Shown: positions 1-64,000 of the stretch, piece after piece
How positions within the stretch are numbered: the first letter of the stretch is position 1
How the letters are laid out: every line of letters starts with the position of its first letter
Assembly (NCBI GenBank): GCA_026005175.1
Contig: BPKO01000007.1
Coordinates: 117,183 to 181,182, forward strand
DNA: 64,000 bases
Direction of reading: 5' to 3'
From: Candidatus Tectimicrobiota bacterium
GTDB taxonomy: Bacteria > Tectomicrobia > Entotheonellia > Entotheonellales > Entotheonellaceae
Notes under the pieces: model-generated
Seen by the model: only the letters and a program-made list of their open reading frames with translations
Database searches by the model: none
What the model was told of the DNA's origin: nothing
Made by a program: the position numbers and the translations under genes

Positions 1-2
1 CG

Positions 3-614
3 GCGATCTTCACGCGCGCCGGCTGCGAGCGCATCATGCGCTTTGCCTTCGAGCTGGCGCGCAAGCGCAACAAAAAGCGGCGCGTGACGTCCATCACCAA
101 GTCGAATGCCCAGAAATACGGCATGGTTTTCTGGGACAGCATCTTTCGGGAAGTGGCGGCCCGCTATCCTGACGTCGAGGCCAATGCCTACCTGGTCGAC
201 GCCGCGGCGATGAACTTCATCCGCTGCCCCGAGGTCTTTGACGTGGTGGTGGCTTCCAATCTCTTTGCCGACATCCTCACCGATCTGGGAGCGGTGATCA
301 TGGGCGGCATGGGGTTTGCCCCCAGCGCCAACCTGAACCCCGAGCGCACTTACCCCTCGATGTTCGAAGCCGTGCACGGCTCGGCTCCGGACATTAAAGG
401 CCAAGGCATTGCCAACCCCATTGCCACCATCTGGGCCGGGCAGATGATGCTCGACTTCCTGGGAGAAGCGGAAGCCGCAGCGCGGATCTTGCGCGCTCTG
501 GCCACCCACGTCCAGCGCGGCACGGTACGTACCCCAGACCTGGGCGGCCACCACCGCACCAGTGACGTGGGGGACAGCATTTGTGCCATCCTGCGCGAGC
601 AGGCTGCCATCTAA
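3..614 (+). CDS. Tartrate dehydrogenase/decarboxylase-like protein, 5' truncated
   Basis: This is the C-terminal 203 residues of an NAD-dependent beta-decarboxylating dehydrogenase of the isocitrate/isopropylmalate/tartrate family. The frame is already open at base 3, so the start lies outside the window. Visible family features are VVVASNLFADILTDLG, the block EAVHGSAPDIKGQGIANP, and a closing DLGG..RTSDVGD. The GQGIANPIATIWAGQMML wording resembles tartrate dehydrogenases more than LeuB. The N-terminal specificity helix is not visible, so 3-isopropylmalate dehydrogenase cannot be excluded. The gene ends convergently, 12 bases before the stop of the flavoprotein gene. Confidence 0.8.
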   Translation, partial: AIFTRAGCERIMRFAFELARKRNKKRRVTSITKSNAQKYGMVFWDSIFREVAARYPDVEANAYLVDAAAMNFIRCPEVFDVVVASNLFADILTDLGAVIMGGMGFAPSANLNPERTYPSMFEAVHGSAPDIKGQGIANPIATIWAGQMMLDFLGEAEAAARILRALATHVQRGTVRTPDLGGHHRTSDVGDSICAILREQAAI

Positions 615-626
615 CGCCCCGCCAGG

Positions 627-2258
627 CTATTCTGCTTCTACCACCGGCGTGCGCTGCACTTGCAAGGTGCCGTCGGCAGCGCGGCAAACGAGGAGGTTAC
701 AGCGCCAGGCGGTGTCGTCTTTGGCAGGGAAGTCTTCGCGGTAGTGGGTGCCGCGGCTCTCCTGGCGCGTCAGGGCGGCCAAAGCGATGGCCTCGGCGAC
801 CAGGCAGAGGTTGCTCAGCTCCAGGCAGCGGGCCACCTCGGCCGGGCGCGTGCCGCCGCAGGCCTGGGCTGCTTCGCCACAGGCCCGAATCTCGGCCAGG
901 GCCTGTTGCAGGGTGGCTCCCTGGCGGATGATGCCCACGTGCTCCCACATGGCCTGCCGCAGGCGCCGCCGCACCTCGCGAGGATCGAGCGCCGTCGCCG
1001 GCTGGAACCGCCGCTGCACCGCCTGCACCTGCTCGCGCACCAGGGCCCGGGACACCGCGGGCACCCCCTTGGCGGTGCCGGCGGCGTGCTCGCCGGCACG
1101 CTTGCCAAAGACGTAGCATTCGGTGAAGGCATTGTTGGCCAGGCGGTTGGCGCCGTGGCAGCCGCCGGCCACTTCCCCCACGGCGTAAAGCCCTGGCAGG
1201 GCCGTGGCACCCCAGGCGTCGGTGCGAATTCCCCCGCAGAAAAAGTGCGCCTCCGGCCGCACCAGGAAGCGGGCGGTGCGGTAGTCGAGCTTTTTGAGCT
1301 CGGCAATGTGCGCCATGTCCGGGGCGTAGCGGCGAAAGTCGGCTTCCGGAATGTCGGCCAGCGACAGCACCACGGCGTCGCCTATGCCGCGGCCGGCGGC
1401 AATCTCGCGGAAAATGGCGCGCGCGCGGATATCCCGCGTCACGTTTTCCGTCCCCTGGGGCAAGGCAGCCATGAAGCGCTCGCCGTGCTTGTTGTAGAGC
1501 TTGGCCCCTAGCGGGAAAAGCGTGGGGGAAGCCAGCAGGCGCGTCACCGGCCAGCGCAGGGCCACGGGGTAGTACTGCACGAACTCCATGTCCACCAAGG
1601 CCACACCGGCCCGCAGGGCCATGGCCAGGCCGTCGCCGGTGACGCCGCTGACGTTGGTGGTCTGGGCATAGACTTCGGCGCCGCCGCCGGTGGCCAGAAT
1701 GACCGCGCCGGCCAAGACCACGTAGGGCTCTCCCGTGGTGCGGTGGAATCCCACGGCACCGCCGCAGCGGCCGCGGTCTACCAGCAGCTCCTGCATCATC
1801 AGGTGATCGAGGACGGCGATGCCGCGGCGGTCGACCTGGGCGCGAACCGGCCGCGCGACTTCCGTGGCCACGTTGCGCACCGTGTAGCAGCCCCGCGGCA
1901 AGCGGTGGCCGGCCGAGGGCTGCGTCTCAAGGCGCCCGTTGCGGGTAAGAAACGGCACCCCCCAGGCCACGAGCTCTTCGAGGCGCGCACAGGCCTCGCG
2001 GCACATCGCCTCTACCATCGGCCGGTGGTTGAGCCATTCTCCGCCACGCAGCACGTCCTCGGCAAAGATCGCTGGCGCGTCCTGGGGATGAAACGGCGCC
2101 GAGTGGCCCGAGCGGGCAATCACCGTATTGCCGCTATAGCCTGGCGTCTGTTTGGAGACGATCACCGTCCTGGCTCCGGCGTCGTGTGCGGCGATGGCCG
2201 CCCGCATGGCGGCCGCGCCGCCGCCGATCACCACCACGTCGCTCCGCACTTCCTGCAT
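627..2258 (-). CDS. FAD-binding fumarate reductase/succinate dehydrogenase-type flavoprotein
   Basis: This 543-residue protein belongs to the SdhA/FrdA/NadB flavoprotein superfamily. It should bind FAD and catalyse a dicarboxylate oxidoreduction or an L-aspartate oxidase-type reaction. Evidence includes the N-terminal nucleotide-binding stretch VVVIGGGAAAMRAAIAA, the substrate-loop region HFFCGGIRTD, the FAD-binding CHGANRLANNAFTE, and a C-terminal GTHYREDFP. I chose the ATG at 2258 over the TTG at 2264 because AGAGGA sits about 10 bases upstream of the ATG. No iron-sulfur or membrane-anchor subunit is adjacent, so it is more likely a soluble orphan flavoprotein than part of complex II. The exact substrate is unknown. 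Confidence 0.8.
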   Translation of the reverse strand: MQEVRSDVVVIGGGAAAMRAAIAAHDAGARTVIVSKQTPGYSGNTVIARSGHSAPFHPQDAPAIFAEDVLRGGEWLNHRPMVEAMCREACARLEELVAWGVPFLTRNGRLETQPSAGHRLPRGCYTVRNVATEVARPVRAQVDRRGIAVLDHLMMQELLVDRGRCGGAVGFHRTTGEPYVVLAGAVILATGGGAEVYAQTTNVSGVTGDGLAMALRAGVALVDMEFVQYYPVALRWPVTRLLASPTLFPLGAKLYNKHGERFMAALPQGTENVTRDIRARAIFREIAAGRGIGDAVVLSLADIPEADFRRYAPDMAHIAELKKLDYRTARFLVRPEAHFFCGGIRTDAWGATALPGLYAVGEVAGGCHGANRLANNAFTECYVFGKRAGEHAAGTAKGVPAVSRALVREQVQAVQRRFQPATALDPREVRRRLRQAMWEHVGIIRQGATLQQALAEIRACGEAAQACGGTRPAEVARCLELSNLCLVAEAIALAALTRQESRGTHYREDFPAKDDTAWRCNLLVCRAADGTLQVQRTPVVEAE

Positions 2259-2400
2259 GCTCAAGCTTCCTCTCGCGTGTTCTCTCAGCCATCAGCGAAA
2301 CGCTTGCAGTGACTGCGTCGCGGCTAGCCCGCGGCAGATGGCCCTTTAGACCCCAGAGCATAGCGCACCCGGCGGCCCGCTGCCACGGATCGCTTGCCGG

Positions 2401-2429
2401 TTGACAAGTGGGGAATTGGCCTCTATGCT
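2401..2429 (+). promoter_or_regulatory. Sigma70-type promoter for the LLM oxidoreductase operon
   Basis: A perfect -35 TTGACA (2401-2406) is followed after 17 bases by TATGCT (2424-2429). It lies 64 bases upstream of the ATG at 2494, in the gap between divergent genes. Spacing and -35 are ideal for housekeeping sigma. Confidence 0.7.
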
Positions 2430-2493
2430 GGCCATGTCGTCGCACGACAGGCGCACCGCGGCCCGCGTCCCTTTAGCGCAAGGAGAGCGAGCG

Positions 2494-3738
2494 ATGAAAG
2501 CCTGCTGGTTCCACCTCATGCCCTACCCCTACTTGCCGGACGATTTTAAGCAGAAGTACCGCAGCGTCTGGGTGGACGTGCCCAGCACCCTGTATGATCC
2601 GGAAAAAGGCCACTGGGTGTACAACGAGTACCTCGACGAGCTGGAGTTTGCCGATCAGGTTGGCTTTGACGGCATCTGCGTGAACGAACACCACGCCAAC
2701 GCCTACGGGCTGATGCCCTCGCCCAACCTCATGGCGGCGGCGCTGGCGCGCCGCACATCGCAGGCGGCGCTCATCGTTTTGGGCAACAGCCTCGCTCTCT
2801 ATAATCCCCCTATCCGCGTGGCCGAAGAGTTTGCCATGCTCGACGTGATGAGCGGGGGCCGCCTCGTGGCCGGCTTTCCCGTGGGCAGTTCCATGGACAC
2901 CAACTTCGCCTATGGCCAGACGCCGGCCACCCTGCGCGAGAAGTATCAGGAGGCCCACGACCTCATTCTTCAGGCCTGGACGCGCCCGGAACCCTTTGCC
3001 TTTAACGGCAAGTACACGCAGCTGCGCTACGTCAACCTCTGGCCGCGGCCGCTGCAGAAGCCCCACCCGCCCATCTGGATCCCCGGCGGCGGCAGCATCG
3101 AGACCTGGGACTGGGTGCTGGAGCGCAACTACATGTACAGCTACTTGAGCTACTTTGGCTTCAAGCACGGCCGCCGCGTCATGCAGGGCTTCTGGGAAGC
3201 TGCCGACCGCAAGGGCGTCGACCGCAACCCGTACCGGGCCGGCTTCTTGCAGCTGGTGGCCATTTCTGACACCGATGCCAAAGCCGAGGCCGAGTACGCG
3301 GCGCACGCCGACTACTTCTACAACCGTTGCCTGCACGTCTTTGAAGGCTTCGCCGATGCCCCCGGTTACCGCACCCAGGCCACGCTGCGGCGCGGCTTTC
3401 GCCCGCAGGTGGGGGCGCGCGCCATGCGCATTCGCGAAGGGCTGACCTGGAAGGACTTCGTGGAGCAGGGCTATATCATCGGCGGCAGCCCGGCGACGGT
3501 GCGCGATCGCCTCAAAGAAGTGGTGCGCGAGATGAACATCGGCCATCTCATGGTGCTGTGCCACTTCGGCAACATGCCCAAAGAGCGGACGCTGCAAAAC
3601 ACCGAGCTGTTTGCCAAGTACGTGCTACCCGAGCTGCATACCTTGTGGCAGGAGTGGGAAGACCACTGGTGGCCCCAGCCGCTGGCCAGGCGTGCCCAAC
3701 CGGGCGCGGCGATAGAAGCGAAAGCAGAGCGCGCGTAA
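2494..3738 (+). CDS. LLM-class flavin-dependent oxidoreductase (luciferase-like)
   Basis: This 414-residue protein is a bacterial-luciferase-like TIM-barrel oxidoreductase that uses FMN or F420. Typical features are the early CVNEHHANAYGLMPSP segment, VLGNSLALYNPP, the DVMSGGRLVAGFPVGS motif, and PPIWIPGGG in the second half. The open frame extends 31 codons upstream, but AAGGAGA at 2479-2485 selects the ATG at 2494. The next gene starts 12 bases after the stop. An alpha/beta hydrolase partner suggests a two-step oxidation-hydrolysis of a small organic substrate. The substrate and the flavin used cannot be told from sequence. Confidence 0.88.
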   Translation: MKACWFHLMPYPYLPDDFKQKYRSVWVDVPSTLYDPEKGHWVYNEYLDELEFADQVGFDGICVNEHHANAYGLMPSPNLMAAALARRTSQAALIVLGNSLALYNPPIRVAEEFAMLDVMSGGRLVAGFPVGSSMDTNFAYGQTPATLREKYQEAHDLILQAWTRPEPFAFNGKYTQLRYVNLWPRPLQKPHPPIWIPGGGSIETWDWVLERNYMYSYLSYFGFKHGRRVMQGFWEAADRKGVDRNPYRAGFLQLVAISDTDAKAEAEYAAHADYFYNRCLHVFEGFADAPGYRTQATLRRGFRPQVGARAMRIREGLTWKDFVEQGYIIGGSPATVRDRLKEVVREMNIGHLMVLCHFGNMPKERTLQNTELFAKYVLPELHTLWQEWEDHWWPQPLARRAQPGAAIEAKAERA

Positions 3739-3749
3739 AGGAGAGCCCG

Positions 3750-4538
3750 ATGGTTCAGGAACAGATGGTTGCCGTGCGCGACGGCATGTTCAACGTCAAG
3801 CTGCGCACGGCCGGCAGCGGCGATCCCCTGCTATACTTGCACGGCGCCGGCGGGCTGCGGGGCTGGGAGCCGTTTCTGGCCGAGCTGGCCAAGCGCTTCC
3901 GCGTCTACGCCCCTGCCCATCCCGGCTTTGAAACGAGCACGGGCATCGAGCACCTGGACGACATCATCGACTTGGTGGTTTTCTACAACGACTTCCTCGA
4001 CACCCTGGGACTGGCCTCGACGCACGTGGTCGGCCACTCCTTGGGGGGTATGCTGGCAGCGGAGCTGGCCGCCTTGAGCCCGCACCGCGTGCGCAAGCTG
4101 GTGCTGGTCAGTGCCGTGGGGCTGTGGCTCGACGCCCACCCGGTGGCCGATTTCTTTGCCATGACCCCGGAGGAGCTGGCGCGGGCGCTGTGGTTCAATC
4201 CCGACTCGGAAGTGGCGCGGGCAATGATGGCGCTGCCCGAAGACGAGCAGGCGCAGCTCGAGGCCTTCCTGCTGCGCAATCAGCACCTGGCCACGGCCGG
4301 GAAGTTCCTCTGGCCGATTCCCGACAAGGGCCTCAAAAAACGCATTCACCGCATCAAGGCGCCAACCCTGATCCTCTGGGGGCAAGCCGACGGCATCGTG
4401 CCTCCCGTGTATGCGCAGGAGTTCCAGCGCCGCATTGCCGGGTCGCAGGTGGTGGTGATGCCGCACTGCGGGCACTTGCCCATGTACGAAGCGCCGGAGG
4501 CGTTCGTGCAGCTCGTCAGTGACTTCCTCAGCGGCTAG
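3750..4538 (+). CDS. Alpha/beta hydrolase
   Basis: This 262-residue soluble alpha/beta-fold hydrolase shows the oxyanion motif LYLHGAGG near residue 30, the nucleophile elbow VVGHSLGGML, the acidic residue in LILWGQADGIVPP, and the catalytic His in MPHCGHLPM. The ATG at 3750 is chosen from a longer open frame because AAGGAGA overlaps the stop of the preceding LLM gene. The two genes are 11 bases apart and are probably one transcript. The sequence resembles meta-cleavage-product or lactone hydrolases, but the substrate is unassigned. It ends convergently with the restriction endonuclease gene at a strong hairpin. Confidence 0.88.
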   Translation: MVQEQMVAVRDGMFNVKLRTAGSGDPLLYLHGAGGLRGWEPFLAELAKRFRVYAPAHPGFETSTGIEHLDDIIDLVVFYNDFLDTLGLASTHVVGHSLGGMLAAELAALSPHRVRKLVLVSAVGLWLDAHPVADFFAMTPEELARALWFNPDSEVARAMMALPEDEQAQLEAFLLRNQHLATAGKFLWPIPDKGLKKRIHRIKAPTLILWGQADGIVPPVYAQEFQRRIAGSQVVVMPHCGHLPMYEAPEAFVQLVSDFLSG

Positions 4539-4547
4539 CCGCGGGAG

Positions 4548-4569
4548 GCGGCCGGCACGCACCGGCCGC
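4548..4569. terminator. Bidirectional hairpin between convergent genes
   Basis: A perfect 8-bp stem, GCGGCCGG (4548-4555) with CCGGCCGC (4562-4569), has a 6-base loop. It sits exactly between the hydrolase stop and the endonuclease stop. There is no T-run, so termination efficiency is uncertain. Confidence 0.5.
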
Positions 4570-5513
4570 TACGCCGTCCCGAAGGTAATCACCTGCTCGG
4601 CCTCGGCGGCAATCCACACCTGAGTGCCCCAGGCAAGCTCCTCGACGAAGCGGCGAAACACGCGGCGCGAAGGAAACGCGGTCACGTAGCGGGGCCGGTA
4701 GCCCATGGCGACCGGCTGGCGCACCAGCGCTTGCAGTCGGGCCAGCCGGGCGGGGGTGATAGGGCCGCTGCTGGCCACCACTTCCACCACCACCAGGAGG
4801 CGCTCGCTTTCGCACAGCAGGATGACGTCCGGCAGCTGCGCTGTCACTTGCAAGGGCAAGTTGAGCTCGCGCATGAGGTCGCGGTTTTGATAGCCGCCCT
4901 TGTGGCGCGTGTCGCCGACGTAGACGACACGGGGGGTGCGCAGGAACGTCGGGGCATAGACGGCCACCACCTCGGCAGCCAGGCGGCTGTGGGCGCCGGG
5001 GCTGAGGAAAAAAGGTTGCGGCTGTCCCACTTCGACGGGAATTTCGGCCCGCCGCCGCTGCTGCTTCCAGCTCTGCCCCTGCGCCAGCCGCGCGGCCAGC
5101 TCGCGTGCCAGCCAGCGACGCTCCAGCGGCGCCGGGCAGGTGAGCACGCGCAGCATTTCGGGATGGAGGCGGTAGAAGGTCTTGGGATCGTTGGTGCTCA
5201 GCTGGTGCCGGATCACCAGCCCTTCTTCGCACAGCGGCTGGAGCGACAGCTTGCGGTACGACTCGCGGGTGTTTTCGGCCACCTCACGGCCGCACTCCTG
5301 GCGGGCAAACTCGATGATGTCGTGAATGCGGGCGCCATCGCGCAGGCGGCGCTTGCCGGGCAGCAGGCCCTGGCGCTCCACGCCGTCGGCCAAGGCCAGC
5401 AGGCAGATGGCGCTCTGGTCGGTGATCAGCCGCCGGTCCAACCCCAGCTGCTGCATCAGCACTTTGACTTCCTCGAGGTCGAGGCGCGTTTCGTCGTCCC
5501 TGGCCGCCGTCAC
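4569..5513 (-). CDS. BsuBI/PstI-family type II restriction endonuclease
   Basis: This 314-residue protein is predicted to cut DNA at a CTGCAG-like site, the specificity of the family's founding members. The N-terminal half resembles the winged-helix BsuBI/PstI N domain. The C-terminal half carries the nuclease signature in order: RVVYVGDTRHKGGYQNRDL, LPDVILLCESERLLVVVEVV, SSGPITPAR, YVTAFPSRRVFRRF and ELAWGTQVWIA. The GTG at 5513 overlaps the methylase TGA (GTGA) and has AGGAG 11 bases upstream, a coupled start; an alternative GTG exists at 5537. Cognate methylase upstream on the same strand. Recognition site is inferred from family only. Confidence 0.85.
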   Translation of the reverse strand: MTAARDDETRLDLEEVKVLMQQLGLDRRLITDQSAICLLALADGVERQGLLPGKRRLRDGARIHDIIEFARQECGREVAENTRESYRKLSLQPLCEEGLVIRHQLSTNDPKTFYRLHPEMLRVLTCPAPLERRWLARELAARLAQGQSWKQQRRRAEIPVEVGQPQPFFLSPGAHSRLAAEVVAVYAPTFLRTPRVVYVGDTRHKGGYQNRDLMRELNLPLQVTAQLPDVILLCESERLLVVVEVVASSGPITPARLARLQALVRQPVAMGYRPRYVTAFPSRRVFRRFVEELAWGTQVWIAAEAEQVITFGTA

Positions 5514-7255
5514 AGCAACCGCAACTCCTCTGCCCACACCGGGTTGGCCGTCGTTCCCAAAGCAAGGGGTTCCACCACGGCGCTTGCCAGTCCCTGCATG
5601 CGCTGCAAAGCCGCCTGAAGCCTGGTCAGAAACGACAGGGGAAGCCCCACGGCCGCCAAGACCGCCCGATCGAGCCCTTCTCGCTCGCGGCCGCCGCTGC
5701 GCAAGAAGTGATCATAGGCCTGCGCCAGCGCCTGAAGGCTGGCTGGGGAGAGCTGCCGTACGTCGAGCACCGGCACCGCCCCGAAGCGGCCGGGGCTCAG
5801 GTTGTAGACGCCGCCGCCGTAGAGGTGGGCGTTGGCCCGCATGGCCACTTCCGTGGGGCTGGCGTTGAGCACCGCCAACAGCGGCCGCAGGGGCACGGCG
5901 GGTCTGGGAATGAGCTCGATGAAGTTTTCGCCCGCCACCCAGCCGGCCTGGTTCCAGACCACCTGGTAGCGCTGGTAAATGCGGCGTGGCACGAGCACCG
6001 GGGCGGTGCCGCGGCGCTCGAGGGTGGTGAGCAGGTTGTACCAGGGCCGGCGCCGGGTTTTGCGCAGGCGCGGCAGGTTCTGCACCCCGCGCACCGGCCG
6101 GGCAAGGCCGCGCGGTTTGAGGACTTGCTGCTCCCAGTACTCGATGTAGCGCAGCAGCCGCGTGCCGGCCAGGTGTTCTTTGCTCCAATCGCAGGCGACC
6201 ACGAAGTGGCGTACCGGCGTCTCGTGGCTTACCAGAGGGGCGGTCACGTCTTTGGGCGACATAAGGAACGGGCGCAGCCAGCGCCGCTCCAGGGCCCAAC
6301 GCTGCTGGGTGGCGGCAGAAACAAGGTAAAACATCTTGGCGAAAGACTGCAGGCCAATCCGGGCCTGGGCCAGGGTGGTCAGGGGGGTCAGCCACGGCTG
6401 CTGCTGCAGCTCTTGCCAGGCGCGGGGCATATACAGGTAGGGCGTCCAGCTGGCTTCCGGCGCCAGGTCTCGGGTGGCCACGACCGTCCCGGTAGCCGCA
6501 GGGGCTTCTTCCAGCAAGCGCTGCGGCTCGGCGGGCAAGGCGCTGGGCATGCGGCTGTGAAGGGCAACAAACGGCACGTGCTCCGGCCCTTTCTCTTCTG
6601 CGGCGTGGCGCTTTTCGGCAAGCAGCATCACCGGCCGCACCAGCACTTCGGGAAAGACCTGGGACTGGAAGCCCACGATGCCGCGCAAGCGGAAGGTACG
6701 CAGCAAGTAGGCCTTGAAGGGCTTCCCGTAGCGCATGTCGAGCCAGCTGTCGGACACGATGAGGGCGAGCCGGCCGCCGGGTTTGAGGAAGCGGGCGCTG
6801 TAAGCGATGAAATAGCAAGCCAGGTCGGTGAGGCGCGACGAGGCACCCAGTTCTTGCTCGGCAGCCAGCTGCAAAGCCGCCACATCTTTTTGCCACCACC
6901 GCCGCACGTAGGGCGGATTGCCAATGAGCACGTCTACGGGCGGAAAGTGCGAGGCAAAGAGGTCGCCCACGAAGACCCCGGGCACCTCGGCCGGCAGGCC
7001 ATCTTCCTGCAGGCCCTGCCGGAGGGCTTGCAGCGCCTGGGGGTCGGCATCCACCCCGTGCAGCTGGTGCGCCACTTGCGACCGCGACGCGCCCAGGGCG
7101 AGCAGGCGTCTGGCGCTTTCCCGCAGGAAAACCCCCTCGCCAAAGCCGGCATCGAGCACGTGGTCGGTGGCCGCCCGAATGGCCCACTGCGCCAGCAGCG
7201 CGGCAATGGGCCGCGGGGTGCGAACAAAACCGTGTGCTTTCAGGAGGCGGTGCAT
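5510..7255 (-). CDS. N6-adenine DNA methyltransferase of BsuBI/PstI R-M system
   Basis: This 581-residue protein should methylate adenine in the host's recognition sites and protect them from the adjacent endonuclease. Motif I, DHVLDAGFGEGVF, binds S-adenosylmethionine and lies about 30 residues in. Motif IV, VLIGNPPYVRRW, is the NPPY catalytic motif of N6-adenine methylases. The order (I before IV, then a long C-terminal target-recognition region) is the gamma class, as in M.PstI and M.BsuBI. The frame is open far upstream, but homology-like sequence begins near the ATG at 7255 (MHRLLKAHGFVRTPRP). No controller gene is seen. Confidence 0.87.
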   Translation of the reverse strand: MHRLLKAHGFVRTPRPIAALLAQWAIRAATDHVLDAGFGEGVFLRESARRLLALGASRSQVAHQLHGVDADPQALQALRQGLQEDGLPAEVPGVFVGDLFASHFPPVDVLIGNPPYVRRWWQKDVAALQLAAEQELGASSRLTDLACYFIAYSARFLKPGGRLALIVSDSWLDMRYGKPFKAYLLRTFRLRGIVGFQSQVFPEVLVRPVMLLAEKRHAAEEKGPEHVPFVALHSRMPSALPAEPQRLLEEAPAATGTVVATRDLAPEASWTPYLYMPRAWQELQQQPWLTPLTTLAQARIGLQSFAKMFYLVSAATQQRWALERRWLRPFLMSPKDVTAPLVSHETPVRHFVVACDWSKEHLAGTRLLRYIEYWEQQVLKPRGLARPVRGVQNLPRLRKTRRRPWYNLLTTLERRGTAPVLVPRRIYQRYQVVWNQAGWVAGENFIELIPRPAVPLRPLLAVLNASPTEVAMRANAHLYGGGVYNLSPGRFGAVPVLDVRQLSPASLQALAQAYDHFLRSGGREREGLDRAVLAAVGLPLSFLTRLQAALQRMQGLASAVVEPLALGTTANPVWAEELRLL

Positions 7256-7376
7256 GCCGCGGTGGCGCTCCCGTGACCTGGCAAGCCCCTTGATTGTGGC
7301 GGCTGGCAGGAGACGGTGCAAGCAGAAAAGCACGTGCCGCACGCGGCGGCAGCGCGCGTACCAGGCGGGGGTTATT

Positions 7377-7592
7377 TTACCAGGCGAAGCCGGCGGCGGG
7401 ACTTGGCGGGCCCGGACCGCGCGGGGGGGGCGTCTCGGCTTCCTCCTCGGCCAGTTGCAGCAAGCCGAGCGAGTCGAAGAGGTCAGCCAGGGCATAGAGG
7501 GTGGCGTCGTCGGCACGAATGATTTCCCCAATCAGCACCACCCGCAGCAATGAACTGTCAGGATGATCACAGTAGGGGCACGGCCGGTCCAT
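7377..7592 (-). CDS. Small CxxC (zinc-ribbon-like) protein
   Basis: This 71-residue hypothetical protein begins MDRPCPYCDHPDSSLLR, with a single CxxC near the N-terminus, then a predicted helical stretch (DATLYALADLFDSLGLLQL) and a proline-rich tail. The ATG at 7592 has AGGAG 8 bases upstream, which supports translation; an upstream extension without a ribosome site is rejected. One CxxC alone is half a zinc site, so it may dimerise or bind metal with a partner. It sits alone between the R-M operon and aconitase. I do not recognise the family. Confidence 0.55.
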   Translation of the reverse strand: MDRPCPYCDHPDSSLLRVVLIGEIIRADDATLYALADLFDSLGLLQLAEEEAETPPPRGPGPPSPAAGFAW

Positions 7593-7750
7593 CCGCACGC
7601 TCCTGCAACCTGGCCTTGAGATGCGCTTGAGCGGCGCCACCCCGGCGTCTGCGGCATGCCGGGCAGCTTCGCAACGCAAGAGGCGTCCTCGTTTTCGCCC
7701 GCTCCTGCACGTTATCGGCAGGAAGCGGCGGAAGCTTTAGGCCGCCGCCC

Positions 7751-10557
<2,807 letters not shown>

Positions 10558-10674
10558 GGCCGGGTTTACCTCTCCCGAAGACAATTTGTCATCCAGCCCC
10601 TGCTCTGGTAAGGACACAAGGCGCAAGGGCTGCCCCCTTCCCCGGGGCTGCCAAGCGCGGTAGTAGACGCTTTT

Positions 10675-10702
10675 ATTGTAGGCCAGGGCCGTGCCGTTGC
10701 AA
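10675..10702 (-). promoter_or_regulatory. Predicted promoter for aconitase
   Basis: On the minus strand, TTGCAA (10697-10702) and TACAAT (10675-10680) are 16 bases apart. They lie about 120 bases upstream of the aconitase start, in the gap shared with the divergent deacetylase gene. Confidence 0.55.
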
Positions 10703-10825
10703 AGCGAAAAACGCCAGCGGCACGGGGTGCACGGCCAGCCGCCTTGTGGCACAATCATGTATCGTACTGGCAGCAAGCGGCCGGTTGCACAACCAAAAAG
10801 ACGATTGAGCAAGAGGAGACGGTCT

Positions 10826-11789
10826 TTGGCTTCTTCTCCCTTGCCTGGCCCCCCAGCGCCTGAGGTGCTGCGCAGCCACGGCGACCCCGAGCGGCGCCCG
10901 TTTCGCCTGCTGACCCTGCATGCCCATCCTGACGACGAAACCACCAAAGGGGGCGGCAGCGTGGCGCGCTACGCCGCCGCTGGCGTAGGTACGGTGCTGG
11001 TGTGCTGCACCGGCGGTGAAGCCGGCAGCGTTCTCAACGCAGCTCTGGATTGGCCGGAAGTCAAAGCACGCCTACCGGAGCTTCGCCGCCAAGAGCTTAC
11101 CATCGCCACCATGCACCTGGGCTACCACCGCGTCTGGCTCCTCGGCTACCGCGACTCGAACATGCCCGCCAGTGGCGAACCCGGTACCTTTGCGGCGGCC
11201 CCCTTGGCGGAGACGGTGCAGGCGCTGGTGCGCCTGCTTCGTGCGGAGCGGCCCGCACGTGGTGGTGACTTACTCGGACAACCAGCGTGGCTACCCGCAC
11301 CCGGACCACCTGCGGGTGCACGAGGCTTCGCTTCCGGCTTACGAGGCGGCTGGTGACCCGAATTTTCATCCCGAGCTGGGGCCGCCCTGGACACCTCAGA
11401 AGCTTTACTACGTGGTGTGGTCCCGCGCCCGGCTGCAGGCCCAGCACGCTGCCCTCGTGCGCCTCGGCCTGCCCTCGCCGTTTAACCCCGAGCGCTGGCG
11501 GCGCTGGCCGTCAATGGATCACCGCCTCACCACGCGGGTCTTCGTGGGCGACTGGTGGGACCAGGTACACAAGGCGCTGCGGGCCTACGCCACCCAGATC
11601 GACCCGCGCACCTCGCATTGGTTCGCTTTGCCGCCGGCGGTCGCCCGCACCACCTATCCTTACGACGACTACATCCTGGCGCACAGCACGGTGCCCACCC
11701 GCCTGCCCGAAGACGACCTTTTCGCCGGCGTTGTCGGCGACCACGGCCAGCGATGGAACCCGCAGCGGGCAGGCACGGCAGCCGGCTGA
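10826..11789 (+). CDS. Mycothiol S-conjugate amidase-like PIG-L deacetylase (one frameshift)
   Basis: This protein of about 320 residues belongs to the PIG-L/LmbE zinc deacetylases. Metal-site motifs are TLHAHPDDETTKGG near residue 30 and GYPHPDHLRVHE in the middle. CTGGEAGSVLN, the GDPNFHPELGPPW segment and KLYYVVW match the mycothiol conjugate amidase (Mca) subfamily, which cleaves thiol-toxin adducts. The start is the TTG at 10826, with GAGGAG 7 bases upstream. The frame breaks at CCC 11252-11254; removing one C joins RAERP to HVVVTYSDNQRG. Mycothiol is actinobacterial, so the substrate here is uncertain. Confidence 0.78.
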
Positions 11790-11804
11790 AGAAAGGAAAT
11801 GCCT

Positions 11805-12578
11805 GTGGCAAATCTGGTGCGCTACGAGCAAGACGGACACGTGGTGACCATCACCTACAACCGCCCCGAGCGCATGAACGCCATCAACGGCCAGATGCGC
11901 GCCGAGCTCAACGCCGCCTGGCTGCGCTTTCGCGACGACAACGACGCTTGGGTGGCCATCCTGACCGGCGCCGGGAAGGCCTTCTGCGCCGGCGCCGACA
12001 TTCGCGAGGGCGGGGCGGCCGGCACCTTTGCCGGCACGTTTTGGGAAAAGCCGACCATCAACTCGTTCGAAAGCGGCCTTGAGCTCTTCAAGCCCACGAT
12101 TGCCGCCGTCAACGGCCCGTGCCTGGGCTACGGCCTGACGGCGGTGTCGTTCTGCGACTTCGTGATCGCTTCGGAGCGGGCCACCTTTGGCTTCCCGGAA
12201 GTCCGCCTCGGGGTGCCAACCATTGTCGGTGCCATCCGCATGCCACAGCGGCTGCGCTGGGCCGACGCCATGGAGCTGCTGCTCATCGGCGAGCCCGTTG
12301 ACGCCTGGCGGGCAAAAGAAATGGGACTGGTGTGGAAAGTGGTGCCCCACGAAGCGCTGATGGACGAGGCCCGGCAGCTGGCGGCCCGCCTGTGCCAGGC
12401 CGCCCCGCTGGCGGTGCGGGCCACCAAGGAAGTGGCGGTGCGCACCCGCACCATGGCCTGGGTAGAAGCGGTGCGCTTTGGCGAAACCATGCGTCTGGTG
12501 GCCAACGCCACCGCCGATGCCGCCGAAGGCCGCACCGCGGCACGGGAAAAGCGCCCACCGCAGTGGAAAGGCCAGTAA
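11805..12578 (+). CDS. Enoyl-CoA hydratase/isomerase family protein
   Basis: This 257-residue crotonase-fold enzyme acts on acyl-CoA esters, typically hydrating enoyl-CoA in beta-oxidation. The oxyanion-hole region GKAFCAGADIREG lies near residue 62. The second active-site region, GFPEVRLGVPTIVGA, has the Glu typical of hydratases. Two starts are possible: ATG 11799 is too close to AAGGA, and GTG 11805 has correct spacing, so I prefer the GTG. It follows the deacetylase by 15 bases and precedes moxR by 18, so it may share a transcript with both. Confidence 0.87.
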   Translation: MANLVRYEQDGHVVTITYNRPERMNAINGQMRAELNAAWLRFRDDNDAWVAILTGAGKAFCAGADIREGGAAGTFAGTFWEKPTINSFESGLELFKPTIAAVNGPCLGYGLTAVSFCDFVIASERATFGFPEVRLGVPTIVGAIRMPQRLRWADAMELLLIGEPVDAWRAKEMGLVWKVVPHEALMDEARQLAARLCQAAPLAVRATKEVAVRTRTMAWVEAVRFGETMRLVANATADAAEGRTAAREKRPPQWKGQ

Positions 12579-12596
12579 ACGGAAGGAGTTGCCGGC

Positions 12597-13782
12597 GTGC
12601 TTGCGGTCGAGGCCCCCGCTGCCCCCGCCTGGGCCGCGTTGCCCCCTGAGCCCCCTGAAGTGGCCGCGCAGCGCCAGGCGGCGCGGCGGGCGGTGGCCGC
12701 ACTGCTTGCGGCGATGAACCGCTTTGTCGTCGGCCTGCCCCACGTGGTGCACCGCCTGGTAATGGGCCTGCTGGCCGACGGCCAGATCAAGCCCGGCAAG
12801 GCGGTGTGCGGCCACCTCCTGCTCGAAGCCGTCCCCGGTACGGCCAAAACCCTACTCTCAGAGACGCTGGCCACGCTGCTCGACGTTTCTTTTTCCCGCA
12901 TCCAGATGGATGCCGACAAGCGCCCCAGCGACATCCTGGGCTACTACGACCACGATCCGCAGCGGCAGAGCCTGGTGTTTCGCAAGGGCCCGATTTTTGC
13001 CCACATCGTGCTGGTAGACGAGATCAACCGGGCGCGGCCCCGAGGTCAAAGGCGCCCTGCTGCAGGCGATGGCCGAGCGCGAAGTGAGCATCGACACCGT
13101 GACTTATGAGCTGGAGGAGCCCTTCCTGGTGCTGGCCAACCAGAATCCCATCGAGCAGGAAGGGACTTACCCGCTGACCGAGGCCGAGCTCGACCGCTTC
13201 ATCGCCCGCATCCCTATTGGCTACCTTTCCCGCGAGCAGGAAGTGGCCATGCTGCAACGGGTGGCGCAGTTTCCTTCCCTGACGCGCACGCCCCTGGCCG
13301 GCCTCGACGGGGCTGGCGTGGTGGCCTTGCGCCGCTTCATTCGCGAGCACATGTACGTGGATCCCGCCGTAGCGGCTTACGCCGTGGATCTGGTGCGCGC
13401 CACGCGGCCCGAAGAACCCTCCCACGCCGCTTGCCTGGCCGACCTTTTCCTTGAGGGCCGCTCGCCCGTGCAGGTGGGCGCCTCGCCCCGCGCTTCTCTG
13501 GCGCTGCTGCACTTTGCCAAAGTGGCGGCTTTTCTGCACCCGCCCCTCGACCAGCCCGGCCGCAACTACGTGACGCCGGCCGACGTGGCGGCCGTGGCGT
13601 TCGACGTGCTCAACCACCGCCTCATCCTCCACGAACTAAGCCTTTATGCCCTGCTTGGGCGGCGGCCGGTGCCTTACCTCAACGCGGCGCTACGCGTCGA
13701 GGGACAGCGGGTCCTGCAGCGCCGCGAGGCGCTGCTGCAGCAAATCGTCCGCCGTATCCTGCGCGGAGTGCCGCTGCCGTGA
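12597..13782 (+). CDS. MoxR-family AAA+ ATPase, locus 1 (one frameshift)
   Basis: This ATPase of about 394 residues belongs to the MoxR group, which acts as chaperone or activator for VWA-domain proteins encoded beside it. Walker A is AVPGTAKTLL, Walker B is HIVLVDEINRA, and sensor-1 falls in VLANQNPIEQEGTYPL; the C-terminal lid domain follows. The GTG at 12597 has AAGGAG 9 bases upstream. The frame breaks in CCCC 13038-13041; dropping one C gives NRARPEVKGALLQAM. The stop overlaps the next start as GTGA, a coupled arrangement. The N-terminus is about 50 residues longer than usual and is proline/alanine rich. Confidence 0.88.
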
Positions 13783-14663
13783 CGTTTACCGACTGGCTGC
13801 TCAGCTGCGAAGCGGCGCTGGCCTTGCGGCTGCGCGCGGTGCTGCGCCACGGCCCGCCCGGCGCGTACCGCGGCCGCGAAGCGGGCAAGGGATTTCGCCT
13901 CCACCACTACGAAGCCTACCGGCCAGGAGACGACCGCCGCGGGCTCGACTGGAAAGCGAGCCGCAAGGAGGGCACGCTGCTGGTGCGGCGCTTTACGGCC
14001 GAAAGGCGCCTCGAGGTGCTGGCGCTGTGCGACGTCAGCGCCTCGATGTGTTTTGGCCGCACGCAGCCCAAGTTGCGCATCGCCCTCGACTGTGCCGGCC
14101 TCCTGGCGCTGGCGGCGCTGCGCCGCGGCAATGCTTTTGGCCTGCTGGCCTTTGCCGCCGACGTCGTCGCCTATTTCCCGCCGCGCCAGCGCCGTGACGC
14201 CGTGTTGGCTGCCCTCGAGTACTTGTGGACGTACCGGCCTGAAGGGACGGCTGCCCCTACGCGCCTGGCCGCCGTGCTGCCGTACCTCTCCCCGCAGCGC
14301 CCCCGCCTGGTGTGCCTCCTGTCGGACCTGCGCACCCCTGATTGGCAGGAGGTGCTAGCCGCCCTTTGCGCCCACCACGACCCCCTGGTCGTTCGCATCG
14401 CCGACGAGGGAGAAAAGACGCTGCCGACCCTTGGCCCCTTCGTGGTAAAGGATTTGGAGAGCGGGGAACACCGCCTGCTCGATACCGCCTCTTTGGCAGT
14501 GCGCCGGGCTTATCGCCAGGCGGCCGAGGCCGTGCAAGCCGAGCACGAGCGCGCCTTGCAACGCCTGTGCGGCACCGCCTACGTGCTGGCAGAGCCAACC
14601 ACCGACTACCGGGAGGCGCTGGTGCGGCTGTTTCTGGAAAAAACATACGACACGGCGAGATAA
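13779..14663 (+). CDS. DUF58 domain protein, locus 1
   Basis: This 294-residue DUF58 protein carries the signature YRPGDDRRGLDWKASRKEG near residue 45. It is followed by a VWA-like segment with an incomplete metal-site motif, ALCDVSASMCFG. It has no transmembrane segment, unlike many DUF58 proteins, so it is probably cytoplasmic or peripheral. Its start overlaps the moxR stop by 4 bases, and the next gene follows after 6. MoxR-DUF58-VWA sets are known as envelope-associated chaperone systems, but the function of this one is not established. Confidence 0.85.
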   Translation: MTFTDWLLSCEAALALRLRAVLRHGPPGAYRGREAGKGFRLHHYEAYRPGDDRRGLDWKASRKEGTLLVRRFTAERRLEVLALCDVSASMCFGRTQPKLRIALDCAGLLALAALRRGNAFGLLAFAADVVAYFPPRQRRDAVLAALEYLWTYRPEGTAAPTRLAAVLPYLSPQRPRLVCLLSDLRTPDWQEVLAALCAHHDPLVVRIADEGEKTLPTLGPFVVKDLESGEHRLLDTASLAVRRAYRQAAEAVQAEHERALQRLCGTAYVLAEPTTDYREALVRLFLEKTYDTAR

Positions 14664-14669
14664 CCGGGC

Positions 14670-16366
14670 ATGCGTGTTGGCTTGCGCTGCGTCATCCTCC
14701 TGAGCCTGTGGCTGGTGCCGGCCGCAGCACGGGGTGCCCCGGCCTACTACACCCTTTCTGACTTCCAGCTCTACACGCGCCAGGCCGACGGCACCCTGCG
14801 GCGCACGGAAGTGCTGTCGCAGCTGTCACGGCAGCAGGTGGTAGGGGCGGTGGCCTGGACGACCCCGGCAGAGCGCGACGCCAAGCTGCAGCGCTTGCAG
14901 GCCTTCCTCCAGCACCCCCCACGCGGGCTTCCTGCCTGGCGGCAGGCGCGCCCGGGACCGCAAGGGGCCTCATTTGCCACTTACGTCTTTACCCTGGCTG
15001 GCGAGCAGAGCCTGGCGCAGCTGGCGGTGGTGCTCAACGCCTTGCAAGAACAACCGGCGCTCGACTACGCCTTGCCTGTGCTGACTTTGTCCCAGGGCGC
15101 GGTCGTCCCTTCGATCGACTTCACCGTGGTCTTCGCAGCCCACGCCGACGAGGAGGCCATTCGCCGCGTGCTGGCGCGCCAGCCGGTCAGCGTGGTGCAG
15201 CAGCAGGGAACGACCTACACGCTGCGCCTGCGGCCGCAGGCGGTAACCAACCTCTTTGCCGTTTGGCGCGCTTTTGCCGAAGCCGCGCCGCTGGTGGCGG
15301 ACGTCCAGCCGGCCTGGCTCGACCTTGCGGCAGCCTCCACCACGCCGCCCCCCGGTGGCCGCGCCCCCGGTGACGCCAGCGCCCCTTGCCCCCGCGCAGG
15401 TGCCGCCCGCGGCCGCCCTCACCGTACGCACGGCGCTGGAGACAGGCTGGGCCTTTCCGCTGGTCGAGGTGCGGCAGCCGGTGCAATACCGCCTGGAGAT
15501 CGAGCGCTCGCCCGAGGTGACGGTGCTGGCCGAAAGCGTGGCCGCCTCCTGCCATCCGCCGCCTTCTGGCACGCAGCACAGACTTGCCAGAAGAGCTTTT
15601 GGAGGTCACCGAGGCGGCGCGCACGCACCACGTGCTGGACGAAGCGCGCGTGCGCGAGACGTGGGTGTATACGCTGCGCTTTTCCAAGCCCGGCACCTAC
15701 ATCCTGCCGCCGCTACCCGTCGTCTACCGCCGCAGCGGGGCTGCCCCTCGCACGGTGGCAAGCGAACCGGCCCGCGGCCACACCCTCACCGTGGATGCCC
15801 ACCTCTCCCCTGCGGTGGCCGGCATTCCGGGCGAGCTCCTGGAGCTGCCCGCCAACTTCTGGCCCCTGTGGCGCTGGCTGCCCTGGCTGGCCGCCGTGCT
15901 GGGTGCCGGCGGCGGCATGCTTCTGGTTGCCGGCCTCTGGCGCCGCCCGCCACGGCAAATGCGGGCCCCCGCGCCGCCGTCGCCCCGCCAGCTGCGGCAG
16001 CAGGCCCTGCAGGCGCTACAGCACTTGCGCCAGACCCTGCCCGAACACGGGGACGCGGTGCGGCCCTGGCTGCGCCGGGGCGCAGGGCTGCTGCGGCGCT
16101 TTCTTGGGCAGTGGTGCTGCAACGACGCCACTGCCTTTACGGGAGCGGCCGGGCTGTCAGCCACCACCATCCTGGATTACTTGCAAGCTACGCCCGAGGC
16201 ACAGGCGCAGCTTGAGCCCGCGCTGCACTTGCTGGAAACCCTTGACCGCCTGGCCGCGGCGCCTGAAGTGACGCTGACTGCCGAGGCCTGCCGGCAGCTC
16301 TGTGCCGAGCTGGAAGCGGCCCTTGCGCGCCTTATGCAGGCCGGGAGGTCCCATGACTTTCGCTAA
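14670..16366 (+). CDS. BatD-like envelope protein (two frameshifts)
   Basis: This secreted/membrane protein of about 565 residues is poorly conserved. A signal peptide is visible in MRVGLRCVILLSLWLVPAAA. A long beta-rich, proline-containing region follows, then PGTYILPPLPVVY typical of BatD-like beta domains, and one transmembrane helix (LPWLAAVLGAGGGMLLVAGL). A cytoplasmic helical tail of about 150 residues completes it. Frame changes at the C6 run 15348-15353 and around 15560-15590 are needed to read it through. It overlaps the next gene by 14 bases. The assignment rests on operon context and topology more than on sequence. Confidence 0.65.
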
Positions 16367-17420
16367 GCCCCAGGCCTTGCTGCTGCTCGTTGCGGTCGCC
16401 CTGCTTTGGCTTCCCCGCCGCCAGCCACGTGTGGTGCTGGCCTTCAACCTCCTTGAGGCCATGCCACCGCTGCGCCGGCGCTGGCTGCGGCACCTCCCCT
16501 TTTTCCTGCTCACCGCCGTGCTGGTGCTGCTCATCGTCCTCGCGGCCGAGCCCACGGGCGGCAGCCAGGAGCTCTACACGGTGCAGGAAGCCCGCAACAT
16601 CTTGCTGCTGATTGACACCTCGGCGAGCATGGAAGGCGCTCCCATCCGCACGGTCAAGGCGGTGGCCGAGGCGTTTATCCGCCGGCGACCGCCTGACGAC
16701 CGCATCGGCATCGTGCTGTTTAGTGACGTGGCTTCGGGGGGCATTCTCACGCGCAATCACCGGGGACTCATCAAGGAGCTGCGCCGGCAGGAAGGCATCG
16801 GCATTAGCGGCACCCAGCTTGGCCTGGGGCTGCTGAAGTGCCTTGCCAGCTTTATCGAAGACGAGGTGGAAACCGTCCTGTGGCGTGACCGCACGCTGAG
16901 CATGGCGCAGCGCGAGCAGCGCTTCCAGCACGCCCTGGCAGAAACGGCACGCCTGGCCCGCCACCTGCGGCACCGGCAACCCGGTCCCTTCACGCTGCAT
17001 CTGCCCGAGATTCCCGACCCACGCCAGCTGGGGCGAGGCAAAGTGCTGATTATCCTCAGCGACGCCAAGGTGCAGTTGGCGCCGGCGGCCGAGTACATCG
17101 ACCACGTGCAGGTCCTGCACCTCTTTGAGCAGTGGGGATTCGAGCACCTGTACTTTATCAGCGTCGACGCTCTTCCCGAGCACCTGCAGCCGCTGTTTCA
17201 GCGCCATCCTTTCTGGCGTTTCTTCCGGCTTCGCAGCCTGACCGATGCCGCACAACTGGCCCAGGTCTATGCCGAGATCGACCGCCTGGAGCGAACCCCA
17301 AGTCGCGTCGAAGGGCGCCTTGTGCCCCGGCCGCTTTTTCTCTATGGCCTGCCAGGACTGCTGCTGGTGCCGCTGGCGCTGCTCCTGCAACGCTGGCCGC
17401 CGTTTCGGAGCGAGGGATGA
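16353..17420 (+). CDS. VWA domain membrane protein (BatA/BatB-like)
   Basis: This 355-residue protein has two N-terminal transmembrane helices (QALLLLVAVALLWLP and LPFFLLTAVLVLLIVLAA), then a von Willebrand A domain with the complete metal-site start LLIDTSASMEG, and a last helix near the C-terminus (LFLYGLPGLLLVPLALLL). An insertion of about 60 charged residues sits inside the VWA fold before the LIILSDAKVQ strand. The ATG at 16353 has GGGAGG upstream and lies inside the end of the preceding gene. It is probably anchored with the VWA domain outside the cytoplasm, as in Bat operons. Confidence 0.8.
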   Translation: MTFAKPQALLLLVAVALLWLPRRQPRVVLAFNLLEAMPPLRRRWLRHLPFFLLTAVLVLLIVLAAEPTGGSQELYTVQEARNILLLIDTSASMEGAPIRTVKAVAEAFIRRRPPDDRIGIVLFSDVASGGILTRNHRGLIKELRRQEGIGISGTQLGLGLLKCLASFIEDEVETVLWRDRTLSMAQREQRFQHALAETARLARHLRHRQPGPFTLHLPEIPDPRQLGRGKVLIILSDAKVQLAPAAEYIDHVQVLHLFEQWGFEHLYFISVDALPEHLQPLFQRHPFWRFFRLRSLTDAAQLAQVYAEIDRLERTPSRVEGRLVPRPLFLYGLPGLLLVPLALLLQRWPPFRSEG

Positions 17421-18250
17421 GAAACCGTCGCGTGGCGCTGGCAACCGGGACCTTGCTGGTGCTGGCAGGGATCGTCCTTTTCGGGCTATGGCTGCTGGGC
17501 GCGGACACTTACCGCCTGTTGCAGCAGGCAGAAGACCACTACCGCGCCGGGGAGTACCGCGCCGCGGCCACGACCTACGCGCAGGTGCAACAGCGCAGCG
17601 CCTCGCTGCTGGGCCGTCTCGTTTCCTGGCTGCTGGGGTCGGCGGCCCACCCGGCGCGCTTGGCCCTGCAGGTGGCCAACAGCCGCGGCCATCTCGCCGA
17701 GCAGGCGCTGCGGCAGTACCAGCAGCGAGCGCAGGAGACCTCCTTACCCCCTGAGCCGGTGGAGGCACAGCGCTTGCTGCTGGCAGCGCGCCAGGCGTAC
17801 CAGGACGTTCCTGCCAGCGCGGCGCGCGCGCACGTGCTGGCCCAGATCAACACCGCCCGCCTTGACACCTGGTTGCTGCTGCTGGCGGCGCTGAGCGACC
17901 GCAGCGCCGGGCAACAGGCGCTGCAGGAACAGCTGCGGCGCGCCCTTGCGCAGGCAGCGCACGCTGCCGACCTGAGCCATACGTACGCCAAGCTGCTGAC
18001 GCCGCAGGAGCGCATGACGGCCCTGTTGCTGCTTGAAGCGCTAGCGGGTACAGAACAGGTGCCTGGGCCGGGGCGCGCGCTCCTGAGTCGCTTGGGGCAG
18101 CTGCTGGGACAGCCGCCGCAGGCGCTCTCGGCGCAGGAGCGCCAGCGCTTTCACCAGTTCTTTTTTGCTCTCCCCTTGGAAGCAAAGCACCCCTGGCCCC
18201 GGGCCGGCGGCGAGCAGGCCGGCGCCGGGACGCCCCAGGAGGCCCACTAG
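17417..18250 (+). CDS. TPR-like helical repeat membrane protein
   Basis: This 277-residue protein has one N-terminal transmembrane helix (TLLVLAGIVLFGLWLLGA) and a helical body. The first repeat, LLQQAEDHYRAGEYRAAATT, is a recognisable TPR unit; later helices are alanine/leucine rich and more degenerate. ATG at 17417 overlaps the VWA gene stop (ATGA), showing coupling. In Bat operons a TPR protein (BatC/BatE) lies between or after the VWA genes, and this fits. It may be a scaffold for the two VWA proteins; this is inferred from position. Confidence 0.7.
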   Translation: MRNRRVALATGTLLVLAGIVLFGLWLLGADTYRLLQQAEDHYRAGEYRAAATTYAQVQQRSASLLGRLVSWLLGSAAHPARLALQVANSRGHLAEQALRQYQQRAQETSLPPEPVEAQRLLLAARQAYQDVPASAARAHVLAQINTARLDTWLLLLAALSDRSAGQQALQEQLRRALAQAAHAADLSHTYAKLLTPQERMTALLLLEALAGTEQVPGPGRALLSRLGQLLGQPPQALSAQERQRFHQFFFALPLEAKHPWPRAGGEQAGAGTPQEAH

Positions 18251-18255
18251 GCGCG

Positions 18256-19266
18256 ATGCCGGCGTTTGCCCACCCGCAGGTGCTGTGGGGCTTGCTGCTG
18301 CTTTTCCCCTTGGCTTGCCTGCTGTGGCGCGCCAGTTGCCGGCGCCGCCGGCTCTTGCGGCAGTGGAGCGCCGTGCCGGAAGTGCACTGCCGCAGTCGCC
18401 TTCCCTCGGGCTGGCGCGAGTGGCAAAGCGGCCTGTCGCTTTTGGCCGGCTTTGTCCTTGCCGTGCTGGGCTTTGCCTCACCCATGTGGCACCGCGTGCA
18501 GTGGGAGCCGGCCTGGGAACGGGTCGCCCTGGGGCTGCTGCTCGACGTGTCGCGCAGCATGGATGCTCCGGCGCTGCCGCATGCGCCCGAGCTTGGGAGT
18601 CGGCTGGCAGTGATGAAACAGGCCGTGCAGGAGTTGCTGGCCCGGCTGCCGCCCGGCGTGCGCATCGGGGTAGTCGCTTTTGCCGGCGTGGCCGTGCCGC
18701 TGGTGCCCGAACCCAGCGCCGACCACCAGGCCGTGCTGGCCAAAGTGCGCCGCCTGGACACTGACTTTATCGCCCATCCGGGAACGGATCTCGCCGCCGC
18801 CCTCCGCGAAGGGCTGGCGCTGTTTGTGGACGACGAGGCGGCAGCCGCCAAGGCCCTGGTGCTACTCAGCGACGGCGATGCCGCACCGACGCCCGCCTTG
18901 CAGGCCGTGCTCGATACCGTCTCGGTGCCCATTTTTGTGCTGGGGCTGGGAACGCCGCAGCCGGTGGCCCTTCCTGCCGCTTCAGGGAGCTGGCCGCCGC
19001 GCCAGCGCTACGCGTCCGTAACCACCCGGCTCAACGAGCCCCTGCTGCGCCTGGTGGCCGCCCGCAGCGGCGGCACGTACTATCCTATGCGGCAGCAAGC
19101 GCACCTCACCGACGTCCTGCGGCGCCTTGTCGCGCAGCAGGGCATGCAAGTCGCCAAGCCGGTGCCACGGCCACGCTCGGTACGGCACTGGCTGTTCCTG
19201 GCTGCCAGCGCCTGCCTCTTTGCCCACCTGTGGCCGCAGCGGCCACGCTGGAGAGGCCCGCGCTGA
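18256..19266 (+). CDS. Second VWA domain membrane protein of locus 1
   Basis: This 336-residue protein has two N-terminal helices (VLWGLLLLFPLACLLW and LSLLAGFVLAVLGFA), then a VWA domain with the metal-site elements LLLDVSRSMDA, HPGTDLAAALREG and LVLLSDGDA, and a short C-terminal helix (HWLFLAASACLFAHLW). The topology matches BatA/BatB, with the VWA domain flanked by membrane anchors. It begins 5 bases after the TPR gene stop and ends the operon. Two VWA proteins with different metal-site detail (DTSAS and DVSRS) suggest a heteromeric partner pair. Confidence 0.82.
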   Translation: MPAFAHPQVLWGLLLLFPLACLLWRASCRRRRLLRQWSAVPEVHCRSRLPSGWREWQSGLSLLAGFVLAVLGFASPMWHRVQWEPAWERVALGLLLDVSRSMDAPALPHAPELGSRLAVMKQAVQELLARLPPGVRIGVVAFAGVAVPLVPEPSADHQAVLAKVRRLDTDFIAHPGTDLAAALREGLALFVDDEAAAAKALVLLSDGDAAPTPALQAVLDTVSVPIFVLGLGTPQPVALPAASGSWPPRQRYASVTTRLNEPLLRLVAARSGGTYYPMRQQAHLTDVLRRLVAQQGMQVAKPVPRPRSVRHWLFLAASACLFAHLWPQRPRWRGPR

Positions 19267-19272
19267 AGGCGC

Positions 19273-19278
19273 TATAAT
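19273..19278 (+). promoter_or_regulatory. Possible -10 element for acyl-CoA dehydrogenase
   Basis: A perfect TATAAT, rare in such GC-rich DNA, lies 32 bases before the dehydrogenase ATG and just after the VWA stop. No convincing -35 is present. Confidence 0.35.
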
Positions 19279-19309
19279 GGGCCACACGCTGGCCAAGAGG
19301 GGAACCGGC

Positions 19310-20468
19310 ATGGACCTGGCTCTAACTCCGGAACAGGAAGCGCTGCAGGCCCTGGTGCGGCGCTTTGCGACGCAGGAAGTGGCGCCGCGTGCGGCGGCAA
19401 CCGATCGCGACGGCACCTTTCCCGGCGACTCTGGTGCGCCAGGCCGGGGCGCTGGGGCTCCTGGGCATCCTGACGCCGCCCGAGTATGGCGGCACGCGCA
19501 TGGGGTATCTGGCCCTGGCGCTGGTGGTGGAAGCGCTGGCTGCGGCCTGCGCCAGTACGGCGCTGGTGATCGACGTACACGTCTCCACCGTCATCGACCC
19601 CCTGCAGCGCTTTGGCCTCCCGGAGCAAAAAGCGCGCTGGCTGCCGGCAATGAGCCGCGGTGAGCGCCTGGGCGCTTTTGTCCTCAGCGAGCCGGAAGCA
19701 GGATCAGACGCCGCCGCCATTCGCACCCGTGCCGTCCGTGACGGCGACACGTATGTCCTGGACGGCCACAAGACCTTTATCACCAATGCCGGGCAGGCCG
19801 ACGTGTACGTGGTCTTTGCCAAGACGGCGCCCCAGGCCGGCAGTCGCGGCATCACAGCGTTCCTGGTCGAGCGCGACACCCCGGGCATGACCTTTGGAGC
19901 GCCCATGGCCAAAATGGGCCTCAACGGCTCTGCCACGGCCGACGTGCACTTCGACCGCTGCCGCGTTCCGCTCGCGCACCGGCTGGGCGAAGAAGGCCAG
20001 GGCTTCAAAATCGCCATGATCACCCTTGACTACGGCCGCATCGGCATTGCCGCGCAGGCCGTGGGGCTGGCCCAGGGCGCCTTTGATTACGCCTTCGCTT
20101 ATGCGCGCCAGCGCCAGGCCTTTGGACAGCCCATCGTGCAGTTCCAGGGCCTGCAGTTCCTGCTGGCCGACCTCATCACCCGCATCGAGGCAGCCCGCTA
20201 CCTGACTTACAAAGCGGCCCACGTGGCCGACCAGGGCGACGCCCGCCTGAGCCGCTATGCCGCGATGGCCAAGCTCTTTGCTTCGGAAACCGCCATGCAC
20301 GTCACCACCGAAGCGGTGCAGGTCCTGGGCGGCCACGGCTACATGAAAGCCCACCCGGTGGAACGCATGATGCGCGATGCCAAGGCAAGCCAGCTCTACG
20401 AGGGAACCAGCCAGATCCAGCGCCTGGTCATCGCCCGCCGCTTGCTGGCCGAACATGCTGCGCGCTAG
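19310..20468 (+). CDS. Acyl-CoA dehydrogenase (one frameshift)
   Basis: This FAD-dependent acyl-CoA dehydrogenase of about 385 residues introduces the alpha-beta double bond in fatty or branched acyl-CoA. Features are FVLSEPEAGSDAAAIRTRAV, ITNAGQADVYVVFAKT and RQRQAFGQPIVQFQGLQF. GGHGYMKAHPVERMMRDAKA and the catalytic-base region QLYEGTSQIQRLVIARR close the protein. The ATG at 19310 has GAGGGG upstream. The frame breaks at CCC 19431-19433; deleting one C yields DGTFPATLVRQAGALG. Likely works with electron-transfer flavoprotein encoded elsewhere. Confidence 0.88.
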
Positions 20469-20555
20469 AGAATCCTCGCACCGGCATCCCGCCCGTCCCC
20501 CCTGGCGTGGGGGACGCTCCCGTCGCTGCTTCTGGCGACAGCGACCGCCCTGCTG

Positions 20556-22055
20556 GTGGCGGCCGCCGGCTTTGTCGAACAGCTTTGGCCCCTCACCTGG
20601 CTGGCCTTTGTGCCCCTGCTGGTGGCCTTGCCGCACGGCTCGCCCTGGCGTGCTTTTTTCTTGGGCTGGTGGACGGAGGCGGTCATCATCTGGCTGGGGT
20701 TTTACTGGCTGGTGGGCACCATGGTGCGCTACGGCTTCATTTCCCTGCCCCTGAGCCTGCTCTTCTTCGCCGTGATCGGCATCGGCAACGGCGTGCGCCT
20801 GGGGCTGTTTGCCGGGTGGCTCCGCCTTGCCGGCGCGTTTAGCGCCCCGTGGTGGTACCGGCTGCTGCTGCCGGCCTGTACTTACGTGGCCCTCGATTAC
20901 CTCTTTCCGCGTGTCTTTCCCTGGTATCTCGGCGTCACCCAGTTCCGGGCCCTGCCCCTTATCCAGAGCGCCGATCTGGTGGGGGTTCACGGCATCACGT
21001 TCCTGCTGCTGGCGGGCAGCAGCTTCGGTACTGCCCTCTTGTCCCGGGCAGTGGTGCCGGCGGCGGCGCGGCGCCGCATGGGCTTGGCCTTTGCTGGCCT
21101 TTTCCTCCTCAACCTGGGCTACGGGCTGTGGCAGCTCGCGCGCCTCCCCGAGCGCCTCGCCCGTGCCCCTTCCCTGCGGCTGGCGGTGATCCAGCCCAAC
21201 ATCGGGATTGGGGAGAAAGGACGCCATGACTTGCGGGCGCAGCACCTCGCGCGCCAGGTGGCCATGAGCTTGGACGCCTTGGCGCAGCACCCCGCGCTCA
21301 TCGTCTGGCCCGAGACCATGTATCCCTTTTCTGTCTCGGCGCAGGCACAGCGGCTGGCCCTCCCTCCCCTGCCCGAAGAACACCGCACGACCCACTGGCT
21401 GGTAGGGGCGCTCACCTACGCGCAGCGCGCCGACCAGCGGCAGGTGTTCAACTCGGCGCTGCTCGTTGGCCCCGATAGCAGAATCGTCGGGCGTTACGAC
21501 AAGCAGCGGCTTTTGGCTTTTGGCGAGTACATTCCCTTACAGCGCTACTTGCCCTTTCTGCGCGGGATCTCTCCCACCATCGGTAACCTTACCCCGGGGG
21601 CCGGGGGCTTGGTCACCTTGCCGCAGGGCATCACCCTTGGGCCGCTGATTTGCTACGAGGACATCCTGCCGGCACTGAGCCGCCAGGCGGTACGCAGTGG
21701 GGCACAGCTCCTCGTGAACCTCACCAACGATGCCTGGTTTGGCGACACCCGGGCGCCTTACCTCCACCGCATGCTAGCGGCTTTTCGCGCCATCGAACAC
21801 CGCGTCTACCTGGTGCGAGCAACCAATACGGGATTGACGTCGATCATTGATCCCCTGGGCCGCGAGGGCGCCGCTCTCCCCCTTTTTGAGCGCGGCACGC
21901 TGATCGCTTCCGTGCAGCCGCTGCGGCTGTCCACCGTTTACACCCGCTTGGGGGACTGGTTTGCCCAGATCTGTAGCGTGGCTGCCCTCGTGCTTCCCCT
22001 CTGGCACCGTCGCCGGGGGGTACCAAGGCGAGCAGGCGAGATGGCAAGAAGCTAA
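20556..22055 (+). CDS. lnt: Apolipoprotein N-acyltransferase
   Basis: Lnt N-acylates the N-terminal cysteine of lipoproteins in the inner membrane of diderms. Several membrane helices fill the first 210 residues. A nitrilase-type domain follows with the catalytic Glu in VWPETMYPFS, Lys in YDKQRLLAFGEYIP, and Cys in PLICYEDILPAL. The annotated GTG at 20556 cuts the first helix. The frame is open back to the upstream stop and reads SLLLATATALLVAAAG with no start codon. An indel in the C6 run 20497-20502 probably disconnects the true start, likely the ATG at 20455 overlapping the dehydrogenase end. Confidence 0.88.
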   Translation: MAAAGFVEQLWPLTWLAFVPLLVALPHGSPWRAFFLGWWTEAVIIWLGFYWLVGTMVRYGFISLPLSLLFFAVIGIGNGVRLGLFAGWLRLAGAFSAPWWYRLLLPACTYVALDYLFPRVFPWYLGVTQFRALPLIQSADLVGVHGITFLLLAGSSFGTALLSRAVVPAAARRRMGLAFAGLFLLNLGYGLWQLARLPERLARAPSLRLAVIQPNIGIGEKGRHDLRAQHLARQVAMSLDALAQHPALIVWPETMYPFSVSAQAQRLALPPLPEEHRTTHWLVGALTYAQRADQRQVFNSALLVGPDSRIVGRYDKQRLLAFGEYIPLQRYLPFLRGISPTIGNLTPGAGGLVTLPQGITLGPLICYEDILPALSRQAVRSGAQLLVNLTNDAWFGDTRAPYLHRMLAAFRAIEHRVYLVRATNTGLTSIIDPLGREGAALPLFERGTLIASVQPLRLSTVYTRLGDWFAQICSVAALVLPLWHRRRGVPRRAGEMARS

Positions 22056-22150
22056 AAGCCCACGAGCCCGCCACCAGGCATACACGGGAGTGTCCTGTGG
22101 ACCAGATGACGGGCTGACACGTTGCGGACACAGGAAGGAGAAAGAAGCAA

Positions 22151-22187
22151 GGGACGCCGAGGCGCTGCGCTTATCCCTCAGCGTCCC
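22151..22187. terminator. Hairpin between convergent lnt and ferredoxin
   Basis: GGGACGC (22151-22157) pairs with GCGTCCC (22181-22187), extended past one mismatch by GAGG/CCTC, with a loop of about 13 bases. It lies in the 226-base gap (22056-22281), which otherwise holds no gene I can see. Confidence 0.45.
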
Positions 22188-22281
22188 CCTGCGGGATGGC
22201 CCATCGACACCGGCTCATAACCAGCGCCTGCAGCCAGGGAGAGCGCAAAAGACCGGGACCTTCTTGCCGCCCGTGTCCGCC

Positions 22282-22569
22282 TCATTCCGGGCGCAACTCA
22301 TTGACTTTTGCCCGCGCGGCATCTCGATCTTGGTACCACAGGGCATTGATCTCGGTGTACACTTTCCATTCGTCAGGCACGTCTTCTTCAGCAAAAATAG
22401 CCTCAACCGGGCATTCTGGCTCGCATGCGCCGCAGTCGATGCACTCGTCGGGGTCGATGTACAGCATGCGGTCCTTCCCCTCCTCGAAGTGAATGCAGTC
22501 GACCGGGCAAACGTCCACGCACGCCTGATCCATCACGTCAATGCACGGTTCGGCGATCACGTAGGTCAT
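22282..22569 (-). CDS. Seven-iron ferredoxin (3Fe-4S/4Fe-4S)
   Basis: This 95-residue electron carrier has a first cluster motif [18 protein letters not shown], whose spacing supports a [3Fe-4S] plus shared-cysteine arrangement. The second motif, [16 protein letters not shown], fits [4Fe-4S]. The acidic C-terminal tail ([18 protein letters not shown]) is typical of FdxA-type 7Fe ferredoxins. The ATG at 22569 has AAGGAGGA upstream; the longer upstream frame has no ribosome site. It is divergent from nbaC, with facing promoters. The redox partner is unknown; LLM or dioxygenase enzymes in the window are candidates only. Confidence 0.9.
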
Positions 22570-22656
22570 TCCTGTGTCCTCCTTCGTCTGAGATCGCGCT
22601 TGCCGAAGAAAGCTTGAGGGCAGCACTCACCCTTCTTCCGCTTTCCAGGCCGCATA

Positions 22657-22686
22657 AACATAACGCACCCCCATAGATCCTGGCAA
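22657..22686 (-). promoter_or_regulatory. Predicted promoter for ferredoxin gene
   Basis: On the minus strand, TTGCCA (22681-22686) is separated by 18 bases from TATGTT (22657-22662), about 90 bases upstream of the ferredoxin start. Confidence 0.45.
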
Positions 22687-22752
22687 GCCGTTCTCTGCTC
22701 CAACGCCGCCTCCGCACGCCGCAGCCCTCGTGTTTTTCTTGGCTGTGGCCGG

Positions 22753-22782
22753 TTGACACTGCCGCTGTCGCGGGCGTATAAC
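22753..22782 (+). promoter_or_regulatory. Predicted promoter for 3-hydroxyanthranilate dioxygenase
   Basis: TTGACA (22753-22758) is followed after 18 bases by TATAAC (22777-22782), 72 bases upstream of the nbaC ATG. Confidence 0.65.
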
Positions 22783-22853
22783 GCTCGCACCAGCCGGCTT
22801 GCCGACCTGCGGCAGGCAGCTCCTGCCAAGCATCGACATGGGGAGGAGAGGGT

Positions 22854-23387
22854 ATGGCACCGCGGTTGCAGCCGTTCAGCCTCCAAGAATGGATCGACGC
22901 CCACCGCGAAGCGCTCCGGCCACCGGTGGGCAACAAAGTCATCTGGGAGGATTCCGAGTTCATCGTCATGGTCGTCGGCGGCCCCAACGCGCGCAACGAC
23001 TTTCACATCGACCCCGGCGACGAGGTTTTCTACCAGCTGCAAGGCAACATCGTCGTTGAGATTATCGATGCGCAGGGACAGCGCCGCCCGTGTCGCCTGC
23101 GCGCCGGCGACGTGATGCTCTGTCCGGCCATGACACCCCACTCGCCGCAGCGCGGTCCAGACACCCTCGGGCTGGTGATCGAGCGCAAGCGGCGCCCCGA
23201 AGAGAAAGACGGCTTTGCTTGGTTTTGCGAGCGGTGCAACGCCAAGCTCCACGAGGTCTGGCTCAGCCTCCAGGACCTCGAAGGCCAGCTCAAAGCCGTC
23301 ATGGAAGCGTTTTACGCCGACGAACGGCGACGCACCTGCACCGCCTGCGGGGCGGTGCTGCCCGTGCCTACCGGTCCGCGGTTGTAG
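22854..23387 (+). CDS. nbaC: 3-hydroxyanthranilate 3,4-dioxygenase
   Basis: This 177-residue cupin dioxygenase opens the 3-hydroxyanthranilate ring in the kynurenine route to quinolinate/NAD or in 2-nitrobenzoate catabolism. Fe(II) ligands lie in DFHIDPGDEVFYQL (His and Glu) and MTPHSPQR (His). The C-terminal metal site has two CxxC pairs, FCERCNAK and CTACGAV, as in the bacterial enzyme. The ATG at 22854 follows GGAGGAGAGGGT. No kynureninase, kynurenine monooxygenase or nadC lies nearby, so it is a stand-alone gene with its own promoter. Confidence 0.92.
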   Translation: MAPRLQPFSLQEWIDAHREALRPPVGNKVIWEDSEFIVMVVGGPNARNDFHIDPGDEVFYQLQGNIVVEIIDAQGQRRPCRLRAGDVMLCPAMTPHSPQRGPDTLGLVIERKRRPEEKDGFAWFCERCNAKLHEVWLSLQDLEGQLKAVMEAFYADERRRTCTACGAVLPVPTGPRL

Positions 23388-24195
23388 CTACTCGACGATA
23401 AGCGACCGCGGGCGCGCGGCGGCGTGGCGTTGCACTTGCGCTTGCAGGCGCCGGGCAATGTCTTTAAACGCCTGCGCCTGTGCAGACTCAGGGGCAGCCA
23501 CCACCACCGGCACCCCGCTGTCGCCGCCGATGCGGATGGCCGGTTCGAGGGGAATCTCCCCAAGAAACGGGACCTGGTAACGTTCACAAGCTCGCCGGGC
23601 GCCACCGTGGGCGAAGATCTCGGTGCGCTCTCCGCAGTGCGGACAGCAAAAATAGCTCATGTTCTCAATAAGGCCCAGGACAGGGACTCCCACGGTGCGA
23701 AACAAGTCGATGCCTTTCAGGGCATCCTCGAGGGCGACATCCTGGGGGGTTGAGACGATCACCCCGCCGCTCAGCGCCACCGCCTGGCACAGCGTCAGCT
23801 GCGCGTCGCCGGTGCCCGGGGGCAAGTCGACGAGCAGGTAGTCCAGCCGCTCCCACGCCACATCCAGCAGGAAGCGCCGCACCATCTTGGCCACCAGGGG
23901 ACCGCGCCAGATCACCGCCTTCTCGCTGCCGCCGAGAAAGCCCACCGACATCAGAGCTACCCCGTACCGCTCGAGCGGCCGGATCTTCCCCCCTGACCCC
24001 GGCTGGGGCTGCTGCCGCACGCCCATCATGGTGGGCACATTGGGTCCGTAGATGTCGGCGTCCAGCAAGCCAACCCGCAGGCCCTTCCTGGGCCAGGCTC
24101 ACGGCGAGATTCACCGCCACCGTCGTTTTCCCCACGCCCCCCTTGCCGCTCGCTATCGCAACGATATGCCGTGCCGGTTGCGTTTGCTCTGGCAT
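23388..24195 (-). CDS. mrp: Mrp/ApbC-family iron-sulfur carrier P-loop ATPase (one frameshift)
   Basis: This ATPase of about 268 residues helps assemble or transfer Fe-S clusters. It shows the deviant Walker A IASGKGGVGKTTVAVNL near residue 12, LVDLPPGTGDAQLTLCQA as switch region, and the cluster-ligand CxxC in YFCCPHCGERT. Unlike E. coli Mrp it lacks the N-terminal MIP18-like domain. The frame breaks at CCC 24082-24084 of the plus strand; removing one base gives AQEGLRVGLLDADIYGPNVP. The ATG at 24195 has GGGGAGA upstream. It is divergent from the CoA-transferase gene. Confidence 0.9.
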
Positions 24196-24332
24196 CGCCT
24201 CTCCCCTTGTGCCACAGCCCGCCTGCCTCAGAGGTTGTGCTGAAACTATACCATACCCTCTTCAAGACACCCCGCCTGCCGCGCCGCCGTGGTAGAATAG
24301 AGACCTGTGGCCGCTGTCACGAAAGGGAGACC

Positions 24333-25541
24333 ATGCAACCGCTTGCCGATGTGCGCATTATTGCTCTCGAGCAGTACGGTGCCGGCCCCTTTGGCACTCT
24401 GCACCTGGCCGACTTGGGCGCCGAGGTGGTGAAAATCGAGGACCCGCGCGTGGGCGGAGACGTCGGCCGCTACGTGCCGCCTTTCCAAGAGGGTGAAGAC
24501 AGCCTGTTTTTCGAAACCTTCAACCGCAACAAGCGCAGCCTCAGCCTCGATATTACCACTCCGGCCGGCCGCCAGGTCTTTGAGGACCTGGTAAAAATTT
24601 CCGACGCCGTCTACTCCAACCTGCGCGGCGACGTCCCCGAGCGGCTGCGCATTCGCTACGACGACCTGAAGCACCTCAATCCGGCCATTGTCTGCTGCGC
24701 CCTGACCGGCTTTGGCATGAGCGGGCCGCGCCGCGCCGAACCCGGGTATGACTATATTCTGCAGGGAATCGCGGGATGGATGAGCCTCACCGGTGAACCC
24801 GACGGGCCGCCCACCAAGTCGGGTCTCTCCCTGGTCGATTACACCGGCGGCCTGGTGGCGGCGCTGGCCCTTCTGGTGGGCATCCACGCCGCCCGCCGGG
24901 ACGGGGTGGGCATGGACTGCGACGTCAGCCTGTTTGACACCGCCGTTAGCTTGCTCACCTACCTGGCCACTTGGCACCTCACCGCCGGCTACACCCCGCA
25001 GCGCACCGCCCGCTCCGCCCATCCTTCGCTGGTGCCGTTTCAGAACTTCCAGACCGCCGACGGCTGGATCGTCATCGCCTGCCCCAAAGAAAAGTTCTGG
25101 CAGCGCCTCACCGAGGTCATCGGCCGGCCAGAGCTGGCCCGCGATCCGCGGTTTGCCACCTTTGCCGCCCGCCACGCCCACGCCCAGGAGTTGCTGGCCA
25201 TCCTCGAACCCATCGTGCGCAGCCAACCCTCCAGCTACTGGCTGCCGCGGCTGCGTGACGCCGGCATTCCCAGCGGCCCAGTCTTCTCAGTGGCCGAAGC
25301 GCTGCGCGACGCCCACACCCTCGCCCGCGGCCTCATCGTCGAGACGCCCCACCCGCGTTTTGGCACCGTGCGCCAGCTGGCTAGCCCGGTGCGGGTAGGA
25401 AAGCAGCCGCCCCGCTACCGCCGGGCACCGCAGCGCCATGAAGATGCCGCCTACGTGCTCGAGCAGCTCCTTGGCTATTCTCCCGCCCGCATCGCCGAGC
25501 TGCGTGCCGCCGGTGCCTTCGGCACGCCCGCGCCGGATTAG
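24333..25541 (+). CDS. Class III (CaiB/BaiF family) CoA-transferase
   Basis: This 402-residue enzyme moves CoA between carboxylic acids through an enzyme-bound anhydride. Family features are the N-terminal LADLGAEVVKIEDP, FNRNKRSLSLDI, and ALTGFGMSGPRRAEPGYDY. The catalytic Asp lies in CDVSLFDTAVSLLTY. The C-terminal half has PFQNFQTADGWIVIACPK. The ATG at 24333 is preceded by AAGGGAGA; the longer open frame upstream overlaps mrp and is discarded. Substrates are unknown. With the acyl-CoA dehydrogenase, enoyl-CoA hydratase and AcuI-like reductase nearby it suggests organic-acid or aromatic catabolism. Confidence 0.9.
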   Translation: MQPLADVRIIALEQYGAGPFGTLHLADLGAEVVKIEDPRVGGDVGRYVPPFQEGEDSLFFETFNRNKRSLSLDITTPAGRQVFEDLVKISDAVYSNLRGDVPERLRIRYDDLKHLNPAIVCCALTGFGMSGPRRAEPGYDYILQGIAGWMSLTGEPDGPPTKSGLSLVDYTGGLVAALALLVGIHAARRDGVGMDCDVSLFDTAVSLLTYLATWHLTAGYTPQRTARSAHPSLVPFQNFQTADGWIVIACPKEKFWQRLTEVIGRPELARDPRFATFAARHAHAQELLAILEPIVRSQPSSYWLPRLRDAGIPSGPVFSVAEALRDAHTLARGLIVETPHPRFGTVRQLASPVRVGKQPPRYRRAPQRHEDAAYVLEQLLGYSPARIAELRAAGAFGTPAPD

Positions 25542-25555
25542 CGCGCCCGTTGCCG

Positions 25556-26443
25556 CTACAGGGAGCGGGCCGGCGCTACCAGCTCTCCTGCCATCTCTTC
25601 TAGGGCGGCCTCCAGCCGCTCTAGCCGTGTCGTGGGGTTAACCACCACCAAGTGTTGCACCCCGGCCTCGCGGTACTGCTGCAGGCCTTCGCGCGTGACG
25701 GGACGCATTTTGCTGAAAGGACAGAGGCTGACGAGGAGCTCGTCGAAGCGGCGTCCGACTTCTTCGGCATAGGCGCGCAGGCGCTGCACTCTCTCCCTGG
25801 CCTCTAGCGGGGAGAGATCAAAGCCAAACCAGCCGTCGCCCACCTGGGCCGCACGGCGCAGCGCCGCGTCGCTGTTGCCACCGAAGAGAATCGGCGGATG
25901 CGGCTGCTGCACGGGCTTGGGCAGCGCCTTGAGCGGCGGAAAGGCACAGAACTCGCCCGCAAACGACGGGTTTTCTTGGGTCCACAGGACCTTCATCGCC
26001 TCGAGGTACTCGCAAGTGCGCTCTGCCCGCCGCTCGGGCGGGACGCCCAAGGCGCGAAACTCCTCTTTAAGCCAGCCAATGCCCACACCAAAGAGAAAGC
26101 GGCCCTTGCTGAGGCGGTCGAGGCTGGCCACGAGCTTGGCCGTAATGAGCGGGTTGCGCTGCGGTACCAGGCAGATACCGGTTCCCAGCTTGATGCGCTG
26201 CGTGTGCGCTGCCGCGTAGGCCAGGGCCACAAAAGGGTCAAGCCAGTCGACTTCTTCGGCGCCGATTTTGCCGCTGGGGTGATAAGGATAACGCGACGTA
26301 TAGGCGTCTTGGGCAAACAGCACCACGTGCTCGGGGGCCCACAGCGAGGCAAAGCCCAGCTCGTCCGCTTTGCGCGCAAGCCGCGCGATGACCTCGGGGT
26401 CTGCCGTACGTCCCAGGCCGATGGCAAAAAGGCCAATGTCCAT
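25556..26443 (-). CDS. LLM-class (probably F420-dependent) oxidoreductase
   Basis: This 295-residue luciferase-like TIM-barrel protein begins MDIGLFAIGLGRTADPEVIA. It carries SLWAPEHVVLF, RIKLGTGICLVPQRNPL, LDRLSKGRFLFGVGIGWLKE and PPILFGGNSDAALRRAA. This arrangement is that of probable F420-dependent members rather than FMN monooxygenases, though the cofactor cannot be proven here. AAGGAG precedes the ATG. It is downstream of, and co-directional with, the EamA and AcuI-like genes, with 30- and 21-base gaps, so the three may form one transcript. Confidence 0.88.
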   Translation of the reverse strand: MDIGLFAIGLGRTADPEVIARLARKADELGFASLWAPEHVVLFAQDAYTSRYPYHPSGKIGAEEVDWLDPFVALAYAAAHTQRIKLGTGICLVPQRNPLITAKLVASLDRLSKGRFLFGVGIGWLKEEFRALGVPPERRAERTCEYLEAMKVLWTQENPSFAGEFCAFPPLKALPKPVQQPHPPILFGGNSDAALRRAAQVGDGWFGFDLSPLEARERVQRLRAYAEEVGRRFDELLVSLCPFSKMRPVTREGLQQYREAGVQHLVVVNPTTRLERLEAALEEMAGELVAPARSL

Positions 26444-26473
26444 GCGCAGGCTCCTTGTCGGTGAGACAGCAGG

Positions 26474-26890
26474 CTAGCGCGCCACGAGCATCACCCCCAG
26501 GGTGACCAGCACGATGCCCAGGGCGTGCTGCGGCGTCACGTTTTCTTGCAACACCAAGGGGCCCAAGACCAGGGTGATGGCCGGGTACGTGGCCGTCAGG
26601 GCGACCACGATAGCGGCGCTTCCTTCCCGGATGGCCACCGCAAAAAGCAGCACGCCAATCGCCCCGCACACCCCGCTGAGGAGGGCAAAGGCGAGCGCCG
26701 CGGGCGAAGCGGGCAACGGAAAGCGTTGCCAGGCGTAAGCCAGCGTAATCACCGCCGCACTGGCCAGCGACGAGAAAAAGGCCAGGGCCAGCGGCGGCAT
26801 GGCGTGGTTGGTGCTGAGCTTGCCGAACATGCCCCAGAAGGCCCACGCCACGGCACTGAGCAGGGCCAGTGCAACCCAGCTCTGGCGCAT
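26474..26890 (-). CDS. EamA-domain membrane transporter (single domain)
   Basis: This 138-residue protein is one EamA repeat with four or five hydrophobic helices, including WVALALLSAVAWAFWGMFGK and a last helix HALGIVLVTLGVMLVAR. Full DMT transporters have two repeats, so this half-size protein would need to dimerise, as small multidrug transporters do. GGAGG sits 7 bases before the ATG. It lies between the AcuI-like reductase and the LLM gene. The substrate is unknown; export of a catabolic intermediate is possible. Confidence 0.82.
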   Translation of the reverse strand: MRQSWVALALLSAVAWAFWGMFGKLSTNHAMPPLALAFFSSLASAAVITLAYAWQRFPLPASPAALAFALLSGVCGAIGVLLFAVAIREGSAAIVVALTATYPAITLVLGPLVLQENVTPQHALGIVLVTLGVMLVAR

Positions 26891-26911
26891 GCGTTGCCTC
26901 CAGGCAGGCCG

Positions 26912-27919
26912 CTAGGCGCGCGGCGCCACCAGCAGCCGGCCGCGCACTTTCCCCTGCAGGATGTCGGCAATGGCGCCGGGAAGCTCCGCCAGGGTGATGA
27001 CCCGGGCGATCTGGTCGAGGTGGCGTGGTTTGAGGTCGGTGGCCAGCCGCTGCCACACCGCTTGGCGGTACGGCATGGGGCACATGACGGAGTCGATGCC
27101 CAGCAGGTTGATGCCGCGCAGGAGGAAGGGGATCACCGTGCCAGCAAAGTCGTGGCCGCCCACCAGCCCGCATAGGGCAATGTTGCCGCCGTACTGCGTG
27201 GTGCGGATGAGGTAGCTGAGGGTGGCGCCACCCACCGTGTCGACGGCCCCCGCCCAGGTGCCTTTGAGCAGCGGCCGCGGGCGCTCGTCGCGCAGGGTGA
27301 CCTCCTCGCGGCTGAGGATCTGGCTGGCCCCCAGCTGGCGCAAGTAATCGTGCTGGTCGGCCTTGCCGGTGCTGGCCGCCACCGTGTACCCCTGCTGCGC
27401 CAGGATACTGACTGCGATGCTGCCCACGCCGCCCGTCGCCCCGGTGACGAGAAAGGGGCCCTGGTCGGGCTTGCTGCCGTTGCGCTCCATGGCCAGCAGG
27501 CAGAGGGCCGCGGTGAAGCCAGCCGTGCCCAGCGCCATGGCCTCAAACGGCGTCAGAGCAGCCGGCAGCTTGACCACCCAGGCAGCCGGCACGCGGATGT
27601 ACTCGGCATAGCCGCCGTAAACGCCCACCCCCAAGTCGTAGCCCGTCACCAGCACCGGGTCGCCAGGGGCAAAGGCCGGCACTTGGCTCTCCACCACCGT
27701 GCCGGCGGCGTCGATGCCCGGCACGTGCGGGTACTGGCGCACGATGTTGCCCTGTCCCGTGGCCGCCAGGGCGTCTTTGTAGTTGAGCGACGAGTAGGCC
27801 ACGGCAATGGTGACCTCTCCCGGCGGCAGCCGGTCGGCGGGAAGGGTCTGCACTTCCCCGCGCACTTGCCCGTTTACCTTGTCTACGACGTAGGCCAGAA
27901 ACGACGCTTTGACGCTCAT
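26912..27919 (-). CDS. AcuI/YhdH-family NADPH oxidoreductase (acryloyl-CoA reductase-like)
   Basis: This 335-residue zinc-free medium-chain dehydrogenase resembles AcuI/YhdH, which reduces acryloyl-CoA with NADPH. Features include VAYSSLNYKDALAATG, RQYPHVPGIDAAGTV and the nucleotide-binding VTGATGGVGSIAVSILAQ. ALCGLVGGHDFAGTVIPF and RGINLLGIDSVMCP close the family pattern. The ATG at 27919 has AAGAGGA upstream; the frame runs 26 codons further without a ribosome site. Likely detoxifies or assimilates three-carbon acyl-CoA intermediates. Confidence 0.87.
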   Translation of the reverse strand: MSVKASFLAYVVDKVNGQVRGEVQTLPADRLPPGEVTIAVAYSSLNYKDALAATGQGNIVRQYPHVPGIDAAGTVVESQVPAFAPGDPVLVTGYDLGVGVYGGYAEYIRVPAAWVVKLPAALTPFEAMALGTAGFTAALCLLAMERNGSKPDQGPFLVTGATGGVGSIAVSILAQQGYTVAASTGKADQHDYLRQLGASQILSREEVTLRDERPRPLLKGTWAGAVDTVGGATLSYLIRTTQYGGNIALCGLVGGHDFAGTVIPFLLRGINLLGIDSVMCPMPYRQAVWQRLATDLKPRHLDQIARVITLAELPGAIADILQGKVRGRLLVAPRA

Positions 27920-27967
27920 GGCTGCATGTCCTCTTGCGCTGGCGGCTTGCCGGGCCCTGTGGCCAGG

Positions 27968-27997
27968 ACGGTACCACGGCGGGCCGGACCCTGTCAA
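27968..27997 (-). promoter_or_regulatory. Weak promoter candidate for AcuI-like gene
   Basis: On the minus strand a perfect TTGACA (27992-27997) is followed after 18 bases by TACCGT (27968-27973), a poor -10. It lies 49 bases upstream of the start. Confidence 0.35.
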
Positions 27998-28009
27998 GAC
28001 AGGCGCCGC

Positions 28010-28751
28010 TTAGCACACCACAGGTGGGGGGACGTCGAGATCGAGGTACCACGCCGCCGGCGCCACGGCAGCCACCACCGCGGCCGCAAGGTCGAACCAG
28101 CGCCCGACACGGTCAAGAATGCTGCTGTCAGAAGTGGCCACGATGTGCGGGACTCTGCTGCAAGAGGGGATCGGCACTGGGCACCAGGGTGGCCTGCCAC
28201 GGCCAGCCCTGCGCGGCGGCCAGCGCCCGGATGTAACCGGCCAGGCGCCCGGAGTTGGAAACCACCGCGTCGATATAGAACACCACCTCGCGCACCTGCA
28301 GCGGGGCCAGCCAGGTGCCGATGGCTTCCAGCGCCCGCTGCGTCTCGGCCATGGTGCGGTAAGTGCCGTGCACGCTGGCCAAGTCGCGTAGCGCCCCGTC
28401 GTGGCCGCGCAGCAGCAGCCCGCCGGAGAGGGCTGCCTCGATGGTGATAAGCTGGTTCAGGGCGTCCACGTGCAAGCAGGCGCCGCACAGGGCTGCGGGC
28501 GAGACGTGGCGCTGCCGCCGGGCCCGGGCCACTGCCGGCGGGGCCACCGCCCGCGACAGGGCGCGGCGCTGCCGCAGGTGGAGCTGGTAGCGATTGCCCA
28601 CCAGGGTAAGGGCTGCCTCGGGGGCGTAGCGGCGGCCCAGCAGCCAGGCCAGATCGCCCGCCGCCAGGCGCAAGCGGCGCAGGTGCTCCGGATGCCCAAA
28701 GAGGAGGGCATCTTCGGGGTGAGGGCCGCGATGGCGACGGCTGTCGGGCAT
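28010..28751 (-). CDS. DUF434/DUF5616 protein (one frameshift)
   Basis: This protein of about 246 residues is of unknown function, found mainly in archaea and scattered bacteria. The N-terminal DUF434 region runs RLAAGDLAWLLGRRY..ALTLVGNRYQL. The C-terminal part (DUF5616) contains CLHVDALNQLITIEAALSGG, LASVHGTYRT and FYIDAVVSNSGRLAGY. The acidic positions around HVDALN and YIDAVVSNS recall a PIN/nuclease-like fold, but this is a guess. The frame breaks at plus-strand GGG 28149-28151. Corrected, it ends DLDVPPPVVC at the TAA at 28010-28012. It is divergent from tatD. Confidence 0.75.
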
Positions 28752-28814
28752 CGGCTATGCTTCTCTGCGTGCGAGGGAGTCTGTCTTAATCTTACCAGAG
28801 GAGGAGCGAGGCGT

Positions 28815-29597
28815 ATGCAGGCAGACGGCAGCGAAGTCGTCCTCGTCGACGCCCACGCGCACCTCTACGACGCCGCCTTTGCCGCCGATCTCGAGGCGGT
28901 GCTGGCTCGCGCCGCGGCGCGCGGAGTGCGGGCGGTGCTGACGGTCAGCGAGACCCTCGAGGAAGCGCAGCAGATCCTCAAGCTCGCCGAACGCCACCCG
29001 CTGGTGCGCCCCTGCGCCGGCCTCTACCCCACCATCCTCGACGAAGAAGCGGCGGCGGCCATGCTGGCCTTTATCCGCCAGCACGCCGAGCAGCTGGTGG
29101 CCATTGGGGAAGTGGGGCTCGACTACTGGAAAGTGCAGGATGAGGCTGGCCGGGCCCGCCAGCGCGCCATTTTTGCCCAGCACATCGCCCTGGCCCGAGA
29201 GCTTGATTTGCCCCTCAACGTGCACTCCCGTGCCGCCGGCCGGCATGCCATTGCTTGGTTGCGCGAGCACGGGGCGCAGCGCGTGCTGCTACACGCCTTC
29301 GACGGCAAAGCCAGCACGGCGCAGGCGGCCCTCGAAGCCGGCTATTACTTTTCTATTCCGCCGTCGATCGTGCGCTCGCCGCAGAAGCAGAAGCTCGTCC
29401 GCCACCTGCCCCTGGAGCGCCTGCTGCTCGAATCCGACGCCCCGGTGCTGGGCCCCGACAAAGACCAGCGCAACGAGCCGTGCAACGTCTGGGTGGCCTG
29501 TAGCGCCATTGCCGCCATTAAGGGCGTGCCTGCCGAAGACGTGGCGCGCATTACCACCGACAATGCCCGGCGCCTCTTCCCGCGCTGCCTGCCCTAA
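28815..29597 (+). CDS. tatD: TatD-family metal-dependent hydrolase
   Basis: This 260-residue TIM-barrel hydrolase of the TatD group includes DNases and D-aminoacyl-tRNA deacylases. Metal ligands are seen in VDAHAHLYD (HxH), AIGEVGLDYW (Glu), LNVHSRAAG and VLLHAFDGK (His), and LLLESDAPVLGP (Asp). The ATG at 28815 has GGAGGAG upstream. It stands between the divergent DUF434 gene and the convergent glmS gene, and ends at a strong hairpin. Confidence 0.88.
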   Translation: MQADGSEVVLVDAHAHLYDAAFAADLEAVLARAAARGVRAVLTVSETLEEAQQILKLAERHPLVRPCAGLYPTILDEEAAAAMLAFIRQHAEQLVAIGEVGLDYWKVQDEAGRARQRAIFAQHIALARELDLPLNVHSRAAGRHAIAWLREHGAQRVLLHAFDGKASTAQAALEAGYYFSIPPSIVRSPQKQKLVRHLPLERLLLESDAPVLGPDKDQRNEPCNVWVACSAIAAIKGVPAEDVARITTDNARRLFPRCLP

Positions 29598-29602
29598 AGG
29601 GG

Positions 29603-29628
29603 GGCGTCCCCGCCTGAGCGGGGACGCC
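29603..29628. terminator. Bidirectional hairpin between tatD and glmS
   Basis: A perfect 10-bp stem, GGCGTCCCCG (29603-29612) and CGGGGACGCC (29619-29628), has a 6-base loop CCTGAG. It lies in the 36-base gap between convergent stops and lacks a T-run. Confidence 0.65.
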
Positions 29629-29633
29629 GCGGC

Positions 29634-31461
29634 TTACTCCACGGTTACCGACTTGGCCAGGTTGCGGGGCTGGTCGATCTCGCACCCCCGCGCCACCGCC
29701 GAGTAGTAAGCAAAGAGCTGCAAGGCGACGGCTGCCGGAATGGGCTGGAGGAAGTCGAGGTTGGGCGGGGTATAGATGACGTGATCGGCAATGTGGGCAA
29801 TTTCCTCGTCGCCTTCGGTGGCCACGGCGATGATTTTGCCGTTGCGGCTTTTGATCTCCAGCATGTTGGAGAGGGTCTTCTCGTACGTCGTGTCTTTGGT
29901 GGCCAGGCACACGGTGGGGAAGTTCTCGTCGATCATGGCAATGAAGCCGTGCTTCATCTCGCCGGCGGCACACCCCTCGGCGTGCACGTAGGAGATCTCT
30001 TTGAGCTTCAGCGCCCCTTCCAGGGCAATGGGGTAGTTGTACTTGCGGCCAATAAAGAGGAAGTTGCGGTAGCGCGCGTAGGCCTCGGCAATGGTGCGGA
30101 TGTAGTCGGCTTGCTTGAGCACGGCCGCAATCTGCTCGGGCAAGCGCTCAAGGCCGGCGACGATCTCCATGCCGTCGGTGATGGAGAGGTGCTTGCAGCG
30201 GCCCAGCAGCAAGGCCATCATCACCAAGATGCAGCACTGGCTGGTGAAAATTTTCGTCGAGGCCACGCCGATTTCCGGGCCGGCGTGGTTATAGACGCCG
30301 GCTTCGGTGATGCGGCTGATGGTGGAACCCACCACGTTGACCAGACCGAGCAGCAGCGCCCCCTTGCGCCCGGCCTCGCGCATGGCGGCAATGGTATCGG
30401 CCGTTTCGCCCGACTGGCTGATGGCCAGCACCACCGACCCGGGGCGGATGTTGGTCTTGCGGTAGCGCATTTCGCTGGCCACTTCCACTTCCACGATGAG
30501 GTCGGTGAGCTTCTCGAAGACGTAGCGCCCGTAGAGGCCGGCGTAATAGCTCGTGCCGCAGGAGACGATCACCAGGTGGTGGGCTTCCTTGAGGCGATCG
30601 AGCACCGAGCGCAGGCCGCCGAGATTGGCGATGCCCTCTCCCGGCAGCAGGCGTCCGCGCAAGGCGTTGGTAATCGCCTCGGGCTGCTCGAAGATCTCCT
30701 TGAGCATGTAATGCGGGTAGCCGTTGAGCTCCACGGCGTCGGGCTGCCACTCAATTTGCTGCGCCTGCCGCTCTACTCGCTCGTCGGCCAGGGTGTCGAT
30801 GACGAACTCCTGGCGGGTGATGCTGACCACGTCGTCGTCTTCGAGGTAGACGACTTTGTCGGTAAGGCGCAAGAAGGCAGCCACGTCGCTGGCCACCAGC
30901 ATCTCGCCGTTGCCCACGCCGAGCACCATGGGCGAGCCGCGGCGGGCGGCAACGAGCTGCTCGGGGTGGCGGGCGTGCATAACCACCAAGCCAAAGGTGC
31001 CGCTGACTTTGCGCAGCGCCCGCTTGACCGCCTGCACCAAGTCGCCGTCGTACTCGGCGTCGATGAGGTGGGCAACCACTTCCGTGTCGGTCTCGGAGCT
31101 AAAAGTGTACCCCCGCGCCGCCAGCTGGTGGCGCAGCGTCTGGTAGTTCTCGATAATGCCGTTGTGCACCAGCATGAGGGTGCCGCTGGCGTTGGCGTGG
31201 GGGTGGGCATTTTCTTCCGAGGGCTTGCCGTGGGTGGCCCAGCGCGTGTGGCCAATGCCCATGGTGCCTTTAAAGGGCTGCCGGGGCCAGGCGCGCCGCC
31301 AGCTCGTCAATTTTGCCCTTCACCCGCACCCGCTTCAGGGTGTCGCCTTCGAGCACGGCAATCCCCGCCGAGTCGTAGCCCCGGTACTCCAGCCGGCGCA
31401 GGCCCTCAATGAGGATAGGGACTGCAGTGCGGTTGCCGATGTAGCCAATGATGCCGCACAT
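29634..31461 (-). CDS. glmS: Glutamine--fructose-6-phosphate aminotransferase (one frameshift)
   Basis: GlmS (about 608 residues) makes glucosamine-6-phosphate, the first step to UDP-GlcNAc for peptidoglycan and LPS. The N-terminal glutaminase starts [10 protein letters not shown], with nucleophile Cys2, then [19 protein letters not shown]. Two SIS domains follow, with [15 protein letters not shown] and [14 protein letters not shown], and the protein ends [11 protein letters not shown]. The frame breaks at plus-strand GGGG 31283-31286; removing one base gives [22 protein letters not shown] lies 8 bases before the ATG. I see no glmS ribozyme in the leader. Confidence 0.93.
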
Positions 31462-31582
31462 ACGTTGCCTCCACGCAACAAAGACGCTTTTTGGTTGTTA
31501 TCGGCAGAGCCGGCGGCAAGCTTTACGCGTTTCTTTCCGTGGTTCCCACCTCCTTTCAAAAGCCACGGCGCGCGGTGGCCCG

Positions 31583-31611
31583 TTGACACCGCTTCCCGGC
31601 CTCGCTACAAT
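31583..31611 (+). promoter_or_regulatory. Strong sigma70 promoter for the cysS-purine operon
   Basis: A perfect TTGACA (31583-31588) and TACAAT (31606-31611) are separated by the ideal 17 bases. They lie 45 bases upstream of the cysS ATG. It is the only promoter I see for the run cysS to serS. Confidence 0.8.
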
Positions 31612-31655
31612 CGCTGGGGTGGAAACTTCGACCTGCCCAGAAGGCATAGTAGCCT

Positions 31656-33047
31656 ATGCTGCGCTTTTTCAACACGCTGACGCGCCAGAAGGAAGTCTTC
31701 CGCGCCATCGAGCCTGGCAAAGTGCGCATGTACACGTGTGGCCCCACCGTGTACGATGCCCCTCACATCGGCAACTACCGCGCCTATACGTTCGAAGACC
31801 TCTTGCGGCGCTACCTTAAGTACCGGGGCTATGCCGTCACCCAGGTGATGAACCTCACCGACGTCGACGACAAGACCATCCGCGGGGCCCAGCGCGCCGG
31901 CCTGTCGCTGCAGGCCTACACCGCCATTTACAAGCGCATTTTTTTTGAAGACCTGCGCACCCTCAACATCGAGCCGGCCGAGTACTACCCGGCAGCCACC
32001 GAGCACATTCCCGACATGGTGGCCCTCATCAAGCGCCTGCTCGAGCGGGGCTATGCCTACCGTGCCGACGGCTCGATTTACTTTCGTATCTCGCGCTTCC
32101 CCGACTACGGCAAGCTGTCGCACCTCGACGTCCGCGGCCTGCAAAGCGGCGCCAGCGGCCGCATCGACAGCGACGAATACTCCAAAGAAGATGTCCGCGA
32201 CTTTGCGCTGTGGAAGGCGTGGACGCCGGAGGACGGCGACGTCTACTGGGACACCGAGCTGGGCCGCGGCCGCCCGGGCTGGCACATCGAGTGCTCGGCA
32301 ATGTCGATGAAGTACTTGGGGCCTCACTTCGACATCCATACCGGCGGCGAGGACAACATTTTCCCGCACCACGAAAACGAAATCGCCCAATCCGAAGCCG
32401 CCACCGGCATGCCGTTTGTTAACTACTGGCTCCACTGCCGCCACCTGCTGGTCAACAACCAGAAAATGTCAAAGTCGTTGGGAAATTTTTACACCCTCAG
32501 AGACCTGCTTGACAAGGGGTTTAAGCCCAAGGGCATCCGCTATGCCCTTCTTTCCACGCATTACCGGCAGCCGGTTAACTTCACCCTTGAAGGCCTGCGC
32601 GCCGCGGAAAGCGCCGTGCAGCGCTTGCTCGATTTCATGGCCAACCTGCAAACGGCGCGCGGCAGTGGCTTTGACGTCGAGCCCCTGCTGCAGCAGACGC
32701 AGGCGCGCTTTGAGGCGGCGATGGACGACGACCTGAACATCTCGGCTGCCCTGGGCGCCATTTTCGAGATGGTGCGGGAAGTCAACCGGGCCCTTGCCCA
32801 GGGACAGCTCAGTGCGGCCGACGCGCAGCAGGTGGCCGCCCTCATGCAGCGCTTTGATACCGTGCTCGGGCTTTTGACCCCGGAAGAGGCCCCGGTCAGC
32901 GACACGGTGAGGGCGCTGGTGCGCGAGCGGCAAGCGGCGCGCCAGGCCCGCGACTTTGCCCGCGCCGACGCCCTGCGCGAGCGCCTCCGGGAGCTCGGCT
33001 ACCTGGTGGAAGACACCCCGCAGGGGCCGCGCCTCAAACGCCTGTGA
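31656..33047 (+). CDS. cysS: Cysteinyl-tRNA synthetase
   Basis: This 463-residue class I tRNA synthetase charges tRNA-Cys. It has the HIGH-type motif VYDAPHIGNYRAY near residue 30, the KMSKS motif as QKMSKSLGNFYT, the zinc ligands starting CGPTVYD and the later GWHIECSAMSM / DNIFPHHENEIAQSEA. The C-terminal DALR-like helix ends in ARADALRERLRELGY. Length is normal. It is the first gene of a dense same-strand cluster; its stop overlaps the next start as GTGA. Confidence 0.96.
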   Translation: MLRFFNTLTRQKEVFRAIEPGKVRMYTCGPTVYDAPHIGNYRAYTFEDLLRRYLKYRGYAVTQVMNLTDVDDKTIRGAQRAGLSLQAYTAIYKRIFFEDLRTLNIEPAEYYPAATEHIPDMVALIKRLLERGYAYRADGSIYFRISRFPDYGKLSHLDVRGLQSGASGRIDSDEYSKEDVRDFALWKAWTPEDGDVYWDTELGRGRPGWHIECSAMSMKYLGPHFDIHTGGEDNIFPHHENEIAQSEAATGMPFVNYWLHCRHLLVNNQKMSKSLGNFYTLRDLLDKGFKPKGIRYALLSTHYRQPVNFTLEGLRAAESAVQRLLDFMANLQTARGSGFDVEPLLQQTQARFEAAMDDDLNISAALGAIFEMVREVNRALAQGQLSAADAQQVAALMQRFDTVLGLLTPEEAPVSDTVRALVRERQAARQARDFARADALRERLRELGYLVEDTPQGPRLKRL

Positions 33048-33673
33048 CGACCGTGGAACGCCTCCTGTACGTGGTGCGGCATGGAGCCACGGACTGGAAC
33101 GCCGCCGGGCGTATCCAGGGCCACCTGGACCCGCCGCTTAACGCCGCCGGGCGCGCCCAGGCGTGGCGGACGGCGCAGCATCTGGCCGCGGTGGGGGCCA
33201 CCGCCCTCTACAGCAGCGACCTGCAGCGGGCTTACGAAACGGCACAGATCATCGCCCAGCACACAGGCCTGCGGGTCATCCAGAGCGTGGCCCTGCGCGA
33301 GATGCACTTTGGGGCCTGGCAAGGGCTGACGGTGGAAGAGATCCGCGCCCGCGACCCCGAGGTTTACGCTGCCCGCCGCGCCAATCCCTACGAGGTGCCG
33401 CCGCCAGGCGGGGAGAGCTGGCGGCAGTTTTACACCCGCGTGGTGCGGGCCGTGGAAGAGATCCTGCACCGCACGCCGGCGCCGCGGCTCATTCTGGTTA
33501 CCCACAGCGGCGTCTGCACGGTGCTAGGCCTGCACGCCCAGGGGTTGGGCTACCGTGGCAAGCGAAATTTCGGCAACACCAACTGTGCCATCCATACGTT
33601 TGCCGTAAGCGCGGCGGGCTGGCGGGTGGTGAACTTGCACGCGGTGGCCCACTTGGCAGAAGTCAAGGCATAA
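33044..33673 (+). CDS. Histidine phosphatase family protein (phosphoglycerate mutase-like)
   Basis: This 209-residue protein is a 2H phosphatase. The phospho-accepting His is in YVVRHGATDWN, with SSDLQRAYETAQIIA, REMHFGAWQGLTVEEI and the second catalytic His in ILVTHSGVCTVL. The GTG at 33044 overlaps the cysS stop by 4 bases. Such small proteins act as cobalamin or sugar-phosphate phosphatases as often as mutases, so the substrate is left open. It sits in the cysS-purine cluster, 4 bases ahead of purN. Confidence 0.85.
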   Translation: MTTVERLLYVVRHGATDWNAAGRIQGHLDPPLNAAGRAQAWRTAQHLAAVGATALYSSDLQRAYETAQIIAQHTGLRVIQSVALREMHFGAWQGLTVEEIRARDPEVYAARRANPYEVPPPGGESWRQFYTRVVRAVEEILHRTPAPRLILVTHSGVCTVLGLHAQGLGYRGKRNFGNTNCAIHTFAVSAAGWRVVNLHAVAHLAEVKA

Positions 33674-33677
33674 GGCC

Positions 33678-34340
33678 ATGATGCGCACCGTCAACCTGGC
33701 CGTCTTGCTTTCGGGCTCGGGGCGCACCCTGGAGAACCTGCAGCAGGCCATCGCCGCCGGCCGCTTGAGTGCGCGTATCGCTGTCGTCATCAGCAGCCGT
33801 CCAGATGCCTACGGGCTGGTGCGCGCCCGGCGCCTGGGGCTAGAGGCCTTCGTGGTGCCGCGCAAGGCATACGGCGACCTGGCAGCCTTTAACGCCGCCA
33901 TCAACGCCATCCTGGCCCGCTATCCCATCGACCTCGTGGTGCTGGCCGGCTTTCTTTCCCTCTACCAGCCGCCGCCAGCGCTGCAAGGAAAGGTGATGAA
34001 CATCCATCCCGCCCTGCTGCCGGCGTTTGGCGGCAAGGGCTACTACGGCGACCGCGTGCACCGGGCGGTGCTTGAGGCAGGGGTGAAACTCACCGGCTGC
34101 ACCGTCCACTTCGCCGACGAGCACTACGACCATGGCCCGATCATCCTGCAAGAGGCAGTGCCCGTCGAAGACGACGACACCGTCGAGAGCCTGGCCGCAC
34201 GCGTCTTTGCCGTCGAGTGCCGCCTCTACCCGCAGGCGATCCAGCTCTTTGCCGAAAACCGCCTGCGCGTTGAAGGGCGACGGGTGCGCATTCTCCCCCC
34301 GGGTAGCCCTTGCACCACCCAAAAAGACGTGGCAGGATAA
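33678..34340 (+). CDS. purN: Phosphoribosylglycinamide formyltransferase
   Basis: This 220-residue GAR transformylase uses 10-formyl-tetrahydrofolate to form FGAR, the third step of purine synthesis. Key segments are LAVLLSGSGRTLENL and the active-site block MNIHPALLPAFGGKGYYG, with Asn, His and the product-site glycines. The catalytic Asp is in FADEHYDHGPIILQ. KGYYGDRVHRAVLEAG replaces the more common KGxxxHxxA spelling but keeps the layout. ATG 33678 follows the phosphatase stop by 4 bases; FGAR is the substrate of PurL encoded two genes on. Confidence 0.94.
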   Translation: MMRTVNLAVLLSGSGRTLENLQQAIAAGRLSARIAVVISSRPDAYGLVRARRLGLEAFVVPRKAYGDLAAFNAAINAILARYPIDLVVLAGFLSLYQPPPALQGKVMNIHPALLPAFGGKGYYGDRVHRAVLEAGVKLTGCTVHFADEHYDHGPIILQEAVPVEDDDTVESLAARVFAVECRLYPQAIQLFAENRLRVEGRRVRILPPGSPCTTQKDVAG

Positions 34341-34351
34341 AGGAGGCGCAA

Positions 34352-36121
34352 ATGCAAGTTGCAATAACTTGCGGCGCGCCGCGGTTGCTCCCAGCAACGA
34401 GGGGGACGGCGATGAGAGGCTTTGACTTTGAGGCCATCGGGCTGCGCAGCGACGACGCCGAGTCGCTCGACTTTTTCCCGCCCCACTACCGCATCGGGCG
34501 CACCAAGTACATCATCGTCACGGGCGGCGTCATGTCGGGGGTGGGCAAGGGGGTCTTTACCGCTTCGCTGGCCCATCTGCTCCAGTTTTTGGGCTTTTCG
34601 GTGTCGGTGATCAAAATCGACGGCTACCTCAACCTCGACGCCGGCACCCTTAATCCCTACCGCCACGGCGAGACGTTTGTGCTCGACGACGGCACCGAGT
34701 GTGACCTCGATCTGGGGACGTACGAGCGCTTCCTGGACACCACCCTCAACCGCAACAACTACATGACCTCGGGCAAGATCTACTCGCGCATCCTGGCCAA
34801 GGAGCGGCGCGGCGAGTACTTGGGCCGCGACGTGCAAATCGTGCCCCACGTCACCGGGGAGATCAAGTACCTCATCCGGGAAAAGGCCAAGGAAGGGCCC
34901 TACGACATGGTGCTGGTGGAAATCGGCGGCACGGTGGGCGACATCGAAAACCTGCACTTTATCGAAGCGGCGCGCGAGCTCATGAACGACGAGGGCCGAG
35001 ACAACATTATGTTCGCCCACGTCACCGTGGTGCCCTGGTCCGATACCACCGGAGAGCAAAAGAGCAAGCCCACACAGCACAGCGTCAAAAAGCTGCTCGA
35101 GATGGGCATCCAGCCCGACATCATCGTCTGCCGCTCCAAGGATCCCCTGCAGCGCAAAGTACGCGAGAAAATCAGCCTGCACTGTAACGTGCCCATCGAC
35201 CATGTCATCAGCAGCCCCGACGTGGAAAGCATTTATACCTTGCCGTTTCTCTTCCAGCAGCAGCGCCTGGCGGAAATCACCGTGCACCGGCTGCACCTCA
35301 ACATGCCTTACCCGGCCAAGGAAGATGCCCAGATCCCCTTTGAACCCTACGTGCAGCACGTGCAGCGCCACAACCCCACCCTGACGGTGGCCGTGACCGG
35401 CAAGTACTCCTCGATGCGCGACTCCTACATCAGCATTACCAACGCCCTGCAGCACACCGAGCCGTTCGAGCGGGTGCGCATCAACTTGCGCTTTATCGAC
35501 ACCACGGAGTACGACGACCCCACGGTGCCCTTGCACAAGTGCCTCGACGGCGTGCACGGCATCATCGTGCCGGGCGGCTACGGCCTGCGCGGCACCGAGG
35601 GTATGATCCGCTTCATCCAGTACGCGCGCGAGCAGCAGCTTCCTTACCTGGGCCTCTGCTTGGGCTTCCAGCTCGCTGCCATCGAGTTTGCCCGCCACGT
35701 CTGCGGCCTGGAAAAAGCGACCAGCACGGAGTTCGATCCCCACACCCCGGAGCCGGTGATCTCCTTGCTGCCAGAGCAGGAGACGATTCGCGACTTGGGC
35801 GGCACGCAGCGCCTGGGCGGCCATGAGGTGGTGCTGCTGCCGGGAACGCGCGTGCACCACATTTACGGCAAGGACGTGATCCGCGAGCGCTTCCGCCACC
35901 GCTACGAGCTCAACAACCTGTACAAGGACACCCTGGAAAAAGCCGGCTTGCTCTTCTGCGGCATGACGCCCGACCACCGCATCATGCAGATCCTCGACTA
36001 CCCGGCACACCCCTTCTTCATTGCCACCCAGTTCCACCCCGAGTGGACGTCGCGGCCGCTGCGCCCGCACCCGCTGTTTCGGGAATTCATCCGCGCTGCC
36101 AAACGGCACCAGGAACAGTAA
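34352..36121 (+). CDS. pyrG: CTP synthase, divergent with N-terminal extension
   Basis: This 589-residue enzyme should aminate UTP to CTP using glutamine. The synthetase domain carries YIIVTGGVMSGVGKG (P-loop), VEIGGTVGDIENLHFIEA and KPTQHSVKKLLEMGIQPDI. The glutaminase domain has nucleophile Cys in YLGLCLGFQLAAIEF and His-Glu in TQFHPEWTSRP. Unusual points are about 40 extra N-terminal residues and KIDGYLNLDAGTLNPYRHG in place of the usual KxDPYxNxDxGTMxPxxHG. Parts of the glutaminase domain (PVISLLPEQ) recall archaeal enzymes. AAAGGAGG fixes the ATG at 34352; a second ATG at 34412 would shorten the extension. Confidence 0.93.
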   Translation: MQVAITCGAPRLLPATRGTAMRGFDFEAIGLRSDDAESLDFFPPHYRIGRTKYIIVTGGVMSGVGKGVFTASLAHLLQFLGFSVSVIKIDGYLNLDAGTLNPYRHGETFVLDDGTECDLDLGTYERFLDTTLNRNNYMTSGKIYSRILAKERRGEYLGRDVQIVPHVTGEIKYLIREKAKEGPYDMVLVEIGGTVGDIENLHFIEAARELMNDEGRDNIMFAHVTVVPWSDTTGEQKSKPTQHSVKKLLEMGIQPDIIVCRSKDPLQRKVREKISLHCNVPIDHVISSPDVESIYTLPFLFQQQRLAEITVHRLHLNMPYPAKEDAQIPFEPYVQHVQRHNPTLTVAVTGKYSSMRDSYISITNALQHTEPFERVRINLRFIDTTEYDDPTVPLHKCLDGVHGIIVPGGYGLRGTEGMIRFIQYAREQQLPYLGLCLGFQLAAIEFARHVCGLEKATSTEFDPHTPEPVISLLPEQETIRDLGGTQRLGGHEVVLLPGTRVHHIYGKDVIRERFRHRYELNNLYKDTLEKAGLLFCGMTPDHRIMQILDYPAHPFFIATQFHPEWTSRPLRPHPLFREFIRAAKRHQEQ

Positions 36122-36133
36122 CCGGAGAGCGCC

Positions 36134-39100
36134 GTGTTGCAGACGCACGTCCTCGTGGTGAGCGCCGCGCCGCACGTCCCGGATGTGCGTGGCCAGGCGC
36201 TCTGCCAGGCCATCCGCGAGGATCTGGGTTTGCCCGTCGAAGCGGTGCGCACCGCCTTCGTCTACACGATCCATACCTCGTGGGCGCGCGCCGAGCTGGA
36301 AGAAGCGCGGCGGGTGCTGTTTACCGATGCCATCGTGCAGACCTCCTACTGGAACCGCCGGCCGCCGGAGCCCTGCCACTGGATCGTGCAGGTGGGCCTG
36401 CTTCCTGGGGTGACCGACAACGTGGGGCGCACCGCCACCGAAGCGCTGGCCGACATCTACCGTCGCCCCCTGCCCGGGGCCGTCTATGCCTCCTCGCTTT
36501 ACCTCTTGCGTGGCGCCCTGGCTTACTCCGATGTGGAGCGCCTGGTGCGCGAGCTGCTGGCCAACCCGCTCATTCACCAGTGGCGCATCACCGCTGCTGA
36601 GGCCTGGCACGACGACCCCCAGGCTTTCCTGCCACCGCCGGTGGCCGGAGAGGAAAAGCCGCCGCAAGTGGCCACCATTTCGCTGGCAGACGATGACGCG
36701 GCGCTGCTGCGCCTGAGCGAGGCGCGCCTGCTGGCGCTCAACCTAGAAGAAATGCAGGCCATCCGGGCATACTTTCGCGACCCGGCGGTGCAGGCGCGCC
36801 GCCGCGCTTACGGCTTGGGCGGCGCGCCTACCGACGTGGAGCTCGAGTGCCCTCGCCCAGACCTGGTCCGAGCACTGCAAGCACAAGATCTTCAACAGCC
36901 ACCATCGCGTACCACGACGGCGAACGGGGGCGTCCGCACGGTCATCCGCAGCCTCTTTCAGCACCTACATCGTCGCGCGCCACCGAGCGGGATGCGCCGG
37001 GGACGGGCGACCGTGGACATGGCTGCCTCTCGGTGTTTCACGGACAACGCCGGGGTCATCACCTTCAACGATCGACTGGAGCCTGTGCGTTCAAGGTGGA
37101 GACCCACAACTCCCCCTCGCGCCCTCGACCCCTACGCCGGCGCCCTCACCGGCATCCTGGGCGTGAACCGCGACCCCTTGGGCACCGGCATGAGGCTGCC
37201 CGGCTGCATCTTCAACGCCGACGTCCTTCTGCTTTGCGCCGACCCCTTCTACGAGGAGCGCCCTGCCGCCCCGCCTCCTGCACCCCAAGCGCCGTGTTCT
37301 ACGAGGGCGTGCTCCGGGGCGTCGGAGCACGGCGCCAACCAGAGCGGCATCCCGCACCGTCAACGGCTGCCGTGGTCTTCGACGACCGCTACCTCGGCAA
37401 GCCCCTCGTGTTCTGCGGCACTGGCCGGGCCTCATCCCCCGGCGCGCCTCGGCGGCCGAGCCGGCCCACCACAAGCGCGCTCGGCCCTGGCGACCGCCAT
37501 CGTCATGGCGGGCGGGCCGCATCGGCAAGGACGGCATCCACGGCGCCACCTTCTCCTCCGCGTGCCCTCCACGAGGCGTCAGCCCGGCCTCGGCGGTGCA
37601 GCTCGGCGACCCCTTCACCCAGAAGCAAAGGCTCTTCGACTTTCTCCTCGATCGCCCGCGACCGGCGGCTCTACACCGGCATCACCGACAACGGCGCGGG
37701 AGGGTTGTCTCTCCTCGAGCGTGGGGGAGATGGCCGTGCTGAGTCGGGCGGGGCTGCGAGCTCGCACCTGGCCCGGGCCCCGCTCAAGTACCCGGGCCTC
37801 GATCCCTGGGAGATCCTGCTTTCGGAGTCCCAGGAGCGCATGACCCTGGCGGTGCCGCCCGCGCGCCTTGACGCCCTGCTGGCGCTGGCGGCCGGCGCGA
37901 GGTGGAGGCCACGGTGCTGGGCACCTTTACCGATACGGGGCTGTTTCACGTCCTCTACGCCGGCAAGACGGTGGCCCTGCTCGACTTGGACTTTCTGCAC
38001 CACGGCCTGCCCGAGCTGCACCTGCAAGCCCGCTGGCAGCCGCCGCGCTACCCCGAGCCCTCTTTCCCCTGCCCGCCGGATCTGACGCCGTCGCTGCTGC
38101 AGATGCTGGGGCGCCTCAACATTTGCAGCAAGGAGTGGGTGATCCGCCAGTACGACCACGAGGTGCAGGGCACCAGCGTCGTCAAGCCGCTGGTGGGCGT
38201 CGACAACGACGGCCCCAGCGACGCCGCGGTGCTGCGGCCGCTGCTAGACTCCATGGAAGGGGTGATCGTGGCCAACGGCATCTGCCCGCGCTATGGCGAC
38301 ATCGACACCTACCACATGACTGCGTGCGCCATCGACGAAGCCATCCGCAACGTCCTTGCCGTGGGCGGCAGCCTGGGCCACATCGCCGGCTTGGACAACT
38401 TCTGCTGGCCCGACCCGGTGGCTGGCGGCGACCAACCCCGACGGGCCCTACAAGCTGGCGCAGCTGGTGCGCGCCTGCCAGGCCCTTTACGACTACTGCA
38501 CCGCCTATGACGTGCCCTGCATTTCGGGCAAAGACAGCATGAAGAACGACTACCACGTGGGCAACGTCAAGATCTCGGTCCCGCCCACGCGTGCTGTTTT
38601 CGGTGGTGGCGCGCCTGCCCGACGTGCGGCGGGCAGTGACCATGGACGTCAAGCGCCCCGGCGATGTGGTCTTCGTCTTGGGCGAGACCAAAGCCGAATT
38701 GGGCGCTTCGGAGTACTATGCCATGCACGGCGCCATCGGCAACCGCGTGCCGCAAGTCGACGCCCGGCGCGCCCGCCGCCTCTACGAAGCGCTGGCTGCG
38801 GCCACGCAGCGCGGGCTAGTGAGTGCCTGCCACGACTGCTCCGACGGGGGCTTGGGCGTGGCTGCAGCCGAGATGGCCTTTGCCGGCGGCTTGGGCATGA
38901 CCCTTGACTTGCGTGCCCTGCCGCGCGAGCCCGACCTCGACCGCGACGACTTCCTGCTCTATTCTGAGTCGGCCAGCCGCTTCGTGGTCACCGTCCCGGT
39001 GGCAAACGTCGAGGCCTTCCGCCGCCTCATGCGCGGGCTGCCCGTGGGCGAAGTCGGCCACGTCCTGGCCACCCCCGATTTTGTCGTTATCGGCCTGCAC

Positions 39101-39169
39101 GGCCGCGAGGTCGTCCGCAGCCACCTGGCCGAGCTCAAGGCGGCCTGGCAGCGCCCCTTGCGCTGGTAG
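36134..39169 (+). CDS. purL: FGAM synthase, PurS-PurL fusion (frameshifted patch)
   Basis: This ATP-dependent enzyme of about 1010 residues converts FGAR to FGAM together with the PurQ glutaminase. The first ~170 residues are PurS-like (VQVGLLPGVTDNVGRTATEA, VYASSLYLLRGALAY). The PurL core follows with TWSEHCKHKIF, FKVETHNSPS, TGITDNGAGGLS and CISGKDSMKNDY. The GTG at 36134 follows GGAG. Residues to about 36855 and the end from about 37905 are nearly clean. Between them many frame changes are needed, plus single ones near 37897, 38428 and 38590. FGAM synthase is essential for purines, so error rather than decay is likely. Confidence 0.88.
36860..37905. other. Error-dense patch inside purL
   Basis: About 1 kb where the PurL protein (for example GILGVNRDPLGTGM, VVFDDRYLGKPLVFCG, ESQERMTLAVPPARL) is legible only by switching among frames every few dozen codons. 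The sequence before 36850 is clean and that after 37905 needs only isolated corrections. Composition and indel density match the aconitase patch at 8060-10500. Both lie in slowly evolving enzymes, where mis-joining of reads from different organisms is easiest. Confidence 0.7.
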
Positions 39170-39176
39170 CGAACCC

Positions 39177-39971
39177 ATGGTGCGCCCCCGCGTCCTGGTC
39201 CTGAGCGGCTACGGCATCAACTGCGAGCAAGAAACCGCCCACGCCTTTAATCTGCCCAGCGTGGGCGGCGAGGCCACCGTGGTGCACCTGGGCGACTTGC
39301 TGGCTCGCCCCGAGCAGCTCGACCGCTTCCACATCCTCGTCCTGCCCGGGGGCTTTTCCTTTGGCGACCACATCGCCGCCGGCGCCGTTTTGGCTACCAA
39401 GCTGCGCTACCGCCTGGAGCAGCCCTTGAGCCGCTTTCTGCGTGATGGTAAACTGGTCATAGGCATTTGCAACGGGTTTCAAGTGCTGGTGCGGCTCGGG
39501 TTGCTGCCGGCCAGCGGCGGCTTGTGGCAGCAAGAGGCGACGCTGGCACCCAACGATTCGGGACGCTTCGAAGACCGGTGGGTGTACCTGCGCATCGAGC
39601 CGGCGTGCCCTTCGCCGCTGGTAGAGGGGATTGAGCGGCTTTATCTGCCGGTACGCCACGGAGAAGGCAAGTTCGTGCCGCGCGATGCCGCCGTGCTGCA
39701 GGCCATGCAGCGGCAGCACCTGGTGGCGGCACGCTACTGTGCCCCCGATGGGGGCCCTGCCTCTTACCCCTGGAATCCCAACGGGTCGGTCGATGACATT
39801 GCTGCCGTGTGCGATCCGAGCGGTCGCGTCTTCGGGCTCATGCCCCACCCCGAGGCCTATGTACACCGCACACAGCACCCGCGCTGGACGCGCGAGTGCC
39901 TGCCCGAAGAAGGCATGGGCGTGCGGCTTTTTCGCAATGCCGTAACCTTTGCCCGTACCCACCTGCTGTGA
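39177..39971 (+). CDS. purQ: FGAM synthase glutaminase subunit PurQ
   Basis: This 264-residue class I glutamine amidotransferase supplies ammonia to PurL. The nucleophile Cys is in IGICNGFQVLVRLGLLP and the His-Glu pair in GLMPHPEAYVHRTQHPRW. LSGYGINCEQETAHAFN and FSFGDHIAAGAV are PurQ hallmarks. ATG at 39177 is 7 bases after the purL stop. It is longer than the small Bacillus-type PurQ (about 227) and resembles the partner of large PurS-PurL fusions; the separate purS gene is accordingly absent. Confidence 0.94.
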   Translation: MVRPRVLVLSGYGINCEQETAHAFNLPSVGGEATVVHLGDLLARPEQLDRFHILVLPGGFSFGDHIAAGAVLATKLRYRLEQPLSRFLRDGKLVIGICNGFQVLVRLGLLPASGGLWQQEATLAPNDSGRFEDRWVYLRIEPACPSPLVEGIERLYLPVRHGEGKFVPRDAAVLQAMQRQHLVAARYCAPDGGPASYPWNPNGSVDDIAAVCDPSGRVFGLMPHPEAYVHRTQHPRWTRECLPEEGMGVRLFRNAVTFARTHLL

Positions 39972-39994
39972 GGGCAAGCTAAGGGACACAGGCC

Positions 39995-41432
39995 GTGAGC
40001 GCAGCACGCTACGATCAGTACGTCAACCCGCTGGTGGAGCGCTACGCCAGCCAGGAGATGAGCTGGATCTTCTCGCCGCAGAACAAGTTCCAAACCTGGC
40101 GGCGCCTCTGGGTGGCCCTGGCCGAAGCCGAAGCCGAAGTGGGCCTGCCCATCAGCGAAGCGCAGCTGGAAGAGCTGCGCACCCACGTGACGGACATCAA
40201 CTTTGAGGTGGCCGAGCGCTACGAACGGCAGCTGCGCCACGACGTGATGGCCCACATTTACGCCTACGGCGAGCAGTGCCCCAGCGCCCGCAGCATCCTC
40301 CACCTGGGAGCCACCAGCGCGTTTGTGGGCGACAACACCGAGCTCATCCAGATGCGCGACGCCCTGTGCTTGGTGCGGCGGCGCCTGGTCAACGTCATGG
40401 AGGCCCTGGCGCAGTTTGCCACCCAGTACCGCGACCCTGGTCACCCTGGGCTACACCCACTTGCAACCGGCGCAGCTGACCACCGTAGGGCGCCGCGCCG
40501 TGCTGTGGCTCCAGGACCTGGTCCTCGATCTTGAGGACCTCGAGCACTGCCTGGGCGGGCTGCAGTTTCGCGGCGCCAAAGGCGCCATCGGGACGCAGGC
40601 GAGCTTCTTGCAGCTGTGCAACGGCGACGAAGAGAAAGTGCGCCACATCGACCGGCGGGTAGCCGAGAAGATGGGCTTTGCACGCACCCTCATCGTCACC
40701 GGGCAGACGTACCCGCGCAAGTACGACAGCCGGGTGCTGGCGGTGCTCTCGGGCATTGCGCAGTCGGCGCACAAGTTCAGCAACGACGTGCGCTTTCTCC
40801 AGAGCCTGGGGGAGCTGGAAGAACCCTTTGCCAGCGGCCAGGTGGGCTCTTCGGCCATGGCCTACAAGCGCAACCCGGCGCGCAGCGAGCGCCTGGCGGC
40901 GCTGGCCCGCTTTGTGCTGTGCACGGCGCTCAACCCGGCGTTTACCGCCGCCGGCCAGGGGTGTGAACGGACTCTTGACGACTCGGCCAACCGGCGGCTG
41001 AGCCTTCCTGAAGCCTTTCTGGCCACAGATGCCATTTTGATCCTGTACCGGGAAATCGTACAGGGACTGGTGGTTTATCCCACGGTGATCGCGCGGCGGG
41101 TAGCCGAGTTTTTACCCTTCCTGGCGGCGGAGAACCTGATGATGGAAGGGGTCAAGGCGGCCGGTGATCGCCAGCGCCTGCACGAGCGCATTCGGCAGCA
41201 CGCTATGGACACCTGGCACCGCCTGCGCGTCGAAGGCGGCGACAACGACCTGTTGCAGCGCTTGCGCCAGGATCCGGCTTTTGCCGCGGTGCCGATCCCC
41301 GAGCGGCTCGACCCCCAGGCCTACACCGGCCGGGCGCGCCAGCAAGTGGACGAGTTCTTGCGCCACGTGTATCAGCCGCTGCGCGAGCGCTACCGCGACT
41401 TGCTCGGAGAGACGCCGCAAACGCGCGTGTAA
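39995..41432 (+). CDS. purB: Adenylosuccinate lyase (one frameshift)
   Basis: PurB (about 478 residues) splits SAICAR and adenylosuccinate in purine synthesis. Features include [35 protein letters not shown] (active-site His region), and the fumarase-superfamily signature [17 protein letters not shown]. The frame breaks in CCC 40435-40437; removing one C gives [17 protein letters not shown]. The GTG at 39995 follows AAGGGA. It lies between purQ and serS on one strand. Confidence 0.94.
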
Positions 41433-41467
41433 GCGGGCCGCGGGAGAAACAAACGGGAGAGGGCGCG

Positions 41468-42739
41468 ATGCTCGATGTGCGCTTTATTCGTGAGCACCCC
41501 GAGGTGGTGCAGGAAGCAGCGCGCAAAAAACACCTCGACTTTGACGTGCAGCAGCTGCTCGAGGTCGATGCGCGGCGCCGGCAGCTGCTGGCCCGCGTCG
41601 AGCAACTCAAGGCCCTGCGCAACAAGATGTCCAAAGAGATCCCTGCCCTGCAGGGCGAAGCCAGGGAAGAAGCCATTGCCCGTATGCGGCAGGTGGCGGC
41701 AGAGAGCAAGGCCCTTGAGGAGTCGCTGCGCGAAGTGGAAGCGCAGTTTACCGAGCTCATGCTGCACGTCCCCAACATCCCCGACCCTGACGTGCCTGAA
41801 GGCACCAGCGACGCCGACAACGTCGTGGTGCGCACCTGGGGCGAGATCCCGCAGTTTGACTTCCCGCTGCGTGACCACGTGGAGCTGGGCGAGCTGTTGG
41901 ACATTATCGACATTCCCCGCGCCGTGAAAATGGCCGGCTCGCGCACCTACTTTCTCAAAAACGCCGGCGTTCTGCTCGAGCTGGCGGTGCTGCAGTTTGC
42001 CCTGCACCACATGGTGCGCAAGGGCTTTACGCCGCTGATCGTGCCGCACCTGGTGCGCGACGAGGCGATGATCGGCACCGCTTACTTTCCTGTGGGCAAG
42101 GAGCAGGCTTACCGCATTCCGGAAGACAAGCTGAACCTCATTGGCACTTCGGAAGTGCCCATTACCGCCTACCATGCCGACGAGATCCTGCGCGAGGACG
42201 AGCTCCCCAAGTACTACGTGGGCATTTCCAGCTGTTACCGCCGCGAGGCAGGCACCTACGGCAAGGACACGCGCGGCCTCTTTCGCATCCACCAGTTCCA
42301 GAAAGTGGAACAGGTGGTGCTGTGCGTCAACGATCCCGAGGTGTCGGCCCGCGAGCACGAGCACATCGTGCGCAACGCCGAGGAGATCCTGCAAGCCCTG
42401 CGTTTGCCTTACCGCGTGGTGCTCGTGTGCGGCGCCGAGCTCGGCCTGCCTCAGGTAAAGAAGTACGATATTGAGACTTGGATGCCTAGCCGCCAGGCTT
42501 ACGGGGAGACGCACTCGGCTTCCAAGTTCCACGACTTCCAGGCGCGGCGCCTGAAGCTGCGCTACCGCGACAAAAGCGGCGCGCTGCGCTTTGTCCACAC
42601 CCTGAACAACACCGTCATCGCCTCGCCGCGCATTCTCATTCCCCTGCTCGAGCTCAACCAGCGCCCCGACGGCAGCGTGGCCATTCCCGAGGTGCTGCAG
42701 CCCTACATGGGCGGCATGCAGGAAATCGTGCCGCCGTAG
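41468..42739 (+). CDS. serS: Seryl-tRNA synthetase
   Basis: This 423-residue class II synthetase charges tRNA-Ser and tRNA-Sec. The N-terminal MLDVRFIREHPEVVQEAARK starts the tRNA-binding coiled coil (to about residue 100). Motif 2 is in YYVGISSCYRREAGTYGKDT and motif 3 in the C-terminal LNNTVIASPRILIPLLELNQ. Length is normal and the frame intact. GGGAGAGG precedes ATG 41468. It is the last gene of the cysS-purine run, so two tRNA synthetases bracket the nucleotide genes. Confidence 0.96.
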   Translation: MLDVRFIREHPEVVQEAARKKHLDFDVQQLLEVDARRRQLLARVEQLKALRNKMSKEIPALQGEAREEAIARMRQVAAESKALEESLREVEAQFTELMLHVPNIPDPDVPEGTSDADNVVVRTWGEIPQFDFPLRDHVELGELLDIIDIPRAVKMAGSRTYFLKNAGVLLELAVLQFALHHMVRKGFTPLIVPHLVRDEAMIGTAYFPVGKEQAYRIPEDKLNLIGTSEVPITAYHADEILREDELPKYYVGISSCYRREAGTYGKDTRGLFRIHQFQKVEQVVLCVNDPEVSAREHEHIVRNAEEILQALRLPYRVVLVCGAELGLPQVKKYDIETWMPSRQAYGETHSASKFHDFQARRLKLRYRDKSGALRFVHTLNNTVIASPRILIPLLELNQRPDGSVAIPEVLQPYMGGMQEIVPP

Positions 42740-42772
42740 CCGGGTGCACGCCGGCGGCGGGGAGAACCCACA

Positions 42773-43231
42773 GTGGCCAATCGGGCTCAAGACTGGTTGC
42801 AACAGGCCCAGCACGACTTGGCGCACGCGCGCCGCGCCGTGCAGTCTGGAGACTACGACGGGGCATGCTTTGCTGCCCAGCAGGCCGCGGAAAAAGCGTT
42901 AATTTACAGTCGCTTCATCGACCGTGAAGCGGTACGAGCCGCGCTGCAGCAGTGCGCGCTGCGTCTCAAAGCATCGCAACCGGCAGTGCGCGCTGCGTAC
43001 TTGTTTGGTTCTTTTGTGACCAACACGGCCACGCCGCGCAGCGATGCCGATATTGCGGTAGAAATCGCCCCTGCCGGTCAGGCCTGCCGCCAGGCGGTGG
43101 CGGAAACAGCGCGGACAATTTTCCTGGCAGCTCCGGTGGCCGTTGACCTCTTTGTGCTGAGCACGCCGCAGCTGGCCGCCCCGCACGGCCTGGCCGCCGC
43201 CATCCGGCAACAAGGACTGCGGCCGGCATAA
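42773..43231 (+). CDS. Truncated HEPN domain fused to MNT nucleotidyltransferase
   Basis: This 152-residue chimera joins two parts normally encoded as separate toxin-antitoxin genes. Residues 1-44 are the front half of a HEPN domain (QDWLQQAQHDLAHARRAVQS, then CFAAQQAAEKAL). The sequence then passes directly into a minimal nucleotidyltransferase starting IDREAVRAALQQ. The MNT has the active-site motif YLFGSFVTNTATPRSDADIA and a later VDLFVL. The HEPN second half with the RNase R(x4-6)H motif is missing. The frame is continuous, so deletion-fusion is more likely than an indel artefact. The GTG at 42773 follows GGGGAGAA. Confidence 0.78.
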   Translation: MANRAQDWLQQAQHDLAHARRAVQSGDYDGACFAAQQAAEKALIYSRFIDREAVRAALQQCALRLKASQPAVRAAYLFGSFVTNTATPRSDADIAVEIAPAGQACRQAVAETARTIFLAAPVAVDLFVLSTPQLAAPHGLAAAIRQQGLRPA

Positions 43232-43234
43232 GCC

Positions 43235-43996
43235 TCACAGTCCCCCGCCGTCGGGCAGCAAGGGATCCGGCAAGGGAGGGCCGGTGTAGAGAGCTACGAT
43301 GCGACCGCGCACCGCTTGCGGCCGCACTTCCAGGCTCACCTTGTAGTCTTCGTGCAGGCTCCAGAACGCCTTGCCGCCGCGGGCCAGCAGGGTGAGAAAA
43401 GTCTCCTGCACCTCTGCCGGCACCTGGGCGCGCTGCAGGAGGTCCCGCAGCGCCGCTGGAGCAAAGCGAAACTGCGTCTCCAGAGGATAGAGCGCCGCCA
43501 CGCGCTCGAGGGCCTCGCCGCGCGGGTGAAAGAGGGCAATGAGCGTCTGGCCCTGCTGCGGCGCTTTTTCCAGGCGGTAGTAGCGCAAGACGCGGCGCGG
43601 GGCGCGCGGGGCAAAAGGCTGAAACAGCAGGGCTTCGGAGAGGGCATCGGCGCGCTCGAACTGGACGTCCTCAAAGGGCGGCGCGAAGTACGCGGCAAAC
43701 GCCTCGGCATCGAGGGCCAGCTCGAGCAAGTAGCTGCCCGGGGGAAGCGTCAGGTGCAGCGGCGTCTTGCCGCGATAGGCCTCGGGATCGGTGGCGTGCG
43801 ACGGCAAGCGCTCCGGATCGTAGGGCTGGAGGTAAACGTCCGCCCCTGCCGGGATGGAGGCAATCCACACCTCATCTTCCGCCACTGCAACCGGCAACGC
43901 GGTTTCAACTGGCTCGGTAAATACCCACGACTGGTAAAGCGGCTGGCAACCGGCAAGCCCCAAGAGGAGAAAGGCAGCGACAAGTCGGCGCACCAC
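43235..43996 (-). CDS. PEGA-like domain lipoprotein
   Basis: This 253-residue envelope lipoprotein has signal RRLVAAFLLLGLAGC with lipobox LAGC about 16 residues in. A PEGA-like segment follows (IASIPAGADVYLQP, then GKTPLHLTLPPGSYLLEL), as in surface-layer or envelope proteins. The remainder is unrecognised. I prefer the GTG at 43996, 10 bases after the upstream zinc-ribbon gene stop; a longer open frame upstream overlaps that gene and is rejected. It is co-transcribed with that gene and needs Lnt (encoded in this window) for final acylation. Confidence 0.7.
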   Translation of the reverse strand: MVRRLVAAFLLLGLAGCQPLYQSWVFTEPVETALPVAVAEDEVWIASIPAGADVYLQPYDPERLPSHATDPEAYRGKTPLHLTLPPGSYLLELALDAEAFAAYFAPPFEDVQFERADALSEALLFQPFAPRAPRRVLRYYRLEKAPQQGQTLIALFHPRGEALERVAALYPLETQFRFAPAALRDLLQRAQVPAEVQETFLTLLARGGKAFWSLHEDYKVSLEVRPQAVRGRIVALYTGPPLPDPLLPDGGGL

Positions 43997-44006
43997 GGCA
44001 CGCTGC

Positions 44007-44255
44007 TTACATCTGTTTGACCCGTTCCACTCCGTGACGCGCTTCGAATTCGAGCAGGCAGTCATTACACACCAAGGCCACCCCAGAGGTGTTGTTGTAA
44101 TAGCCCAGGGCGCTGTCACCGGCAAAAGGCTTCATCTGCTCGCAGTTGGGGCAAAGAAACTTCGTGCCCCCCGATTCGCCCAGCTGCACCGCAGCCCGCC
44201 GAAACTCCCAGACACTGTGGATGATCTCGCTGACATCCAGACGATCCATGTCCAT
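44007..44255 (-). CDS. Small protein with two CxxC motifs (zinc ribbon)
   Basis: This 82-residue hypothetical protein starts MDMDRLDVSEIIHSVWEFRR and has a zinc-ribbon pair KFLCPNCEQMKPF and LVCNDCLLEFEARHG, 30 residues apart. It should bind one Zn ion and may contact nucleic acid or protein. GGAG about 9 bases upstream supports the ATG at 44255; a second ATG lies two codons later. It is directly upstream of the lipoprotein gene and downstream of the dehydrogenase gene's stop. I do not recognise a named family. Confidence 0.7.
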   Translation of the reverse strand: MDMDRLDVSEIIHSVWEFRRAAVQLGESGGTKFLCPNCEQMKPFAGDSALGYYNNTSGVALVCNDCLLEFEARHGVERVKQM

Positions 44256-44358
44256 GGCAGCACTCCAATGGCAGCTGATAAGGCCTGATAACACACGCCC
44301 TTGCCACGCCGGGGAGACTATACAGAAAGCCCTGCGGCATTGCAAGCCTTTTCCCGCG

Positions 44359-45339
44359 CTAAGCGCGGTCGTACACCTCCGGGTTGACCACGTGCGGTGG
44401 GCGCTCGCCGCGCAGGGCGGCTACCAGGTTCTGCGCCGCCATCACCGCCATGCGCGTGCGCGTGGCCACCGAGGCGCTGCCAATGTGCGGCGTGAGCACT
44501 ACGTTGTCGAGCTGCGTAAGGGCCTCGGGGACCTCGGGTTCGTGGGCAAAGACGTCGAGGGCGGCCCCGGCGATCCAGCCTTCCTGCAGGGCGCGAATGA
44601 GCGCCGCTTCGTCGACCACCGCGCCGCGGGCGGTGTTGATCAAGTAGGCGGTGGGACGCATGAGGCGGAGCTCGGCCTCGCCGATGAGGTGGGTGGTCTC
44701 CGCGGTTAGCGGCACGTGCAGGCTGACAAAGTCCGAACGCTGCAGCAAGGTGGGCAGCTCGACCCAGGTGGCCCCTAGCTCGGCTTCCAGCGCTGGGCTC
44801 ACCCGCCGGCGATTATGGTAAAGCACCGTCATGCCGAAGCCACGCGCCCGACGCGCCACCGCCTGGCCGATGCGCCCCAGGCCCACGATGCCCAGGGTCT
44901 GGCCGTAGACGTCGTGGCCCAGCATGAGCATGAGCTTCCACTCCGTCCACTGGCCGGCCCGCACGAAGCGGTCGCCTTCGGGGATACGCCGGGCCACGCT
45001 GAGCAGCAGTCCCCAGGCCAGGTCGGCCGTGGTTTCCGTCAGTACCCCAGGGGTGTTGGTCACCACGATGCCACGCCGAGTGGCAGCCGCCACGTCGATG
45101 TTGTCGTAGCCCACGGCCACGTTGGCCACCACCTTGAGGCGCGGACCGGCTTCCAGCACCGAGGCGTCGATGCGATCGGTGATCAAGCAGATAATCCCCT
45201 CCTTATCGGCCACCGCCTGCCGCAACTCGGCCGGCGAAAGCGCGCGGTCGTCAGGGTCAAGCTGCACCTCGCACGCCTGCCGCACAAGGGCCAGCGCCGC
45301 TTCTGGCAGCAGACGGGTGATGAGCACCTTGGGCTTCAC
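44359..45339 (-). CDS. D-2-hydroxyacid dehydrogenase (glyoxylate/hydroxypyruvate reductase-like)
   Basis: This 326-residue NAD(P)-dependent enzyme reduces 2-keto acids such as glyoxylate or hydroxypyruvate. The nucleotide-binding motif is GIVGLGRIGQAVARRARGFG. The catalytic Arg, Glu and His are in INTARGAVVDEAAL, FAHEPEVPEAL and VLTPHIGSASVATR. VANVAVGYDNIDV is typical of the GyaR/GRHPR branch. The GTG at 45339 has GGAGGAGG upstream, overlapping the end of the acyl-CoA ligase gene whose stop lies 3 bases away, so the pair is coupled. Confidence 0.9.
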   Translation of the reverse strand: MKPKVLITRLLPEAALALVRQACEVQLDPDDRALSPAELRQAVADKEGIICLITDRIDASVLEAGPRLKVVANVAVGYDNIDVAAATRRGIVVTNTPGVLTETTADLAWGLLLSVARRIPEGDRFVRAGQWTEWKLMLMLGHDVYGQTLGIVGLGRIGQAVARRARGFGMTVLYHNRRRVSPALEAELGATWVELPTLLQRSDFVSLHVPLTAETTHLIGEAELRLMRPTAYLINTARGAVVDEAALIRALQEGWIAGAALDVFAHEPEVPEALTQLDNVVLTPHIGSASVATRTRMAVMAAQNLVAALRGERPPHVVNPEVYDRA

Positions 45340-45342
45340 ACC

Positions 45343-46947
45343 TTAGCCTCCTCCGCTCTGCACCTTGTGTCGCTCGGCTTCGATGAGAACCCGTCGCAAG
45401 ATCTTGCCCGACGCCGTTTTCGGAATCGAGGTGACAAACTCCACCTCGCGGATCTTCTTGTAGCCGGCAATACGGCTGCCCACGAATTCCATCAGGGCCT
45501 CGGCGCTCACCTCTGCCCCTGGCCGCAGAATGACCAGCGCTTTGGGAATTTCTCCCGCCTCGGGGTCGGGCTTGCCGATCACCGCGCAGTCGGCCACCGC
45601 CGGGTGCTTGAAGAGCACCGCCTCCACTTCTGCCGGTGCGACGGAGAAGCCCTTGTACTTGATCATTTCTTTCTTGCGGTCGACGATGTAGACGTAGCCC
45701 TCATGGTCCATTTTGGCAATGTCGCCGGTATAGAGCCAGCCGTCGCGGATGGTGCGTGCCGTCTCTTCGGGCGCCTTCCAGTAGCCCTTCATCACGTGCG
45801 GTCCCTTGACCAGGAGCTCGCCGATTTCGCCAACGCCGACTTCTCGCTCGCCGGTTTCCAGATCAACGATTTTTTGCTCCTGGTTGGGCACCGCCAGGCC
45901 CACCGACTCCAGCTTGATGCGCCCTTGATCCACGGGATTGAGGTGGGTAATGGGCGAGGCCTCGGTCAGCCCGTAGCCCTGCAAAATCGGCACTTTGGTC
46001 TTGTCCTGCACCCGCCGCGCCACGTCAGGCGCCAGGGGAGCAGCACCGACCATAATGTAACGCAGGCGTGAGAGGTCGAATTTGGCCAAGTGGGGATAGT
46101 TGTCAAGAGCAATCAGAATCGGTGGCACGGCAAAGTACCAGGTCACCCCGTACTGCTGCGCCAAGGTGAGGGAGCGCTCTAGGTCAAACGCCTCCATCAC
46201 CACCAGGGTGGCCCCGGCGTAGAGGCCCCCGCCGATGAGCATGGTGCCGTAGATGTGGTAAAACGGCAGGAAAATGAGCAGCGTGTCTTGCTCCGTCAGG
46301 CGCCCGCTGGAGATGAACTGGATGGCGTTAGCCACCAGGTTCTGGTGGGTAAGCATCACGCCCTTGGGCATGCCGGTGGTGCCGCTCGAGTACGGCAGGG
46401 CCACCATGTCCTCGGACCAACACAGCTTGAGCTGCGGTGGGTGCTTGGGGGAGGCGCGCCGCACCAAGTCCCGGAAGAGGTGCGTGCCTTCCTCGGCGTG
46501 TTGGCCGACGATGACGATGTCGCGCAGGCTCTTGACCTGCTGGCGTACTGCCTTGACCAGCGGGTAAAGCGACTCCTGCACGATCAGCACCGAGGCTTCA
46601 GAATCGTTGAGGTGGTGCTCAATTTCGGCCTCTTTGTACGTGGGATTCATAGGGGTAAAGACCGCCCCCAGGCGGGCAATGCCAAAGACGCTGATGATGT
46701 ACTCGGGCCGGTTGGTCATGTAGAGGGCCACGCGGTCCTGCTTCTTCACCCCCAGGTTGGCCAGGGCATTGGCACAGCTGTTGGCCAGGCTGTCGAGCTC
46801 GCGATACGAAATCTTCTGGCCCTGAAAGACAACGGCGATCTTCTCCGGGAAGCGCTGCGCCGACTCCCACAGCATCTCGCCATAGGGAATCTCGGGGATG
46901 TCAACCGCGGCACGAAAGAAGTCGCCCAGCGTGCTCTCCGCTGTCAT
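45343..46947 (-). CDS. Acyl-CoA synthetase (AMP-binding, 4-coumarate/long-chain type)
   Basis: This 534-residue adenylate-forming ligase activates a carboxylic acid with ATP and CoA. The AMP-binding motif is ALPYSSGTTGMPKGVML. Later motifs are GYGLTEASPITHLNP, WLYTGDIAKMDHEGYVYIVD with the hinge RKKEMIKYKG, and the C-terminal catalytic Lys in KTASGKILRR. AAGGAGG lies 7 bases before the ATG, and a good promoter lies upstream. Length and motif spacing suggest medium/long-chain or phenylpropanoid acids; the exact acid is not determinable. Confidence 0.92.
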   Translation of the reverse strand: MTAESTLGDFFRAAVDIPEIPYGEMLWESAQRFPEKIAVVFQGQKISYRELDSLANSCANALANLGVKKQDRVALYMTNRPEYIISVFGIARLGAVFTPMNPTYKEAEIEHHLNDSEASVLIVQESLYPLVKAVRQQVKSLRDIVIVGQHAEEGTHLFRDLVRRASPKHPPQLKLCWSEDMVALPYSSGTTGMPKGVMLTHQNLVANAIQFISSGRLTEQDTLLIFLPFYHIYGTMLIGGGLYAGATLVVMEAFDLERSLTLAQQYGVTWYFAVPPILIALDNYPHLAKFDLSRLRYIMVGAAPLAPDVARRVQDKTKVPILQGYGLTEASPITHLNPVDQGRIKLESVGLAVPNQEQKIVDLETGEREVGVGEIGELLVKGPHVMKGYWKAPEETARTIRDGWLYTGDIAKMDHEGYVYIVDRKKEMIKYKGFSVAPAEVEAVLFKHPAVADCAVIGKPDPEAGEIPKALVILRPGAEVSAEALMEFVGSRIAGYKKIREVEFVTSIPKTASGKILRRVLIEAERHKVQSGGG

Positions 46948-47018
46948 GCCTTTACCTCCTTGTTGTCGGCGCCCTTCTGTGGAAAATCAGCCAAGCTATG
47001 ATGCCATAAGACGTTGCA

Positions 47019-47048
47019 AGCATACTCGCCAGCCGCAACCCCTGTCAA
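47019..47048 (-). promoter_or_regulatory. Promoter for acyl-CoA synthetase operon
   Basis: On the minus strand a perfect TTGACA (47043-47048) is followed after 18 bases by TATGCT (47019-47024), 72 bases upstream of the start. The same two hexamers occur at 2401-2429. Confidence 0.7.
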
Positions 47049-47059
47049 TGCCAAACCCG

Positions 47060-48057
47060 CTACCGGCGCCCGCCGCAAGCCGGAAGCAGCGCCTCAAGCT
47101 GCGCGGCGAGCTTGTGCGGATCGTGCCGGATGAGGTGGAGCCCGACGTGCATCCCTTTCCCCGCTGGACGGGCGTAGGCTTGTAACGCCTCCGCCGCGGG
47201 CCACGCCGCCACGTCGGCGGCCCACACGGCGTCACCGGCTAGGTCGTTGACCACCGGGGAAAGCGCCGTGGCGGGCGTAAAGATCGAGCAGCGAGGGGGG
47301 TAAGGCGCCGGTGTTGACGATGACGACATCGGGCCCGCCGCCCCCAGATAGCGCTCGAGCACCGCCACGTGCTGCGCCGCGGTGAAGCCGTCGGTTTGCC
47401 CGGGCTGGGTCATCAGGTTGCAGACGTAAACGCAGCGGGCTCGGCTCTCGGCGCACGCCGAAGCGACGCCGGCGTGCAAGAGCACCGGCACGATGCCGGT
47501 AAACAGCGAGCCGGGACAGATCACCAGAAGATCGGCAGCGGCAATGGCTTCGAGCACGGCCGGGCGCGCCGCCGCCGCGGCTGCAAGAAGACGCGGGTGA
47601 TCGGACTGCGGGGCTGGCGCTGAATGATTTGCCATTCGCCAACGAGGCGACGGCCGTCGGCCAGCTCGGCGCCCACCCGCGTACTGGCATCGGAGACGGG
47701 CAGCACCCGCTGCGGGAGGGCCACCTCGCGGCACACCGCTTCCACCGCCGCCCCCAGTCCTCCCCGCAGGCGGCTGAGCGCTGCCAGGATGAGGTTGCCG
47801 ACGCTCACCCCACGCAGCTCGCCTTCGCTGAAGCGAAAGCGCAGCAGCTGACCCCACAGCGAAGCCTCGTCGAGCAAGGCCTCCAGGCACTGGCGCGTAT
47901 CGCCCACTTGCGGCAGGCCCAACACGCGGCGCAGCTGGCCGCTGTGGCCGCCGTCGTCGGTCACCCCGACCACGGCGGTCACCTCACCGGGCACGTGGCG
48001 CAGCGCCCGCAATACCGTGGCCTGTCCCGTACCGCCGCCCAGGGTAACGATGCGCAT
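47060..48057 (-). CDS. yvcK: YvcK/CofD-family protein (three frameshifts)
   Basis: This protein of about 330 residues belongs to the YvcK (gluconeogenesis factor) branch of the CofD fold. In other bacteria YvcK binds UDP-sugars and affects cell-wall precursor flux. Features are the start MRIVTLGGGTGQATVLRALR, VTDDGGHSGQLRRVLG, GVSVGNLILAALS, and DLLVICPGSLFTGIVPVL. Frame changes are needed near 47570, 47340 and 47270; corrected, the late part reads VVIVNTGALPPSLLDLY. AGGAGG sits 7 bases before the ATG at 48057. It could bear on the same pathway as glmS in this window. Confidence 0.85.
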
Positions 48058-48100
48058 GGCCCACCTCCTCACACCGCTGGCTTGTGGTCTCTAAAGTCCC

Positions 48101-48128
48101 TTGACAGCCCGCGGCCGGCCACTACACT
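48101..48128 (+). promoter_or_regulatory. Promoter for the metallo-hydrolase gene
   Basis: TTGACA (48101-48106) and TACACT (48123-48128) are 16 bases apart, with the ATG 31 bases downstream. The yvcK start lies just upstream on the other strand. Confidence 0.65.
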
Positions 48129-48158
48129 TCTCTTGCGTTGCACGCAAGGGAGGAAACG

Positions 48159-48824
48159 ATGCAGCTGGTTGCCAACGTCTACGGCTACCTGTGGGATGGC
48201 TACGAGAACAACTGCAACAGCTATCTTATCGTCGATGACATCACGGTGCTGATCGATCCGGGCCACACCCGCTTTACCGAGCGGCTGGTAGCCAAACTGG
48301 CCGCCGACGGCTGGCGCCCGCAGGACATTGACTGCGTCATCAACACCCATGCCCACCTGGATCACTGCGAAGGCAACGGCCGTTTTCTGCACGACGACAC
48401 GGTGATTGCCGCCATGCACCCTGCCGACGTGCAGTACTACCACGAGGAAGGGGCGCAGCTGCTGCGCGCGCTTGGCCAAGAGCCCCCGCCCTTGCTGCTG
48501 GGGGGATTCCTGCAAGACGAGGTGCGCCTGGGCAAGACGCGCTGGCAAGTGATTCCCACTCCCGGGCACACCCCGGGCAGCGTTTGTCTTTACTGGCCCG
48601 AGGGAAAAGTGCTGATTGCCGGCGACACCCTTTTCGAGCGGGCCATTGGCCGCACCGACCTGCCTGGCGGCGATGCCCGGCAGCTGCGCGAGAGCCTGAG
48701 GCGCTTGGCTTCTCTGGACGTCGAGTACCTCTTGCCCGGGCACAACGACATCCTCCGGGGCAGGGAGCGGGTGCAAGAAAACTTTGCCCTGATTCAGCAG
48801 GCCTTTTTCCCGTTGCTCGGATAG
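48159..48824 (+). CDS. MBL-fold metallo-hydrolase
   Basis: This 221-residue metallo-beta-lactamase-fold enzyme resembles glyoxalase II-like hydrolases. The dinuclear site is HTHAHLDHCEGNG (HxHxDH), then TPGHTPGSVCLYW, LIAGDTLFERAIGR (bridging Asp) and LLPGHNDIL (last His). The ATG at 48159 follows GGGAGGAAACG; seven more in-frame codons upstream lack a ribosome site. It may hydrolyse a thioester or similar small molecule. Its end overlaps the convergent hypothetical gene by 31 bases. Confidence 0.87.
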   Translation: MQLVANVYGYLWDGYENNCNSYLIVDDITVLIDPGHTRFTERLVAKLAADGWRPQDIDCVINTHAHLDHCEGNGRFLHDDTVIAAMHPADVQYYHEEGAQLLRALGQEPPPLLLGGFLQDEVRLGKTRWQVIPTPGHTPGSVCLYWPEGKVLIAGDTLFERAIGRTDLPGGDARQLRESLRRLASLDVEYLLPGHNDILRGRERVQENFALIQQAFFPLLG

Positions 48825-49390
48825 TCCGTGCCGAACCGCACCTGCCAGAAAGCCGCCTTGGCTTCCGCCAGCTGCGCGTCGTGGTCGGCGCGGAGGGCGT
48901 CACGGCGCTGTTGCCAGGTGCGGCTCTGCCGGGCCACGGTGGGATAGTCGACGCGCAGGCCGGCCGCCTCGAGACGCCGCAGCCGTTCCTGGGTGCGGAA
49001 GTGGGCCACGCAGTCGGCAAACGCCTTTTCCTCCTCCTCTCGCAGCGCAGCGGCCAAAGCATGGTAGCGCGCAAGAAGGGCCTCACCCGCCTCCCCGCCC
49101 CAGGTGGTCAGCAGCGCTTCGGCCCGCTGGCAGGCTTCTTCCAGGCGTAGCGCCTGCAGGACGGCATACCAGAAGCCCTGCCAGACCAGCTCGCGGCGCT
49201 CGGCGGGTAGGCGCTCGACTTCGCCTTCCACTTTTTCCTGCGTCAGAAAAGGGTCTTCGAGGTAGCGTCGCCCCAGGCTCTGGCCCTGGGAGAAGTAGTA
49301 CTCGCGCCGGCTGGCTTCGCGCTCTTCGGGCGTGGTCTGTGCCTCCAGGCGCCGCAGTTTCTCTAGCGCCAGTTCCAGTGCACTCTTCAT
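48794..49390 (-). CDS. Hypothetical helical protein
   Basis: This 198-residue protein is strongly charged and helical. It has no signal or membrane segment and is rich in Glu, Arg and Ala with probable coiled coil (ALAAALREEEEKAFADCVAH). It starts MKSALELALEKLRRLEAQTT with AGGAG upstream. The aromatic-rich centre (LVWQGFWYAVLQALRLEEA) could be an interaction helix. It is divergent from the second MoxR cluster. I do not recognise its family. Confidence 0.7.
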   Translation of the reverse strand: MKSALELALEKLRRLEAQTTPEEREASRREYYFSQGQSLGRRYLEDPFLTQEKVEGEVERLPAERRELVWQGFWYAVLQALRLEEACQRAEALLTTWGGEAGEALLARYHALAAALREEEEKAFADCVAHFRTQERLRRLEAAGLRVDYPTVARQSRTWQQRRDALRADHDAQLAEAKAAFWQVRFGTDYPSNGKKAC

Positions 49391-49473
49391 CGCTCACTCC
49401 TCTAGCCGGTGCGGACAACTTGCCCAGGTATCTTGAGAGAATGTACACCAGAAGCGCGCCTCCGAGAAGACCC

Positions 49474-49502
49474 TTGATCCCCTAGCCGGCTTTGGGTAGA
49501 GT
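49474..49502 (+). promoter_or_regulatory. Predicted promoter for MoxR locus 2
   Basis: TTGATC (49474-49479) and TAGAGT (49497-49502) have the ideal 17-base spacing and lie 43 bases upstream of the first gene of the cluster. Confidence 0.45.
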
Positions 49503-49544
49503 GGCTTGTCAGGGACAACCCGGACGCGGGGGACCTCGCACGCG

Positions 49545-50468
49545 ATGCGCGCTGTACGGCAACGCCGGGTCAGACAGGGGATGCTGCTCGTGGCCGCCCT
49601 CTTGGGCATGGGGGTGTGTTTGCGCGGGCTGGCTTCCACCCTCCGCCTGGGCGATGCGCAGCGGCAGGGGCTCTTGCTCGTCCCTGCCCTTTCCCCCACC
49701 CTTGCTTGGGTCATGCTGGGCATCGTCTCGGCCTACGCGATCCTCACGGTTTTTCTCGGCCTGGGGCAACGGCGCCGGCGGCGGCAGCCCGAGGCAGAGC
49801 CGGAGCGGCGCCTTCCGCTGCGGTCCAGCTGGCAAGTGGCGTTGAGCCTGACGGTGTGGGGCGTGGCGCTGTGCTTTGGACTGGCATGGCTGCTGCGCCA
49901 CAATCCGCAGCTGCAACAGCTCATTACGGACTTGCATACGCGGCTTCTCGAGCTTCAGACGCTCTTGCACCGCAGTGGAGGGATGCTGGAGCGCCAGGTA
50001 CGCTCATCTCTTGCCGGCTATGCCCTTTTTCTGGCCGTCAGCGGCATTTACGGGGGTCTGGCGCTGCTGGCCTTGTGGGCGCTGCTTGAGGAATGGCGGC
50101 CGCAGAGGACAGGCCGCGTGGCCATCCCCCGCCGGCTGCGCCACGTGCAGCAGGCAGTAGCGGCAGGCCTGCAAGCCCTGCACCACATTGCCGATCCCCG
50201 GCAGGCAATTGTGGCTTGTTACGGCCGCCTGGAACACCTGCTCGTCGACTACGGCGTGCCGGTCTCCCAGACGCTGACGCCGCAGGAGTCAATGGACGTG
50301 GCCCTGCAAGGGCTCGACCTGCCGCAAGAGGCGCTCGCCGGCCTGGTAGAGCTCTTCGAGCTGGCGCGCTACAGCCTTCATCCCCTTGACGACACGGCGC
50401 GGCAGAGGGCTTTGGCTTACCTAGAGACGCTTCAGGCCGCGCTGACCCAGGAGGCGGCCAGTGGCTGA
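49545..50468 (+). CDS. DUF4129 membrane protein, locus 2
   Basis: This 307-residue protein has four hydrophobic helices in its first 190 residues (for example MLLVAALLGMGVCLRGLA, WVMLGIVSAYAILTVFLGLG and FLAVSGIYGGLALLALWALL). A C-terminal DUF4129 segment follows: AIVACYGRLEHLLVDYG, then LTPQESMDVALQGLDLP and LVELFELARYSLHPL. DUF4129 proteins accompany MoxR and DUF58 genes in many bacteria, and often transglutaminase-like proteins, which are missing here. GGGGGA lies 11 bases before the ATG. It overlaps the next gene by 8 bases. Confidence 0.78.
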   Translation: MRAVRQRRVRQGMLLVAALLGMGVCLRGLASTLRLGDAQRQGLLLVPALSPTLAWVMLGIVSAYAILTVFLGLGQRRRRRQPEAEPERRLPLRSSWQVALSLTVWGVALCFGLAWLLRHNPQLQQLITDLHTRLLELQTLLHRSGGMLERQVRSSLAGYALFLAVSGIYGGLALLALWALLEEWRPQRTGRVAIPRRLRHVQQAVAAGLQALHHIADPRQAIVACYGRLEHLLVDYGVPVSQTLTPQESMDVALQGLDLPQEALAGLVELFELARYSLHPLDDTARQRALAYLETLQAALTQEAASG

Positions 50469-50984
50469 GCGCCTGCCGATGCGGCTGCTGCGCGACCTCG
50501 GCATGCTGGCCTGCTATGCCCTGCTGTTGCTCCCCGTTTACTTTCTCCTCAACGCCTACTGGAAAAGCGTGCTGGAGCTGGTGCTCCTGTATGGAATCCT
50601 GGCCCTGCTCTGCTGGCGCTTGGGCTACCATGTCCGTCGCGTCATGCGGCGGCTGCCCGCCGAAATCCCGCCCTGGCAGCCGCTGCCTGTTGCCGAGACG
50701 CGCCCGCCGGCCGCCGGGTGCAGTGCCGTGGAGACCATCCGCAGCGTCGGCAAGGACCCCGTCTACCTGCAGGAGGTCTTCAAGCCGCGCCTGCGCCATC
50801 TGCTGGCTTATCGCCTCAGCGGGCGTGCCGACACGCCGTTTGAGGCCCTCGACGCCCGTCTTGCCCCGGCCCTCTTTGCTTTTTTGGCACAGCCCGAAGC
50901 GACGGGTCTGTGGGCTCGCTACGTGCACCGGAGGCGCCGCTTGCGCGCCGTGCTGGAGGCCCTCGCACGTCTAGAGGCCCTGTG

Positions 50985-50985
<1 letters not shown>
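50461..50985 (+). CDS. Small membrane protein of MoxR locus 2
   Basis: This 174-residue protein has two hydrophobic helices near the N-terminus ([20 protein letters not shown] and [19 protein letters not shown]), then a basic, soluble C-terminal domain of about 110 residues ([19 protein letters not shown]). The GTG at 50461 overlaps the preceding gene's end; an ATG at 50479 is an alternative. The stop TGA shares its last base with the moxR ATG (TGATG), so the three are coupled. No family is recognised; it could anchor MoxR to the membrane. Confidence 0.68.
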
Positions 50986-51941
<956 letters not shown>

Positions 51942-51955
<14 letters not shown>

Positions 51956-53202
51956 CGCAGCGCAGAATTACTACTACTTCGGGCTGCTCCTGGCGGGACT
52001 GCTGCTGGCGACCATCAGCCGGCGGCTCGAGCCCCTGCTGGCGGTGGTGCCGCTGCTGGTGGCACTGGTGGTCGGCCGCCTGCCGCGCCAGGCGCCGCGC
52101 CTGCAGGTGGCGTGCACGGTGGCCCCCCAGCGCCTCTTTGAGGGCGACCGCCTCACGGTGCACCTCACGGTCACCGCCCAGACGCGGCTCCCGCCCACCG
52201 AACTCTGGCACCTGCTGCCGGCCGCAGCACAGGCCATCCCCCCGCGCAGCCGCTTTCTCTTCACCCTGGAGGCGGGCGAAACGCGCACGTTTACCCACGA
52301 GGTGACCTTTGCCCGTCGCGGCCGCTACACCTTGGGGCACCTCTACTGCCGCGTCCATCCGGGCCCGGATCTGCGCCCTTTTCTGGCCGAGTACCACTGC
52401 GAGCACGTCTGTACCGTCTACCCCCGCTTTCCTTCCCTGCCGCGGCCCCTGCCGCCCCGCCGCACCCACGCTTCTTTTGGCCACTACGTCTCGCGCACCG
52501 CGGGTGAAGGGCTGGAGTTTGCCGGCATCCGGGCCTACCAAGCCGGCGACCGCCTGCGCCGCGTGCACTGGCGCGCGTCGTCACGACGGCAGGCGCTGTA
52601 CGTCAACGACTACTACTGCGAGCGCAATGCCGACGTGGTCATCGTCCTCGACACCCTGGCCGACGCCGGCGTCCACGACCGCACCCTCGACGCGGCGGTG
52701 CGCACGGCGGCGGCGTTGGCCGTGCACTACCTTCATCACAAAGACCGGGTAGGGCTGATCACGTATGGCGGCATCTGCACTTGGGTGTCGCCAGGGCTGG
52801 GGCCAGCGGCAAGTGCACCGTATTCTTGAGGCGCTGGTGGAGGCCCGCCCGCACTTCAGCTACCTCACCAAAGACGTTACCCTTATTCCCCCGCGGGTGC
52901 TGCCGCCGCAGGCCCTGGTCCTGGTTGTCACTGCCCTGCTGGACCCGCGCATTGAAACAGCCCTGCACGACTTGCTGTCCCGGGCGTTTCAGCTGGTGCT
53001 GGTCGTCGTGCCGCCGCTGCACGCCCTGCAGGCCCTGCGCCGCCCGCAGCACCGCGAGGCCGCCATCCGCCTGTGGCGCTTAGAGACCGAGCTGCACCTG
53101 CACCCCTTCCGCCGCCTTGGCATTCCGGTGTTGCTGCTCGATCCCCAGGCGCCTGAGCATCTCCCTTTCCTGCTCTGGCGAGGTGCTCCATGGCCGCGCT
53201 GA
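51942..53202 (+). CDS. DUF58 membrane protein, locus 2 (one frameshift)
   Basis: This DUF58 protein of about 419 residues is the longer, membrane-anchored form. Two helices lie near the N-terminus ([15 protein letters not shown] and [16 protein letters not shown]), then a beta-sandwich part with [17 protein letters not shown]. The DUF58 signature is [20 protein letters not shown], followed by a VWA-like region, [13 protein letters not shown]. The GTG at 51942 overlaps the moxR end by 14 bases. The frame breaks in the G runs at 52794-52802; corrected, it reads [18 protein letters not shown]. Locus 1 DUF58 lacks the membrane part. Confidence 0.85.
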
Positions 53203-53717
53203 CCCTGGCCCTGCGCCTCTGGGTGGGACTGCTGGCCCTCCTGTGGGCTGCTTATCCCTTGGTGTTTTCGCAGGCGCGAGGCATTGCCTTGCTGGCCGCC
53301 GTCACTGGTGCGTTCGCCTTTGTCGGCTGGCTGCTGGAAACGCCCCTGCTGGTGGTGTGGGGGGGCGGACTGGGACTGGGCAACTTCACCCTAGCGCTGG
53401 TGCTTACCGGCCAGCCGCTGCGGCTGTGGGCAGGGCTTGGCGCCGGACTGCTCCTGCTTGCGCTCGTGGACGGCACCCACCGCCTGACGTACCTCAGCCG
53501 GTGTCACTTTGCCCCGCGCGTGCTCTGGCCACTGTACCGTTCTTTTGCCTGGCTCAGCGCCCTTTCCCTGCTCTGCGATCTCGGCATTGGCCTGCTGGTG
53601 CTGCTCTCCCCTCGCTCCGCCGCGCCGGCTGACGCTGGCCTGGTCACCGTCCTGGGGGCTTGCCTGCTGGTGAGCGGCCTCGCCGCCTTCCTGTCAGCCA
53701 CTGACGACGATGCCTAA
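53190..53717 (+). CDS. Integral membrane protein of MoxR locus 2
   Basis: This 175-residue hydrophobic protein is made of about five helices, including WVGLLALLWAAYPLVF, GIALLAAVTGAFAFVGWLL and VLGACLLVSGLAAFL. ATG at 53190 lies inside the end of the DUF58 gene, so translation is coupled. No family is recognised. It is the last gene of the cluster and may be a membrane partner of the DUF58 protein. Confidence 0.7.
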   Translation: MAALTLALRLWVGLLALLWAAYPLVFSQARGIALLAAVTGAFAFVGWLLETPLLVVWGGGLGLGNFTLALVLTGQPLRLWAGLGAGLLLLALVDGTHRLTYLSRCHFAPRVLWPLYRSFAWLSALSLLCDLGIGLLVLLSPRSAAPADAGLVTVLGACLLVSGLAAFLSATDDDA

Positions 53718-53745
53718 GCACCCATGGCACTGCCTGCGGGAACCC

Positions 53746-54901
53746 TCAGAAGTCGGGATGCCCAGGGCGAAAGACGCGGCGCAGGAAAGCGATGGCCTGC
53801 ACCTGCCCGTGGCCGTCAAGATGTACCTCAAGGTCAAACCAGCTGCGCTGGCGTCCCGGAACCACAAACCGCAAGTCATAGTAGCGAACGACTTGCCGCG
53901 TGCCCTGCGACTGCCATTCGACAACCGGAAAGCGCGCAAAATCCAGAAATACGCGGACCAGACGGTACTCGTTGAGCCGCGATACGAGGTGGTGGTCCAA
54001 CCCCTTGGCAATGAAGCGCGGGGGAGTACGGGTCGAGGACAGCAGGCGAACGTCTCCCACCACGTACCCCGTGGGCGTTTCGGCAATGCCGCGCCAGCGC
54101 AGGGGACCGCCGCCGGGCACCGGAAGGGCCGCTACGCGCTGGATCTCGACGGGAGGCAAGGCCGCGGCAAAGCGCTCTCGAGCTATGGCGTGCGCCCCGA
54201 GACACATGGCCACGTAAGCCGCCACGGCAACCAGGGCCGCAGCGGGCCACACGCCAAGCGTACGGTGCCGGCCAGTGCCGCCCCAGCCTGGCCACGATAC
54301 CGACCACGGCCGCCGCCGCGGCTAAGTGGGCGGCGACGCTGCGCACCAGCAGCCGCAGCAGGGGCGGCAAAGCCAGGAAGGACTCGCCCAGCCACAGGCC
54401 TATTCCCACCAGGAACCACAGAACGCTCAAACGGCCATAGCGTCTCTGCCGCTGCTGGCGAAGCATGCGCACCAGGAGCAGAGCCGTAAGCAGCAAGCCG
54501 GTAAAGGTGAGGTCGATGATAAAAATGGCATCGGCGGTATCGCGCCGCGCCGTAAACGGCAACCAGAGCTGAGTTCCGTAGGCGGTGAGGTAATCCATGG
54601 CGAGATGCAGCACCACGCCCAGATAAACCAGGGCCACCAAGTGCCAGTAGTGACGGTAGCGTAGCACCCGATAAAGGACGGCCGCACCCAGGAGGGCCAA
54701 CCCCAGACCGCCGACAAACGCGTGGGTCATGCCCCGGTGGTGTTGCAAGGCGGTGACAGGTCCCGCAAGATCGAAGAGAACATCGAGGTCGGGAAGCTCG
54801 GCGCCCAGCACCAGCGCGACCGTCGCTGCGTTGCCGCAGCGCTGTCGCCAGCCGGCGTGCGCCAGCAAAGCGCCGGCCAGTCCGTGGGTGAGGTTGTCCA
54901 T
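53746..54901 (-). CDS. YdjM-like metal-dependent membrane hydrolase (one frameshift)
   Basis: This protein of about 384 residues is related to the YdjM/YbcI (DUF457) membrane metal hydrolases. It begins MDNLTHGLAGALLAHAG and carries ELPDLDVLFDLAG and HHRGMTHAFVGGLGLALL, whose His/Asp residues are the presumed metal ligands. Several membrane helices follow, then a soluble C-terminal domain ending HLDGHGQVQAIAFLRRVF. A frame change near 54260-54290 is required. It lies downstream of a 46-residue zinc-ribbon gene on the same strand. The physiological substrate is unknown for the family. Confidence 0.8.
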
Positions 54902-54931
54902 TGGCGCGCCTCGTTTGTCCCGTGCCGGGGC

Positions 54932-55072
54932 TCAACGGAACCACGGAGCCCCGCAGAATTTACAGCGGCTCTGCCCTCTGCGTTTCTGAACCCGCTGGCG
55001 CCGCTGGCAACGCGGGCAGCGACGCCAGCGGCGCCAGATCACACCCAGGATTGCCCATAAAAGAGGGCTCAT
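54932..55072 (-). CDS. 46-residue zinc-ribbon mini-protein
   Basis: A tiny open frame starts MSPLLWAILGVIWRRWRRCP and holds two CxxC pairs, RCPRCQRR and SRCKFCGAP, 15 residues apart, embedded in basic residues. GAGGTG five bases before the ATG supports translation. The hydrophobic N-terminus could tether it to the membrane, and the ribbon would bind one Zn. It sits 30 bases upstream of the YdjM-like gene. Too short to place in a family. Confidence 0.5.
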   Translation of the reverse strand: MSPLLWAILGVIWRRWRRCPRCQRRQRVQKRRGQSRCKFCGAPWFR

Positions 55073-55178
55073 GCATTCACCTCGCCGGGCAGGATTGCGG
55101 TAGATTTCCGGCAATTCAGAGGATATCATAGAGAAAAGCCACCCGGGGTGTCCATTGTTCTGGAGACCGGCAGCGGCC

Positions 55179-55697
55179 ATGGACCCGGCAGAAGAGCTGG
55201 TCACCATCGTGGATGAACACAACCGCGTTGTCGGGGTGGCGCCGCGGCGCGAAATGCGGGCGCGGCGCCTGCCCCATCGCAGCACGTACATTCTGGTCTT
55301 CAATCCCTGTGGGGAGCTGTACGTCCACCGGCGCACCCTGACCAAGGACATCTTTCCCGGCTATTACGACCCCGCGGTGGGCGGGGTGGTGCTGGCAGGT
55401 GAGAGCTACGAAGAAGGGGCCAGACGCGAGCTTGCCGAAGAGGTGGGAATTCGCGACGTGCCGCTCACCTGGCTCTTTACGTTTTATTTTGCCGACGCCC
55501 ATACTCGCGTCTGGGGCGGAGCGTTTTCCTGCGTCTACGATGGCCCCATTGTGCCGCAAGCCGAGGAGATTGCCAGCGGCGGGTTCCTGCCGCTACCCGA
55601 GGTGCTGGCGCTGGCCCGCACGCAGCCCTTTACCCCTGACGGCCGCTACCTCCTGTCGCGCTACCTGGCGGCGCATCCTGGCACCGCTCGGCAGTGA
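55179..55697 (+). CDS. NUDIX hydrolase (IPP isomerase-like)
   Basis: This 172-residue protein has the complete Nudix box [20 protein letters not shown] followed by EVGI, binding Mg for cleavage of a nucleoside diphosphate-X bond. The sequence around it ([39 protein letters not shown]) places it among YfcD-like Nudix proteins, related to isopentenyl-diphosphate isomerase but lacking its cysteine. ATG 55179 is chosen; a TTG at 55155 is possible. Its stop overlaps the next gene's GTG (GTGA). Confidence 0.88.
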
Positions 55698-56673
55698 CCG
55701 CCACTGCAAAGGCCGACGCCATGCTCGCCCTCTACTGGAACGGTCGGCGCCTGCTCCGCAAACGGACTTACCCGCGGCCTTCTCTTGCTCCCGACACGGC
55801 GCTGGTGCGGGTGCGGCTGGCCGGTATCTGCGCCACCGACTTGCAGATCTTTAAGGGATACATGGGCTTTCGTGGCGTGCCGGGGCACGAGTTCGTGGGC
55901 GAGGTAGAAGAAGGGCCCGCGGGCCCCTGGTGGGAAAGCGGGTGGTAGGGGAGATTAACTTTGCCTGCGGCCGCTGCCCTGCCTGCGCCCGGGGGCTGAG
56001 GCGCCACTGCCCGCAACGCCGCGTCATGGGGATCCTCAACGCCGACGGCAGCTTTGCCGAATACGTCGCCCTACCCACAGCCAACCTACACCTCGTGCCG
56101 GACAGCCTCAGCGACGAGGAAGCCGTGTTTACCGAACCCCTGGCCGCAGCCTTCGAGATCTTAGAACAAGTGCACCTGCAGCCGGCCGACACCGTGGTGG
56201 TCCTTGGCGACGGCAAACTCGGGTTGCTCTGCGCCCAGGTGCTGCGCCTCACCGGCGCTGCCGTGTGCGTGGTCGGCAAGCACCCACACAAGCTGGCTCT
56301 GGCACAACGGTTCGGCCTCACCACGGCACTGCTGCCATCCTGGTCGCCCCAGCCTGCCGACGTGGTGGTCGAGGCCACCGGCTCCACCAGCGGCCTCAAG
56401 CTGGCCATGGACATGGTGCGGCCACGCGGCACCCTGGTGCTGAAAAGCACGGTGGCCGAGCCCCACCACCTGGCGCTGGCGCCGCTGGTGATCCATGAAG
56501 TGACCGTGGTAGGCTCTCGCTGCGGCCCCTTCCCACCCGCCTTGCGCGCCCTGGCCCAGCGCCAGGTCATCGTTACTCCCCTGCTCGACGCCATTTACCC
56601 GCTTGCTGTCGGGGCCGACGCCATCGCTCACGCGGCCCGCCCCGGCGCCCTCAAAGTGTTGCTGCGGCCATGA
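55694..56673 (+). CDS. Zinc-dependent alcohol dehydrogenase (one frameshift)
   Basis: This medium-chain dehydrogenase of about 326 residues has catalytic zinc ligands in [14 protein letters not shown] and PGHEFVGEV, and the structural zinc cysteines in [18 protein letters not shown]. The NAD-binding motif is [18 protein letters not shown]. The frame breaks at CCCC 55924-55927; here one C seems missing, giving [20 protein letters not shown]. The start is a GTG overlapping the Nudix stop. The substrate is not evident; the loop after the zinc site resembles threonine/sorbitol-type enzymes. Confidence 0.87.
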
Positions 56674-56679
56674 GGCAAG

Positions 56680-57306
56680 TCATGCGTCCTCGCTGGAGAC
56701 CACGGCGATGTTCTCCGCCGGGTGTTCGGTGAAGCGCGGGCGCTTGATGTACGAACTGAAGCGGCTGATCAGCCACATTTCGGGCAGGATCTCGGCAATG
56801 AGCTTGCCCCCGCTGAAGACGCGCACGATCGAGCTCTCCGAGACCACTACCGCCACGGCGTCGGTCTGCTTGGTGATGGAAGCGGCTGCGATATGCCGGG
56901 TTCCCAGCCCCAGCAGGAGGTCGATCCCGGCAGAAGAGGCATCGAAGTAGCGCGTCGCCGACAGCACGACGCCATCGCCAGAGACGATGAAGCCGCCATC
57001 GAGCTGCGCCAGCTCTTTTACCGTCTCACGCAGGTTGGGATCGGTCAGGCGCTTCTTTTCCTTGGCGTGCCCGTAGAGGGGGTCGAGGATGAGACAGCGG
57101 CTGCGCTTTTCCACTTCGCGCTCGTCGCCCACCACAAACAGCGTGCCGATTTTGCGCCCTTCGCGGCCTTCACGGGCGATCTCGATGGCCAGCTCGAGGA
57201 CCTCGACCAAGACCTCCCGCCGCACCTTGGGGCTGTGCGGGATCTCCACGAAGAGATCACTGCTGTGCCCGTGGCCCCACGTCCATGGCCTCTGCTCTCG
57301 CACCAT
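56680..57306 (-). CDS. Diadenylate cyclase (DisA-N/DAC domain) orphan
   Basis: This 208-residue soluble protein consists of a short N-terminal region and one DAC domain, which makes the second messenger c-di-AMP from two ATP. The canonical motifs DGA and RHR appear as LAQLDGGFIVSGDG and LGLGTRHIAAASITKQTDA, so the second motif has RHI. AVVVSESSIVRVFSGGKL completes the fold. It has no membrane helices (unlike CdaA) and no DNA-binding domain (unlike DisA), resembling single-domain archaeal and proteobacterial versions. The Arg-to-Ile change could alter ATP binding. Confidence 0.85.
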   Translation of the reverse strand: MVREQRPWTWGHGHSSDLFVEIPHSPKVRREVLVEVLELAIEIAREGREGRKIGTLFVVGDEREVEKRSRCLILDPLYGHAKEKKRLTDPNLRETVKELAQLDGGFIVSGDGVVLSATRYFDASSAGIDLLLGLGTRHIAAASITKQTDAVAVVVSESSIVRVFSGGKLIAEILPEMWLISRFSSYIKRPRFTEHPAENIAVVSSEDA

Positions 57307-57397
57307 ATCGCGTCCCCGCCTCTGAAACCCGCCTCTAATTTTACCCTACCCCTGCAACGGATACCGCTGCGTCGCTCGCCACCGCCCCGCCCGAGGG

Positions 57398-57426
57398 TTG
57401 TCTTTTCCCTTGACATGAGGTATAAC
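57398..57426 (+). promoter_or_regulatory. Promoter for rlpA
   Basis: TTGTCT (57398-57403) and TATAAC (57421-57426) are 17 bases apart and lie 28 bases upstream of the rlpA ATG. A better -35 hexamer, TTGACA at 57410, is only 5 bases from the -10 and is not usable with it. Confidence 0.55.
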
Positions 57427-57453
57427 CCCAGAAGGCAAGCAAGAAGGAGCGGT

Positions 57454-58138
57454 ATGAGACGGAAAGCACGTCGTTTTCGGCGTCTCTGCGGCCGGGCGCT
57501 GCGGCCGGCGGTGAGCCTTCTGGTGCTGGGCGGGATGTTTGCCTGTGCCCCTGCACGGCCTGCGCCGCCTGCGGGGTCGCTGGGCCATCCGCGGGTGGAA
57601 TATGGGGTGGCCTCGTGGTACGGCAAGGACTTTCACGGGCGCCTGACGGCGAGTGGAGAAGTGTACAATATGTTCGCGCTGACCGCGGCACACCGGGAAG
57701 CTCCCCTTGGGGTACAGGCCCTGGTGACCAACCTCAGCAATGGCCGCACGGTGCGGGTGCGCATCAACGACCGCGGGCCTTTTGTTGAGGGCCGCCTCCT
57801 TGACCTCTCTTACGAGGCGGCCCGCCGGCTGGATATGCTGGAAGCAGGGCTGGCTCGCGTCAGGGTCGAGTTTCTCCCGGCCACCGCACCAAAGCCGGCG
57901 TTTGTGGTACAGGCCGGCGCCTACCAGCACCACGGCCGCGCCGTCCGCGTCCAGCAGACCCTGGCCGCTTACTATCCTCGGGTCTGGATTGCCCCCGTGC
58001 GGTACGAGCGACGCCTGCTTTACCGCGTGCAACTCGGGGTTTTCGACGAACGCCGCGCCGCCGAGCAGGCCCGCCCGCCGGGTGCGGGCGCTGGGCTACG
58101 AGGCGGGCATCATTCCCTTGCTGGCCGCCACCCCCTAG
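57454..58138 (+). CDS. rlpA: RlpA-like septal ring lytic transglycosylase (one frameshift)
   Basis: This envelope protein of about 227 residues has an N-terminal signal (LVLGGMFACAPA; the lipobox is weak). A double-psi barrel follows with ASWYGKDFHGRLTASGE, TAAHREAPLGVQALVTN and the catalytic Asp in VRINDRGPFVEGRLLDLS. A C-terminal SPOR domain (VQAGAYQHHGRAVRVQQTL) should bind denuded septal peptidoglycan. RlpA cleaves glycan strands during division. The frame breaks at CCC 58074-58076; corrected, it ends RRRVRALGYEAGIIPLLAA. AAGAAGGAG precedes the ATG. Confidence 0.88.
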
Positions 58139-58164
58139 GCAGCGGCAGGGTATGGGCCTGCGCC

Positions 58165-58960
58165 TCAGTCTGCCTTTCCCAAGAGGTGGCGGATGTCAAA
58201 CGGCGAGGTGAGGCTCAAGCCGCCATCGACGGTGATCGTCTGGCCGCAGATCCAGGCGGCATCGTCAGAACAGAGAAAGGCGACGACGCCGGCAATGTCT
58301 TCCGGCGTCCCCACCCGCCGAAGCGGCGTGTAGGTGACGATGTTCTGGGCCAGCACGCGGAACACCCGTTCGCCAAAGACGTGGGCGGAATCGGTGTCGA
58401 CAAAGCCGGGGTTGACGCCGTTGACGCGGATGCCCCGCGCGGCCAGCTCGCAGGCGAGGTAGGCGGTCAGCACTTCCAGCGCGCCCTTGGCAGCGGCCAG
58501 GGCCCCGTGCAGCGGGATGTAGCGGTGGGCGTCGATGCCCGACACGGTGACAATTTTGCCTGCCCGCCCCTGCATGAGCTCTGCGGCCAACTGCACGGCC
58601 CGCACAAAAGACTTAAGGGTAATGGCCAGCGTTTTTTCCAGGTGGTGCGCTTGCAGCTCGAGAAGGGGCTTGAAGGCTGTGGCGGCGGCATTGGCGACGA
58701 AAATGTCGAGCGCGCCAAAGACCTCGCCGATGCGGGCAAACAGCGCCTCCACAGCCGGTTGCTCGCCCAAATCGGCCGGCACCACCAGGGCCCCGGCGGC
58801 CAAAGGCACGGATGGCTGCTGCTGTTTCTTCTGCTGCTGCCGCCTGCCGGCGGTAGTGCACGACCACATCGGCGCCTTCGCGCGCCAGCCGCAGAGCAAT
58901 GGCCCGCCCAATCCCCCGCGAACTGCCGGTGACCAGCGCCACCTGTCCGCAAAAGCGCAT
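58165..58960 (-). CDS. FabL-like short-chain dehydrogenase (one frameshift)
   Basis: This SDR of about 264 residues resembles enoyl-ACP reductase III (FabL). Features are the cofactor motif [39 protein letters not shown], and the active-site region [19 protein letters not shown], ending [16 protein letters not shown] and GQTITVDGG. In FabL the catalytic Tyr is seven residues before the Lys; here that position is His ([10 protein letters not shown]), with Tyr five earlier. The frame breaks at plus-strand CCCC 58791-58794. It overlaps nothing but shares GGAGG with the end of the DUF309 gene. Confidence 0.82.
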
Positions 58961-58963
58961 GGC

Positions 58964-59761
58964 TCATTCCTCCACGGATTGGCCGAGCAAGCGCGGTATG
59001 GCCTGGGGCTCGAAGCGGTACGCCGCGGTGTCGGGGAGCGCGGCCAGCTGCTGGCGTAGGGCCTCCAGCCGCTGCACGAAGGGACCTATCGCCACCCCCC
59101 TTGTAGGGCGAGGGATAGCCAGCCAGCCGGCGCAGGCCGGTATGCAGGAGGGTAAGGGCGCCGCGCAGGTTATGGCTTTCGAGGTGGCGCATGGCCACCG
59201 CCACTTGGATCAGCCCTTGGTAAAACGCGCTGGCTGCGTCGCCACTGCGTCCCCATAGGGTCTCCAGGTACTCGTGACAGGCAAAATACAGGCCGGCGTC
59301 AAACAGCGCGGCGCCGCGCAGGAGCTCGAGCGGCACCGGCGTCTCTCGTACCCCATGCACCTGCAACGCCGCCTGCCACGTGCGCCGGGCGTAAGCGGCG
59401 ATCTCCTCGCGGTGCGGCTGCAAGGCGGTAGGAAGGCACACCGTCTGGGCGCCCCAGACCTCTAGGTCCTGCCAGGTTGCTTCTTGTGGCCACGTTGTCC
59501 CTGTGCTCTCTAGCCATTTCCCTTCGCGCAGCGTCCGCACCAGCGCCGTCGGCGCCAGCGGCTGGGGCCCCAGGGCGGCAAAGGCCACCGGCGTGGCACT
59601 TCTACCAGCTGCGCAAGCCGAAAGCCGGCCGAGGAGACGGGCAAGGTATAAGCTCTCAGCAGCCAGTAGGCCTGTACGGCGGGCTGCGGCTGCTGCACCG
59701 CGTGCACCGCCAGCGCTTCCAGCGCGTCGATGAGCGTATCGTACGTCCAAGGCGATGCCAT
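58964..59761 (-). CDS. DUF309 domain protein (two frameshifts)
   Basis: This protein of about 265 residues has a C-terminal half that is a DUF309 helical domain: LFDAGLYFACHEYLETLWG, then FYQGLIQVAVAMRHLESHNL and GALTLLHTGLRRLAGYP. The first half (MASPWTYDTLIDALEALAVH) is unrecognised. Frame changes near 59600 and at the C6 run 59095-59100 must be corrected; it then ends IPRLLGQSVEE at the TGA at 58964-58966. It sits between hflX and the FabL-like gene on the same strand, 4 bases from the latter. DUF309 has no established biochemical role. Confidence 0.75.
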
Positions 59762-59776
59762 GGCGTCGCGTAGCGG

Positions 59777-61441
59777 CTAGTGAGCCGTGGCCAGCGAGGC
59801 GGCCGCCTCGCCGTGGAGTTGGCTCCAGATGACGTCCTGCATGCGCTCGATCAGCCGCGGCAGGGTGCGGCGGTCCTGCGCCGAGATGGCCACGCCCTGG
59901 TAGAGGCGCTCGAGGTTCGCCACCACCTCCGGGCTCACCAAGTCGATCTTGTTGAGAACCAGCAAACGCGGCAGGTGGTCGAGGCCGAGCTGCGCCAGGA
60001 TTTTCTCCACGGCCCGGATGTGGTCCTCAAAGGCCGGGTTGCTGACGTCGACCACGTGCAAGAGCAAGTCGGCGTCGTGCAGCTCGTCGAGCGTGGCCTG
60101 GAAGGCCGCCATCAAGTCGCGAGGCAAGTCGCGAATAAAACCCACGGTGTCGGTGATGATCACCTCCAGGTCACGGGGAAAGCGCAGGCGCCGGCTGGCA
60201 GGATCGAGGGTGGCAAAAAGCTGGTCCTGGACCAGGACACTGCTCTTGGTCAAGGCGTTGAGCAGCGTCGACTTGCCCGCATTGGTGTAGCCGATGATGG
60301 AAATTACCGGCAGCTGGCGGCGCTGGCGCAGCTGGCGGCGCAAGTGGCGCTGGCGCGCGATGCGGCGCAGTTCCTTCTCCAGGTGATGAATGCGGTCCTG
60401 GACGCGGCGGCGGTCGATTTCGAGCTTTGTCTCGCCAGGGCCGCGCCCGCCAATGCCGCCGGCCAGCCGCGACAGGGCCGTTCCCTGGTTGGTGAGGTAT
60501 GGCATGCGGTACTTGAGCTGCGCCAGTTCCACCTGCAGCTTGCCCTCGCGGCTGTGGGCGCGCTGGGCAAAAATGTCGAGAATGAGCATGGTGCGGTCGA
60601 TGACTTTGAGGTCGGTGCGCTCGGCGATGGCCCGGCTCTGGCTGGGCGTCAGGCTTTGGTCGAAAATCAGCAGGCTGGCGCCTAGCTGCAAGCTGCGCAC
60701 CATCACCTCGTCGAGCTTGCCCCGCCCAAGCACGTAGTGGGGATCCAGGCGGCTGCGCTGCTGAATGACACGCCCCACAGGCACCACGCCGCAGGTGCGG
60801 GCGAGCTCTGCCAGCTCGGCCAGCGAGTCCTCCGCTGCCGCCTTGCTGCCGGCGGTGACGCTGACCAGGATGGCCCGCTCGTGGGCATCCCCCACCGCAT
60901 AGGCACGCTGGGTGCGCTCGAACTCGTCTTCGAGCGACTGGATAAAGCCCAGAAAATCGGCTTCTAGCTGCGCCAGGGGCACGTGTTCCTGGACTTCCCA
61001 CTGCCGCCCTTCGGGGTTGTCCGGCAGCAGGTGCGCCACGTGGGCGCTGGCAGGAAGGCCGTCGGCCGCCACGTTGAGCGCCACCATGATATCAAAGCGC
61101 AGCTGCGCCAGGTCGGCCATGTCGTCGGAGGTGAACGGTTCGCCGCTCAAGTGCGTGTGAATGTAACGCAAGCCGCGCAGGCGGTTGGGTGCCACCCGAA
61201 AACGGCCCAGATCGGGGAGGAAAATGCCGCGGTGGTCCCCCACCACCACGTACTCGATGCTGCCCTGGCGGTCAACCAAGATGCCCACCTGGCGGTTGAG
61301 CTCCCATGCCAGGGAACAGAGGGAACGGGCCAGATCCTGGGTAATCAGCCGCGGCGCCGGCACCCGGCGGCGGTAGATGTGCTGGAGCCGACGGATCTGG
61401 TTCGCCTTGAGTCCAGTCACCTGACCGTGAATGCGCTTAAT
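59777..61441 (-). CDS. hflX: GTPase HflX
   Basis: This ribosome-splitting heat-stress GTPase is unusually long, about 554 residues. An N-terminal extension of about 200 residues (IHGQVTGLKANQIRRLQHIY, with YIHTHLSGEPFTSDDMADLA) precedes the HflX nucleotide-binding domain (YVLGRGKLDEVMVRSLQLGA, GGRGPGETKLEIDRRR). The GTPase domain has G1 GYTNAGKSTLLNAL, G3 DTVGFIRDLP and G4 VLNKIDL. Related long HflX proteins start M-K-x-R-I-H-G; the matching codon here is ATT at 61441, with GAGGAG 8-9 bases upstream. The first standard start is GTG at 61420. Confidence 0.9.
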   Translation of the reverse strand: MKRIHGQVTGLKANQIRRLQHIYRRRVPAPRLITQDLARSLCSLAWELNRQVGILVDRQGSIEYVVVGDHRGIFLPDLGRFRVAPNRLRGLRYIHTHLSGEPFTSDDMADLAQLRFDIMVALNVAADGLPASAHVAHLLPDNPEGRQWEVQEHVPLAQLEADFLGFIQSLEDEFERTQRAYAVGDAHERAILVSVTAGSKAAAEDSLAELAELARTCGVVPVGRVIQQRSRLDPHYVLGRGKLDEVMVRSLQLGASLLIFDQSLTPSQSRAIAERTDLKVIDRTMLILDIFAQRAHSREGKLQVELAQLKYRMPYLTNQGTALSRLAGGIGGRGPGETKLEIDRRRVQDRIHHLEKELRRIARQRHLRRQLRQRRQLPVISIIGYTNAGKSTLLNALTKSSVLVQDQLFATLDPASRRLRFPRDLEVIITDTVGFIRDLPRDLMAAFQATLDELHDADLLLHVVDVSNPAFEDHIRAVEKILAQLGLDHLPRLLVLNKIDLVSPEVVANLERLYQGVAISAQDRRTLPRLIERMQDVIWSQLHGEAAASLATAH

Positions 61442-61673
61442 CGGCCTGTCTCCTCTCTGCACGGACGCACCACGCTTCCCTGCGCCGTACGCATTGCAAT
61501 TCCGGTTGTGTAGGAAAGCATAGAACCCAGGTGGGGGGAAGTAGCACGGCGCGACAGGGCACCCCTTTCTCGGCCCGCCACAGGATCGCAAAGGTATCGC
61601 CTGCGAATACCCTCTCCCCTCCCTGGGAAGAAAGACACCTCGGGCACGTTTCATTATATCACACGCCCCCCCT

Positions 61674-62630
61674 TCAGCCTTTGCCTGCTGCCGCCAGGGC
61701 GCGCTGGAGGTCGTCGATCATGCGCTGCGTCGCCGCGCGTGCCGCCTGGGCATAGGCCGCCGCCCCGTAACGCTGGGCATAGGGTGCGGCGCGATAGGCA
61801 AAGAGAAGGCTGCGCGCGGCATTGACCAGCGCCCCTTGCCCTCGGGCATCAAAACAGGCCACCACGTCGGCGGCCGTGGCGCCCTGGGCCCCGTAGCCCG
61901 GCAGCAGAAAGAGCGTATGGGGCATCAGCTCCCGCAGGCGCGCCGCCTGCCGCGGATAGGTGGCGCCGACCACGGCCCCAACCAGCGAGTAGCCGCAGGC
62001 CCCGCGCAGCGCCTCGCCCCACGCCGCCACCAGGCGGCCGACGTGCTCGTAGAGAGGGCAACCGTCGACGGGCAAGTCCTGCAGCTCTGCCGCCGAAGGG
62101 TTGGAGGTTCTGACCAGCACGAAGACGCCCTTGCCGTAGTGCTGGGCGCGCCGCACAAAAGGCAGCACCCCTTCGCTGCCCAGGTAAGGGTTGACGGTGA
62201 GGGCATCGGCGGCAAAGTCGCTGGGACAGACACCCCCCAAGACCGCCGCCTCACCAAGGAAAGCATCGGCATAAGCTTCCGCCGTGGTGCCGATGTCGTT
62301 GCGCTTGGCATCGGCAATCACCAGCAGCCCTGCCTGGCGGGCATAGCGCACCGTGCGCACGAAGGCCTCTAGCCCGGCGAGGCCATAGCGCTCGTAAAAG
62401 GCCAGCTGGGGTTTCACCGCCGGCACCAGATCGTGCACGGCGTCGATGATGGCCCGGTTGAACTGCCACAGCGCCTCTGCCGCCGCCGCCAGCGGCGTCG
62501 CCACGGCGCGGCGCGCGGCGGCCAGCACCGGTTCTGGCAAAGCGTCAAGGCGCGGGTCAAGCCCGACCACTACCGGACTTCCCTTTTGCGCCACCGCCGC
62601 ACAGAGGCGGTCGGCAAAGTGGAGCGTCAT
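61674..62630 (-). CDS. pyrF: Orotidine-5'-phosphate decarboxylase, type 2
   Basis: This 318-residue enzyme is the last step of UMP synthesis. The catalytic Lys-Asp array lies in LVIADAKRNDIGTTAEAYAD near residue 105. VVGLDPRLDALP, AVKPQLAFYERYG and TVNPYLGSEGVLPF are typical of the longer type 2 (PyrF2) enzymes. A C-terminal phosphate-loop region, LLPGYGAQGATAADV, is present. AGGAGAGA precedes ATG 62630; a 26-codon upstream extension is discarded. It is divergent from gcvT. With pyrG it gives two pyrimidine steps in the window. Confidence 0.93.
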   Translation of the reverse strand: MTLHFADRLCAAVAQKGSPVVVGLDPRLDALPEPVLAAARRAVATPLAAAAEALWQFNRAIIDAVHDLVPAVKPQLAFYERYGLAGLEAFVRTVRYARQAGLLVIADAKRNDIGTTAEAYADAFLGEAAVLGGVCPSDFAADALTVNPYLGSEGVLPFVRRAQHYGKGVFVLVRTSNPSAAELQDLPVDGCPLYEHVGRLVAAWGEALRGACGYSLVGAVVGATYPRQAARLRELMPHTLFLLPGYGAQGATAADVVACFDARGQGALVNAARSLLFAYRAAPYAQRYGAAAYAQAARAATQRMIDDLQRALAAAGKG

Positions 62631-62720
62631 GCTCTCTCCTGCTTTTCCTTCCGTAGAATTTCTGCTATAGTCACAACGCCCTTTCACCCCAGTATACCAC
62701 CGCAGCACGGGTCCAAGGAG

Positions 62721-63840
62721 ATGACTTCAGCAGCAAGCGGCGCCGGCAAACGCACCCCGCTCTACGAGATCCACCGCCGGCTCGGGGCGCGTATGACCCT
62801 CTTTGGCGGCTGGGAAATGCCCCTTTCTTACACCGGGATTCTTGACGAACACCGACAGGTGCGGACCCATGCCGGCCTCTTTGATGTCAGCCACATGGGC
62901 GAAATCGAAATTAGTGGCCCGCAAGCAGAAGCCGCCGTGCAGTATCTGACCATCAACGACGTGCGGTCTCTCCAGCGCGGCCAGCTGCAGTATAGCGCCA
63001 TGTGCAACGACCGCGGCGGCATCCTCGACGACCTCACCGTGTATCGTCTGGCAGCCGACCGCTTCTTGCTCATTGTCAACGCCGCCAACACCGACAAGGA
63101 CCTGGCTTGGATCGAGCAGCATGTGGGAGCCGGAGCGCGGGTGCGCGACGTAAGTGCCGCCAAAGGGTTGCTGGCCCTGCAGGGGCCCGAAGCCGAAGCC
63201 ATCCTGCAGCGGCTGACCCCCACCGACCTGGCAGCCCTGCCCTACTATCACGCCACGTGGAGCACCGTGGCCGGCCTCGAGGTGCTGGTGTCGCGCTCGG
63301 GCTATACTGGCGAAGACGGCTTTGAGCTGCTGGTGGCCGCCGAGGACGCCCCTGCCCTGTGGGAGGCCCTGATGGAGGCAGGAGAGGATTTTGGTCTCAT
63401 GCCGGCAGGCCTGGGCGCGCGCGACACCCTGCGGCTGGAAGCCCGCTACTTGCTCTACGGCACGGATATGGACGAGACCACCAACCCCTTTGAGGTGGGG
63501 CTAGGCTGGATCACCAAGCTGGATAAGGGGGCGTTCATCGGCCGCGAAGCCCTGCAGCGCATCAAGGAAGCAGGGGTGCTGCGCCGCCTGGTGGGCTTTG
63601 TCATGGAGGAACGCGGCGTGCCGCGAATGCACTACGCGGTCTGGCACCACGACGAAGGCGGTCGGGGAGGTGCGCAGCGGCACCCTGTCGCCGACCCTGG
63701 GCCAGGGCATTGGGACGGCGCTGGTGCGCGCCGCGTGTGCCAAAGCGGGCACCGAGTTGGCGGTGGACATTCGCGGGCACCAAACGCAGGGCCCCGCGTT
63801 GTGCCCCCACCTTTTGTTCCCGCGTCGGGTCAAGCGCTGA
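62721..63840 (+). CDS. gcvT: Glycine cleavage system T protein (about three frameshifts)
   Basis: This aminomethyltransferase of about 370 residues passes the one-carbon unit of glycine to tetrahydrofolate. Features are LFGGWEMPLSYTGILDEH, LFDVSHMGEIEISGP, ILDDLTVYRL, SRSGYTGEDGFELL and GLGARDTLRLEARYLLYG. From about 63655 the frame changes; the end reads EVRSGTLSPTLGQGIGTALV and then needs two further corrections before PRRVKR and the TGA. ATG 62721 abuts AAGGAG with no spacer, which is odd; the ATG at 62793 is too far in. It is followed by gcvH. Confidence 0.9.
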
Positions 63841-63862
63841 ATGAGGCAAGCAGGAGAGGCCT

Positions 63863-64000
63863 ATGGAGAATCCCGGCAGAGCTCAAATACACCAAAGAGA
63901 ACACGAGTGGGCGCGGATTGAGGGCAACCGCGTGGTCGTCGGCATCACCGACTTTGCCCAGAAGGAACTGGGAGACGTCGTCTATGTCGAGTTGCCCGCG
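63863..64000 (+). CDS. gcvH: Glycine cleavage system H protein, 3' truncated
   Basis: The first 46 residues of the lipoyl carrier protein run off the window. [19 protein letters not shown] and [12 protein letters not shown] are diagnostic. The region before it reads [14 protein letters not shown] in frame, but the +1 frame spells PAELKYTKE, the usual H-protein start. One extra C (CCC 63872-63874) and two extra bases around 63900-63902 explain this and restore frame. GGAGAGG precedes ATG 63863, 22 bases after gcvT. Confidence 0.88.

Follow-up and report, generated by a model that had tools for sequence, protein, structure and literature searches.

The window analysed here, a stretch of 64 kb, is the 3' end of a 181-kb contig in an assembly of 3.99 Mb that comprises 14 contigs and has an estimated completeness of 77.5%. 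purL sits in it between pyrG and purQ (Table 1) and would code for a product of about 990 amino acids if read in frame. The N-terminal piece of purL matches Pfam PurS, and downstream pieces match, each separately, the NCBIfam PurL models TIGR01736 (E=4.5e-27) and NF002290 (E=5e-31), the shortness of the pieces keeping both matches below the cut-off set for the whole protein. Curated PurL models are matched outside the disturbed part of the gene, which identifies the product as PurL, FGAM synthase. The PurS-like part (36134-36847) is fused onto PurL while the purQ-like gene is separate, and relatives have the same long form. purL is intact and in frame in the host's family (loci L003, L004 and L005); the same-family genomes G002 and G003, for instance, align without a frame change across the whole of the gene. 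The assembly yielded no further match to purL.

Table 1. Features of the purL locus and of the aconitase gene, in positions of the window.
Feature	Position	Strand	Basis
pyrG (CTP synthase), intact 5' neighbour, clean local sequence	34310..36121	+	NCBIfam NF003792/TIGR00337
purL with fused N-terminal PurS-like part	36134..39169	+	homology to intact 1047-aa ORF L005
Clean 5' part of purL, host sequence	36134..36846	+	0 frame changes
Very probable artefact patch, apparent host/foreign blend with 52-53 surplus bases	36847..37765	+	DNA identity, diagnostic sites, insertions
Host-like again, 1 base missing at ~37892	37766..37895	+	85% aa identity to L005 and L004
3' part of purL, host, two isolated 1-base insertions	37896..39169	+	DNA identity, frameshift-aware alignment
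purQ-like glutamine amidotransferase, intact 3' neighbour	39177..39971	+	Pfam GATase_5 E=2e-78
Probable sister artefact patch, aconitase gene	8063..~10460	-	Pfam Aconitase; foreign-family DNA identity

A frameshift-aware alignment, with an intact same-family purL (L005, G001) as reference, places no frame change in 36170-36848, 26-31 in 36849-37895 and 2 in 37896-39165. This bears out a sequence-only reading of the region, which had described an error-dense patch in purL, clean before and with isolated errors after. A codon-usage HMM, which is free of homology, likewise loses a coherent frame over 36848-37895 and has long open frames on either side. The extent given earlier, 36860-37905, holds as to the patch itself but not as to its end: the dense part stops at ~37765, and the later boundary reflects the lone deletion at ~37892, which lies 3' of the dense insertion stretch. 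Nor are the frame changes balanced, as the word "bidirectional" had implied. Compared with six to eleven homologues, 36848-37763 carries its 52-53 inserted bases in about 33 runs, with no deletions. With some 33 indel events packed into 0.92 kb of a 3-kb gene whose flanks are clean, the pattern is not one of chance decay. The GC content of the patch is 0.706. Patch and flanks also differ in codon use, on which the sequence-only reading had proposed to compare them, the Leu codons CTC and CTG occurring in a ratio of 13:9 in the patch versus 11:34 in the flanks (p=0.007). Farther 3', in host-family sequence of purL, isolated 1-base insertions at ~38422 and ~38591 suggest that the assembly retains indel errors at some background rate.

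The affinity of the gene reverses within the patch. The 5' part of purL has 61-65% amino acid identity to three same-family genomes and at most 48% to any other genome aligned over most of it. The three same-family genomes score 706-758 on the 5' flank and 1661-1743 on the 3' flank, compared with maxima of 421 and 1465 outside the host's class; L007, which belongs to that class, scores 1602 on the 3' flank. Over 36849-37700, however, the foreign L032 (858) and L036 (812) outscore all three own-family genomes (729-755), and Deferrisomatales and other Deltaproteobacteria bins overtake the same-family genomes. The same holds at the DNA level when no reading guide is used: the patch shows 80-81% identity with the foreign family G041, G045, G046 and G047 (locus L032, from a "Deltaproteobacteria" MAG, belongs to G041) versus 72-75% with the own family, and the 3' flank is 75-78% identical to the own family versus 68-71% to the foreign one. 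With all eight of the neutral guide proteins, the patch reads as closer to G041 and G045-G047 (0.76-0.81) than to the own family (0.69-0.75), whereas the 3' flank, read with two of the eight, gives the opposite result, the own family being closer. Judged by these similarities, the patch is a switch from host to foreign family and back to host within one gene, a result that supports metagenome-assembly chimerism over chance decay, as had been argued earlier. The best match to the patch among the foreign relatives is 81%; the donor species itself did not turn up. Placement in a maximum-likelihood tree, built from the read-through of the patch, was dropped as proof of foreign origin, since it depends on the guide: the own-guided reading falls as a long branch in the own family and the foreign-guided reading falls in the foreign clade. 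The guide-free DNA identities and the eight neutral guides serve in its place.

The patch is probably not simply a piece of a foreign genome. It reaches an identity of 0.80 with the foreign family and of 0.752 with the own family. Identity between the two families is only 0.69, and genuine foreign-group members reach 0.64-0.69 with the own family. At the 128 fully diagnostic sites of the patch, the counts for own, foreign and neither are 60:60:8, compared with 65:13:7 in the flank (own:foreign in patch versus flank, Fisher p=2e-6). Own and foreign sites follow one another in random order (59 runs, with 61 expected). A recombinant would give blocks and a column-wise mixture of reads would give none, so that the order seen in the patch fits a mixture. 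The inserted bases bring the patch closer to the foreign family than random bases would (z about 7) and do not clearly bring it closer to the own family; they are suggestive of a second allele, the consensus then being a "union of two alleles". The patch, moreover, covers the best-conserved third of the protein (amino acid identity between L005 and L008 of 0.66, versus 0.38 and 0.55), and the exact words common to own and foreign sequences are longest within it, reaching 32 bp. The purL patch thus appears to mix host and foreign sequence at the level of single bases, with surplus bases besides, rather than to join two pieces cleanly. Of the "chimeric joining" inferred by the sequence-only reading, the chimerism stands and a clean join probably does not, at least in purL. 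A blend favours mixed-read consensus or polishing over a simple chimeric contig join.

The other error-saturated patch, 27 kb away in the aconitase gene, was already regarded as alike, and it matches the same foreign family: it is 80% identical to G041, G045 and G046 versus 71% to G002 and G003. Affinity switches within the gene, between ~7990 and ~8070, and across the switch the own:foreign counts at diagnostic sites go from 39:11 to 152:372 (p=1e-11), the latter resembling the 135:366 of true members of the foreign group. Insertions (~32) and deletions (~24) are comparable in number. The aconitase patch appears on these counts to be nearly pure foreign sequence, with a host share close to nil. 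For a common artefact, no single argument is stronger than the tracing of both patches to one foreign family.

A scan for further incoherent stretches covered about 580 kb, made up of contig C7 together with 400 kb from C1 and C2. Many frame breaks occur in a region with his genes on the minus strand at G000 C7:76596-79264 (L115:16596-19264), and 7.8 kb at G000 C1:288506-296350 (L140:8506-16350) has poor coding coherence and almost no match to either the own or the foreign family; this stretch is perhaps accessory or mobile DNA. No foreign-family signal was found in these two scan candidates, both of which were tested for it, and in the region with his genes the host family is the best match (73% versus 70-71%). 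In the window itself, a cluster of 0.95 kb on the minus strand (58841-59788) has short coding segments in alternating frames and keeps most of its coding signal, and probably represents a few isolated indels.

Taken together, the evidence makes it very probable that the purL patch is an artefact of consensus building in the metagenome assembly, in which sequence of a foreign bacterium was mixed in, and not biology; it is not pseudogenisation, recoding or transfer. Found together in purL are a within-gene switch of affinity, a strongly conserved stretch with long shared words, and a contaminating taxon that recurs elsewhere. A natural pseudogene would carry its disruptions on sequence of the host lineage, whereas the affinity of the patch is foreign. 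The foreign sequence is that of a second bacterium, of a Deferrisomatales-like family unrelated to the host. Probably, reads of such a co-occurring bacterium were recruited to the cores of conserved genes, helped by the long exact words that the host and foreign cores have in common, and were voted into the consensus during long-read consensus, gap filling or polishing. In purL, host and foreign reads would both have been there, giving a mixture with surplus bases; in aconitase, host support would have been lacking, and what remains would be foreign almost throughout, with indel errors of the ordinary kind. In the organism itself, purL is expected to be intact.

A variant of the artefact explanation, rather than an alternative to it, is that a single foreign read or contig supplied the whole patch, as a simple chimeric fill to which errors were added, and that its apparent host share reflects an unsampled intermediate foreign lineage. 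The almost purely foreign aconitase patch would agree with such a fill, but in its identity to the own family the purL patch far exceeds every foreign-group member, and its rate of "neither" sites, 8/128, is below the 17-20/128 of intermediate lineages; we regard the variant as unlikely. Much less probable still is that the host's own sequence simply carries unpolished raw long-read error, from low coverage or a drop-out of polishing, without any foreign DNA. The patch is indeed GC-rich and full of indels, and isolated insertions occur elsewhere in purL; random error, however, cuts similarity to everything, whereas here the similarity to the foreign family increases from 0.71 in the flank to 0.80 in the patch while that to the own family falls. 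Moreover, so many insertions with no deletion would be an unusual spectrum for raw reads.

Explanations that take the DNA as real fare worse. The foreign signal lies within the gene and has sharp bounds, as it would if purL, and aconitase too, had recently received DNA from a Deferrisomatales-like bacterium and then decayed rapidly. Yet two independent conserved genes would have to take DNA from the same family, dozens of indels would be needed only inside the imported stretches while the flanks of essential genes stayed clean, recombination does not yield a base-by-base 60:60 interleave, and a second purL match was sought in the assembly and not found. We therefore consider import highly improbable. 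As to programmed or extensive frameshift recoding, or some special genetic feature of purL, nothing speaks for it besides the frame changes themselves; the in-frame purL genes of the same family, the neighbouring genes, which do not show such a pattern, and the foreign signal in the patch all count against it, and its probability is negligible.

An artefact of this kind matters for how the assembly is used. purL is presumably intact in the organism, and the patch stretch is to be treated as unreliable. As a case of data quality, the locus indicates that conserved housekeeping genes in this assembly can carry kilobase patches of another organism, which would yield false pseudogenes, false auxotrophies (in purine synthesis and the TCA cycle) and misleading single-gene trees. 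Such patches may contribute to the assembly's completeness of 77% despite only 14 contigs. Loss of frame together with a reversal of the best-matching family within a gene, as used here, provides a simple test for them that does not need reads.

Comparable errors have been described. Reads of other species that map spuriously to conserved rRNA regions write consensus errors into polished MAGs (PMC9600527). The purL patch is like this polishing error in that foreign reads would alter the consensus only in conserved stretches and the flanks are good, and unlike it in that the genes affected are the protein-coding purL and aconitase rather than rRNA genes, the patches are of kilobase length and the surplus bases are counted in dozens. 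More generally, errors in long-read metagenome assemblies (Trigodet et al., 2025, cited as reference 59 in PMC12424758) are reported to include chimerism of a local kind within contiguous contigs.
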